Positions 1-64,000 of a stretch of DNA of 64,000 nucleotides are shown here, piece after piece; the first letter of the stretch is position 1, and the number at the start of each line of letters is the position of its first letter. A program made the position numbers and the translations under genes. The notes under the pieces are model-generated. The model saw only the letters and a program-made list of their open reading frames with translations. It was not told the DNA's origin and made no database searches. The stretch is from Omphalotus guepiniiformis (lineage: Eukaryota; Basidiomycota; Agaricomycetes; Agaricales; Omphalotaceae): NCBI GenBank assembly GCA_028554645.1, contig JAQOOI010000019.1, forward strand, positions 1,364,001 through 1,428,000. The letters are read 5' to 3'.

Positions 1-2168
1 AGAGAGCCTTCAGAAATTCTGCGAGACTGACAGTACGAACACGCGGGACGAATATACTGCCACTGTCGTCAAAGTCAGGTTCTATACCCAAAGTCGTCGG
101 TTTGCCTTCAGGCGAAATTGCTGAGTCTCGAGCAAGCATGAGGAGGATCCGTGCTATAAGCTCTCCTTGAAGTCCACCTTCAAGCACATCTCCTTTCAGA
201 ATGAGCTCGTTGACTAGCAACTTTGTCGCCTCTCTATAGATATCATCAGACTCGAGGAGGCAATGAGCCGCAGCGATAGCCAGCATCGGTTCCGAAGGTG
301 CATATGTCGTTATGATGCCATTACTCGTCATACCAGTCAGGATTCGCATATGGCTCTGTACAGCATCGACTGCTATGTGAGTAGAAGTTTTATCGGTGCT
401 TAGTTCGAGGAGGAGCCTTGCAGAGAACACAGCAAACACCTGCCTCAAATCGCGAGGATTAAATGTAGTCGCACAGAGAAGCTTCTCTTTTGCAGCCATT
501 AGCACATCATGTGTCTGCAGTGTTGACCAATACTACAATCCTAGGCACATCAGTAGAGCATAATAATGTGAAAAGAAATACGAACAGGGCGACCATAATT
601 TGCCAAGTACTTCACTCGCAACGCCTCCAGTGGTGTCTCAGGATGACCAGAGGACTCGGCCATAATGTCCCATGGGATGAAAGGATAGACTGGAAGGGGG
701 ATGAAGTCGGAACGTAGACGCCTTGAGCTCGCAAATTCGCCTGTGATTGGTTGAACGTCCTGAATACTGGAACTAGTATCTGCAAGGATATGCCAAATGT
801 CGAAAGTGTCCATGGTCTTGATGATTCTTTTCAGCGCGATTAAGGATATACCCGGAACACCGGCAGCGGTCTTACGGGGGGCATGCTTTCCGCCGCATTT
901 ATCGAGTTCCGAACATTCATCAAAGGCAAGGATGAAGCGCGACGGTGAGCGTTGCTTGCAGACCTTTTCGAGATTCGTCGCATGGTGGTGAATGAGCAGC
1001 TCAGAAATTGCCTCTAGCCACAAAACTTCGGAATCGCCTTCCAGAATGGACCGTAGGTTGAGAAGTTTGTCCCTTTCGCTCTCCAGCATATATGTTGCTT
1101 TCTGGCGAACCTCCTCGAGTAATTGGAAACGCGGCGAGTGCTCAATATCACTGGGATTATGGATCGTCCAATATGCATGAAATGCGTCAATGGTGTCCTT
1201 GTCAGAATCCGATTGATGATCTTGGAGTTTTTCTACTATCACAGCCAGGAGGGCCCCCATGAAAGCAGCTGCGAGCTCTTCTCCCTATTGACAATTTCTT
1301 ATCACGCTCAGCGACATTTATAAGTACGTACCTCATACCAGATCCCGTCATGCCTTGGAGGGTCAGAAAAAAACTGGCAGATTGGTTTATCACCCGGAGG
1401 CCAACCTGCCTCTGGATCCACTTTACGATTGTTGATATCACGGAAGCAAATTGTGAGCATCAGACACTACAGATATCCACCCAGTGTGAGTGATATTGGA
1501 GGAGCAGCAGAGGAAATTCTACGACGAACCTTCTTGGATAACTCCTCTAATGTCCGAGACTTGCCAGTTCCGCTGCTCTGCAGATAGACTATCATCTTCC
1601 CGTTGTGAGCATGCGGCTTATACATTCTGTCGTATCTGTCGAGTGCATTGCTCATCCATTGAATACTATCTCCAATAAAAGTCCTCTTGAACGCAATATC
1701 GAGTTGCTGTGCATCTCTGAAGCAAATCACGACCAGAGCCTTTCGATTTCGGTAAAGATGATTACTCACTGAAGAGTTCTCCGCATAGAGACAGCCGCTA
1801 CAATGCCATGTATTTCAACGATAATCAAGCCACACAACAGGGTACGTACGTTCAACCCATGCATTTAGCATGAAATCGACGAAGTCTCCTGCTTTCACTA
1901 GTTCCAATAGGCGTGCATCGTCGCGCATTATTCTACGACATTCCGGTCCCAGAATTATCGTTTTCAAGTCGTCCGGTAAAAAGGCCGTAGTAATTATCTG
2001 GAGATCATTCATAATGCTTGAAGTGGTAGTAGGATTCTTCTTCGTTGCTTCCTGGGTGAACACGTATTTGGCCGAAGCACCACGCCTTTCACCCCATTGC
2101 TCCACTCTAAAGCGTATACTGGAAGTATCTTCCATAATTTCGGAAACAGCTTCGATGTCCTTGGACAA
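1..2168 (-). CDS. Crinkler/RHS-like P-loop NTPase, 3' end beyond window
   Basis: Multi-exon gene starting at 2168 and leaving the window at the left edge, so the C-terminus is missing. Exon 1 (about 2168-1845) joins a small exon near 1795-1770, then an exon holding the Walker A motif SGTGKSRT (around 1565), an exon at about 1455-1331, one at about 1280-580 with the Walker B-like string FILAFDEC, and one from about 510 down to base 1. The string NYGRPV and the later LMLARD-type helices resemble the GRPLW-type NTPase proteins repeatedly annotated as Crinkler or RHS-like in agaric genomes. That family link is from memory of the pattern and was not searched. I could join the exons without an internal stop. 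No signal peptide is visible. Function unknown; such proteins are proposed intracellular effectors or conflict-system NTPases. Confidence 0.7.
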
Positions 2169-2305
2169 GATAGGTTTGTTTATTTGGTTTAGGCGCTTAC
2201 TGCTGTATGTATACAGGTTTCAACCACCGTTCATGCCGATTCTGTACACAATGTATACACTTTCCAGCTGAACCCTTGAGGTTCAACGCACTTCGCGGAG
2301 CTGTG

Positions 2306-2328
2306 TATCTATCTATCTATCTATCTAT
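2306..2328. repeat. (TATC)n microsatellite
   Basis: About six tandem TATC units in the 3' flank between the Crinkler-like gene and kinase-like gene A. Confidence 0.9.
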
Positions 2329-2347
2329 GGTAGAAATATGTATAGCA

Positions 2348-3669
2348 TCACTCTGACGGTAGTGGTATTGCGGGAATCCGATTGATAATATAGATCAACT
2401 GCCTTGCCCAGTGAAATGGCCAGCGAAAGACGCGAGCAAGGTAATATTCATCCTTACTGACAACTCGAGAGCGCAGCTTCCATGAGCTTAACCTTTGCTT
2501 AATCGAACTGAACCGCGCAACCACCTCATCCATGTTCGGTCGTTTAGTTGGATCGTCCTGAGTCATGGCCGCAATAAGATCATGCATGAATTCAAAGCCA
2601 AGTTTTGGCGTGTTGCGTTCATCACCCTGCCGTTGACAGTTAGCTAGTGTTGAATGCATTTGTCAACAAGTCAAGACTTACGGTAGTGAACTTCTTGCGA
2701 ATCATATTTCCCAAGCAATAAACGTCGACGGCGAAAGGATTGCAAGGATCCTGTTTCTTGAATTCAGGAACAGATTGATCTCCTCCATACCCTGGTACGT
2801 GTAGCGCAGGACCGTCCTCAGGCAAATACTGGGCTGAGAGGTCATAATCAATGAAGTAGTATTTGACGGGACGCTCGGTACGTCTATGGGGCTTCAAATG
2901 GCCTGTCCAATCGCGTTTTCTACGTTGGATAATGGGATGCGGTGGTGTATCATACAGCGGAGTCCAATTCATCATGATGTTAGTGTCCTTCACATCGCTA
3001 GAGGGGCATGAGACGCAGTGAAAAGAAGAAAGGCAGGATCACGAACTTGTGAGCAACATGCAGGCTATGCATGAATTGCAGTCCCTGATATCATTGCTTA
3101 GTACACGAAACTGGTAATGGCTCAACACTTACCTCAAAAAGTTGACCAAAGAAGCCCACAACTTCTCCAAAGGTATCAAACCTGGGAATTGTCCAAGGTA
3201 CAAGAAATGGCATGACAACAATCGAATTTTCTGGGTCTTCTGGGATCCTCAGCGTCTCGTATACAGGAACACAGTGATTGCGAGGATCGGAACTTGCAGG
3301 CTCGGAGGAGAATATGCTTCCAACTTTCAATTCGTCAGACACGGAGGGCGAGTCTGCTCGTCTGAGCATGACAGTAGCACCATCCCGCGTACGGACTGCA
3401 TCCAGCATTCTACCGTTCTGCGAGATTCAATTATAGACCGCGAAAGTAATAGCAGGAGTATTCACCAAAGCCATATGTCCATCTTCTTGGAAAAAGGGAT
3501 GCCTCTTGGTTGTTATCCAGGACGCGACCCATTCTGGATGATATCGAGGGCGAAGTTTATATCCATGTCCTTCGAGCCAGTTGAAATGATCGCGCCAGAA
3601 CTTTTCGAAACTCTCTAATTCAGAGTCATTGCCACCGCGCTCTGCATCCAACGGGGACGAGGGAGTCAT
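2348..3669 (-). CDS. Kinase-like protein, copy A
   Basis: Five exons: 3669-3466, 3417-3133, 3084-3047, 2997-2682, 2626-2348. They sum to 1122 nt (373 aa) without a stop. The fold is protein-kinase-like: the catalytic loop reads HNDVKDTN with the Asp, Lys and Asn in place, and a late segment matches the Agaricomycete-expanded kinase-like family (MTQDDPTKRPNMDEVV). Two changes stand out. The DFG position reads IDYDLS, so Gly is replaced by Asp. The beta-3 strand reads VMLRRA, so the ATP-anchoring Lys appears to be Arg. It may be a pseudokinase or weakly active. It lies 332 bp downstream of copy B in tandem. Unlike B and C it has no divergent small-protein partner. No transmembrane segment or signal peptide is seen; probably cytosolic. 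Confidence 0.85.
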
Positions 3670-4001
3670 TTCAGCTACCCAAAGGCATTCGGTGACCAGA
3701 AGAGCAGCTCAACGAACAAGGAATACCCAGGAAAGACGGCAAAGGCGCAAAAAATGGAGAGTTGATCATCATCAACGAGGACCCACATCAACAAACGACC
3801 AACTATCAGGACTTGTGCAATTTACCCAAGCACCAAGGTTATCCATGCACGGCCATTTGTGGCAGCTAATCAGGAAGGAAGAAAGGAATTCGTCCAAGAG
3901 CTGAATTGTGGGGTATAGATTATCCAGTGAACTTTCATGTAATGACGGTGTACCTAGACTATTGACAGGCCTACTGAAATAAGAAAGAGAGCGTAAAGCG
4001 T
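3670..4001. other. Intergenic region between kinase copies A and B
   Basis: About 330 bp holding the 3' flank of copy B and the promoter of copy A. I see no coding exon. It does not carry the promoter words shared by the divergent promoters of copies B and C. Confidence 0.6.
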
Positions 4002-5334
4002 TCACCGGGATGCTGCCGGTATCGCAGGTGTCCGTTTTGCCATATAAAAGAGTTGCCGCGTCCAATGAAATGACGTGCGGAAGATTCGAGCAACAATGAA
4101 CTCGTTCTTGCTCGCGATCCGGGACCGCAACTTCCACTGACTCAATCCTTGTCTTATATCTTTGAACCGCGCAACGACCTCATCCATAGTTGGCCGTTTC
4201 ACAGGATCGTCTTGAGTCATGTCCGCAATGAGCTGATGCATGAACTCGAATCCTCGTTTCGCGGAACTCCACCTGTTACCCTGAATTTCAAATATGAGCA
4301 ACCTTGCTTTGAGAATCAGCGTTGAACGTACGGACCACGATGAAGGATTGGCGTATCATGTTTCCCAGACAATAAACGTCGACCGCAAATGGATTGCAAG
4401 GTTCATTCTTCACGAATTCGGGAACAGAACGATCACCTCCATATCCAGGAACATGAAGAGCGGGTCCATCTTCAGGGTTGTATTGTTCAGTGAGATCATA
4501 GTCGATGAAATGATATCTAACAGGATGTGTGGTACGATTGCGACGAGGTCTTGCAGCGCCACTCCAGTCACGCTTCATGCTCTCGTCCATGGGGTGCGGT
4601 GGTATATCGAAGAGTGGATTCCAGTCCATCATGATGTTATTGTCTTTCACATCACTAGGAATTGATATATGAGAACGGTGAATCGATACAACAGTGACGT
4701 GACGAACTTGTGTGCGACATGAAGACTATGCATAAACTGCAAACCCTGAAACACGCTGTTCAAGGATGATGTGCGGTATAGGTTCATCTCAACAACTCAC
4801 CTCAAAAATCTGGTCAAAGAAGTTTACAACCTCCCCGAAAGTGACAAACGGAACAGCTGTCCAGGATACAAATAGTGGCATCACTACGATGACCTTCTCC
4901 TCGTCGTCTGGGATCTGCAGAGTCTCGGATACGGTCACACAATGATTGCGAGGGTCAGAACAGATGGGTTCGTTAGAGAATAGTCGGCCCATCTTCAACT
5001 CGTCCGAAATAGTTTCCGAATCTGCTTGTCGTAGCATCACAATAGCACCATCTCGAGTGCGTACTGCGTCTAAAATTCGTGGATGCTGGTTAACATTAGA
5101 ATCAGCTGATGAAAACGCGAATAATGAACGCACGAGCGCAACACAACCGTCTTCGCACTGAAGACGTATTTTGCTAGTCCCTGTCCAGGAAGGGACCCAA
5201 TCTGGACGATAGCGAGGACGGAGGAGATAACCCTTCTCTCTGAGCCAGTCGGAATGGTCGCGCCAAAACTGTTCATAATCCAAGATACTGTAGGGATTTT
5301 GGGGGGATGACTGAGGTTGTTCAAGGCTGGACAT
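4002..5334 (-). CDS. Kinase-like protein, copy B
   Basis: Five-exon paralogue of copies A and C with the same intron positions. Exon 1 is 5334-5134, exon 2 is 5085-4801 (285 nt, as in A and C), and the last exon is 4280-4002 (279 nt); about 372 aa. The ATG at 5334 is the first in frame. The catalytic loop reads HNDVKDNN, the DFG position reads IDYDLT, and the beta-3 segment reads IVMLRQA, again without Lys. The N-terminal block with FWRDHSDWL and LRPRYRPDWVPSW is shared by all three copies. It is transcribed away from the small helical-protein gene at 5655, with 320 bp between the start codons. Likely cytosolic; role unknown. Confidence 0.85.
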
Positions 5335-5654
5335 GGCATCAGGAAACAATCAAAGAGAGACAGACAAAGAGGGCTATCCGTTGATTACAATGCCTATTCA
5401 ATTTCTGGCGTTCATATGGACCCACAAGGACTACAAATAACGTACAATCGTGGGAACTGGATAGTATTCTCCTTTGTTCCTATACTATCCAGCTGGGCAG
5501 CCAATACAGCAAGTTTGTATACGGAATATGTGAAACGAGCTCAACTCGTGTTGTCATGGAACTCATTTACGTGCGCATTGTCTTCGAGGTGGTTAAATGA
5601 GTCGCGAGGCCAAAGCGTTATCTTCCATACCCAACCCTTCCTGCTTGGACGACA
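5335..5654. promoter_or_regulatory. Divergent promoter, kinase copy B / small helical protein 1
   Basis: Non-coding 320 bp between divergent start codons. It holds a perfect 11-bp inverted repeat, CTGGATAGTAT at 5457-5467 and ATACTATCCAG at 5482-5492. It also holds the words ATGGACCCACA (5416-5426) and CGTGGGAACTGG (5449-5460). In reverse complement these match words in the promoter between 40153 and 40563. Confidence 0.6.
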
Positions 5655-6353
5655 ATGGCTGGTCTCTCAGCCTGCGCCAACGTTGCCTCAGTCGGCTCTT
5701 TTATTCTCAATCTCAATGGCGTAAAAAACTCTGGCCCAGTCTCCACATTCTTGTCGCGGGATGCTGCGATGCGTGGTGTAGCTCAAGACATCGAAACAAC
5801 AATACACGTGCTCAAGTTGCTCAAAGAATCTGTAGAGGCAGTTGGTACCGACACTGATAAACAACTGTACAGATCTCTCGTCAAACTGTCTCAAGAGTAG
5901 GTTCTCATACCCTAGACCAATGTTCAAGATGCTCATGAGACCAAATGATTCATAGAAATCATGCACAGCTACAGGAGCTAGACGTCAGAATTCAGCAAAA
6001 GAGCAAGTTCAAGATTTATAGCTGTTGGGGGTTAGTTCAAAGACTCCGCCTTCAAGTTGAGAAAAACTTGAAGTTGGCTCAGGTCAGTGTTCAGCATTAC
6101 AATTTTTGGTTTCGTGTCTCGCTGCAATCACTTTGTTTAGACTACATCAAGTAGAATCCGTCTTGAGCACCTGAACAAGGAAAGCAAGAAAATACAGGTT
6201 GACGCCGGCGTAATATCTCTAACTGAAAGCACCGACTTGTGTATGTACGCCATCGGTCAGGTTGATGATAGGCTCGGTGATGCAGCCTACGCAGCCTCAA
6301 CGAGTTCTTCTGGGTCTTCAGGTATTCATCGTATGCTCGGATTGCGTATATGA
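5655..6353 (+). CDS. Small helical protein 1, divergent partner of kinase copy B
   Basis: Exon 1 begins with MAGLSACANVASVGSF. It splices from about 5891 into an exon reading AQLQELDVRIQQKSK (about 5956-6081), then into one reading TTSSRIRLEHLNKESKKIQ from 6141. The same three-exon pattern, phases and helix-rich sequence recur in the gene at 39173-40152, which supports the model. The end is uncertain: the open frame stops at 6353, but further splicing toward about 6500 is possible. Predicted soluble and alpha-helical, without recognisable catalytic residues. The N-terminal MxxLxxxAxxAxxGSF pattern loosely recalls helical N-terminal domains of fungal STAND proteins, but this is weak. Role unknown; its only clue is the conserved head-to-head position with a kinase-like gene. 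Confidence 0.55.
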
Positions 6354-6902
6354 CACCGATGATAGTGTAACAGAAACAGCCGCTGTTCTGTCAAAAGGGA
6401 AACAGAAGGATACAATATACGGTGTTGAGGTAAGAACTTTTCTGCTTCACTTTACAGGCTTGCTGACCTCCTGAAAAGAATTTCAATATAGAAGAGCTTG
6501 AAATAACAACATTCTTACATAGTAAGACATTATTCTTATTGCGTGTCAACACTGCTGAAGGCCTGTGATCCTCTTGCGTATTACATAGATCCATTTGAGG
6601 GTGGTCCCTCATCTCGCTGAACAGTATGCTTCTTCCCCGACCTCAATAACGGACACGTATGATGTACCATATTGTGTATGAATCTGTGTATACATATGTA
6701 TATATCTTGCCTGTATGTATAATGACTCTAATGAGACACTCCAGCTTCACATTACACCGTACACTTGAGTGGTTCATCCTGACGCTGTGATAGGTGCCTT
6801 GTGATTCGATAAGCTCACACCGAAAAGCTCAAGCAGCGATGAACTCCAACTTCACTTCAAATCCCTAGTCATACAACAGGTTTACTTGTTGTAGTAATAG
6901 TC
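6354..6902. other. Convergent 3' region
   Basis: About 550 bp between the small helical-protein gene and the end of the SNF2 gene. It may include last exons of the former (candidate coding around 6367-6430 and 6490-6510). Otherwise I see nothing. Confidence 0.5.
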
Positions 6903-9900
6903 CTAACCCCTCAACAACATCAAAATCTCCTGCCTCGTCAACTTCTTAACATTCGAAATCTCATTCCTATCAAGCGTAGCATTCGCCATATCCTTCTTTT
7001 TCTCCTGCAACTAAACCAAAATTCAAATCCAGATCCAAATATTAGTATCTCAAATCTCAGTCCACAATCCACAAACCAAAACCACAGAAAGGACGAAGAA
7101 AGAAGGAAACAGCTTACCGCTAAAATACGCTCTTCAACAGTATTCTCAGCAACAAGTTTATATATATGAACCGGTCTCTTCTGGCCCATACGATGAACGC
7201 GCGCAAAGGCTTGTTCCTGGAGAGTGAGTGAATCCGAGAGTGAGTGGTGTCAGTGGGCCTCATTACATCGAATGAAATGAGGATACTATACATACCTCAA
7301 CTGCGGGATTCCACCATAGATCGAGCAGAATTATATTATTGCATTGTACGAGGTTAAGACCTACGAGAAATTTCAATCAGCCTTCGAGATCAAACACTTT
7401 GTAATGGACTCGGAATAGTAAACAACATACCAACACCTCCAGCCATCAACGAAACAAGTAAAACCGTCGTATCCTTATCATCTCTCAGGTTCCTCAAACT
7501 AGCAGCTCTCTGAGCTGCATTCATCGACCCATCAACTAATTATCCGAACGATCGCCCTCAGTTCCAACACCACATAAGTGTTACAACAAAAAAGTACTCA
7601 CAACACTCATACTTAAACCCAGCCCTATCCAAAAACGGTTTAATCTTACACAGCATACTCGTAAACTGCGAATAAACAATCGTCTTCTCCTTCTCCCCCC
7701 CGGGTCCCGGCGGTCTCCGTCTTATCCCTTCAAGAATCTCAAGCATCTTAACAATCTTCGCAGAAGGCGGAGGGTCCCTCGAGAACACCTCGGCCATACG
7801 AAGAGGTCCTTCACATGCTGTTTTGTGTGCTTTTGCATTGCGTTTGTCTAGAGGTAAGCTTTTAGAGACTATTAGCACTGGTATCAGGTAGTATAGGACG
7901 ATGTAGGGGGCGGTGTGCGCTGTACGTACCTCAACCCGCATAACTGACAATTCAACTTCGTATATTCCACCTTTTCCTCCACCTCATCTCCAGCATCATC
8001 ATCATCATCATCTTCCGAACCTCTCGCTCTAGTAAGTATATTCTGCACCTCCTTAGCCTCCGCGTCATATCCCGGTGCGATCAAACTCGGGTGCAGGCAT
8101 GCTACACAAGAACAAGTCCGTCGTCATCAACACCAACACATCTAACATCAAAACATAAAAAAACCAACCACTCACCTTGTCGCAACCTAAGCAAAAGCAC
8201 CCAAACACAAGCATAAAGCCTAATCCCCGTAACACTCGTCAACACAACCGACAACACATTATCAAACCTCTCAGCAATAGCATCATAAACCGCTCTCTCA
8301 AAATCCCTAAGAACACACTTGACGAGTTTAAACTTGTATTTGGGTAAGGGAAGAATTTCTTGTCCGTCTGGACCTTTCTCGGACTTCGTACGTCGGAGCA
8401 TTATTCGACTGAGGACGAGCTATGAATTATATTATATGAAATGAAGCAATTCAGCAGTTAGGATGGTAAGCAACTGAAAGTGTGCCAGACGAGTTACAGA
8501 TCCACATACGTGTAACATCCTCAAAGCTCTCTTCGCACCACACCCACTCTTAAGCGGTTTCGCAATATTCTCCTCAAACCAATGAAAATCAGAATAAGGC
8601 CTTACCCTGAGGAACTTGCACAGGGAATAAAAATCTGATGCCCTATTTTGACTATACCGCCGGAACGTCAATGACAGTTCGCCACACCCTCATAACGCAG
8701 GAAAGATAAGATAAGATGAACTAGACGTACAAAGGCGTTCCAGTGAGACACCATCTAAACGTCGCCTGCAACTCATGACATGCCTTCGCCTTCTTATTCG
8801 CTGCATTTCGTATTTCATGAGCTTCATCTACAGTACCCCCATACATACGCATACGTCAAGCCTAGTAAGCGCGCGCTTTTCTTCGATAGCTAGACTCGTA
8901 AGGGAATTTGACGTACCAAGAACAACACAAATCCATTTCAGTCTAAACAACCCATCGCTTAATTTCTCATGGATGCTTCTTCCGTTCTTGTTCTGTATGA
9001 TCGTATTGGATGTAATGAACTTTGAGGCATGTATATCGTCTATCGTCATATACATTATTTAATAGCAGGCGTATGGCAATATATGAAGGCTAAAGCTCAC
9101 CAAAAGAGTTCACGAAATGTTGATGTTCAGATGTAACAACACCATAGGTCGTAAGTACAACATCCTGAGTCATCAAATCATATAGCGCTGAGAGTCCGAG
9201 TCACGGTATGTATACCTTCAGAAAAGCAGAAAAGCTAAACACAGAACAAAACAGATGATAGACTCACCACAACGCCTCTCACTTCCATAATACATCTTCA
9301 CACGAAGCCTCGAACTAACCAACCTCACAATCTCATCTGACCATTGCGACAGAATTGACAAGGGACAGACGATCCTAGGTATACGAGTCGCATCAGACAG
9401 GCATAGAAGGACAAAAAAAACCTCCTCACAGAGTAGGCATAAGAAGATTACCATTACCACCAAGTTCCCTTCGTCTATCAATAATCCTCACAAGCATCTG
9501 AACAGTCTTCCCAAGACTTCAAACGGACCAAAATCAGACCACACACAAAGAACAAAGAAAACCCCCCATCTCACCCCATCTCATCAGCAAGTATTCCCCC
9601 CCAACATCCCCCCTCCTCCCTCCTCCTCATCCACTCCCTCCCTCTAACCTGATGATCAAGCAACATAACACCCTTCTTAAAACCCTCAACTCTATTCTTC
9701 GAAATCTCAATAAAAGTAGGTAGATCATCGGGATGGGAACTGTTTTGACAGAGATTTACGAGGAGATCGTTGGTGGTTTGTGAGGAGGGTGGGATAATAT
9801 CTTCATCTTCATCGGATTCTTCGATCTTGGGATCGCGAATCTCTTCTCCTGTAGGTTCGTCTGGTGTCGAGTTGGAGGTGGGTTCAGTGTTGAGAGAAGC

Positions 9901-10421
9901 TAGGAATACAAATTACTCATGAGTAATCGATGTTCAAAATGAAGAAGGGCTGCTCTACCAGTAAACTTCAACCCCGTAAGTGGCGTAGACCGACGCGATT
10001 TGCGACTTGCACCAGTTCCTTTCGGATTAACAGCATCCTCTCCCAAGTTCAACGATTCAAGTGAGATCACAGGTTCCGAGAATCTAGGTCGACTCCTCAT
10101 CTTTGGAGAAACAAATTGCGATGTGCCTATAGGATTATTAGGCGCGGAGTCATTGTTCGGTCGAGCGCTAAACCCCTGAGAACTCTCGGTCGTGGCGTTA
10201 GAGGACCTCCTCATAGAGTTTCGATTGCGGTGTACGTGTACTTTAGGCTGAACGATAAAATGGTTATCAACGTCGCTCGCTCGTACTTCATATTTGTTCA
10301 AAGACACACGTACCTTTGACGAACCATTCGGCGGACTGAAACTTGTTCCTGGGATGGTATTACCATCCCGCGTTGGCGCGTCAAAGAATGGAGTTTGTGG
10401 ATACAGAGGCGTATAATCCAT
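6903..10421 (-). CDS. SNF2-family (Rad5/Rad16-like) DNA-dependent ATPase
   Basis: Many-exon gene starting [10 protein letters not shown] at 10421 and ending [10 protein letters not shown] before the TAG at 6903-6905. An acidic, disordered N-terminus is followed by the SNF2 motifs in order: [12 protein letters not shown], then motif [13 protein letters not shown] (split by an intron near 9570), motif Ia [11 protein letters not shown] (about 9370), motif II DEAH (about 8825), LTGTPL (about 8755), [10 protein letters not shown] (about 8395), TIVYSQF (about 7680) and motif [13 protein letters not shown] (about 7190). A lone CQLCG lies around 7950; I see no complete RING. The protein should be a nuclear dsDNA translocase acting in chromatin remodelling or DNA-damage tolerance. 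Within the SNF2 superfamily it looks closest to the Rad16/Uls1 branch, but the exact orthologue is unsettled. Confidence 0.85.
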
Positions 10422-11870
10422 CGAGATATGATGTTTCGAGCTGTAAGAAAGACCTAGGAGGCTATCATAGAAGAGCAGGAAGTGCTAGTGAAAGCGTGAC
10501 ATCCTTCATCTCGGTCTTAGTTAAAACTTAAGTGAGGATTGGCAGGTAGTCATGTGATAGAAGTGTCTTTGTTTTCTTCGAGTTGGGGAATTCTGAAAGA
10601 AATCTTTGTGCCATTCTCGACGACATTGAAGTGAATAGGGAAACAAAGGACTTTATTTAAAGTGCGTTCACTGAACATCATCATCGACAAGTCTCCGTGG
10701 ATCGCTACACATGCATCCGTCCAAGATCACAGGCAAGGTCTAGAGCAGGATACGAGGAGGCTCAAGCAGTCCGAATCATCGGCAGCGGGGTGGTTAAAAC
10801 AGCGCGCAAAAGTGCAATCCAGTGAACCCGCCGAGCTACAATATCATATGATCGTAGCAGAGAGAGAAAGACGCGTTTCACTACCATCGAGGCTATGCAA
10901 GCAAAAAAGCCCAGAGAAACTGGACACCCAAAGCAATACTTATAGGGACCGAACAAGGATACCCATTGGCTAATGACATTGATTATGATCTCCAATGATA
11001 ATGGGCGCGGGAGGGTCGTGCTAGTGCGTATGACTCTCCATCGGTAAAACGGGTCCGGGTTTCTAGAGCGCCATTGGAGTTGTACTCTGAGAGAGTGAAG
11101 GGTGTAATTTTGAGGTCACCGTTTGGAGCGTTGAAAGTGCAATGCAACCAACGTCGGCAAGTACGGGAACTATTTCAGCTCCGACCGACTCCGACTCGGA
11201 CAAAGCCTCTGGTCATTCCTCTCTCGTGCACCCTGACTATAGTAGGACTCCTGAGGGTAGGTACCCATCTACATACAGCTTCACAGCATTCAGTAGTAGT
11301 AGTGAACGCCAAGAGGCCATACTTACAGTACCGGCGGCTGGACAAAATGACTCCACAAAAAAGACCTGATAAGAATCTCAGCGTCGCTCTCCGCTAGATG
11401 AATGCGCCACAAATCTCGCATTGGGGTCAGCTCAATTTACTCAGACCGTCCGTCCGAAACGTATCACGAGACCAAGGACCTACAAAGTTCTTAGTTCACA
11501 AAGTACCTCAGGAGTATATGTATGATTATCGGATACAGCATGTTAAAGTGTATTCTATGATAAGGAAAAAAGACAGGAGAAATATTGAAAGAAAGAAGGA
11601 ATGGAAAGACATCCTCTTCAGGTAATGTGCGATATGATCGACAAATAATTGATTACACACCACAAAATTAAGCGAAAAAGCACTGCACCCCTACCCTACC
11701 CTACCCGTTGACTAAACGTCCTTTTTCCTTTCCCTTATAAACCCCAGTCCAATCCCACTCAGAGTTTCTTCTCGCAGGGGTTTGTAACTAAAAGGGCTAA
11801 CCGGAATCTGGAAACTGGAAACTGGTTTATTGCTCTTAATGACTTACGACTCGACAATTCAAACGCTATA
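10422..11870. other. Divergent intergenic region
   Basis: About 1.45 kb between the SNF2 gene and the membrane-protein gene. Short open frames at 10662-10973 and 11074-11397 show no splice or family support. A pyrimidine-rich tract with CCCTA repeats lies at 11687-11707, just upstream of a TATA box. Confidence 0.6.
11736..11741 (+). promoter_or_regulatory. TATA box
   Basis: TATAAA about 130 bp upstream of the ATG at 11871, preceded by a CT-rich tract. Position and sequence suit a core promoter for the membrane-protein gene. Confidence 0.5.
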
Positions 11871-14607
11871 ATGATGTCTTCTACCTTATTCACCTCCAAG
11901 TTCATCCTACCTCTCTTAGCGGTTCTAGCCAATGCAGTTTCTGTTTCTGTTGAGGCTGCGCCTGTGATTGGTAGTGAAGAATTTGAAGGAAACGATAACA
12001 ATAACAATAACAATCGACGAGATGATATTTTATTACGAGCACGAGCACACTCAGTAGTGCATGTGTATACTAAACGAGATGACGGTGGAGGTCCTCTTTT
12101 CAAGATATGGGTACGTGCTCTGAATCTGCCCACCTCACCAAAACCAACCAACCTATTCCCTTCCTCCCAGCTCCCAGTCCTCATCATCGTCCTCGTCATA
12201 CTCTCCACAGTCGCAATCTACCGCATGAAAACATCCGGCAGATTATCCTCAATACTCTCTTCTCTAAGCCGCGCAGCAGCAGCAAGCGCAGGAGCTTTAA
12301 ACCCAAGCAGTACAACCGAACTTACCGCAGATCAACTTACAGGCGGGAACTCTACCACTGCGGTTAACCGTACCGCTGATGGTGCCGGTGTTGGTGTTGG
12401 TGGGGCGGCGGGCGGTAATAGGACTAGGAGGACGAGAAGACCTAGGAGGACTCCGTCGCAGATATCTACGACTTCTTTACCTGCGTATATGAAGGAACCA
12501 GGTGAACAGGAGTTGGTTATCATTCGGTACGTTACCCCCGGCCCCTTGTCGTTGGAGTGACTAAATAATAATTGATATCTGGGATGTAGAGGTCCTACGG
12601 ATATGGTCGATGGGACTGTAACAGTCGATATGCCAACACTCGCTGAAGACGTCGAAATATCAGTCCAAGATCATGATCACGATCAAGACGGTCGATATAC
12701 AGAGATACCAGAATCACCCAACGATATGCCGTTATTACACAACGACAACGACGACGGCGATTCGTCTGCGTCAGCGTCGGCGTCTGGTGAGATGGTGGTG
12801 AACGAGTCCTTGGCGAATACGCAAGCAGTAGGTCAAGGGAATCCGGTACGACATAGTGTTGATACGGGAGGCAGTGGAGATAGCAGTTCTCTCGTACTTG
12901 TTGATTCTAATCAACCAGATGTAACCCCCGATCCGAGAGGTCAGACGCCTGCGTATTTTGAAGTTGTGGATTTGAATCAAGATGGGACGCCGATTTTACT
13001 TGGCAACAACAACAACGCCGAGTCTTTAGGTGCTCCCGCTACTGGCACAGGAACAGGTACGAATACCAACGCCAACAACATGGCACCACCACCGAATAGA
13101 AGACCTTTCAGACTTGGAAATCTATTCGGTGGACTCGGTAACTCCAACTCCAACAACAACAACTCTCGTTCACAACAAAATGGTCTTCCACCAGGTTTGC
13201 CTCCTAGCGGTATCACCCACACCCAGACCCAAACCCACGCACGAGGTGATTCAGGCGGTGCACTATCACTAACATCCACAAACTCTCGTCCTTCAACAAC
13301 ACTCCACACAACCACATCCCGTCTAAGCACCACCACCACCACCGGCGCCGCCTCCGCCGCCGCGCACAGACCATCCCAATCAACCTCTTCCCTCCTAAGC
13401 CTCATCCACCCCCTCTCCCGGAAAAAGTCCAACCAGCAACTCCCCACATCCCCCTACCCCCCCTACTCATCCACCAACCTAACTTCCCCCTCCCTAATTT
13501 CCCTCCACTCAATAAGCGCACCACTCCCCCACACGCTAACCCGTACGGAGTTTACGTACCCCAAGGCTGGGCCAACGCCGGAACAGGTTATGTTGATTTC
13601 GAGTAGGGAGAGTTTTGGGAGGTTTGGAGTTCCGTGGGGGGATGAGGCTGTTAGGTGGGCGAAGGTTAGTACGGTTAGTGGGGATTTGGGGGGGCCGCCG
13701 CCGCCGGAGTTTGAGGAGGAGGGTGGGGCGGGTGCGGGGGCGGGGGCGGGGGGAGGTGTGGTAGGGCAGGGGTTGGGGGGAGGACAAGGGGTGGTAGGGG
13801 CAAGGGAGACCTGGATCGAGGTTGAGGACGGAGAGTAGAGTGGTGCTTGGGACGACTGGAGATGAGTCTCGGTCTCGTGTGGATGAGGAAGAAGGTGCAG
13901 GGGATGAAAGTGGTGGTGTAGAAGAAGCTACGACTTCAACGTCTACGTCTACACCTGCGGCTGCGGTACCCTTGGAGGAACACCCCGAGAACGATACGAC
14001 GTTGGGTGTAGATGATACAGTACCGTCTTCTACTGCCCCACCTCAACCTCAACCTCAAGTATCTTCTCAACCACCACACTCCGCTGCACCACCTTCATCC
14101 TTCCGCCCACCACCAGAACCACCCTCCACCGCCTTAGATCTCCCCACCCCCTCCACAAACACCACAAACACCACCAACCCAGGCCCAAACCCACCCGGAT
14201 CCCCACGCACCGAATCACGCGCCTCATCATATAGATCCGTACAGACGTTCGCGACTGCTGCGGAGTCTGTGAATGAGTTTGGTGTTGTTGCCCCTGGGGG
14301 TGGTGTTGGGTCTCTTGGTACCTCTGGGGGTACGGGGGGAACTGGGGGTACGAAGAGTTCTGGGGGTACGGGGACGACAGGTACGAAAGGGACGATGTCG
14401 GAGTCGGAGTATTTTTCAGAGGTTGATAACGGGACTGAGGATGGGTTGACGCAGCCTACGGAGTTGACGACGCCTGCGAATGCGAAGGGGAGGGATATGG
14501 GTAATGGTGTCCCTGTCGGCGTTGGGGCGGGACAGCAGCAACGGTTTGATGTTGAAGGGAGTGAGAAACATACGCATAGGCCTGGGGCTGTTTCTGCTGC
14601 TGCGTGA
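11871..14607 (+). CDS. Single-pass membrane protein with low-complexity cytoplasmic tail
   Basis: The N-terminus (MMSSTLFTSKFILPLLAVLA) is a signal peptide. A short lumenal stretch follows, then one membrane segment, LPVLIIVLVILSTVAIY, after intron 1 (12111-12170, 60 nt). Intron 2 is 12527-12589. The long Ser/Thr/Gly/Pro-rich tail contains a conserved-looking block, TYPKAGPTPEQVMLISSRES (about 13555-13613), then GRFGVPWG. I recall that block from agaric membrane proteins of unknown function. The frame stops at 13836-13838 in a G-rich tract, but an overlapping frame stays open to 14607 with the same composition (SRASSYRSVQTFATAAESV). An unrecognised intron or an indel must join them. Intron 1 is in frame and stop-free, so retention would yield a longer protein. 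Function unknown; plausibly a cell-surface sensor or wall-associated protein. Confidence 0.6.
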
Positions 14608-15400
14608 TGGGCGTTAGTCCCGGAGTGTGGCTTGTGGGGGTCTATGGTGTATGGGTGAGGTAGAGAGGTAGAGGTAGAGGTAGAGGTAGAGGTAGATTTT
14701 TGTTGGGTTGGGTTGGGTGAAGATCTATCTACACGGTATCCTGTTTCAAGATTCTTTGTTTCTTTCTTATTTTCTTTCTTATCTCCTTTCGATCTTTCTT
14801 TCGATCTTTCGATCTTTGTAACAATCATCTGGCTACCCCCTCCCTCCGTCATCCTGCTTGCTCTTTCTTCCCCTCCTTTTTTCTCCTTTTTTCTCCTCCG
14901 TTTTTTTCTGGGTACAGGGATAGGAAATTATCTATTCGCTTGCATACCCTGGTCCCTCATCCACATCGACATCTACATCGTCTACTTACACTGAATTTAC
15001 TTACCATCACCATTATACACTTTTCCTCACTCCTCATTCCCCACTGTCTTCAACTCCCACAATCAATCTACTCAATCTCCAATGACGAATTTAACCGATT
15101 TACATCTTATTTCTTGCAGCCTGCTTCCGATTCCCCTCGCAGTATGTCACGGTATCGAATGTTCAAACGTTCAATGTTCAATGACACCCCGCTCGTCTCC
15201 TTATTACTTGTTATTCGTTATCGATTATCTGCAGAGCTCGTATGTACCGTACATCTGTTAGATAGGTGGATTCTCAATTTAAAGAATACATAGACTATTC
15301 ATTTAACATTCGTGAACAAGTCCAATCTCATGAATACAATAACTTCAAATCTTCCAAGTCTCCCATCCCCCCCCTTCCCTCCCCAAACTTCAACGTTCAC
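14608..15400. other. Convergent intergenic region
   Basis: 3' flanks of the membrane-protein gene and the FMP46-like gene. It includes GGTAGA repeats near 14660-14695 and CTTTC-rich tracts. I see no exon. Confidence 0.6.
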
Positions 15401-16049
15401 CTACGAAAACCACCCCTTTGGCTGATCAACCTCACCCTCTCCAACCTCCCCATCCCTCTTCTTCCTAACTAACTCCAAAATCCCCTTGACACCCTCTACA
15501 TCACCTATACTCGCTTTTCCAGCGGTCCAATCAACGACTATAGGCCATTTGAGCGCGTGGGGGTTTGTTGAGCCGAGGTTTGATACTGAAGCGAGTGTCT
15601 CGTTATGTCCGAGTCCGAGTCCTGAGCCTTGGTCCGAGGAAGAGGAAGAGGATGGATGCGCGGAGAGAAAGACGTTTGCGTTAGGACTAGGACTAGGGGA
15701 TGTGGGGGATGTTGGTGAGGAGACGTAAGATAAAATCGAAGAAAGTTGATCTGGAGTCGGAGGTGATTCTATGACTTCGAGTTTAAAATCTAGTGGTGGG
15801 TTTTTTTGGTTATCTGCTGGGTAAGGACCTGATATCGCTGATCGAAGGAGTTGAAGGGCTTTTTGGGAGGGGGGTGATTTTGGGTGGTGGCTTTAGTACT
15901 TGTGGTTAGTTGGGAAAGAGTTGGGAAAGAGGGAGGGTGAGTTACAATATTGATATTTCTGGCTTTTGTATGGAATGAGTAAGGGTGTATATGTAGGGAT
16001 AAGCGTGGAAAGGTTTACTCACTACTATCCTTTTGAATGCAGAGAACAT
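15401..16049 (-). CDS. fmp46: FMP46-like (DUF1687) putative mitochondrial redox protein
   Basis: Three exons: 16049-16023 (27 nt), a 17-nt microexon at 15962-15946, and 15890-15401. They sum to 534 nt (177 aa). Joined, they read an N-terminal EISIFHHPKSPPSQKALQLL and a C-terminal WPIVVDWTAGKASIGD. These match what I know of the fungal FMP46/DUF1687 family, a thioredoxin-fold group placed in mitochondria. The middle carries a Ser/Pro-rich insert. The typical CxxC is not present in the visible sequence. Introns are 60 and 55 nt. The ATG faces that of the rhodanese-domain gene only 48 bp away. Probable role: mitochondrial redox protein; substrate unknown. Confidence 0.75.
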
Positions 16050-16097
16050 GACTGAGTGAGAGTAAGAGCAAGAGTGAGAGTGAAGTCACACGGTACC

Positions 16098-17181
16098 ATG
16101 GCTCAACTCGAACCACTTCCACCTCGTACCCTCGCCTCAGTACGAGACCAAGTAGCAGAAGAAATCGCAATCCGTACAATCCAAAAATCCAAAACACAAG
16201 ACAGTACGTCCCCTCCTCCTTCCCCATCCCTACCTTCCTCAACCTCCCACCAACCTCACTCCCGCAAGCCCAGCTCTAAAAATCGGCGTAACACTAACAT
16301 TCTCAAAATCCGACGACATCTCATTCATAACATCAATAACATCCTCAATCCAACGTACATGTATCTCCGATTACCTATTCGCAATCGCAACCATCGGCGC
16401 TCCAACTGATACAGATACTAATATCGTAGGATTCTGTAGTTCAGATCCAGAATGTATACAGCGTTGTGTCCTACTCGCAAACGCTAAATTTATCGGTAGA
16501 GTTAGGGATCCTTTACCCTTACCCTTACCACCCGTACCCCAACCAACATCCGAATCACAATCATTCGCAATTCACACCACCAACAACAACTTATGTATAG
16601 TCCCAATCGAAGAACTAGGATATACAACCTACGACGAACACGCTTTATGGGACGTAGTTCGTAAAGCCTCAATGAACCCAGTAGACCCCCTAGACCCCCC
16701 ACCAAATTCCCGTTCCCTCACCCAACTCCTCTCAGACCGCAGAGCAAAACTCGAAAGAGTAACACCCAACCAAGCTCTCACCGAACTCCACGATCCAGAA
16801 CCCCTCCTAAACGCCCCAACCCTCCTAGTCGACATCCGTCCTCACTCCGAACGTCTCGAACACGGCGTGATCCCAGGGTCCCTGATCATCGAGCGAACAT
16901 TCCTCGAAGCCAGTTTCGATCCTAGGAGTTCCAAGAGGTTGGGAATTGCGGATAGGTATGATTTGAGGATTATTATGATAAGTCAGGATGGTGATGCGTC
17001 TAGTCTTGCTGCGTATGAGTTGCATAAACTTGGGTTGTTGAATGTTACGGATGTTATTGGTGGGTTTGAGGCTTGGAGGAAGGAAGGGTTGGCTGTTGAA
17101 GCCCCGAGGCAGATTAAACAAGGTGGTGATGGTGCTGACGGTTCATTGTTGTTGTCTTTTGGAGAGTCGTTGGTTGGGTAG
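16098..17181 (+). CDS. Rhodanese-domain protein lacking the catalytic cysteine
   Basis: Two exons, 16098-16203 and 16274-17181, give 337 aa with a 70-nt intron. The C-terminal part (about residues 205-325) is a rhodanese domain: TLLVDIRPHSERLEHGVIPG, then an active-site region and VIGGFEAWRKEGL. Where active sulfurtransferases have the loop cysteine this protein reads ISQDGDASSLAA, with Ser at about residue 272. It is therefore probably non-catalytic and may bind or regulate. The N-terminal 200 residues (for example GFCSSDPECIQRCVLLANA) form a separate domain I do not recognise. No signal peptide or membrane segment is seen. It is transcribed divergently from the FMP46-like gene, which hints at co-regulation. 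Confidence 0.75.
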
Positions 17182-17980
17182 TAACTAGTACTAATAAACG
17201 GCCAATGTATATATATATATTATATCCAAATTTCAGGGTATTAAAGCGCAGCTACTAACTAAGAAAGATAAAAGCAGAAAAATGAACAATTACAATAATT
17301 ACTCGTACTACGGGTCAAAACTAACAAACTAACAAAACTAATCACCTCTTCGAGATTCTCATAATCATAAATAATGCAAGTCCGATGGCGAGATTAAGTA
17401 ATGAGTAAGTAAGTAAGTAGGTAGGTAAAAGTGAGAAAAAGAGTAAAACGTATAGATAGATAGATGAGCAAGCAAGATAGAGAAACAGAAATGAAAACAT
17501 AAGAAACAAAAACAAAACAAGCAAGGCAAGTAAGGTATTAGTCCCAAAATAGGGTGGGTATAAAATAAAAAAACTAAGAGTGAGAAAAGTAACCGAGCGA
17601 AGGAAGTAGGGTACCGACTGGGAGTCAGACCAGACCAGATATGGAGGGATCGAACAACAGACAGACAGAGATACAACAGCATCAGCATCCCACAACAGCA
17701 AAACCCATCGACTCTTCCGAATCAACTTGAGCGAGATCGTAAAACGATACGAGGTGAGTTGAGTTTTGAGTTGAGTGTCTTGCGTCAAAAAAAGGATAAG
17801 CGAATTCAAATTGATCCTCAACGCCCCGCTGAAACGGCGTACGCCATCCGTTTCGTTTCAAACAACCCTAAAACCCCCTACGAAACGCGCCATCAACATC
17901 AACCCAATTCGCGTTACAGGGTATATAAACACCCAACTCACCTCAAAAAACACCTCAAACACCTCCCCCTCCCCCCCCAC
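17182..17980. other. Convergent intergenic region
   Basis: 3' flanks of the rhodanese and STE12 genes. AT-rich, with GTAA/GTAG tetranucleotide tracts at 17400-17430 and GATA-type tracts at 17450-17465. Open frames here are low-complexity read-through. Confidence 0.6.
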
Positions 17981-18129
17981 TCATATCGTACTAACATGAT
18001 TAGGTTGCTGATGCGGATGCGTCATATAATACCCTCCTCCTCCTCCTCCTTGTTGCATACCAATACCACCACCACCACCACCACCATACCCACCCTGACT
18101 AAACTGAATCGGAGTACTCGCCGCATGCA

Positions 18130-18161
<32 letters not shown>

Positions 18162-21100
18162 ACCCTCTGCTGTTGCTGCTGCTGCTGTACCCTCTGTTGC
18201 TGCTGTTGCGCCTGATGCTGCGAATGACTAGGCAAATCAACAACAAAAGTCCCCGGACTATCAGTTACCATTCCTCCACCCGCACCCGCACCACCACCTC
18301 CACTCCCCACGAAGGACGCAGGTGAATCACTCCTATACAAATCCCCATACCCTTCCGTAGGCGGCGGCGCAACAGACCCAGGTCTAGACAAACTACCACT
18401 ACCACCCATCATCGCTCTCATTTGTTCTTCTGCGCCTCCAGATGACCCAAGCTCAACACTCAAACTAGACGCTCGACTCTCACTCCTCTGCATCCCCATC
18501 CCCATCCCATACGGCCCAAGTGTCCCATGTGTCCCATGTGCGTGCGGTGCATGCGGATGCGAATGAGGATGTAAAGCCAAAAACCCACCCGCAGGACTCG
18601 AATTAACACTCCTCGATAAACTACTCCCACGACTACTAGTCGCATAGGGATGATATTGTCCCGCTCCTCCCACACCCACCTCCACCCACACCCACACCTC
18701 CTCCTCCTCCAGCAACACCATAAAGCCCCAACGCAGACCCCGATCCAACAGACGAACTCAACCCCAATCCCAGACCCAACCCTTCATCAGTCGAACGTCG
18801 ATGAGAATGAACATCAACACCTCTCATCAAACTAGGCGTCATACTTCTATGTCTCCTAACAGGTCCACCACCAGTAGACAAAGGAGCGGACGAATCAACA
18901 CCACTCAACCCCAACCCCAACCCACTTCCATACCCTCCTCCAGACGTCGAAGTCGAAGTCGAGGTCGCGGATGAGGATGTCGCGGAAGAGGATGAAGAAG
19001 TGGTTTGAGGAGGCTCAAGTAACATCCCAGGAGGATACAAACTCCCATGATCAAACGCAAGTTTATGTGAAGGCGCAGACACAGAAACAGTCGGCATAGG
19101 TGATAAACCCATCCCTCCAATCCCCCCCGTCGCAGCACTACTCAAACCCCAAGCATACGCCCCTCGCTGTGGAATCGGTACAGCACCAGCACTAGGATTC
19201 GAATCATACCCTTCATCACCAACACCATAAACACTCGAACTAGAACTCGCACTCGATCTTCCCGATCTCGGCTGCGGATGCGAGGAATGCATAAACGACG
19301 AATGAGGTCGTTGTATCCCACTTCCATTCCCATTCCACGAAGATCGATGTGGACTCGTACTAGGTAACGAAGGAACTGAAATCGTGCTAAACGCAGGTGA
19401 AGGTGTTGCTCGAAGTGCCCATTGAGATTGCGATTGGGCGTCAAGGTGAGTTTGGGATTGTTTATTAGGCTCGTTAGAATTCTGTTGCTGTTGCTGTGCA
19501 TAACCACCATAAAACTGTTGAGGCGGAGGTCCTTGTCTTGAATCATAAGAAGATGAAGACGAAGAATACGTCGATCCAGCTGTACCCGGTCTTTGAAGAT
19601 GTGAATACGGATCTAGATGTTGTTGTTGTTGCTGTTGTCGTTGCTACAAAAAATCCAATCCCAATCAGTTTCAGAGCCAACTAGTACCCGAATGCCCAAA
19701 CTAACCTCGTAAACATCCATATCAACCTCCTGCTGCTGCTGCTGCCTCGATTCCTGCTCCTGAGAATCCCCACTCTCACTCCTAACATGAACCCTAACCA
19801 ACCCCTCCTCATCACCCTGTACATCCCTAACATCACCCATCAACTCGACTTCACAAAGTTCCATAGGTACATCCAATGCACCACCAGAACTTTGCACCGC
19901 CCCTTGAGGATAATACGGCGATGTATAATCACCCTGAACATCCATCCCCATCCCCATACCCCCCATTCCGACCCCGACCCCGACCCCCATCCCCATCCCC
20001 AGTCCCAATCCACTCTCACCACCATACATCCCCAACCCAACACCAATCCCCCCTCCTCCTCCTGTCCTCCTCCCCTCATCACTATCATCACTCCCCCGAC
20101 TCTCACACTCATCCTCACAAACACCCTCATCTTCCTCCGAATTATTAATCCACTCTCCAACACTTCCCCCCGTTCCCCACTCCATCTCCGCCGTGCCTGT
20201 ACTTTGGTCCCCTGCACCTTGTGCTTGTGCTTGTGCTGCACTAGTAACTGCGGAACCGGCGGCACCAGCAGAACGCCTACAAACTCTTAAATGTTGTCCA
20301 AGATTATCACTCCTCGAAAACCTCTTCCCACATCCATCCCTCGGACACACAAAAGGTCTCTCCATCGTATGTGTCCTGAGATGTCTCTTGAGATGTTCCA
20401 TCCTCTTGAACAGTCTTCCGCAAGAGAATAAAGGGCATGCGTAGGCTTTTGTTGATATAGTTGCTGACGCTGACGCGGACGAAGTCGCAGGTGCAGAAGT
20501 AGAGGCAGAGGCAGACGTGGAAGTAGTCGCAGGCGCAGACGAAGGAGGCACAGACTCAGACACCGCACCAGGCGAAGAATCAGAAGTAGGAGGTGAAGGA
20601 GGCACACCAACCCCCATCCCCATCCCCACCATCCCATCCTCACTCCCACTACCCGTACCCGTAGACGAATCTCTCTCTCCCAACCCAAAAACCTCCCCAA
20701 CACCACCTCTCCTTGAATCAACACTCCTCCCTCTACTCCCACCAACACCAACACCCGCGTACCTCCCTTCAACCCAAACAGGTACCATCCCTCCCGGATT
20801 ACCACCAGCAGGCACGCCATTATAACTATGTCTCTTCCACGCCCTCGAATGCGAAGGCGCAGGCGAAGGTTTAAACTCCCCCCTAGCCTGCCTCATAAAC
20901 ATCTCAGCAGCAGATCCACCTTCCATCATCTCTTCTTTTACTCTCGGTTGCTGAGAACCTTGGTTTCCTTGGTGCTGCAGAACGCTAGTGGGGGGATACC
21001 CATACTGTCCTTGTTGTCCTTGACCGAACCCAGGATAAGTCTGATGTCTATGCGCATACATCTGTCCTTGAGATCCAAAAGTCGTAACACCCGCCGGACT

Positions 21101-23051
21101 CGAATTAGGATAAACCAATTCATCAGTCACATATCCCCCTCCCTGCTGCTGTTGGACGTGATGAGGCGGATACCAATGGCCTTGTTGTCCCTGCGCCTGA
21201 TGCGAATACTGCTGCTGCTGCTGCTGATGATGATGATACCTCTCCGAACTATCCACACTCTGACTCTGACTCTGCATCCCAGCTCTATACATATATCTCT
21301 CTCTCCCCCTCTCATCTTCCATCGCCACCGTCCCAGCCCCAGCACCTGTAGCTCCATGCCCAAGCGCACTAGGCCTATTAACTTTCTTCCTCCTCTGTTT
21401 ATACGTAGGCGACCCCTCAAACAACGAAAACATATTAAAAAACGGCGAATTCGAGTTCGAATTCGTTGTCTGTTCTCCCCCTGCCGCCCTTACCGCCCTC
21501 CCCCTCTCAACAGACGAACCATCCTCATCTTCACTCTCATTCATTTCATCCCCTCCCTCTAAATCATTATCCTCTCGATCCGCACGTCCACGCCCACGTC
21601 CACGAGAATTCGCCCTCACTTCCTCCAAACCTCTAACAACCCTCTCCAATTCCCCTTCCCCATCTCTCCCACCAGCAGCTTTAACAAATTGCTCATAAAG
21701 CGATTTCTTAAACGCCCCGTCGTAGACGAATGAAAGAGCTGGTTCGCCTGTTATTTGGGTTGTCGGTTCGAGGCCCATTCTTTGTGAGGAGAATAAGTCG
21801 TTAGTTTATCGCCCAATCAAAAACGATAGACAGAAAGGACCCACTTCTCCCTCTTCAAATCCCTCTCCAACGCATCCAAAAACAACCTATCATGAGGTAC
21901 AGAAAACCAATAGAACACTTTTTGTTTCTTTTGTGTTCTTATACATTGGTATTTGAAGAGGAGATCTAGGAATGGGGACTAGAAAAATAAATAAATATAT
22001 CAATTAGTCAACGCAAATGCAAGGATAAGGATATTTATCTCACCTTTGGCTCCTCAAGACTCGCATCCTGACCAGGTTTCAAGTTCCTAAGGTCACTAAA
22101 AACACCCTCTTCAAACTTTTTCATATTTCGAACTGGTCTTCCAAACGCTTCGAATCTACATCCACACCCAAAGAGTCAGCATAATCACATCACCGGAAAA
22201 CCGCAACACCGCACAACGCACCTAAAAACCAAGGCCCTAACAATATCCGTCCCAGTAATATGATAAAGCCCATTCCAAAGTACACAAGTCACAAATTCTT
22301 GATTCGGTAATAAGAATCTGTTGAGTGCTGGATGGGAGGGTGCGTGTGGGTGGTGATGACTTGCTCCTATACCTCCCATTCCACCTCCCGGTGCTCCTCC
22401 TACACCAAAACCCCCACTAGCACCACCGGCACCACCACCAAACGCAACCGAATTAAGACCCGTAATACCCATATTCAAATACGGATCCGAAGACGTCGGG
22501 TCTCCACCACCACCCGGAGCAGCACCAGCAGAGGAAGTAACACCAGCACCTGTAGAATTATTTGTTACATCCCACCTCGAAGGAGCAGTCGCAAGGAAAA
22601 ACTTGAGTCTATCGAGTACAGATAATTTATCTTGTTCGGATTGAGTTAGGGGGCGTGAGAGACCTCTGGGTAGACCTGGGGTTGGGTCGATTTGTGTAGA
22701 GGTCGAGGTGCTGGGGTCTGCATTAGCAGCGTTGGGTGCGTTGGTGGAGTGTTGGGTGAGTGGGTGCGATGTAGAGGAGGATGCAGAGGTGGAAGTAGAA
22801 GCACCCCAAGACCCCTGCGCAACAGAAACCGGACCTGGACCCGGAACCGGACTTCTCCTCCCACCAGGTCTAGCAGTATACTCTGATGGATCTTGTATCG
22901 TCTGTGAAGGTAACGCCTCCATTTGTAATGCATGAAGCTGCGTGCGTGGGTGCGTCGTAGACTGCGCAGACGCAGACGTAGACGTGGGCATGGAAGTAGA
23001 ACCAGAAGTAGAATGCGAAGTAGGTATGATCGTCGTCATCATCGTTGACAT
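17981..23051 (-). CDS. ste12: STE12 transcription factor (STE homeodomain plus two C2H2 fingers)
   Basis: The start at 23051 precedes a Ser/Thr-rich leader. The STE domain follows across four exons: [15 protein letters not shown], a Gly-rich insert, [35 protein letters not shown] (about 22130), and [20 protein letters not shown] (about 21900). The big exon at 21778-19640 holds two C2H2 fingers near 20440-20280 ([20 protein letters not shown] and [19 protein letters not shown]). Homeodomain plus C2H2 is the basidiomycete Ste12 architecture. The factor acts in the nucleus downstream of the mating/filamentation MAPK cascade. A Q-, S- and G-rich tail follows. Near 18690-18740 the frame changes: one frame ends SGTISSLCD, while an overlapping frame stays open to the TGA at 17981 through poly-Q. 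An unusual 55-nt intron or an indel would reconcile them. Confidence 0.9.
18130..18210 (-). repeat. CAG/CTG trinucleotide tract (poly-Gln) in STE12 tail
   Basis: Three imperfect blocks of CTG (CAG on the coding strand) encode Gln runs separated by Arg-Val. This is a likely hypervariable coding microsatellite. Confidence 0.85.
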
Positions 23052-24717
23052 TAAAGGTGTATTGTAGAGTTCGATTATTAAGAGTTCCTTCGAAGTCTTG
23101 AGGTCGTAGGTCGTAAATCGTATAACCTTCTCGAGAGTAGGATAGGGATATGGATAGGATATGGGTAAGATATTAAGATTAAGATAGATTGAGATTGAGA
23201 AAGTTGCGATGAGATGGGGAGGATGGATGAGTGATGAAATGGAATGAGATGGAGGGAGTTGGAGGAGATTGGGTTGGATGGGAATTAGGATTTATAATAC
23301 GAGGCGTATATGCGTTTGCGTTCCGTTGCGTCGTCGAAAATAGCGTCTTCCGTCCGTCCGTCCAAACGTCGTTCGTCGTCGTCGCTGTCGTCGTCTTCAA
23401 AGCCGGGGAACCTGAAAACTCTCCTTTCCTTTCTTTAGACAATCGTCGAAAGAGATACGAAAGAAAGAGACACCAGAATCTCCCTCCGAACAAAAAAATA
23501 AAAGAGACCCCCGCTTGGCAAGGGCAAATAACTAAGTAACTAAACTAATTCCAGCAGGGGGTCACGGACAAAAATTGGTCACGATGCGCGTGGCGTGGCG
23601 TGGCTGATTATATGTAAATACGTACAAATACCCTTCCACCCAAGATTCGTTGCCCGATCTCGGGTCAAGTGGGTGTACACTGCCCCCTCCAAGTTGGAGT
23701 CTAGCCCACTTTGCTTTGTTCTTCTCCTTTCCCTCCGAATATCATGGACCACTGCGCATCATACATCATTAAATCAACTCTTCCTCATCGCCTCACTCGT
23801 CTTTCCGGCCTCCCGGCGCCGTCGCGAGTAAGCCTTACCGCCACTACTCTATAGTAAACTAACATAACCCCCAGTAGCTATGTGCTATGTAAGTACACCT
23901 AGCAACGACTAGCAACGCAACGTATGTAGATGATGATCATACGATTGATTCGCCGATATATGAGTTACTTACTTAACTCTTTGTGTGCACTGGAATTTGG
24001 ATGGGGGTCATTCATAACTTCATAAGTAAGTGTAAAACTCCGAACTTCCGAAATTACGCATCGCGAGCATCGCATTTATGATTATGATATGATGGATTTT
24101 TGAATGAATGGTTCAATCTATCATTGATACATCGCCTCAGGGCTTCAAAGTTCGGATGCTTCCAGGGTAAGCTTGCTTTCAAAATTGCTTTCAAATTCCT
24201 TTTTCTTTTTACTTACGCGGCTCGTCAGACCCGGAATTTGACCTCGAACTCTAGGCACGAAAGGAACGTTGAAGAGGACGTTGAAGGTAAGAACGACGAG
24301 ACACCCTCCGTCCGGCGTCAATCGTACCGCGTATGTCTTTTTCTTCTCGTCGCTGGTGTTATACTCATCTCATCTCATCTCATCTCGTTCATTGTACTCA
24401 CTCCAAAATAACGATCATGACCTGGCCGGGGCCCTACATCACTCCATCACTCCATCATCCTCAAAATAATCTTCACTTCATCCATCAGCGCCGCGGATTT
24501 AACTTTTCGTTTTTCCTACTGGCAGCCTTCCACCAGAACCTGAAGATCTTAAAATTTCCATCCATCCACCCCACCCTAAGTATCTACCGCCCACCAAGTT
24601 CAAATTCCTCAGCGCTCAGCGCCCAACGCCCAACACACCAGACACACCCTCGCTCCACACAGACTCCGACTTCACCACATCAGACGCCACTAACTAAAAA
24701 CCAAGATTTCACTTTTA
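23052..24717. other. STE12 upstream region
   Basis: About 1.7 kb upstream of STE12. It contains CGT repeats (23330-23400) and CATCT tandem repeats (24367-24388). Open frames at 23595 and 24100 lack splice or family support. It probably holds the STE12 promoter and long 5' leader. Confidence 0.5.
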
Positions 24718-25120
24718 TGGTGCAATCCACTTAGTCACCACTACTTTTGTATAACGGTCCCGGCCCGCTCAATTTCCCACCCTTTTTTATTCTGTCTTAC
24801 AAAACGTATTCTTTTGAGCAAAGGAACAAATCTGTAAGACGGTTTCCCCTAAAAGTCAATATTCATAGAGGTCATCCTTTCAAATTTGCCACCCTTACCA
24901 AAAATGGCAAGTATTACATAATTAATTGCATCTATGCGTCAAATTTGCATCAAATTGACTAAGGAGGATCTCAAAAACCGGTATCTGGGACGTATGTTGA
25001 GACCAGAAATGGCTTTCTACCCCAAATTTTGAGCCCAAATACCAAGATTCAAAATTTTGCTCGCTGCGCGGCCAATTTTGCCGCTACACAAAAGTAGTGG
25101 TGACTAATTGGATTGCACCA
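24718..25120. mobile_element. MITE (Tc1/mariner-type TA target duplication)
   Basis: 403-bp element whose ends are inverted repeats. The left end (TGGTGCAATCCACTTAGTCA, continuing to TTTTGT) and the reverse complement of the right end differ at one of the first 33 positions, and similarity weakens after about 43 bp. It is flanked by TA on both sides (24716-24717 and 25121-25122), the target duplication of Tc1/mariner elements. The interior is AT-rich and has no open frame, so it is non-autonomous. No matching autonomous element lies in this window. Confidence 0.85.
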
Positions 25121-25473
25121 TAGTAAACCCGGAAGGTGGGAGGGCTGGAAATACCTGAAATACAGTGACATTTGTAGATATGTATGGATTATCATTATCA
25201 TTATCATACATAGCTCTTAGGAACGACACCGGAACGACATCAATGAAGCTGTACAGTACTCCGAGTCTTTGTCTTTGCCATGTGCAGACCTCAGACTGAC
25301 GATGGGTCGGGACTCGGATGGTTTGGGAACTTTGGGTTCTAGTCAGGTACAACCGGGTACAGGAATGTACTTACTACTCTCTCGCCCCAAGGCACTTACG
25401 AACTCCGAATACTTACAGCGAGTTTGTACAGGAACCCTCTCCTCCCAAAGCCTTCCCTCCGAATACTACTCCA

Positions 25474-25564
25474 TCCATTGTGGTGTAATGGCTAACATTG
25501 CTGTCTTTCATTACATTGATGTACCATTTCCACAGCAGCTCGGGGTTCGATTCCCCGCAATGGA
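25474..25564 (+). tRNA. trnE(uuc): tRNA-Glu (anticodon TTC), with 20-nt intron
   Basis: Cloverleaf by eye: acceptor stem TCCATTG/CAATGGA, D stem GTGT/ACAT, anticodon stem GCTGT/ACAGC, loop CTTTCA plus C after removing an intron of about 20 nt (25511-25530), and T arm CGGGG-TTCGATT-CCCCG. All stems pair, with one G-T. The loop places TTC as anticodon (Glu, GAA/GAG codons). The mature length is 71 nt before CCA. The intron follows the base 3' of the anticodon, the canonical nuclear position. Confidence 0.95.
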
Positions 25565-25591
25565 ATTCCAATATCTGGAGTACCTTCCTTG

Positions 25592-25597
25592 TTTTTT
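25592..25597 (+). terminator. RNA polymerase III T-run terminator
   Basis: A run of six T, 28 bp downstream of the tRNA-Glu 3' end; a normal Pol III termination signal. Confidence 0.7.
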
Positions 25598-28500
25598 AGA
25601 TCTTTTTGGTTGGTTTTCACGGTGTGGTTTGTGTGTTTGTTGGGTTCGGGTATGGGTTTGCGTACGGCAAGGCAAGGAAAGGCTAGTGAGGAGGCGGATG
25701 ATCCGCGGACTCGCTTTGCTCACTTACAATGTTCAAGTTATGGCGGGTAGCACTGTCAGTCCTCCTTCTTTTCTTCTTACTTACGGCGCATATTGACATG
25801 ACATACTTACATGCACGAATCTGACTCGGACTTGTACTCGGACTTGAACCTACACTTAAACGATGTTCAACGTGGCCAAGTGGCTAAAAGGGTCAAGTCG
25901 GGGTCAAGTCGGGGTCAGTTTGGGGTCGAGTGGGGGTTACCATGGATGTATGTAGTAAATGTAGTAAATGATCTACACTTTTAAACTGGTGACTGAGTCG
26001 AGTCATGCCAGTGGTCGGCAGGTAAGTAAATACTCGAGCCGAGAGCTCGGATTAGCGGGTTGCTGTAGGCGGGATTGAGCGTGAAAGTAAGTAGTAAGGA
26101 AACTACGGGGCCGATTGAGTGAAGGTAAGTGAGTGAGTGCTAGCTAGCGCCGACCCTCCGATTTTAGTTCACATTCGCATTCACAAAAAGCACACTCTTC
26201 CAGGCTGATGAGCTTCGTTGAGATCAATCGGAATTGCAATTGCTTTTCATACTTCACTTTGTTCGGGTGTAAACTACGAAGACCTTCCCCCCTGCAACGC
26301 TCACATACATTCTGTAAGTATAAGTAAATACATAAGTAAGTAAGTACCTCACCAGGTAATCCCACAACGCCACAATGCCATCCATGAAATCAAAGTTTGT
26401 ATGATCCGCCGTGTGCGACTCGATGCTAGCAGATATCAGTCTCGGAGACTCGGAGGAATGTGGTAAGTACGTACGGTACATACCGTCTGTCCATCCCACA
26501 TCAATCATCATGGCGTCGATATCACCCGACGTCCTCCCATCGTCTCCCTTCCTCCCCTTCCTCCCCTTCCAGCCTCTTCCAGCTCCTTCCCTCTTGAAAA
26601 CCATACCAAGCCCGGTGAGTCCGAGGAGTCCTCCCATCATACCGCAACGTCCGATATATCGATGGAATATCATACGTACATACGTACATACGTACCTGAG
26701 GACCCAGGTCACTCAAGCCAGCCTCTGTATGCCCAGGTATGCCCTCGGACTCTCAACATCATCATGCCACATGTGTTACCGTATGCGCACCGTATGCGCT
26801 GAAAAGTACGCTCCTTGGATCTTCAAGTCAATGTAGCAATGCAACAAACATTAGTGTTGAAGGCCCTGAGGGGTTGATTATTTGTATGATACTAATCTTC
26901 TGATCTCGGATCCGGAGGCACTGAGCTAGGATTTAAGCAAGGGTACCTGTACCTGTACCTGTAAGTATGTAGTATGTACATATTAGGTATTGGCCCGCCC
27001 TCTATGACTATCGATACCTGCCTTCGGAGGTATGTACGTGGGTTGGAGTTGGGTTCATCTCACAGCCTTGGTTCCCGGGTTGGCGCTGTAAGTAACTCAA
27101 GCACACATGTACACCGTGATAACGTATCGGAATCGATGTGATTCCGGGATGTATGTACATACTCCATTGAAGTCAGTCGTCCCGTACCAATTCCCTAGGT
27201 CGGACCCGGCACTACGTAGACTCGGAGCAGCGCCTTGAACCAACGTCCATTAGGTCCGGATTCATTCGCTGCGCGTAAGTTCGTAAGTAATGAACGGAAC
27301 ATTCAATTAACCTCCAGATACCCTCCTCGTGGTCCAGTCCCAAATGAATTCCGAAAGGAACCTGGTCGGAAGGCTACACTGCAGAAGGCTATGTACCCAC
27401 ATGTACATAAGCCACCTTGATTGAACGCACAGCACAGCAAGGAGTTTAACCTCGAGCTCTCCTACACGATCGCGATCAAAAGAACGAAAATGAAAATGAA
27501 AATGATCAGTTATGTACTTCAGTACCGAAGAGTGACGAGTCTATCAGATGGAAGCCAGAAAACCTCGAATCTCTACAGAAGCCTGTATAATGAAATGGTC
27601 ATGTCAGAATTTCAATAAGTAACATAGAATTAGATCCATAACACTCGGACACTTACCATCAATGATATGTCATTCTCCGAGTACTACATACAGTAGTATC
27701 ACTGGCATTGTTTAGTTGATACCAAGCGCCCGGCGGTTGAACTAATGTGCCCACTGCATACAGTAGCACTTACTGTAAAGAAGAAGAAGAGAAGAAAAGC
27801 TTATTATTAGAGAGAGAACCGCGCCGTTTACAACGGTGAAGATGCATATGAGCTCAAGCGGAGAATGATGAACCTCGCACAATTCGAGGCTGGATACAGG
27901 GCTTACTTGACCGTCCACTGCAAGTTTAGGAAGACCGTTGTAGACCGTTCGCGACACGACCGCGTACCCCGGTATGTATCGGAGTCAGACCAGAGATTCC
28001 TCGTGTTCCGGAGTCTCTCATTCCACCTTGTCCTAATTGAGATTCGGGTGAGAAAGGCATCACGAGTAAGTGCAATGTGCATACATACCAGATACATTAC
28101 CACGAATTTGCATTACTTACCACCCCGAAAACGAAATTCCATATTCTGAACGAATCTATGTAATACACGTACCCCGTCGGTAACCTACAACATTAACATC
28201 GCCTCAGGTCCAGGATCAATATCTTCCGACCTCTCGTAGCCTCTCGTCAGCACGCGATTGCTGCAGAGGCTTACAGAGGGCCAGAGGCTTACTTGTAATA
28301 TTACCCGAGAGCGATGTACTCGCGGGTGACTCACGGAAGTTCGGTTCACGCTGACTAAATTCATACACTTACATACATACATACGCCGGATTGGAGTATG
28401 TAAACACCGCAGAGCACGCAGAGCGGTGAGGACTTGGGCAAGTTGGTCCTTAAGACCTTAATGTGGAATGTGGAATGTAAAGGCAAAACCTTAGGCCTTC

Positions 28501-31055
28501 AAGCCAAGCTCCGAACACCGAGTCCTTACAACAATGGGTTCTTGGGCATTGGGACGTCATGATGATATGATCAGATAATCTGACACTGGACAGTCAAAAA
28601 CCCCAAGCTCAAGTTCGGTAGTTCCGAAATCTTATGAACCCCGTGCATGCTAGCGCTTCAGTACATTCTTTTTGTACAACTGTACAAACAGTACAATTGA
28701 CCGGTACGGCGTGTTACAGCGTATTACCAACCGAGCGACGAGCGTAGAATCGGGGATGTGGGTCCAGGTGGGTACTCGACCTTGACCGGGTTCGAGCTCT
28801 AGGTGCAATGCAGTGTACATACGAACGAACGAACAAGCCAATACATTGACTTTGAATATTTGAATATTGATGTGATATTGAGAAACGCTGCGCATGCACA
28901 TTGCACATTGCACATTGTACGCACTTATTACAATGTAAGCGCTACATATAAGTTATTATGTTATCATACATATTCACCAAAAGAATAAACAATATAACTC
29001 ACGTACTCGCTCGCTCGCTCGCTGAAAGAACGGGTGCAATAACTGTTATAACATAGTCACCGACCGACCGACCAACCGACCGACCGTGTATACCCCACTT
29101 CCATATCCGATACCTAACCACCTAACCTACCTACCTATCCGTGCATATCCGAAAAGGCACCGGTACCACCAAGGATACCACACAAATCATTAGGGTGCAA
29201 CCGTGCAACGATACCCAAGAGCTCCCGAATCCCAGGACTGCTGCGGTATACCATTCAACGCTAAATCACCTCCCGCCTTAGCCTGCCTTTAGCAGCCCTT
29301 AACCTATACATAAGAAAAAGCACGGTAAAAAAGCCGCTGGAACGTACATATCTTATGATTTTTACCCTAGGAACCCGTCCTTATTTTCATGCGCAAACAA
29401 TTCGACGGGACGCAATCTGCAAACACTTAAAATGCTTCGCAACCGAGTCCGACCACCCGTAACGCCGCTGATTCAGCTTCTAGTATGCTGCAAATAGTTG
29501 ATATGTAGTATGCGGCATCCAAACGGTCCCGGAGGCCTGACGAAAGGTCTGTATTCGCCGTTGACAGTCGCGATCTGATGAATCATGCCCCCGCGGGTGG
29601 TTTTGGTAAACGAAAGATGCTTGTGATATTGATATGTATGTAGATCTATGTCGTTCTTTTGAATAGAAAAAGTCGGGAGCAGAATGACTCTGACTCTGAG
29701 GTCACCTTGTTGTACAATATAGATCAAGAAGCGGGATGATTTGTTGTTGAATGCCGGTTGAAAGACATTGACTGTTGGCGGCGGAACTTCGACTAGATTC
29801 ATATGGTTGAGGTTACGGTCCGGGTGATGCTATGTGATAGCACATGCTCCCTGTATTCTGAAGTACCTTGGGGCAGTTAGTTAGTACGGCGTTCCCATTC
29901 ATTCATTCAATGATTGCATACCAAGCACACCTCCGAATGAATTCAACGTTCTTTGTGGTCTCATGGCACACGCGATGAGCCTTGGGCTTGATGCTACTTG
30001 ATGATGTCCATGAGGGAACAACAGAGCATTCTGAATTCGCTTCCCCCAGGTTCGTTCGAGGTATCTGCGCCGTCAACAGAAATGAATTTGTAGACCACAT
30101 TTCAACAGATCGCAGCGTGCTACAAGTTCCTGTGAGTACACAGCATCAGTGTTCAATGTTCGATGTTCATCAATGGGTTGGACGTCACCATCATGAATTC
30201 TCCAGGTTATTCGGGGGCCATGTATTAATATCTCACTGGCGGGATATCAGTCAGTACAGTATGTTGAACGAAAAATACCCGGTAAAGAGAATACATTCAG
30301 GAGCTTCTGTCGCATGCTCCGTCCTGGAATCTGAGAGTCCCGAAGGAATTCACTGCCGTACGCATAAACATTCAGGAGAACTCGGTCCCATAAAAAAACC
30401 ACGAATGATACCGGTGAGAGAGGCACTACCTTATTCCAAAATATCGCAGGTCGGCGGAGCTTAGGTTCAAAGATGTAGACCCATCCATCAGGGATGCTGC
30501 ACACTGGGCAAAAGTCACCGAACCCTGCCAACTCACGCGTCACATTAAGAGGAGTCTTCACAGCCTAAGACCTAAAAAGCCTGGCTATACTCGATCAGCT
30601 GCACGGTCAAAAATCTTGTTGCAGGGAAATCTCACCTTCTCAGGTACACGAACAGGACCAGGTCGGAGCGTTGGAGAGCCTGATGCTTGGAAAACTCTCG
30701 GCTTCTCACAAAAAGAACAAGAACACAAGCACTGGATTTCGTGAAATCATGCAAATTCCTATGCGCGGAGATGGTTGTATTCTGGACGGCGATCATACAT
30801 GGTCTGAGTTCCAACACCATAAACATTCGAGGAGCGAAGGGAAAGGCACAATGTGGTCGATATCAAGATACCAAGCAACAATTCTCGATCTACTTCCAGG
30901 GCAGAAAAGTTCCCTCTAATTCTCATGATCGAACTCCTACAAACGCTGAGAAAAGAATTAGCACACGTTTACGAGACGTGTCATTTCTATCGCACCTCTG
31001 AATATCCTAGGAACTAACAATCCTATTTCCCCACAAGAAACCCTACTCGAACATC
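25598..31055. other. Gene-poor, microsatellite-rich region
   Basis: About 5.5 kb without a gene I can defend. It is full of short tandem words: GTAA/GTAC runs near 26325-26350 and 26670-26695, GTACCT repeats at 26944-26962, GCTC repeats at 29008-29023 and GACC repeats at 29063-29088. Three weak coding candidates exist on the minus strand: 26254-26712 (Gly/Lys-rich, broken by possible introns), 29473-29802 (a 109-codon single frame) and 29903-30561 (several short frames). None matches a family I recognise. It may be decayed or regulatory DNA. Confidence 0.5.
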
Positions 31056-31552
31056 TCAGCTCTTCCCTTTTTTCTTGGCTTTCTTCTTTTTAACGCCACC
31101 AGATGCGGGTCCAGATTGCGTTATGGGGGGTGCAGAACTGGTTGCGGGACTGTCGCGCGACACGGCGGTATCGCCTTTCGTAAATTGTTCATTAGCTGGA
31201 GGCTCGATAACACGTTTGTTTTGCATCTTCTGCATCAGCGAGAGGTTCAAAGCCTCGAATCGATTGAGGAATATAGATGAGTATGTCTTGAATTTGATGC
31301 ACTAGTAAACAGATTCAGAAAAGCCTTTAGAATATGAATAGCTCAGAGCTACACACCGATACATTATCCGTGATTTTCAACACCATTTTCCCTTCGGATG
31401 CCTTCCATTTTACGCAGTAGCGGGTCTGTCCAGCCAAGTCAGTTCTCGTTCCATTCTGTTAATTTACATAGATGATATACAGTATTTGGAGCTTTCTTGT
31501 ACAGTGCCTCGGCCGCATCTTGATACTCTTGCCAGGAATGAATGTACACCAT
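31056..31552 (-). CDS. srp9: Signal recognition particle subunit SRP9
   Basis: Three exons, 31552-31481, 31425-31357 and 31301-31056, give 128 aa. The joined N-terminal part MVYIHSWQEYQDAAEALYKK, then TRYCVKWKASEGKMVLKITD and CIKFKTYSS, is the SRP9 Alu-binding fold. A helix and a disordered Lys-rich tail (GGVKKKKAKKKGKS) follow, as in fungal SRP9/Srp21 proteins, which are longer than animal SRP9. The protein pairs with SRP14 on the Alu domain of SRP RNA in the cytosol, supporting elongation arrest. The introns are 55 nt each. An alternative acceptor 25 nt after the first donor is too close to use. Confidence 0.85.
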
Positions 31553-32062
31553 GGCAGCATCGAGGCAGAAATATTCGTGTCGTGTGTAGCGGCAGCAAAG
31601 TTAGATTGCCTTTTTTGTCAAGTCGGACTTTTCCGTGCTTACCAATGACTCTCAAGCCCTAACCTTATCAGCCTCTCACGTGCTCTGCTCGTTCCTCTTT
31701 CAATTTCCAATAAAAAAACCTAGCTACAACGCTTGGCTGGCGCTGGAGGCTGGATGAACAATTATTGACGTGACATTAGACCTCATTAGACATACTGTTG
31801 CTGAAATAAAAGGTCCTATGACCACCCGCCTTCACCCGCTTCCCAAAAGTTAAACTCCGCCTTTACTCCGCCGGCACAGTCTTCAAGCTCCGCTTCATCT
31901 CTCAGTTCCCGAATTCCGGCTGTATGGTTCCCCAGAACCTTACCCCACATCGGACCATTCCGCCCGAAGAGTTTACTCAGGACTCCTCCTCAACTCCTTT
32001 CCCTTGTACACTTTCTTTCCTCTCCTTTGGCTAGTTCAGTTTGCGCTAATCAGGTTTAAATA
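31553..32062. promoter_or_regulatory. Divergent promoter region, SRP9 / ODC-type carrier
   Basis: 510 bp between divergent ATGs. A CT-rich tract lies at about 31985-32035, just before the carrier ATG. No other feature is seen. Confidence 0.5.
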
Positions 32063-33699
32063 ATGACCGAGCAACAAAAGAAACGTACGTGCAGCCTTTA
32101 TATTAGTTACCAATCTTTATACGATGATTTACCGATGTTGAATACGGTACTCAGCTTTACCTTTTGTGGCCAACTTCGCTGCGGGTGCCATTGCAGGAGT
32201 ATCTGAGATTTTGACTTTTTATCCTCTTGGTGAGATTTTCTCCAGTCATTCGTGGGGATCGTTCTCACTCACTCTCACAAACAGATGTCGTATGTTGTTC
32301 AACACGTTCCTGGATTAGCCGCTAGGCTGAGATCACTTCGTTAGGTCAAAACGCGCATGCAATTATCGACGGAGAAGTCTCAAGGACTCGTCGGTACTTT
32401 CAGGTCCATTATCAAAGAGGAAGGGTCCGTCATGATTCTTTTTGTCACACGAGCAATTGATCAACTCTCCATTAGTGCTGGACGGCTCTACAGAGGTATC
32501 TTCCGCTTTGAACTGTAGATCTTCATCACACCAAGCTTATACACAACGTTGTGATTGAGGTCTTGTGCCCCCACTCCTGCTAGAAGCTCCCAAGCGTGCC
32601 GTTAAATTGTATGTCATTCCAATATCCTCCCGATATATGCCGAAGGTTGAAAACAACTTTTGCATAGTGCCTCCAATGATTTTTGGGGAAAGACCTACCT
32701 CAATCTTTCAGGGGAAAGCAAAATGAATCAGCAGCTTTCCTTGTTGACAGGCTGCAGTGCAGGTGCTACGGTGCGCTCTGGAAAACTTGATGTGTTGTAG
32801 CTCTAGTAGCTGATATACACGCACAGGAAAGTTTCGTCGTCACTCCTTTTGAACTAGTCAAGATTAGGTCAGTATTTGTCCCCCAGACGCGTATATTCAT
32901 TAATTGTTAACCCATCCATAGATTACAGGACAAGAACAGTACATATGCAGGACCTATGGATGTCGTTAAGCAAATTGTCAAGAAGGAAGGGCTGATCGGT
33001 TTGTACTCTGGTATGGAGTCAACATTCTGGAGGTGCGTTGGCGGTACATCCATTCCTATTCATGGCACCAATTCTAAAGTGCTTCCGCAGACATCTATGG
33101 TGGAACGGAGGTTACTTTGGCTGTATTTTCCAAGTTAAAGCTTTACTTCCAAAGCCAGAGGTCAGTAACGCGCCTCTGAGGATATAGGGTCTTGTGAACT
33201 AAAAACTCGCAGACTCCACAAGCAACTCTGTTGAACAATTTCATTTCTGGATGTGTTGGTGGATTTGTAGGAACCTTGGTAAATACCCCGTAAGTCCCCT
33301 TTCCCCGCTACAAATCATGTCGAATACTAACGCCTAGTCTCCTTAGCTTTGACGTAAGAACACAACCAACGAACTGCTAGCGTACGCTCTAACCGACGCA
33401 TTCTCCTCAGGTTGTTAAATCCCGGATCCAGAGTGCCCCTAAGGTACCTGGTGTCGCGCCAAAGTATAACTGGACATATCCTTCGTTGGTAGTTGTGGCA
33501 AGGGAAGAAGGAATCGGAGCACTGTACAAGGGATTTATACCTAAAGTTCTCCGTCTTGCTCCTGGAGGTGGTGTACTACTATTGGTAGTGGAATTCACGC
33601 TGGGTGTGTTCAGGAAAAGTGCGTGCATCCCTCTCGTTCGTCTTTTACTTGTTTATTGACTCGACATCGTCATCAGCGCTTGGACCACCGTACATTTAG
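32063..33699 (+). CDS. odc: Mitochondrial 2-oxodicarboxylate carrier (ODC1/ODC2 type)
   Basis: Many-exon gene. The translation starts MTEQQKK, then PFVANFAAGAIAGVSEILTF, and shows three carrier repeats with PLDVVKTRMQL, PFELVKIRLQD and PFDVVKSRIQ, the PxD/ExxK/R signatures. The segments LEAPKRAVKF, WWNGGYFGCIFQVKALLPKP and KGFIPKVLRLAPGGGVLLLV match the ODC subfamily. These carriers exchange 2-oxoadipate and 2-oxoglutarate across the inner mitochondrial membrane, linked to lysine metabolism. Two exons are extremely small: 5 nt (32285-32289) inside signature 1 and 7 nt (33347-33353) inside signature 3, each flanked by introns of equal length (55/55 and 57/57 nt). The last exon is short and ends ALGPPYI or TLGPPYI, depending on phase. 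Confidence 0.85.
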
Positions 33700-33927
33700 G
33701 CTGGGCCGTAATGTTGTGATATTACATGGAATGGAATGTAACTGGCAAAAGGGCGTTAAAGACTTTTCTCATACACTTAAGGAGGACATATACCTAGAGT
33801 TACTACGCGTAAATTTCCGACTTGCGCACTACCCACCAGCAATTGTAATCCTAGAAATAAAAACTGTGAATTAAATATACAATGCTGCTACAAACATCTT
33901 TGCGCCTCAAATACAAAAAGTACACAT
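33700..33927. other. Convergent 3' region
   Basis: 228 bp between the carrier and VPS36 stops. No feature seen. Confidence 0.6.
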
Positions 33928-36022
33928 TTATTCTTGTCCATCCCATCTATACCCAACAAACAAATTAGCCCACCACTTGACCTCGCCCAAAACCACGATA
34001 TCACCCAAACCCTCCTTAATAACCGCACTACCGTCGTCTCTACAAACATCACCGTCGGCCTCAACAGCCGCAAGCATCTCCGTCGTCAATCCAATCGTCA
34101 TACTCTCTTCTTGCGCCACCTCCGTCGTAGTCTTGGGTCCCGCGAGCGTGAGTAGTCCACATATCCGCGCAGTAAAAGCCACATGAGAGTAGGAAGGCGT
34201 GTGAAGTACGCTGAGGCCAGACCTGAGCGTACGAACGGAAACAGTGGGATTTGTGTAGTTTTGAAGCTGTGGGAGGACTTGAAGGAACGTCGAAGGAGGT
34301 ATGAGAGCTGTGAAAGAAAAAGAAGAAGAAGAAGAAGAGCGAGTGAGTTTAGAAGTATTCCTCTGAAAAGTAATTGATGATGTATACTGAGCGACACCTC
34401 TCGCGCGATTCCATCCACCCCAAACTTCATCTAATGCAATGATTCCTCGTTGCTTCATCATCCCCATCCCTCCTCCTGAATCACGAGTTGTTGATGGAAC
34501 AGTCTTTCCATAGCCAGATCCTTGCAGTATCCCCGCCAGTTCCCTTGCCAATTCTTCAATCCATTTTCGTTCATCTGTCATCATATCTAACGTTACGGGC
34601 GTATTGGCCATTTGCAGCCCAAGCTGGGAAAGTGATGACCGAATGAAAGTCGCTTCTTCCGGTTCGGTCGCTGTCGGTGGTACTAACGTTGTGGTCGAGG
34701 CAGTGTTGGAGGACGTTGAGGTAGACGACGCTGTAAGCCGTTCGTTGAGATCGGCAGCTAGACGAACCATATCCTTCGCTTTGACCATTAGTGCTTCCAA
34801 ATCTTGCAGAGCATCTTTCATGTTGGACTCTCGGCCTTGAGCGGACGTTTCGACAGTCCGAAGAATTCCAGCTGCAGAAGGTTTATTCAATTACCTGGCA
34901 GGCACGAATTCCAAGAGAAAGAACTCACTGATTCCAGAACGTCTTCCATCTATACTAGCGTTCTCGGAGGGAGTCGAAGTACTGGTAACGCCGTTGGTCT
35001 AGAAGTAAACGATCGGTTGATATTTGTATCCATGAGATGAATTTGAATACTCGCCTCCCATGATTTACTCTTCAGACTACGCTTGAGAACGGCGTAAAGT
35101 GCCTTATCGCCACCTTTGCGAAAACTTAGTTTGATGAATCTCACCCCAGACTCTTCTTCGTCTAGACCTGGTGACGTAGGACGCGTCGCGGGTGCAGACT
35201 TCATTTGCTTTTGAGAAGTCGCAGGGTCCTTGGGCAGCTCTGTACCACAAATTTCGCATTCTCTCATGGAGGGATGATTGAGGAACGTGCATGCGGGGCA
35301 AGCGACGGAACTTGGTTTCTTGTTATGTCGGGGAAGAGTAGGTGTGGAGGCAGATGAAGGTAGAGAGGACGAGAGCGATAAATTCGGGTCGTGCGAAGAC
35401 ACGGGCAATGTAGTTCGAGTTCGAGTGGGCGCGGGAACAACTTTTCTGGGCACACCGCAAAGCCCACATATTCGGGCTGCAGAAGGGCTCAATCCGGGCG
35501 GATTACGGTACGCGCATACTTCACATTCCCAGCTCTCGAAGCCTTCAGTTTCCTCGGGGTTGGGATCGCCAGGGGAACTTGACATCGATAGGTGAAGGGT
35601 CACCTTGGACGAAGACTTGAACAGTCCCGCATAGTACTCCGTCTGCGTGACGTGAGATAAATCCAAAGCAAAGGAACGAGACAGCTTGTTCGTGTGATCT
35701 ATGTAGAACAGACGGTGGCTTGATACATGGATGATTCCTGACTGATAGTCAGGTGCTTTCTGTGAACTAGATGATTAATTTGAGACAGGGACAGCAGCGA
35801 AGGTGAAAGAGAAAACAAGGTCAACAAAAGCAAGGCACGAAAAATGAATGAATATAGCTCCAGCTTTCTCGAACTGTATCAAGTTTGACCAGAAGATCAA
35901 GGAACTTACCCGTCGTATATTCCCACTCCATCTTGGCTTGCTAGCATTTCCTCGTCATCGTAAAGCAAGGCTTGTACAGGTATTGTTCCGTCAACGGATT
36001 TCGTGAATCGGCGAAGAGCCAT
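33928..36022 (-). CDS. vps36: ESCRT-II subunit VPS36 (GLUE domain with two NZF fingers)
   Basis: The start at 36022 reads MALRRFTKSVDGTIPVQALL, followed by the GLUE-domain strand VTQTEYYAGLFKSSSKVTLH. Two NZF zinc fingers are inserted in the GLUE domain, as in yeast Vps36: CEVCAYRNP with CGLCG (about 35470-35550), and CPACTFLNH with CEICG (about 35240-35310). The C-terminal exon (34890-33928) carries the helical EAP45/VPS36 domain, ending KWWANLFVGYRWDGQE. The protein sits on endosomes and binds phosphoinositide and ubiquitin to feed cargo into multivesicular bodies with VPS22 and VPS25. The first intron sits about 110 nt into the gene. Length and order fit the family. Confidence 0.9.
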
Positions 36023-37017
36023 CGTTGCAGGTGTTATCGGTTATCCGAGACGCTCTAAGCGAAATTCTTGAAAGATGTTGTGAGATCTACAGAAGGAAGC
36101 CAAGGCTTCAGGACGATCTAGGAATGTCGAATTGGTATACACGGTATACGAGATGTGTAAAGCGTAGAAAGATCAAGAAACTTAGAAAGCAAAGTCGCTA
36201 CTTAAACGCTAATAGATAAGATTAACCTCTTTGTCATCACGTGCATCTTCACATGGTCCGTGCACGCAGCAAAGATTGCTCGTTCCTTACAGTCCTACTT
36301 GTCTCTGTCACTGTCAGTCAGTCAAATTATCGGCCATTATATGTTTCTCATATTCTGTGTATTTTCTCCGCATTATACGCCAATAATGATGGTTGCTCCT
36401 CTCAGCCAGTAATAAAGGGTGATCGGAAAGCACCATCCAATCCCAGGGCATTGGTCAAATCCCATACCGAGGACACGGTTTTCTAGCAATGCGACAGGGT
36501 TTCGTGAGATGTATTCCATCTCTATTTTTATAACGAGGGATTGGTGCACGACACAGGTACGTGTCAGATACAAGCATTCATAGCAAAACTCAGCCACAGA
36601 ATGTATGTTTCCAGAGCAGAACATCACAGGATCAACTTCTATCAAAGTTTACTTAGTGTTCGACCTGAGACCCTCTCTCCAATGCTCATATCTATGTATG
36701 TGCTGCGAGAGAATACACCCAAGCCTGGAGATTTGCTTGCCGGGTGACCGGAAAGTCTTGACAGCACGGCGTGCGAAGGAGTCTATCAACTGTATTCTTT
36801 CTCCGTTCACTTGACTATATGTCCCGAAGCTTCTGCGAGGTATTTACCGGACTGCAATGGCGTGAGATGGGATTTTTAGGTGCTTTTCTTCTTCCCCGGA
36901 TTCCCCTTTAATGTAAAAAGTCAACGGTTTAATCATTCTCACTCTTCCTCCCGGCCAGGTCTGGTCTTGTTCTAGCCTTCGCTTCCATCCTCTAAAGACG
37001 TTAGATCCTGGATCCTA
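36023..37017. other. Divergent intergenic region
   Basis: About 1 kb between VPS36 and the next membrane-protein gene. Several short open frames, none supported. Confidence 0.6.
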
Positions 37018-38827
37018 ATGATGAGGTCCGTTGCTTGCATTCCTCTCCACGTAGTTGTCATCGATCTAACCGACGTACATGTAGGCACAGCTTTGTCTCC
37101 TCGAGATTGCTGCGTCTCTCGCTTCTATGGCAATTGTGTGTCGAGTTCAATCGTGTGCTCGCTGCAAATGTAAATGTCACAGTTGACGATTCGGATCCTT
37201 CTATATCGTACGAGCCCTCAAGCTCTTGGCATGCCAATTCCAACGCATGTCCGACATGTCTACATCCAGACCCCTCGTTGGCTGTCAACCGCACATACCA
37301 CTTCGGGCTGCATAATCTTACGCTTGACGCCGATGACTTCCCAAGCACAAGTACATCGACATCAGCACCCGCTGCTAGCCCTACTAACGACGATGATGAT
37401 GACAAAGACGACGACGATAACGATGAGGAAGTGGAGAAATCGAATCGGGGTGGGTCATCGAAAGGCAAGGGTAAACGACGGTTCTGGGATCCCACTCTTT
37501 CTCAGAGACTAGACCTCGACGATCCTGGCTTCGTTGATACTACCGTATCGGCCCAGTTCAAGTTTAATGGTTATTCTTCCACACTCCATCTGAAGAACAG
37601 TCAATAAACTAATGACGTGTGCTGCTTAGGCTCGGCCGTATATCTTTTTTGCCTTCAACCTCAGGGTTTGCCTACCTCGTCACAGTCACCGACTGCGATG
37701 AACCTTACTTTCACGCTGGATGACGTTCCTTCAGGCACCTTCACTTCAGTTGGAAAATCTTCGGCCTCGGGGTATGCGTCCAATATATCCGTTCTAGCAT
37801 TGAAAAACTTGGACGACAAGCCCCATGTCCTAAACGTCACTGTTGGGCCCAACTCTGTATTCGCTCTCGATTATATTGTGTATACCACAGACATGCAAAA
37901 TGACCCAGACAACGCGTCGACGTCTCCTACCCCATCGCAAACAGATGGCACAAACTCTGGCGTTACCACTGCACTTCCTGATACAAGTCCATCCGCCAGT
38001 AGCATGTAAGGAAAAACTTAAAGGTGCTTTGTTCATATACTGACCAGAATTTCGCCTCTAGGGGTCAGCGTAACGTCGCGACCTTCGCTGCTGCCGTCGG
38101 AACGAGCGTGGGTGTTCTAGGGACCTTGGCTCTATGCATCTTCATAAGTATATGTACTCGGAGACGCAGAGCTGCACAAAGAGAGCGGCGAGAGCGTGCT
38201 CTAGATAGCGAACGAGGAGGTACCGACAATTTACCTCCAATGATAGGCCCAAGACCATTCGTTCCGAGATACTTCCCTGGAACGGTCCCTGCAGCCCCGC
38301 CTCCATACTCTCCACTCGCATCTGCTGATTCAACTTCCTCACCTCGAGCCTCATTTACTGCAACACGCACCGTTTATCCTGCAGAAATGCACACGCCTCT
38401 TCCTGTGTACATTCCCCGGACACAGCAGGATGGTACTACATCATCAGAATCGCCCTCATATTTTGATCTTCCACCTTCCACGACACCACCGCCTGTGGAT
38501 GAAATTCCCTTGGTCGTGGCATTGAGCGCTCCTCCGCCTTTCGGCCCAGTAATAGCCCTACCAGACCCTCCAATAGCGAACGTGGAATCTGGATCTGGTG
38601 AAATTGAATCTGCGACTTCGGGTGCTTCCGAGGACACAGATTCCCACACTGAGTCGGAAAGTGGAACGACACCATCTGCAGACTTGCCGGAAGACGGTGG
38701 GACAGTCACACCTCCCACACCACTTCTTGAACCGACAAGTTCTTCAATTCCTAGAGAGGAGTCTTTAGCTCCGTCGTTAGAGCCGCATCAAACGGAGGAA
38801 GTTGTGGGCAGTAGAAGTAGTGCATAG
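37018..38827 (+). CDS. Surface membrane protein: beta-sandwich ectodomain, one TM, Pro-rich tail
   Basis: The start is uncertain. The ATGs at 37018/37021 are out of frame with the long exon and need a first intron. The exon to about 37569 reads hydrophobic LLRLSLLWQLCVEF, then VLAANVNVTV (a signal-peptide-like stretch), and an Asp-rich segment. Intron about 37570-37628 leads to GSAVYLFCLQPQ, then NLTFTLDDVPSGTF and HVLNVTVGPNSVFALDYIVY, an agaric galactose-binding-like ectodomain pattern. A further intron leads to one membrane helix, VGTSVGVLGTLALCIFISI, then RRRR and a cytoplasmic tail with PPPYSPL and acidic Ser/Thr-rich sequence. PPPY could recruit WW-domain ubiquitin ligases. Proposed cell-surface carbohydrate-binding sensor; ligand unknown. 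Confidence 0.65.
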
Positions 38828-39172
38828 ACGAGTACAGTATCAAGTTTGTACGATATTCAGTTAGGATGAATGCCCATGATGCATTGAGGCAAGCTGGAAT
38901 GGTCACAATCGCATTGTCAATCATCCGGAATCCAAGGAAATACACGAACTACTGAACGTGACTCTTGGGTTTCGACCACTTCAACATCCTCCTCTAACAG
39001 ACAAACCGATACCGATTACGAGACATAGTCAGATTGATTGATGATTAAAGAGGTACAGTTGCAAAAAGTGTGCTAATTGCTTTAACGCTTACATATGCCT
39101 GAGTAATATATCATACAGTTAATATCCTGCTAGTATCATACAGTAGAAAATGAGGGAATGTGCATCTTGTGT
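38828..39172. other. Convergent 3' region
   Basis: 345 bp between two stop codons; no exon recognised. Confidence 0.6.
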
Positions 39173-40152
39173 TCATGTAGAAGAGGGGCCTGCCTCAGAG
39201 CGATCCGTGATATCTACTGGAAGTAAGTTTTAGCACGAGAATCGAAAATGATGAAAGGAACCTTACAAGATTCCAATTCCAACAACTCAACTTCCATATC
39301 CATGGCCTGTTTCACAACGTGTTAGAAAAGTTGGTCAAAATGAGAGAAGTCGAGAAAAATCACTGTGAGTTGTATTGATGCTTCTGCTTCCTCCTCTGAC
39401 TCTGGGATCGGAGCTACTGTGGGTCGTATCAGAATAATGAATAGTTCAGCAGCAAGGGCGAGGCTATTTACCATTATTCAATGAGGCCAATACCGACTCA
39501 GTCATTAACGCGATTCTGCGATCGTCGGCGAATGGATTTGAAGAATCTGACGGTGTCCCAAGAGCCGCATAGGGATCGAATGGCACCGACGGGGTCACAT
39601 CTAGAGACTGCAGACTTCCCTGCATTGCTTTGCTGATGTGCTTCAGCCGGTCGATACGGATTTTCCTTGATGTGCTCTAAGTCACGGCTGCATTGAGGAT
39701 GCCAACATCAACAGTAAGTCATCAGACTACGCACCATGGTCAGGTTTTTGTCATTTTCAACTTGCTGCTGGAGACCTCTGACTTTGATCCAGAACTTGAC
39801 AAAGGCTGCAGGATTGAACCTGTCGGCTTCGAGTTCCTTGGTATACTTATGTATTTTTTCCGCGTATCTGTTGGAGTTTCAGCGTCACGGAGAGGGGCAC
39901 GGGGTAATGCTAGTTAGCTCACCCATCGGATCGCTTGGCCAGTGCTCTATATTGCTGCTTTTCGGAATCCGTCTCAACACTGTCCTTTATTGTCTCCAAA
40001 AGCTTGACGATGATATCGACGTTCTTTGCTGTTCCTTTTATGACACCCCGACGAGTAAATCTCGCGGAAAACGTCTTTGAAGAGCGACTTGAATCGCAAG
40101 CAAACGAGCCGATACTCGCTAGGGTAGCTGCAGTGGTGAGGGGGTCTGCCAT
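39173..40152 (-). CDS. Small helical protein 2, divergent partner of kinase copy C
   Basis: Paralogue of the gene at 5655. Exons read MADPLTTAATLASIGSF, then KIHKYTKELEADRFNPAAF with VRGLQQQVENDKNLTM, then STSRKIRIDRLKHISKAMQ with PFDPYAALGTPSDSSNPFAD, then APIPESEEEAEASIQLT, AMDMEVELLELES and DITDRSEAGPSST before the TGA at 39173-39175. Five introns join in phase without a stop; the protein is about 240 aa. The first three junctions match those of copy 1 in place and phase. It is helical and soluble with an acidic C-terminus; no catalytic motif. It is head-to-head with kinase copy C (411 bp between ATGs). Function unknown, probably linked to its kinase-like neighbour. Confidence 0.7.
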
Positions 40153-40563
40153 GGTATTGAAACTGAGAGATAATTGTAGTGTTCATGACGCTTTGGCCTT
40201 CAGTGTTTAAATACCCCCTGTTGATACAATGAAAACCTGTTCGGAGAGCCTGCATGCATCCCATAGAAACAGCGCACGTAAAGCAAACAATTGATCTGTA
40301 GCAGAAAGAGAAAACAAGGGTCAAAGATTGAATTAAGAGCATGCATCCCGAGTGAGATTCGGGCTGTACTTACTAATTACGTGCAAAGTTGGATAGTTCC
40401 CACACTCTGTGGGTCCATGTAGGTCCCCGTTGATCGACACTGTTGGTAGCGTTATTGTTTGTCGATTTTGCGCTTCAACCCTATCCTTTTCGAAGCTCTT
40501 GCGTGGTCTATACCTGAGTGGCTACTCATTCTTTGACGGGTAGCTCATACCCTCTGTCTCCTC
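40153..40563. promoter_or_regulatory. Divergent promoter, small helical protein 2 / kinase copy C
   Basis: 411 bp between divergent ATGs. It contains GGATAGTTCCCAC (40391-40403) and TGTGGGTCCAT (40409-40418). Both words recur, in reverse complement, in the kinase copy B promoter (5416-5466), though with different spacing. Confidence 0.6.
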
Positions 40564-41907
40564 ATGCCTGAAGACAATGAGCCACCGTCACCATCGCGCT
40601 CACAAAACGATGAGTACGAGCTCCTGGACTACGAAGAGTTCTGGCGCGACCATTACCACTGGCTAAAAGAGAGCGGTTACGAACTCCGTCCTCGGTATCA
40701 TCCTGATTGGGTTCCTTCTTGGAAAGGCACGACAAAAGACTCTCTCTTGTGTGAGGATGGTTATGTGGCTTCGGTGAATGCTCATTTAACTTGCGGCTCA
40801 CTTGTTTCTCATGTTGACAGCATCATCTCCTTCTCGATGCCGTCCGTGCTAAAGATGGTGCGATTGTTATGCTCAGACGAGCAGACGTACCATCCATTTC
40901 TGACGAACTGAAGATCGGACGCATCTTTTCCTCGGAGCCTCTACTCGCAGATTCTCGGAATCACTGCGTGCCGATATTGGAGACGCTTAACATTCCAGAG
41001 GACGCAGAGAAAGTAATTGTAGTCATGCCTTTCCTTTTACATTGGACACAACCCAAGTTCAGTACTTTTGGAGAAGTGGTGGATTTTTTCAGTCAAATTT
41101 TTGAGGTTCGTCCCGAGGTTCAACTCTTGAATGATAAACTAAGTTAGAATTGGCCAATTGATGATACAGGGTCTACAATTCATGCACAGTCAGCATATTG
41201 CGCACAAGTTTGGTGATTTTTCTGTCATTTATATATGTCGAATTCACCTTTTTCTGGTCTAGTGATGTGAAGGAGAACAACATCATGATGAACTGGACTC
41301 CACTGTTTGATACACCTCCACATCCCATGAATCGCCTCAAAAAGCGTAATTGGAGTGGAAGCGCGAAGGCACATACTCGTACAGCGCGCCCGGTGAAATA
41401 CTATTTCATTGATTATGATCTTTCCGAGCAATATCTTCCTGAGAGCGGCCCTGCTCTGCATGTACCAGGCTATGGAGGAGATCAAAGCGTGCCTGAATTT
41501 CAGAAACTCGACCCAGTCAATCCTTTCGCTGTTGACGTCTACTGCATGGGAAACATGATTCGCAGCAAATTTATCACTGTTCGTATTCGACATTGACTTG
41601 GCTTTGCTCCGTATACTTAACTTGTAGCCTGCAGGGAGATGAGTTTAGCAAGCCCAAACGTGGTTTTGAATTCATGAACGAGCTCATCGCGGACATGACC
41701 CAAGCCGATCCAACGAAACGACCAAGCATGGATGAAGTTGTCTCACGTTTTGATGCTATCCAGAAGAGACTTTCTCCGGTGAAGCTACGGTCCAGAGTCA
41801 CCAGTAAGACGGAAAGTATTATTGGTCGAACTTTCCGCCCGCCCTTACATTGGTCGCGGCAGCTGGTATATGTGGTTACACGGACACCTGCCGTACCAAG
41901 AGTCTGA
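40564..41907 (+). CDS. Kinase-like protein, copy C
   Basis: Exons 40564-40773, 40821-41105, 41170-41207, 41263-41578 and 41635-41907 sum to 1122 nt (373 aa). Exons 2, 3 and 4 (285, 38 and 316 nt) are exactly as long as in copy A. The beta-3 segment reads AIVMLRRAD, with Arg at residue 89 where Lys is expected. The catalytic loop is HNDVKENN (177-184) with Asp179, Lys181 and Asn184. The Mg-binding motif reads FIDYDLSEQY, with DYD at 228-230 in place of DFG. The C-lobe contains MTQADPTKRPSMDEVVSRF. Neighbour of the transposon (560 bp upstream of its left end). Activity uncertain; the scaffold or pseudokinase possibility applies to all three copies. Confidence 0.85.
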
Positions 41908-42461
41908 CCACTGACACATTCCTTTTCAGTACACTTTGGATCTAGTATTATCTAGTCTGCTTAACTGTCTTTACATCTACCTAGTTGTTATTCTGAGTAT
42001 ACCCTCGAACACCATTACACAAGGATTTGCGAATATAAACTTCATGGACAGCATTCGCAGAGTTGTCTGATTTTCAGATGAGATGAGAGTCCTTGCCTGC
42101 CGTGCTTCCCTAGGTGTCGTTTATGCGGCACATGTTATCAAGAAAATATGGCTGGCAGTGGAAGGATCACCATTCCTCTGTTGCTACTAGCCTAGTGAAG
42201 ACCAACCCCTCTACGAGTCTCCATAGAATCCAGAGGGGCATACTTCAGGTCTACTCTGCTGCGTCTACATTTCTTTGTTCTTCGTTTAGCTATCTCGGAC
42301 CCACAAACGTACATTCGTACGTTAGGGCCTCTAGGGGTGATCCGGGATTTCGGGCATGAAGAGATGCCAAAGAGGAGCTGATTGTAACTTTGCGTGCTGA
42401 CTCTTTGTCCAAGAACAAAAAATACAAGGAACGTGGTGTATCCGAATCGCGCGGGTGCACT
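41908..42461. other. Intergenic region before the transposon
   Basis: 3' flank of kinase copy C up to the target duplication. No gene seen. Confidence 0.6.
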
Positions 42462-42470
42462 ATGCAGACA
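42462..42470. repeat. 9-bp target-site duplication, left copy
   Basis: ATGCAGACA immediately outside the left inverted end; the identical 9-mer lies at 49534-49542. Confidence 0.85.
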
Positions 42471-42512
42471 GGGGTCCATACTCGATTACTCTTATTCGAT
42501 TAGCTCGGGGAA
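42471..42512 (+). repeat. Left terminal inverted repeat
   Basis: Starts GGGGTCCATACTCGATTACT. Matches the inverted right end apart from a few bases after GGGGTC and near the inner edge. Confidence 0.85.
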
Positions 42513-42720
42513 GACTGATGCGCCGCTGAACAGACAGGTTGAGGGACCGAGTGGAGATCAACGTGCAATACCGGCTACGTGGCCGATGCTTCCGTACTGT
42601 TTGTACTATTTGGCAAAGTGCTGAAAGTAATACAAGAAAAAATAGCTGGAAAGTACTGGCTTTTTCGTCAGGGCTTCGTCACACTGTCTATGCCTCGTGT
42701 TGCGATGACCACGGCAATAA

Positions 42721-45158
42721 TCGGGCAATAATACTCTGTACGATTTTCTTCGTCCATTCTTTCGGCAATGTTGTTTCAAGTCAATCTCAATTAAAAAAAA
42801 GTTCGGCAGTGAATCGAGGGACTCCATTGAAGGCCAATCAAAGCTTTTCAAACACAAAGACCTTCCAATCTTCAATAGCGGCGAATTGAGAGACGGCGAG
42901 GTCATCCAAGTCACTCAAGTCTTTCAAACAGTGTACAATCATGAGCCGAGATTCCAACTTTGTCCTAACTGGGAGCGGCGATCCAAGGTGCTTTGCCTGG
43001 AGAAAGATGGAGATTTAAATATGTGGTATTTCGTAGGCAACTTTACCTCCCCAGTCCCATATTCTGAATCTGCTGAGTCTATGCCGAAGTCGTACTCTTC
43101 TGTTCTCCACCATCCACAGCATGGATTGCTGCAACAGCCGCAAAGAGCCTCGACTATTCCCAATCCTAAAGACGACCATGAGGCTATCCACGACCCAAGT
43201 GTAGCAGACTTAGAAGAATACAGGCGCCGGTTTGATGCACTTGTTGAAATGGGGGCAACACCCACTTTTGACAGAGAGACACGACAGTATGTTGTATGGT
43301 CAAGGTATCTTTATATTCATTCTCGGCAGTGAACCAGTCGCTGACTACATCGCAATCTGTTTCAGACCAACATATGATGGGAATGCGAACAGCCGTCGTG
43401 TTATTGGAGTGGATCGGCTTAAGGCCCTCCTTGCCAAGTCATCGTCCATCTCTCACATCCAACCCCCACACTGTGTCCATGCTGCGAATGAGTTTCGGGA
43501 CAACTCTTTCACGTCCCTAAAGCTGGTTGACAAACTGAAGAATGATGTGAACCTTGGAGCTGCTGCATACTTTGTAGCAGGTCATAAGTGTGATTTCACG
43601 CCTGGTCTGTATCATGCTGCTTCTCAAATCCTAGGTTGACTGATTGTATTGTGACAGTGCCACTCTTCAAGAGAAACATTGTTGGTGAATCAAGGGGAAC
43701 TTCAGTAACGTCCACTGAGAGTGAGTCATAACAGCTAAAGTGTATTGAAATTTCTAACGGAGGTTATGATTAGTTGATAAGGTGGAGGAGACTGATGTGG
43801 CACTCAATCTGCTTCAGTTTTCGTCAGCACCTAGTTCTCCAGTGAAGTCCGAGTCAGGTTAGTGTTTGATTTTGGCAATAATTCTTTGCTAATAAGTCAA
43901 ATGTGATATAGCATCCAATGCAAACACTGAGGAGGAGGAGTTAGACATTTCCCATGCAGTTGAGATGTCCTTGCTCGACTCGTGTACATTTGAAGGTGCG
44001 CATGCTATTCTAACTATTCCCTGAAGTGCTGTACCTGATATTTGACTGTTAAGGTGGCTCCGTTGCGACATCATCTGAATCTTTTTACAATAATTACGAT
44101 GACTCTAAGTTCGGCTGGAGTTTACGCCCCAAACCGTCGCCCTCGAAAAAAACTGGACCTAAATCTTTCTTTAATCAAGAAGAAGCTGAACGTCGGAAGG
44201 CACCAGGTAAGCTGGAGTTATTGCTGTCCAAATATCTGTTTGATCTCTTGTATCAGATGCTCAGTTGATTGGGCTAGTTCGTGAAGAGTATCAGCGCATG
44301 ACCTACCATCGTCAGTTGCCTTTTGATCTGCTTCTGACCCGAATATTGTACTAATTCTATGTTTAGAATTTCCGGAACGACATCCAGCATTTGATACGTC
44401 AACACTTCAAAAAACACCAGCTCCTCTTCGTCCTTACCACCCAGATGTGTCGCCGGGAATTGGAACTCGTAGCGAACTATATCATCGGTTCCGGGGCACT
44501 GCAACTGGGTCTGCTATAGATCATCTGAATGCGACACCGGGTCTGCCCAATAATACCTTTGCTCTGCTTATGCTTCAATCAATTCGTTGTTTGTCTTGTG
44601 ATGCTAGTTTTAGCCTCCGTGGATACGAAGCTCATCGTGCTAACGAGTATTGTTCCAACACACCGGATCTACTTTACGGTATGTTTTTGAGTCAATTGTG
44701 CTTACTTGTACTCATATGTTCCTATTATCCTTTACGTACCTCCTATCGAAGCTGACGGTATTGATGAATGGCATCTTGAGATGCCACTCCGAACCTACTG
44801 TGCTGGTGTCACACTGAACCATCGTTATCTCCTTAATACTGCCATGGGCCGTGCATGGCTTGAGTGGAATAGCCGTATTGGCGTACCACATGATGTTTGG
44901 GTTCTGATCTCAACTGCTCATATCCGCTGCTTTGAGTGTGGTCTTGTGCGTACTTTTGTTGCGCACCAAGCACACCTGACAACAGATGGCATCTGTAATG
45001 ATGATGGAGAAGGAAGGAAAAGTCTCATAGTAGGACATCGCAATGCTAATTTTTTGGGCCGCAAATATCTCTACTTGGTTGACGGTCTTTTCGCAGATGA
45101 TGAAGAGCTCGAGAACACCAGTGTGTGCAAAGCGCTGGTGAAATATGTACCGAAGTAA
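42721..45158 (+). CDS. Transposon-borne accessory protein, uncharacterised, 5' end unresolved
   Basis: An open frame runs from after the TAA at 42718-42720, without an in-frame ATG before about 43020, so a first exon is missing from my model. Later junctions are clear: 43304/43366, 43604/43658, 43720/about 43773, then about 43859/43913, 43994/44054 and more, to the TAA at 45156-45158. The middle has a UIM-like stretch, EEEELDISHAVEMSLLDS (about 43930-43983). The C-terminal part has two similar Cys/His pockets: RCLSCDASFSLRGYEAHR with a later C (about 44585-44660), and RCFECGLVRTFVAHQAH with a later C (about 44928-44997). No nuclease or helicase motif is seen. It is convergent with the transposase, with 321 bp between the stops. 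Function unknown; a DNA-binding or ubiquitin-linked helper is a guess. Confidence 0.65.
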
Positions 45159-45479
45159 GGGTCTGGAGGATCACCTTGCTCCTTTTCTTGCCATAATCAT
45201 AATTCTTGTCCGAAATTAAAAAGTACTTATGTGCATTACTATAACTCTTAATCTTACTGAAAATGTACATATACAAGTATGTTTTGCACATGCAATATAC
45301 CTCTACAAATTTGCGAAGCTATGTGAACTTGAATTTCCTCTTCGTGCACCCTGGCATATTACACTGTGACACACTACAACATAGTCAACGACACTTCTAG
45401 CACAGTTCTATACGGCTACTTATTGATGGCAGATTCACACAATAGTACAAGAAAGATGCAAGAAACATATGATGTATTA
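45159..45479. other. Convergent spacer inside the transposon
   Basis: 321 bp between the two stop codons; AT-rich, no exon. Confidence 0.7.
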
Positions 45480-48400
45480 TTATTGGTCGCATGACATAAC
45501 AGATTCTGGTGACAATAAGACTATTACCTTGCCACTACCTGGAGTGAGCTTGCGTCCGACTTCAATCTGTTTCTCGTAAGTGCGAAACGCCTTCGACTCC
45601 TGCTCTAATGCTTTACGATACTCCTCTAACGAAGTCTCGTTGGTCAGCTGGCACCTGTCAATCTTTGCTCTGGCACTGAGGAGTTTTTTGAGAGCATCGT
45701 GAAACCTTTTGTTATGTGTCTCGATTTTACTGTCTTCCGAGGCGAGCTTTGCATGCTGTGCTTGATCTGCAGAAGAAGGTAAGTTGAGGTATCACATTCT
45801 TAGAAATACATACACTTTCGCTTCAGTCCACGCTCGGCATTTTCAGATGAGTGACCAGATTGATACGAAGTTCTTATACCGGTATTTTCATATGTCTATG
45901 TGATGCGAAGCTGTCAACTCGTTTGTCGCACCAGAAGCCTTCCAATGTTAACTCACCTGCAGTGCATTCAAATTCAATCGATCTAGACGTTCTCCAGAAC
46001 GCAGCCCGCCAATCAAGGGAAGACATGTACCCTCACGGTTAGCATTGTGATGTACGCCCTCAACAATATTAGTCGATGCATCACCGGAAATCCAAACCTC
46101 TCTTGGAATACGACTTCTCTCCCAGCACATAGCCTGAAGCGCAAACTTGCTCCGTTCTTTATCATAAAGCCATGCTAAGATCTGATCAGGAGCACTCCGA
46201 TCTGACTAGTAGAAGAAACATACCATTCCCTGCTTCGCCCCCAAGATGCCGAATCAATGCCAATGTTTCATCCCAATTTGGATGCTCAATGCATACCAGG
46301 CTATACATCAGAGACCTCACACGTTCCTCTACAGCACAAGAGCGTATGTTCCGTTTAACATGAACTTGACAGAGGCGAAACAGACGGTGAAGATGTTCAT
46401 AAGGCGAAAGACTGGAGAGAAGTCGTTCCGGCTCATGTAGGTCATATTTATCTGGTAAGCGCATTGCGAGATGTTGAAGGTGAAGGCCAAGTCCTGTTGA
46501 ACTCGTCAGAAAGATCTATTGAGTGACTAATGTATCAGGTCATACCCAATGCTTGTCCACCGTGTTGATCACCAGCCCATTGCAGTATCACATTGTCATA
46601 TTCATCCAGGCCTTGCGAATGTAAGTGGCGCCACTTCAGATTTTCGCCAGTGTCTTCTTCGACAATCTTCTCAATTTCGCGGAATATGTATGCATGCACT
46701 AGTGCACACGCCCGAGTAAGAAATATCCTACAAAATACAATACCTGAATGGAGTGATGATAATTAGCTACATTCACGCGTGACATAAACATAGACGTACT
46801 CATGTTGGAATCTCTGTCCTGACATGCCAACTCAAACTCCTGGAAGCCTACCACCCGCTTGAAAGCAATATCACTTTGTAAATACTGCGCACGAATGAGA
46901 CGTCTGCTTCCTTCAGGAAGCATGCAGATGATTATTTTGACGAACGACCGTTGATCATCCAGCGTGGTTTGCTCACTCTCTGGCACCATATCCAAGTCGT
47001 CTAAAAGGAAGGTATCGATGGTCGAGCGTGACTCGTCACTAGACCCCAGCATGCAGGGAAGATCTTGAGCCTTAAATACAACCATTTTGCGGATGTATTG
47101 ATCAGTTGATTGGATGCTCTTCAGATGCAACGCGCCTGCAACATTGACAATAATTTAGTCCGATAATGATCAATGTAAACGTGTAAATGAATCTCACCTT
47201 CCCATCCTGTTCCGTGTGGAAAATGCTGTAGTCTTGCTTGTCGGATATATGCCCCGATATGTGACCGATTGCTTAGCGAGACATGGATATCACTAAGTAG
47301 GGCATTGTTCATAGCAGGAAACCGGCTACGCAAGTGTGCCTTCAAAGCCGGATGTCTTAGAAGTTGTCGAACCGTCAATCCGGGAAGGTCATCCACAATA
47401 GTATTGAATATGGAGAACAGCTCGTTTCTCGCAAAGGGTGGTGTTTTCGAAGGGATAGGTACAGGGTGATGATGCTCGCCTTTGACGGTCACTAGAATGT
47501 ATGGGTATCGAGAACGTTCCTCAAGCATGGGTTCAAATATGCGGAACTTGACGTTGCAAGGTAAGTGTTGCATTTCATGTTGATGAAGTCGACCAGATGA
47601 GTCACGATGATCAAAGGCTATATTCCTTGCTGTCAGTTAAAGTCAAGAGAAACACAACTGTGTCGTTCAACACATACCACAATAGACCCTCTGACTAGAC
47701 GTGTTACACACAGTTGTACATTCAACGAGTGGCCCATATCCTAAAGCATATGCTGCCTCTTCAATACGGTCAACCTCATCCGTATCTTTGTTGAAATGTG
47801 CCTCCAGATACTCTACATCATACGAGTTATTGACATAGTGGATCAAGTGATTACGGCCACTCTCTGAGTGATAATGCTCGCATCTACGGGGTTCATCAGT
47901 GAATTAGAACATTTGGAGCTTGAAATTCTACTCACGCGATGAATGGAATGTTACAGGAGTCATATGCAAACAGAATTCTCCCCTCGCAGCGATCAACCTT
48001 TGCTTTGTAGCCTCTTCGAAAATGTTCCAGCTCGGCTTCTATTTCTTGCTGTAGAACCTTTTCGGATGCTTGAAGGGGAGTGTCTTTGTCTCGCAAAGCT
48101 CTACAGCCAACGCGTCGAAGAGCAATGATAAGTGCTGATGTCTTCTTGAAAGTTTCGGCTGACGGTGAGGCATACAGTAAGCGACATTCCCGATCCTTCA
48201 ATAGGCGGTCAACGACATCTTCCCGGCTAGCTGAAGTATGCGGGCATGACATAGAATCGATGTCAGCACAAGGGCATATTTTGACTCCTTGACCTGATTA
48301 ACATTAGATACTACCTCGTCACCCACTAGATTGATTGACTTACATGTGAAGTGCTTTTCAGTACATAGGATGGTGCTGCCCACTGAATCCAGATTCACGA

Positions 48401-48881
48401 GCACAGGACATACAACTTCGTGTCCAACTCTAGTTTGACCTGCTGGTGCTCCAAGAGAGTACGCAAAATTGGCCGACGGAAGCTGCCATTGTTGTGGGTC
48501 GCACCGGAACAGGTAACCTATAGGTGCTGATATGTTGCTCTCCGGATATTCTATATATGTGCGTGGTTCATTGAAGATGTAGAGTGTTCCGAGTGTTGTC
48601 TTCCTATTGAGATAGACGTTATGTCGAATCTCAGAAGGAACTGGGCTTCCGTGAAAAGCTGTCCCTCCACCAGGAACATCGCAGCTCAGCGGTAATCGAG
48701 CTGGCCGCATTTGCTCGTGCATTGACTCCGAACCTGGGTCAACAGAACATAAGAGAAACGACAGCGACATTCGCTGTTCACCTGTGCCATTTCCGACAGT
48801 ACTCCCTGACAAACTCATCAGTGTTGGCTTCGAACAGCAAGGTTTGTGTCTATTCAAATATTTCATTGACGAATAGTACAT
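45480..48881 (-). CDS. MULE-type transposase, intact
   Basis: Ten exons: 48881-48344, 48293-47936, 47883-47678, 47617-47198, 47135-46800, 46743-46546, 46493-46224, 46174-45957, 45895-45814 and 45766-45480. They total 2913 nt (970 aa) with every junction in phase and no stop. The catalytic core appears as LQSDIAFKRVVGF (Asp about 596), WAGDQHGGQALGLGLHL (Asp about 678), RLCQVHVKRNI (Cys727, His730, the CxxH that follows the second Asp in MULEs) and ASTNIVEGVHHNANREG (Glu about 814). Cys-containing segments near residues 180-200 may bind zinc. The C-terminus is a coiled coil. Related proteins are multicopy in agaric genomes, from memory. It should excise and insert the surrounding element by cut and paste in the nucleus. 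Confidence 0.8.
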
Positions 48882-48926
48882 GCGGCGACGTCTGCTACTG
48901 GTGACCCTCTAAGCGTTTGAGAAGCA

Positions 48927-49203
48927 AGACAGCGGGGAACTTCACGCTGGTGGTGAGATCATGTCAAGCAAATAATCACCGAGGGAATACCTGAAAACGG
49001 GGGACATATCCCTCGGCCATCCCTAACCTACAACCGAGACCTCCAAGCATTTTGAGACTGAAGTGACACGGAATTTGAAGCGAAAGTTCAGGTGTATTGA
49101 AGGCTAGATAGACAATAGACACGGGGAACTTGAAATGTTGGTTAGGATATGTTAAGCATGCATCACCGAGGAAATACCTAAGAAATATCCCTTGGCTGTC
49201 CAT
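48927..49203. repeat. Subterminal direct repeat pair with hairpins
   Basis: Two related units of about 94 bp, near 48927-49020 and 49109-49202. They share GACACGGGGAACTT-like, TGTTAAGCA-like and TCACCGAGGGAATACCT-like words. Each unit can fold: CCGAGGGAATA pairs with TATCCCTCGG in the first, with some decay in the second. They lie between the transposase start and the right end, a usual place for transposase-binding or promoter elements. Confidence 0.65.
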
Positions 49204-49489
49204 TTACATGCGTGAAAATCGCTATCTGGATGCGAATAGAGGTAGGCCGTTTCGCGATGCTGAGCCTTACCGATTGTCGAAGACGCCGCGCTCGTCGTGA
49301 AGGTACGCGTTGACCTAGTGGCGGTCACACTACAAGCGTTACGAAGCAGAATTTGTCGCGTATATGCACTTGTTTACCAGAGGCATGTTTCCTCCTGTTT
49401 CTCCTCTCGCCGGACAGGGTCCGAGCAACGCCAGCAGTGACATCATTTTCTGGCTCCGGGTGCGCGGAAAGTATCTTTGAGTGTTCCTG

Positions 49490-49533
49490 TACTTCTCTGA
49501 GCTAATCGAATAAGAGTAATCGACTCTGACCCC
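49490..49533 (-). repeat. Right terminal inverted repeat
   Basis: Ends GACTCTGACCCC on the plus strand; its reverse complement starts GGGGTCAGAGTCGATTACTC. Confidence 0.85.
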
Positions 49534-49542
49534 ATGCAGACA
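49534..49542. repeat. 9-bp target-site duplication, right copy
   Basis: ATGCAGACA directly after the element end, identical to 42462-42470. Confidence 0.85.
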
Positions 49543-50432
49543 GTTCATTTAGAAGATACTGATTGATTGATTAGCGCTGGGATGCAATTGTTCGACAATA
49601 CAATCCAATACATTTCGTGCTTACACCGGCTTACACCGCGTGCAGTTGAACTTTGTGGGTCCCGATCTTATACAATTTGGTTCGATGAAGATTGCTCCAG
49701 GCTCCCTGTGCTATTGTCTTGTCTACCAATCGCTTCATCGTCGCTATGTATTCCTGCATCGTGTTGTACTCGGTGTATAGCATTTGCTAGTTCGCAGAAG
49801 TTCTGTTCCGGTGGAAGTTCTGAACGGAGTGGATGTATCCCCTCAGTGATCGATTCTGGGTACTATGACAGCTGCGATAAGGACAATGGAACAGGATAGT
49901 CAAAAGGCGTTCCTTCTACTTACTTATCACAGTGCTGAATCAAAAACGCTCGAGCGCAACGATCATTGCGTGCATGCTTCAGAGACCCATACTCAGACAG
50001 AAAGCCTGACGGTCGGCTGGATCTGCGAGGGCCGCGGCAAATCGTCTGCACATCGATTCATATTATTTGGCGCATATCGTTTCTGGAAGGCATCAGTCGT
50101 AGCAAAATCTTGATGAAAGACGCATAGTAGCACCAGTTTAACAAGGAGCGACCGTCAAAAGATGAACTTGAAAGAGAATTTGCAGGCGCCGGTTTAATGT
50201 GCAGTTTTCATTCATGAGCTTGGCCAAAATTGCAGCCCAGTGAGTTCAGGATTAGAGCAATAAATATCTTAAAGACAAGGTTGGTGAAAATGAAGGGAGT
50301 TATATGCGCTGAGTAGGAAAGGTCGATGGCCAAGTTCACTCTATATGTTACGTAAGCAAGGCCTTCCTCTTGAGGCCATTGCCAACCCTCACTTCGACGC
50401 TGAGGCTGTCGAGGCTGTCGAGCAGGAGCGAA
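49543..50432. other. Intergenic region
   Basis: About 890 bp between the transposon and the F-box gene. Only short frames; no supported exon. Confidence 0.6.
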
Positions 50433-51765
50433 ATGACACAACTGCCACTGGAACTGATAGAACATATCATCGATTTTCTATGTGACTCAAGGCTCGACAC
50501 GCTTACTCTTTGCCTTGTATCTCGCGCATTTGTTCAACGAGCTCGCACCAATCTGGAAATCTATCTCTGCGGTGAGCAGTCTCGAGTGAAAGGATTGAAG
50601 AGATTTCTAGGGCTGTGTCAGCATTCGCTTTCTACCTTTCGCTATACTGGCGCCTTGCGACTTTCAAATAGGGATGGTATAGGATCTGTGCATAAATTGC
50701 AAAACCTAGGCCCAGTGAACATTCTTCTGTCGCGGCGCTTGCGTTCGAGCTCCAATCTTGGGACCTTGGAGAGCGTATTCTCTAATGTGAAATCTTTGAC
50801 GATAGAATGGGTGGGGTGGTGGACTTTGAAAGATATCGCCAGGAACAGTCTTCAGAGGGGATTTCAAGCTGTGACTACTCTGAGCTTGCAGAACGTAGCC
50901 TTCAGTGACATATACGACTTGCATGTGCTGATTTGCTCTTTTCCGATGTTGGAGACACTGGATCTCTATCCTAGACGCTTGTGCGAGGGAGGTCCCATTG
51001 TGATCGAATCTCATCCAGTCACCGAGTACGATTTGACCCTGCCCAGTAAACTACAAGCAATCAGAATCATTACATGGGACGACTCTGCATTGAAAGCTGC
51101 TCGGCTTGTAACACCATGTCCACCGCTCCGTGTCTTGCACTGGCACTCCACTACTTTCTATTTTTCGAGAGAGGAATGCACGGTGCTAGGAGAATTGTTA
51201 GCGTCCGCAGGCTCTTCCCTTGAAGAGTTCTATTTCAGCATCGATATTAACCATAACCGTCCATCTACCAGGGTGCCCAGCTTGGACGAAGCCAGTAAGC
51301 TCACCCCTTTGCTTCGGGGCCTGCGTAGTATTTGTTAATGAAATTACAGATCGCCAATTTCAGTTATTCAGCGAATGTGTCGATTTAAGGAAGAATCCTT
51401 CTTTGACAAGGCTGAGCCTTGATATCGTCCCGGACAATCACCTCGTTCCCTTACTACAGAGTCTGACGTCGACCATGAAAAGTAGACTCCCCTCTCTTCC
51501 TCAGATCCAAGAACTCGAGATTTCTCATCTGGAAGATCTTATCTTCATGCCCGAATATTCAAATCCCTCGGTCACTGGATCCGAGCAGCTAGACGAAAGT
51601 CTTCAACGCCCGATGTTCTCCTCCCTCTGCAAGCTCGAATTCACTTTACAAAGTTATTTTCCCGAGAACGTGGCTATGTTGAAAGTTGAAAAAGCATACC
51701 CTCGTTGTGCGGCGCGGGGTATTCTGTTTCCGCGAATTCATCCAACACCTTCTCCATGGTTCTGA
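50433..51765 (+). CDS. F-box protein with LRR-like C-terminal region
   Basis: Two exons, 50433-51294 and 51350-51765, with a 55-nt intron; about 425 aa. The ATG at 50433 leads directly into an F-box, QLPLELIEHIIDFLC then LCLVSRAFVQRAR (residues 3-35). The rest has irregular leucine-rich spacing (SNVKSLTIEWVG, FPMLETLDLYP, CPPLRVLHWHS), as in agaric F-box/LRR proteins that serve as SCF ubiquitin-ligase adaptors. The frame is complete. Agarics have many such genes, so the target cannot be guessed. It lies about 900 bp right of the transposon. Confidence 0.8.
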
Positions 51766-53729
51766 CTGAGCGGAGGAGTTCTCTCTTTGGGTCTTGCCAG
51801 CCTGACGCAAAAAAACGGATGGATCAACATCCACCGCTCAAGATAGTTTACCCTGTCTTCGGGACGATGACGGTGTAGTGGGCGTGTCGCATGTCGTGGA
51901 TGTTTTCGTGGAATACTTTAGAAACCTCATGTCGACGGCTTTCATGGGTTCATATCCATTCGCTCGTCCCAATGCCATGGATAGACGAAAGATGGTGTAT
52001 TCCAGTATGCGAAGGACCGCATGGTAGCGTCTCAACATTCACGAGAGCGCATGTGAAGAATCGAATATAAATATACCCAGACGGCGTACGGAATTCCGTT
52101 ATGTCGGGCTATCCCTGCAGTGACATTCGGACCGTCGTTCGAACGACCGAAACTACGGCTTCATGTTGTTTCCTCTGAACTCAGTGCTCCACGACTTCAT
52201 CCGAAAGTGACCAATCGTATTGGTCTGCTTAAGGTTCTGGTGGCCCCGGTATTCTGTATCTGAGTACTTGGACTTGGCTCAGATCGCTGAGAAACGAGGT
52301 GGAGAGGAGCGTCGGCACCGAGACTGATTGGTTATTGAGGACCGACCGGTATGGCGCTGTAGCTAGTTCGAAAGAGTTCGAGTTACAGGAGAAAGAACGC
52401 GGGGCGACCCGCCTTAACTTCCGAGCGGTGATTGAGGGCGCAACCCGACTTTCCGGTACGAAAAAAGCTTCCGCCACGTCGCTTTTTCTCAAAGTCGGTC
52501 ATAACTCATGCGACGTTCTGTGAAGGATCATCGAATAAGGGAGGGTTCAGGAATGAAATACGCACGTACTGTTCGATGAGTGAGGTACACAGTTGTGCGC
52601 GAATGACGCGTCGAACCGGAAGGCCCAACTTTGGCTAAAGTTTCCCTAGGCACGAAGTTGAGAATGAAGGTGTTGTAAAGTTGTTCCTGGAGGATGAGAA
52701 ACGGAGTCAGGTACAAGGTAGCCAAGCGAAGAACGTTCAACGCAGAACTTTGCTGTATACTGAAGAGGACTCCGCCTTGTCGGACAGCCATACGAAAGGT
52801 CATTCAGTGACAGTCGAGATTTTGGTGGATGGAGCAGTCACTGCTCAAAAGCGTAGCTGTTGAGGTCTGCCAATGATAGTATTTGCAAGTGACATAAGTA
52901 TCAGCAAAGAGCTGTACTGTGTACAGTGCTTCATGATCATCATAATCATCATACTAGGAAGGACTTGGAGCTGTACATATGATGATCACAATTCATGTTT
53001 TGCTACATCGGCCTGACATTGGCCTTGAAGGAATATGATACCATCATGATATGCGAATAGCATTTGGGAAGGTCATGTCTGTCAAATCATATCCACAGAG
53101 CCTTAGTAGTATAAGGTCAAGGCCTAACGGCCTATCACAATGTATACTGTCAAATTCACGCACAGCCAGCGAAACGCCTTTCAGGCATATAAAGATATCG
53201 TCCGTAGCCCTCGCCTTATGATCACTGATACCTTCGCAATCATGGAGAATACCAAAAGGTAAGCTCATCCTTATCGATTCATTCAAATTGGTCACATCCG
53301 AGGCGTAGCCTTTTGCCGCAAAGTGGAACAACTTCTAAGCCAGGGACGGATATAAGACCTCAGTCTAGGTGACCGCTCGAGCACTCTATACTCCCTCAGG
53401 TCTCAGGACCTCACTGATAATGGCTTCATTGGCCCCTTAGGGATGGTTGTAAGGCTGGCTCCAGTGCGTCCACTGCCTCTTGTCCTAGACCAAAGAAGCT
53501 TATAAGGCGTGTACAAAAGTGCATGTACAGTCGAGCTGCCTCACTGATGTGTTCATCTCTAGAGGCACTATTCATGGCATATGCTTTATAACTCACTCAA
53601 TGACTGCCAGGCCCGGGCACCACCTGGCAGGCGATGAATACAATCATTTCTGTTCGTCGTCTAGGTCGGGGCGATGATGAAGGTAGAGAAGATTGAAAGC
53701 CTAATAAGTACAAGCGTAGGAGCTCGAGA
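51766..53729. other. Region without an intact gene; possible decayed coding
   Basis: About 2 kb. At 51848-52029 (plus) a frame reads SHVVDVFVEYFRNLMSTAFM and ARPNAMDRRKMVYSSMRRTAW. It looks more coding-like than its surroundings but has no start or continuation. Further short frames at 52299-52640 change frame often. It is probably remnants of a gene; family not recognised. Confidence 0.4.
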
Positions 53730-56700
53730 CTAAATGTCGTCCTCCGGACCATCTTCTATCATCTTCGCGTAATCCTCATAACTGGCGAAAGTTGGTAGTG
53801 ACCTTAGCTTCTTCCTAGTTTTCCTTGCTTCATTTCCTCTCTTCCGCTTCTTGTTGTTGCCCTCTTCGATACCACCCCATTCTTCCTCTTCATCATCAAT
53901 ATCAGAGCCATCGTATTCGATGAGACCTTCAGGGACGTCGCTATTGAGAGATATGAGATCTTCATTGTCGGATCCTTCGACAAGGGAAAGATTTTCGTCG
54001 CTGTCGTTATTGTCCTCCTCGAGATCACTCTCAGCATCAACATCATCCTCGTCGAAATCAGAAGGCAGATCGCTGTCGTCGTCGTCGTCGAGATCGTCCA
54101 TGAGGTCATCATCGCCTCCGTCTTTGGGCATGCTGGCTTTCATAGCCTAGTTATAAAACAATTTTGTGATAATGTGTTCAATGGTATGCGCCAGAGAACG
54201 CTCACCTTCCAAATTTCAGCTTCATCAGCATCACTATCGTCTTCGTCTCCGTCCAACTCTTTACCCTTTTCAGCAGCCTTTTCAGCTTCGTCGCCGGTCA
54301 AGTCCATCTCCTCATCGCCTGATCCCTCCTCGACGTTGTCATCCGCATCAGAGTCCAGGTCCTCAGAATCAGAACCATCCTCTTTATGTTTGTCCGCCTT
54401 TGCAATTTTTGCCTTCTCGCGCTCGTTCTTTTGCTTGAAGAACTTGTGGAAGAACAACTACAACACCTGGTTGAATACTAGCCCGATAGTACTTTGAGAA
54501 TGAAACATACCTGATCAACCGGAACATCCTCGACCCTTTTCTTCATGAACTGCTCTTCATTCATCAAGCCCTCAAAGTTATTGACAACCTCTCCTTTCAT
54601 AAGCTTCACGCCCTCTATCCCGCTAGCGGCAGGCTGCATGGCACTAGCACCTTTACCCTTGCCCATGCCGTTCGCACCAGCGGCATCAGGGGATATCTTT
54701 TTGGGGTTTTTGTACACGAAACGGTCAAGGAAGTGTGATAGCGTATTCAAAGAAAGGTCTGCGCTTGCAGTCAGGGGTTGCGATAACAGAAGTTGTCGCG
54801 CGTGAAGTGAAATTGTAGGATGGTAGTGATGCAATAGAGGCATCTGAACCAGATAGTCAGGAAGTCAGAGTCTCACATATACAGAGCAGGGAAAAGCACT
54901 TACGAGCTCCCATAGAGGGGAAGATGAAGCATGAGCATACTGTGGATCGCGCTTCCTTGGATCATAGGATTCTCCATCCGATTTCGCAGATTCATTGAGC
55001 ATGTTTCGTAGTCCTGGTACCGTGCTAAATAACTAAACGCGCGAAGAATCAGACAGATGCAGTGAGGGAGACTCTAATTAACCGTACCTCGCCGAGTAGA
55101 TATAATCCACCAGCTACAAACTCGGTAGCCCCGTTACCACCACTGACCAACACTTGAATGAACCTCTTAACGAGGGCTTTTATCCGCTCACTATCGCCTT
55201 GACCAGAGTCGGCCTTGAGGGATTTGAAAAGAAGGTTAAGATACATCGCTTGTTTTGAAGACGATGCCAGACGCTCATCATGCAGAGAGGTATAAAGGGA
55301 GCGATAATATCGGTCTATGATGGATTTCGATATCTTGGATGATGACGACGAAGCAGCGGATGATAATGATGCAGCAACCTGCTGAATGAGAACGAGAGCT
55401 TGTAAGGAGATGTTGAAAGTGGACTTATGCGTGATCAGGAAGAGTGTGTCGATGTGCTTCATGAGTCTAGATGTGAGTTGTAAACATTCAGACTGTGGAT
55501 AAGGTACGGGGATAGAGAACATACCCCACGTCAGAAACGTCAATCTTGGCAAAGGGAAGGGCACGATTGACACCAGTAAGGATAGCAGAGATGAGTTTCG
55601 AATGCTCGTCTTCCACCTCCGCAAATCCGGCTGCACCTTTCACCTCAGTAGCCTTGCTCTTACCCTTCTTACCCTTCTCGGTGTCAAAAACTCGCCCTTT
55701 CTTATCCTTCTTGACCTCGTTCCCATCCTTGTCTTTTCCCATATCGTCTCCCTCAGCATCTTCTTCGTCAGACACCTTCCCTTCACCTAGTAGCTCACGG
55801 AAGAGCTCGAAATACACCTCGATCAGTTTAAGCGCCACGTCGCGGTCATCTGGCGTCAACACGATCTGGTTGAACGTGATAGTGGCATAGTAACGTGCAT
55901 GAGTATTGATAGGTTTCTTTTCGTTTGCGGGCGCCTTCTCTTTACCCTTCCCAGAGGAAGAAATGGACGATATGGGAGTGTCAGCGGTATCGGAAAACCG
56001 GATCCGTCGTTTTGCGATATCAGAAGGCAACGCTGAGGTGGAGGCAGTGAATGCAGCAGCAGCTGAGACCGTAGCAGCCGCTGTAGGTGTGGGGGGTTTC
56101 AGTATAAGAGCAATGATCTCTCGCACAACGACGCCTTTCATTGATTTATGGGGTTGGAGAAGCTGGAGAATGTGATGCGAGGCTTTAGAGCATAATGACT
56201 TGTCGGTGTCTCCCTAAAACGTAAGAAAGCAAAAGCACGAATGCTCGTTAGTCACTGTCACCATGCAATGATAATAAAAAGCCTCCTAGCTTGTTTACAA
56301 GAAGACGCAATAAATTTTGTTCCTGTTCAGGCTTGTCCTTGAGAAGAGTAGATATCAAATTCAGGGCTTGCGTTCGAACATATGGTAGCGGATCCAAGGA
56401 GAGAGATTCAAGGATCTGAAGAACCGTAAAGAAATATTTCTTTAACCAATCCTCAAAATACCACAACAGCAAATGCTGATCGGTAACGGACGGGTGTGCC
56501 AAAGGTTGGTCACGGAAGTATCTGGGTTATGAATTAGCTTCCTCGACCTTCACTACGATTAATTAACGAGATATTCACTCACTTCAGCTTGCGATTGGGT
56601 GCACCACCGCCGACCCACCAATCCACGATACAACGTAAAGCTTTCAAACTTTCCTCCCTTCCTCCTTGGCCCTTTCCCCGCTCAGCCATCCCTTTAAGCG

Positions 56701-57513
56701 TCTCGAGAGCTCGAGTATTATGCACCGGACTACTCTGCACCAAGAGCGTGAGTGCACTGAGTCGATCGGAAAGTGTGCCGGATTGTATGATCTTCGACAA
56801 GAAGGCTGTTTCGGATGCAGAAGATCCTGCAGAGGAGGATTTGAAAGTCTCTGTATCCTCAGTATGAAGTTTCGCAGCTCGGGACGAAAGAGAGGATAAT
56901 TCCGCCGGGTTTACGATAGACAGAGGTGAGGATGTAGTTTTGAGAGGCGGTATTGCTGCATACCACTGCGCAGTGGGCGGGAAGACAAACTTGGATTTGG
57001 AATTGAAGGTAATTTTCGTTGGAACCTCTGCCTTTGCAATACCATTGCCTGTGGGTGCTTCCGTTTTTTTGGGAGGTGCTGTCGTAGCAGGATCTGCTTT
57101 TTGAGCACGAGCTTTTTTGGATTTCTTGCCTTCAGGCCTTTTTCCAGCTTCCTGGATTGGTTCATCCTGTGCATCTTCGGGAACATCGAAATTCAGATTC
57201 TTGAGGAATTTAGACACGTCTTTCGACAATCCTGGCTAAAGTTACCGCTGGTAAAACAAGAGAAGAATATGGAGGATTATGCATTTCTTACATCGACTGT
57301 CGACGAGCTCGCAGCGGCATTTTCATCTATATCTTTCACCAAATCAAAATCATCTTCAGTTCCTCCTAGAGCTTTTATCTGGTCTTTCAATACTTTGTCT
57401 GCCTTCTTCGCTCCTTTGCCAGATGTGCTCGATGAAGCCGCTTTCGCATTCTGGGCGGTGGTGATGGAACCAGTCTGTAGTTTCTTTCCTTTATCTTTCC
57501 GTAAGCGAGCCAT
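53730..57513 (-). CDS. mak21: Ribosome-biogenesis factor MAK21/NOC1 (CBF/CEBPZ family)
   Basis: Start MARLRKDKGKKLQTGSITTA at 57513. An exon from about 57229 reads KDVSKFLKNLNFDVPED, followed by a helical repeat region (QALNLISTLLKDKPEQEQNL, about 56370). The CBF/Mak21 domain follows with SIPVPYPQSECL (about 55510), and HYHPTISLHARQLLLSQPLT with LSHFLDRFVYKNPKK (about 54830-54700). It ends with long acidic stretches (DDDLMDDLDDDDDSDLPSDF) and FASYEDYAKMIEDGPEDDI. Order and content match Noc1/Mak21, which with Noc2 escorts early pre-60S particles in the nucleolus. About seven introns. No break seen. Confidence 0.88.
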
Positions 57514-58075
57514 TCCAAAGGAAGATGTGACAAGACCCTGAGTTCGTCCTAAGTCTCTTTGGAGTCTTCACCGCTCTGCGGTCGCGGTACGTACACGCCG
57601 AAGATTTCAACAAGTTTCAAAAACGCAGAAAAATTGTTGGAATCACGTGCGTACATCTCCCAGCACAGTGCCGCCCGGCAAATGGTTTCCGCTAGGCATT
57701 GATGTTGACAAGTAACCATCCACAAGTTCAAGGTGGACCGAGTTCTTAAACTTCTTTCCGGGCTCTTTCAGTTCTTTCCTGACCAACTTCTCTGAATTGT
57801 GCATCCATCATCAGGCCTTGAGGCGCTTCAGCCTTCCGGGGCTCAGCCGCGTTAACTCTACGACTACTCGACCCGTGCATTTGAATATTCACAGGTTGCA
57901 ACCTGTTGCAATGAGTACTCATGGCTGTTCTGCGCTTGAGGTGAGCACTCTTTCGTCAAATCGACTGATCCGAATTTTGATTTCTGAATGGCGCATGATT
58001 GTTGTTAGCTCTCCCCGTACGGCGTACGCGGTAATGCTCGAATAGCGCGAGAGGCCTTTGAAAATCGCTGGGGTA

Positions 58076-58093
58076 CTAAGTAGCGCTACTTAG
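58076..58093. repeat. Perfect 18-bp palindrome
   Basis: CTAAGTAGCGCTACTTAG equals its own reverse complement. It lies 410 bp upstream of the secreted-protein ATG, a candidate dimeric-factor site. Confidence 0.75.
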
Positions 58094-58255
58094 GGAGTCT
58101 GCCATGTATTCTTTGGCACCTACAGGATCTCTGGTTGCAAATATTTCAGAGTCAACTTTGGGATTCGAAACGGTGCTTAGCGTTCAGCGCTGACGCTTCT
58201 TTCAAGTCAGCGATGCTCAGGTGAATATTTCAAGGCAAATTAAAGCGGCCAATAC

Positions 58256-58347
58256 ATACCGCGAAGTCTCTCGAGGCGCGGCGAGTAGATACCACGAAGC
58301 CTCTCAAGGCGCGGCCAATTCATACCGCGAAGCCTCTCGAAGTGCGG
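58256..58347. repeat. Three-copy 33-bp tandem repeat with internal hairpin
   Basis: Units begin TACCGCGAAGTCTCTCGAGG, TACCACGAAGCCTCTCAAGG and TACCGCGAAGCCTCTCGAAG at 33-bp spacing. The first has CCGCG and CGCGG arms 13 bp apart. It lies 155-250 bp upstream of the secreted-protein ATG, so it is likely an upstream activating or repressing array. Confidence 0.75.
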
Positions 58348-58398
58348 CGGCAGTACTCACTGACAAGTTCGACATTACTTAGCGAGCTATAGTTCTGC

Positions 58399-58407
58399 TA
58401 TATATAA
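58399..58407 (+). promoter_or_regulatory. TATA box of the secreted-protein gene
   Basis: TATATATAA about 95 bp upstream of the ATG at 58503. A strong TATA suits a highly regulated secreted gene. Confidence 0.6.
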
Positions 58408-58502
58408 GGCCAATGAACTCGTTCCATTGAAGTCTAAGCACTTTTCCTTTTCCTTTTGTCGCTCTTTGGTATTCTACTGTTCTGTCATATAACTCTCCAA
58501 CC

Positions 58503-59324
58503 ATGAAGTTCTCCGCTGTTCTTGCCTTCGCTGCTCTGCAAATCTCTGCCGCATCTGCTCTGGCTATCACTGGCCGCGCAGGTGGCCCTGGGGATGGGCC
58601 TGCAAGATGTGCAGAGGAGCAAGCCAAGGAAGGACACTATAACGGAGGTTTCAGCCAGGCTTGTGTCAACCTGGTAAGTTTCTGTGTTATTCTTGGTATC
58701 AAATGTATGTGTAGCCAAACGGCGAAACGACATGTTCTTTGTCTTTAGGTTGATGATTGTGTCAACAAGATCAACAGCACCCAGTCGACTGCTGTGTGGA
58801 GCGAACGTAGCTGCGTCGCTGCAGCTACTTGTGACGGGGTAAGTACTTTTCTACCTTTCTCTCGAATTCTTGCGACTTACCTGAGCTTGTATTGAAGACT
58901 ATCAACACGGTCATTCGTGCTTCCTGTGCGAATGAGAACATTGGCAGTCAGGACCAACTAGATCATCTAGATTACAACGTGGGTCCTATACTTTCATTGC
59001 ATGAACATCCTCTCACTCCCTGAGTAGATCTATGCAGGTATTGTTGGAGACTGTGCGTGGCAAGACGGTGGATGCCCCATCACGCAACAGAACTACATTG
59101 ATTTCTTGTATGGTTCTCTTTCTGCTATCAACTCTTCTGTGTACCCCGAGTATGTGTATCATCTTGAACTTATCATATCGGTTGATTGCTGATGAACATT
59201 GTGCAGTACTGTCGACGAAGTCATTAATACTTGGTGGAATCCCATCAAAACATGGGCAGCCACTGGAGATTCAGTTCCTTACACCAACTTCGATGATTGG
59301 TTACATTTCTCGAATTCCCAGTAA
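58503..59324 (+). CDS. Small secreted cysteine-containing protein
   Basis: The signal peptide MKFSAVLAFAALQISAASAL is followed by a mature chain with spaced cysteines. About five exons: the first ends after CVNL (about 58673); then VDDCVNKINSTQSTAVWSER, TINTVIRASCANENIG, a segment GIVGDCAWQDGGCPITQQNY with IDFLYGSLSAINSSVYP, and a last exon with VDEVINTWWNPIKTWAATGD and YTNFDDWLHFSNS. The pattern (ITQQNYIDF, INTWWNPI, NFDDWLHF) recalls a secreted family common in agarics, function unknown. N-glycosylation sequons are present (INST, INSS). Predicted extracellular. The upstream array and TATA box suggest strong regulation. Confidence 0.8.
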
Positions 59325-59970
59325 ATTTCAAGCTGGTAATTTATACCCTGTGTGTAATCACGAATGGACTCCTTACTACTTACGGTGGACGTAGTAGCTA
59401 TACTTTCTTTTTTTAATGGACATGTGTTAACACATAAAACCAACTCCACTGAACGTGGTGGCTTGAGTCGTCTCAGGGGTAGCCTGTGCGGGGAGCAAAC
59501 GATGGAAGCTTACCCCGCACCCCACAGTGGACGAATGTTCCTTTGCATTCCGATTACTTACTAGATGTCGTATGAATTCACGCTTGAGAGTAAGCGACGG
59601 GGAAGTTAAGCTTTTGAGGTTCAACTCGGCACTCTCGGCACAGCTAGCAGTACACTCGGCATGGTGCTGTAATCGGCGTTGTCCGAAAGTATAAGTAATT
59701 TCTCGCCACTGTAAGTCCTCTTCTTCTCCATTTCTCATTTAAGTTGTGTGGCACGCTTCAAGGCAATTACAACTACTCAGTAAAGGTCTCCTCTGCACTT
59801 TTTACTCGTTATACTGCCCCTTTGTGAGATTCGAGTCCTGCTCGGGACACGAGTGGCACGACAAGCCTAGAACGTCACAAGATCACGAACGCGTGGCACA
59901 TCCTAATAACATTAAGTACACGCCCCCAGGCCCCCATCGTTACCCACTCACTATTGCCGCTCGCACTCGA
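59325..59970. other. Intergenic region
   Basis: About 650 bp between two plus-strand genes, holding the promoter of the CNNM/MAM3 gene. No exon recognised. Confidence 0.6.
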
Positions 59971-62900
59971 ATGGTCCCAGTTCCTTCATCTTATAAACAC
60001 TCTTCGCGGTTGCTGTATACGATTTTCTCAGTTGCGACTCATTATGTTCCAAATCTCTTGCGCGCCTATAATCACGAGGATGTTGCCGCCCGTCTTGCTA
60101 AACGAGACGATAAATTCAATCCGAATGACCCTACGTCGGTCTTGTTCGCTGTCCTCATCCCAGTTCTCGTCCTCTTGTCAGGATTATTTGCCGGTTTGAC
60201 ATTAGGTTATATGAGCTTGGATGAAACGCAGCTCAAAGTACTCGCCATTAGTGGTACACCGTGCGTAGAGATTTCAGTGAAGCTTGTATAATTAATGACT
60301 TATATGCTTTGCATTTTATAGTAAACAGCGTGAATATGCTGCCAAGATTCAGCCTATCCGCAAAAATGGGCATCTACTGCTCGTCACGCTGCTCCTGGCC
60401 AATATGATTACCAACGAAACACTTCCCGTCATCTCTGAAAATGTTCTCGGAGGAGGTGTACCCAGTGTCGTTGTGTCCACCACTCTAATTGTCATGTGAG
60501 TCAGCTTATGTTTGTCATCTTACTTCTCGGAGAATTCGGAAGATAGCCCTTGTGATATGCAAGTGAAAGGTGTTGATATGTTTTCGAATGTGCATGTTCT
60601 GCACGTAGTCGCGTCTGACGCGTCCGTAGTTGCCTCGAGGATATCAGATGTTACTTCAAATATGACGTCACGCGTCGAGCTTAGCTTGTGCCTGTATTTC
60701 TCTCGAGATTTTCTGTTATTCGGAGGCATATGTACCGGCTAACGCAAATCAATATGATAGATTCTCAGAGATCCTTCCACAGTCTATCTTTACTCGGCAT
60801 GGACTCTTTCTGGGAGCGAAGATGGCTGGACTCACAACGATACTTATTTATGGACTAGTGAGCCTTGCATTACCCTCCGAAGAGCAGGTTTAACCACTCA
60901 GGCTAGGGTATCATCAGTTGGCCCGTGGCCAAATTGCTCGAGATTGCACTAGGTCCCCACCATGGTATTATTTACCGCCGAGCTGGTACGTCTCTTATAA
61001 TATATTCACGATGGAAGTTTTCAAGCGGGCAATTTTAGAATTGAAGGAGCTCATTGCTATGCACTCTTCCTTGGCCACCCATGGCGGTGATCTCAAAACG
61101 GACACTGTCACAATCATTGGCGCTACTCTGGATTTGCAGGAGAAGATTGTAACTCAGGTGACTATTTATAACCATGAATGTTGGCACTACGTATATTCAT
61201 TTCTTGACTCAGGCTATGACCCCTATTAAGGACGTGTTCATGCTTTCCATTGATTCGAAATTAGACTATGACTTGCTCAAGCAAATTTGTGCGACGGGAC
61301 ACAGTCGTGTTCCTGTGTATGAGGAAATCGAAGTGCCTATTCACGACGGCTCTAGTGTAGGATTCGGAATTAGCGATAGCAGAGGCAGACAGCGCACACA
61401 GAAGGTCAAGAAGATTATCGGCATTCTCTTAGTCAAACAATGTGTCTTGCTTGATCCAAATGGTTAGCGCTTACCGATGATATGATGATATACGCTTACT
61501 TGCAATTTCGTTCTAGACGCCGTTCCATTGAGAAAACTTCCTCTTAACAAGGTCCTTTTTGTCCCGCAGAATGAACCTCTTCTGGGCATTCTCGACCGCT
61601 TCCAGGATGGACGTAGCCATATGGCTATCGTCAGCCGCTTCAGTCGCGAGAAGGTTTGTTTCTTGTGTATCAATTTAATACGCAGTGCCTCTGATGATGA
61701 TATGTATTCTTGCGACAGGCTGCCAGCGTCAAGAAGGTTGTCAAACAAAGCCTCACCCAGCGTTTGCGCTCGCGCGTGGGTATGGGTGATTCTTCGGACT
61801 CTGACGATGAAGATAAGGAAAATGGCGAGAGGAAGACTCGACGTGGGAGGCGTAAGGTCAAAGACATAGAAGAAGGTAATGAGGTTGAGGATGGTGACGC
61901 TACGCTCAAAGACGGCGGCTTGTCCGATGAGTTTGTCAGTCGCACTATGAGTAGAACCAGCACCTCCGATGTCGCTGAGAATAGAGGAGCTCTCTCTGAA
62001 AGCCTTGCTGAGTCCGCGAAAAGAGGCGAGAAGGAAGAGAAGGTCGCTGTAAACAATGAGGGATCAAAGAGTAGGAGGCCCAGCTTCCAGTTGCCTCGTG
62101 CCGCGATAGGCATGGCCTCTATATCACAGCTGGAACAAAGTGGGCTTCTTCCTTGTCTAACAGTCTACGTTCTGAATGTGTCTTTGTAGGCATGCCCGCA
62201 GATGCTGTCCTGACCAAAGAAGGTGCTGAAGAGGTTCGTCCCCTTTATGATTGCAAGGTCGAGATCAAGGCTCACTTTTGAATCTACAGTTCTTGCAAGG
62301 ATTTGACCCAGCTATAAATCCTCGCGGCATCATAACCCTAGAGGACGTCCTCGAAGGTAGGCTTGCGTTACTCCTTTCGAGGCTAGGTCTGACCTCACGT
62401 TGTAGAGCTTATTGGAGAAGAAATATATGATGAATTCGATCCTGAAGGTGCCCACGTCGATCCATATGTACCTCCTGTGCAAGCACAAGTACCCTTGATC
62501 ATAGCAGAACCTACTCCAGTGGTTGCTAAGCCATCTCTGAGACCTCTTTCGTTGAAAGGTTTCAGCTTCTTAAGGTCAAAAAGTGCACCTCCCAGTCCCA
62601 GAGACACGACATCCAACGAGAAGCTACCCGCTCCCAACCCAGCCAAAGACATTAGCGCAACGCCCTTGCCTCGCACGAACTCGCAGTCTATATTGGATTC
62701 GTCATCTCTACAAGGAGCATTCGGCGAATCTGGAGAGCACACGCCTCGTGGTCCACCCTCAGTGATCATAGAGCAGATCAGTCCGTCGCCTTCTCTTGGT
62801 TCTTCCCCGGAAGATGATCCAAGCCCTCTCCGTACCTCTGGTGCAGAAGGAGGAAAAGCTGTGAAGTTGGCGATCCCTCAGCCGACCACTATTCCCCTGG

Positions 62901-63364
62901 CGAGGACGTCTAGTGCTGCTCAGGTGGTGGCTCCCGTATCTCGCAGCTCATCACCTGCACCTTCACTCGAGGCATTCTTGCTGGAGCGGAAGCGTAGGAT
63001 GGGCGGTGCCGGTGCTGGTGCAGTCGCCTCTAGCTCGAATTCAACGCCGAACTTGGCTGTTCCTGTAACTTCTGTAACTCCTGCTGGTGGAGGCATTGGA
63101 CTACGTCGTGGCAGTAGTACAAAAGGCACTCGTTTCAAGAGCAGTCCGTTGGTAGGTGATAGGACAGGTGTCGTGGTTGCGGAGAAGGTGAAGGAGGATA
63201 TGCACAATGATGATGATGGCGATGCTACAGAGTACGAGGAAGTTTTCGTGGATGATGTGGACATGAAGGCCGGTAACGATGAAGGCCGGAAACCTGGCGG
63301 AAGGAATAAAGAAGGTCCCGATAAGGATAGTAATAACACCAAACGTTCGCAGTTCGTGATTTGA
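59971..63364 (+). CDS. mam3: CNNM/MAM3-like membrane protein (DUF21 plus CBS pair)
   Basis: The start at 59971 reads MVPVPSSYKHSSRLLYTIFS. The DUF21/CNNM membrane domain follows: LIPVLVLLSGLFAGLTLGYM with SLDETQLKVL, then LLLVTLLLANMITNETLPVI, then FSEILPQSIFTRHGLFLGAK. The CBS-pair region contains TPIKDVFMLSIDSKLDYDLL, TGHSRVPVYEE, LGILDRFQDGRSHMAIVSRF and GIITLEDVLEELIGEEIYDE. A long disordered, charged and Ser/Pro-rich tail ends RSQFVI. In yeast, Mam3 sits in the vacuolar membrane and affects Mg, Mn and metal homeostasis; animal CNNMs handle Mg. Introns are mostly about 50-60 nt, but one (60496-60760) is 265 nt and contains TGACGTCA. Confidence 0.87.
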
Positions 63365-63696
63365 TGACTTTGCTCTGTATTTTCTCTCTTCATTTCCGCA
63401 CTCTTGCGGCTCTCGCTAACTGTTGTGATGACTGTTTCTAATAGTCGTCTATGATTCGACATACTTGACATTTGTATTTACAAAGCTACCCCTGACTACT
63501 ATCTTCTGTATTATACCACTGATACTATAGTTGCTGCATATCTTGACCTAGCTGCAAAACATGTATATCGTGATGCCTTTGAATTTTCCATCTGTCAGAT
63601 AACTCGATTGTGGTCGTACTATTAGCGAGTAGCGAAAGAATAACAGGACTTTGGAGGCATCAACATTACGCGCCATAATACCAACCAGACACGCAT
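63365..63696. other. Convergent 3' region
   Basis: 332 bp between two stop codons; no exon. Confidence 0.6.
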
Positions 63697-64000
63697 TCAT
63701 TCATATCCCAAGAACTCTCCCAAGTTCCACCTCACAAGGACCCAGGAATAGAAAGTCGGCCTCGTCCGAATGGTTTGAAGCCTCCATGTTGAACACCGCA
63801 ACCTTGCCACCGTTTGCCCGTACACGCTCGGGAAGTTTCGACGCAGGTTGCACCTGAAAAGAAAATGGTAAAGAACATAGCGCCGAATAAATATTCTCTT
63901 ACCAGTGAGGACGTGCCGACAACCAAGCACAAATCAGCCGAATCAGCAACTTGAAGAATATCATGGATCCTTTTAGGACGTTCCCCGAACCAAACAACAT
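63697..64000 (-). CDS. Sirtuin (SIR2 family, SIRT5-like), 5' part beyond window
   Basis: Only the last two exons are present. The first, leaving the right edge, reads VVWFGERPKRIHDILQVADS with DLCLVVGTSS. The second, after a 51-nt intron, reads VQPASKLPERVRANGGKVAV, FNMEASNHSDEADFLFLGPC and ends GRVLGYE at 63697. VVWFGE, VVGTSS, VFN and the late GPCE are NAD-binding features of class III sirtuins, the deacylase (SIRT5/CobB) group. The product would be an NAD-dependent lysine deacylase, often mitochondrial; the N-terminus needed to judge targeting is missing. Confidence 0.82.

Follow-up and report, generated by a model that had tools for sequence, protein, structure and literature searches.

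The locus raises the question whether two convergent genes lying between inverted ends form a complete DNA transposon, to which kind of transposon they would belong, and whether the element may still be moving. The window analysed here, 64,000 nucleotides long, is C19:1364001-1428000 of the 42.5-Mb assembly of Omphalotus guepiniiformis, which has 80 contigs. The original prediction had described a complete two-gene DNA transposon in it, and the ends, the duplication and both open genes were all found:

42462..42471, unstranded: left copy of the target-site duplication, ATGCAGACAG, 10 bp (9 bp with the boundary predicted earlier)
42472-49533: whole element, 7,062 bp, its boundary set from the alignment with other copies
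42472..42506, plus strand: gene-2-side terminal inverted repeat, GGGTCCATAC plus the 25-bp core TCGATTACTCTTATTCGATTAGCTC; the same end is present in six other copies
43021..45158, plus strand: gene 2, 561 codons in nine exons, with a putative start (gene model)
45480..48881, minus strand: transposase gene, 970 codons in ten exons
49499..49533, minus strand: transposase-side terminal inverted repeat, GGGGTCAGAG (5′ from the end) plus the identical 25-bp core
49534..49543, unstranded: right copy of the target-site duplication, ATGCAGACAG

A transposon with these ends was expected to have other copies, and six were detected in the genome, of which five are short derivatives and one is interrupted. 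Searched against the genome, the element's initial 300 bases had 9 matches and its final 300 bases had 13. Complete copies measure 1,737 bp on C78 and on C22, 1,840 bp on C63, 1,912 bp on C65, 1,894 bp on C34 and 8,110 bp on C56. Remnants of gene 2 persist in C63, C65, C78 and C22, and remnants of the transposase N-terminus in C78 and C22, meaning that these four copies are deletion derivatives. A second subfamily consists of a 6,992-bp element on C74 (C74:413338-420329) and two short copies on C20 (1,732 and 1,840 bp). The C74 element is a diverged sister, with the same two genes in the same convergent order and a 10-bp duplication; the stretches of its transposase found by tblastn contain stops, which may lie in introns. 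No second near-identical full-length copy of the window element was found in the assembly, where the 801-bp left flank occurs once, with no second allele or empty site. As for the C56 copy (C56:290829-299938), it is interrupted by ∼6.3 kb carrying identical terminal direct repeats of 467 bp and flanked by a short target duplication, an insertion that resembles a young LTR retrotransposon.

The pair of ends in the window was recovered by a scan for a flanking direct repeat combined with inverted ends (score 29), which yielded 0 matches in 3 shuffles of the region. Both the 9-bp flanking repeats, ATGCAGACA on either side of 42471-49533, and the inverted ends with a perfect core, TCGATTACTCTTATTCGATTAGCTC, had been reported correctly. 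The left edge had not: it moves from 42471 to 42472, and the duplication grows from 9 to 10 bp. This correction was obtained by comparing the 7 copies of the first subfamily (window, C78, C22, C63, C65, C34 and C56). An extra G precedes the GGGTCC of the gene-2-side end in the window element, C78, C22 and C56; in C63, C65 and C34 the same GGGTCC follows a base other than G, and the window's own G, at 42471, is therefore most likely part of the duplication. Moreover, the ends as first drawn align as an inverted repeat only with a gap of one base. With the corrected boundary, TCGATT begins 10 bases inside both ends in every copy, the C74 element included, and the duplications are 10 bp long in the window element, C22, C63 and C74, and 9 bp long in C78, C65, C34 and C56; without it, they would span 8-10 bp. 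The two short C20 copies have duplications of 9 and 9 bp. Altogether, 10 of the 11 two-ended copies are flanked by 9-10 bp; in a decayed two-ended copy, C20:2373123-2377879, reading of the flanks revealed no duplication. Single ends (C60:123740 and C74:524216) and partial copies (C57, C69 and C60:659k) were left out of this count.

Each inverted end is made of 10 diverged and 25 identical bases, and both ends carry two TCGAT words 14 bases apart, the gene-2-side repeat containing the doublet TCGATT-N8-TCGATT. The two ends are unequal, a difference kept in 7/7 copies of the first subfamily and in the C74 element. In the window subfamily, the core is preceded by CAGAG on the transposase side and by CATAC on the gene-2 side; on C74, it is preceded by TAGAG and CATAG, respectively. 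Allowing at most 1 mismatch, the pattern GTCGATT-N5-TATTCGAT occurs 25 times in the genome, versus once for the reversed pattern. Ends were sought by a gapped search; an ungapped one misses the window element, because of the one-base shift between its ends. No such ends were found for the transposase relatives on C42 and C76.

The transposase gene was predicted to join ten exons into 970 codons, and its frame is indeed open, with a single stop at its end. The exons, all on the minus strand and given 5′ to 3′, are:

48881-48344, 48293-47936, 47883-47678, 47617-47198 and 47135-46800, minus strand: transposase exons 1 to 5
46743-46546, 46493-46224, 46174-45957, 45895-45814 and 45766-45480, minus strand: transposase exons 6 to 10

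The nine introns are of the GT-AG type and 47-62 nt long. The splice acceptor at 47617 was chosen over the one at 47629 to fit the relatives, which gives exactly 970 codons; an unguided splice model of 974 codons was dropped once the relatives had fixed this acceptor. Judged from the same relatives, a start at Met38 (48770) is as plausible as the start at 48881. Candidate catalytic residues were placed as follows:

46870..46872, minus strand: predicted catalytic Asp 1 (D596), from the alignment and the model of a relative
46568..46570, minus strand: predicted catalytic Asp 2 (D678), from the alignment and the model of a relative
46360..46371, minus strand: CxxH motif (C727 and H730), from the alignment
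46059..46061, minus strand: predicted catalytic Glu (E814), from the alignment and the model of a relative

Asp 2, the Cys and His of the CxxH motif and the Glu are invariant in 23 aligned sequences, and Asp 1 is nearly so. In the window protein, Asp 1 and Asp 2 lie 82 residues apart, Asp 2 and the His 52, and Asp 2 and the Glu 136. For the Trp that MULEs conserve shortly before the Glu there are two candidates, 11 and 21 residues upstream of it. A reading of CPCADIDSMSCPH as a SWIM finger was dropped, because the relatives keep only C-x-G-x-K-x-C and a His.

Gene 2 is convergent with the transposase gene and open across its nine exons, separated by eight GT-AG introns:

43021-43304, 43366-43587, 43635-43720, 43774-43857 and 43912-43995, plus strand: gene 2 exons 1 to 5
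44054-44206, 44257-44310, 44367-44678 and 44752-45158, plus strand: gene 2 exons 6 to 9
44588..44653, plus strand: first C2HC motif, residues 397-418
44928..44996, plus strand: second C2HC motif, residues 486-508

The C-terminal part of the protein comprises two similar modules, each of the form G-x-A/G-(x)n-N...G...W/F...C-x2-C...H...C. When exon 9 was modelled alone, without an alignment, a pLDDT of 33.9 was obtained, too low to be informative.

Are these the remains of a past invasion, or an element that moved not long ago? The fact that only one full-length copy of the window subfamily exists, together with a divergence of 13-29% between the short copies and the window element in the matching stretches of their ends, would be expected if the element were a silent fossil, kept intact by chance or silenced recently, and no longer moving. 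We hold this to be quite possible. Against it, 970 and 561 codons are open, and the 10-bp duplication is perfect. Besides, the C78 and C22 derivatives are 98.5% identical at different sites, and the match between C34 and C56 consists of four pieces of 92-99% identity, mostly 97.6-99.4%, which is indirect evidence that these copies were moved or copied at a fairly recent time. Recent movement, as in the original prediction, would agree with the unbroken frames, the perfect duplication and the near-identity of derivatives, none of which dates the insertion in the window.

The transposase belongs to a large family. With residues 280-880 as a query, 148 relatives were found at E ≤ 0.001. Among the 120 of these 148 that were listed, identities were 38-51%, a Pfam domain was present in none, and the organisms named are, we assume, all Agaricomycetes. 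The view that such proteins are usually left as hypothetical was borne out, since 119 of the 120 are called hypothetical protein and one is unnamed. As far as titles and excerpts show, this agaric family is not named in the literature that we found.

The assignment to Mutator-like elements, as originally proposed, held in part. Mutator-like elements (MULEs) are described, in the sections of PMC6446971 consulted, as having 8-11-bp duplications and terminal inverted repeats of 14-500 bp, absent in some groups. Anatomy (the 9-10-bp duplications and the D/D/CxxH/E order) and the modelled RNase H core speak for the assignment; relation in sequence does not. In the suggested comparison, no PF10551 match was listed for the window protein (848 residues, E up to 1). 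Nor did PF10551 appear among the 25 of 37 families listed for the 23 alignment members, families outside these 25 being at most single weak matches, or in 5 relatives. An hhalign comparison with a canonical MULE from elsewhere in the assembly, in which one side was a single sequence, gave no signal (probability 0.3%). A profile search against the PDB returned only coiled-coil matches in the C-terminal helix, at E 0.26 or worse, and NCBIfam nothing except one chance match for 3 relatives. We therefore say that the element ‘works like’ a Mutator element, without filing it as a MULE. PF10551 does match two other places in the genome, neither of them inside the window element, meaning that a normal MULE search would pass over this transposase family. 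One of these two, the MULE at C60:317709-318029, has the usual D/D/CxxH/E motifs and, by eye, a SWIM-like C-terminus, and is unrelated in sequence to the window element.

The RNase-H-like core that the prediction called for is present in an AlphaFold2 model of the relative P0007, which stood in for the spliced protein of the window (65 sequences, mean pLDDT 88.7). In this model, strands and helices follow the RNase H order, and Asp, Asp, CxxH and Glu are placed as in Mutator enzymes. With VIA-align, the first three rows were ISCth4, of the IS256 family, followed by Hermes, the P element, RAG1 and integrases. Foldseek found nothing in the PDB at E ≤ 0.001 (best 0.022, P element), and one strong match among viral models, O92526 of a Chelonus bracovirus, an uncharacterised polydnavirus protein (E 6.1e-13, 527 columns, 14% identity). 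MULEs are known in polydnaviruses, and one of them clusters with Phantom, according to excerpts of PMC6446971.

The transposase could instead belong to another CxxH-bearing superfamily (hAT, P or Kyakuja-Dileera-Zisupton, KDZ), or to a superfamily of its own, its Mutator look being convergent. This we consider very unlikely. hAT transposases such as Hermes carry a large insertion domain between Asp 2 and the Glu, for which the 136 residues of the window transposase leave no room. No KDZ or hAT match was listed in Pfam for the window protein, the alignment members or the 5 relatives. Duplications are usually 8 bp for hAT and Zisupton, in the part of PMC12730594 at hand, versus 9-10 bp in all but one of the two-ended copies here. 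We conclude that hAT and KDZ fit less well than the Mutator anatomy, and that the element is Mutator-like by anatomy and by predicted fold, not by sequence.

A GCM-like DNA-binding domain may make up the N-terminal half of the transposase:

47390..48629 (approximate), minus strand: N-terminal half, possibly a zinc-binding DNA-binding domain of the GCM/WRKY-like kind, interrupted by an insert

Its hhalign alignment with GCM, in the expected register, covered 51 columns at 31% identity, with P 0.00084 and a probability of only 24%; with 62 sequences, P was 0.0021, and the score was equalled or exceeded by 2 of 200 shuffles. GCM was not matched by this half in Pfam or by profile against the PDB. 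A tentative and rather doubtful reading is that the family, which occurs in many mushroom-forming fungi and has no Pfam label, represents a deep lineage of transposases with the Mutator/IS256 fold, in which a GCM-type domain, divided by a helical insert, forms the N-terminal half. If true, it would link transposases to the animal GCM transcription factors at the level of a whole domain and, with the C2HC helper gene, would constitute a separate type of two-protein transposition system.

What gene 2 does was approached through its relatives. They occur at two other places in the genome, on C74 and at a locus that the assembly contains twice (C57/C69), and those aligned are 33% (C74) and 39% (C57) identical to it. 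The C57 relative lies at C57:286857-287750 and has both C2HC motifs. C57 and C69 share stretches, an end fragment and the gene 2 relative, in mirror order, and may thus be one region assembled twice, or two haplotypes. Among 5.8 billion proteins, no relative of gene 2 was found at E ≤ 1 (7,998 candidates scored), nor at E ≤ 0.01 with an alignment of three sequences as a query (7,370 candidates); this search depends on 5-residue words in common and on comparable length, and can overlook relatives that evolve fast. This contrasts with the 148 relatives of the transposase, as might be expected if gene 2 were a captured host gene, or cargo between the ends, rather than a helper. Two further facts go in the same direction: the transposase query had no match on C57 and C69, which carry the gene 2 relative, and, of the genome's four loci with a transposase, the two on C42 and C76 have no convincing gene 2 match nearby. 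Capture is nevertheless unlikely in our view, given that gene 2 sits in the same place and orientation in the C74 element, that its remnants are retained in four short copies, and that the Cys/Cys/His/Cys residues of both motifs are invariant in the 3 aligned relatives. The gene 2 protein is most likely a helper or regulator carried by the element, comparable to mudrB or MutB of other Mutator elements with two genes. The C76 locus (C76:∼801000-815000) is itself a palindrome with arms of ∼7 kb, 99.99% identical over 7,026 bp and each carrying a transposase relative; it is either an inverted duplication of very recent date or an artefact of the assembly.

Taken together, the element is very probably an autonomous cut-and-paste DNA transposon working like a Mutator (MULE/IS256-type) element. 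Transcription of its two genes would start near either end and run inward. The transposase would bind the inverted ends, probably at the doublet through its N-terminal domain, pair them, and cut with an RNase H-fold DDE site (D596, D678 and E814), C727 and H730 of the CxxH motif lying near the active site. Joining of the element to staggered target DNA, followed by repair, would leave the 9-10-bp duplications, and the internally deleted 1.7-1.9-kb copies may be mobilised in trans.

Proteins of mushroom-forming fungi that had been left as ‘hypothetical’ can thereby be named as transposases, a family that MULE profile searches miss. In the genome of Marasmius oreades, widespread non-autonomous MULE-type insertions were reported, and the authors, who searched for autonomous partners with pfam10551, reasoned that these had escaped (excerpts of PMC8290104); two M. 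oreades members of the present family lack any Pfam match. The complete element, with its ends exactly placed, its gene 2 and a set of short copies that putatively depend on the element in trans, is a reference that makes a transposition assay possible.

Among known systems, ISCth4 is the best solved structural match to the P0007 model by VIA-align, and differs in being a 402-residue prokaryotic protein, 10% identical, without the N-terminal half and without a second gene. In MuDR of maize, the two genes are convergent. MuDR resembles the window element in its two genes, DDE transposase, ∼9-bp duplications and non-autonomous derivatives, whereas here the ends are of ∼35 bp, the transposase has no Pfam MULE match, and gene 2 has no relation to mudrB detectable by database searches. 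Each of the two genes lies beside its own inverted end, just as mudrA lies beside TIRA and mudrB beside TIRB in the account excerpted from PMC8224964. Muta1 (Muta1/Phantom; Aedes, invertebrates) shares the CxxH motif and an Asp 2-Glu distance of 136, and has duplications of 8-9 bp. Distances computed from the residue numbers in the available part of PMC5225508 place its Asp 1 and Asp 2 69 residues apart and its His 24 past Asp 2 (H307-D283), unlike the 52 found here; its Trp is 18 residues before the Glu, rather than 11 or 21, its terminal repeats differ, and it has 504 residues instead of 970. Mutyl of Yarrowia (Hop group, Ascomycota) has 9-10-bp duplications, 22-bp ends and a second ORF, MutB, with a zinc-finger/DNA-binding role and an orientation stated inconsistently in the excerpts of PMC6446971. 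The window transposase differs from it by an N-terminal domain of its own, and no link in sequence between the two was found; both elements are fungal, make duplications of 9-10 bp, and carry a second ORF, putatively of the zinc-finger type in the window element.
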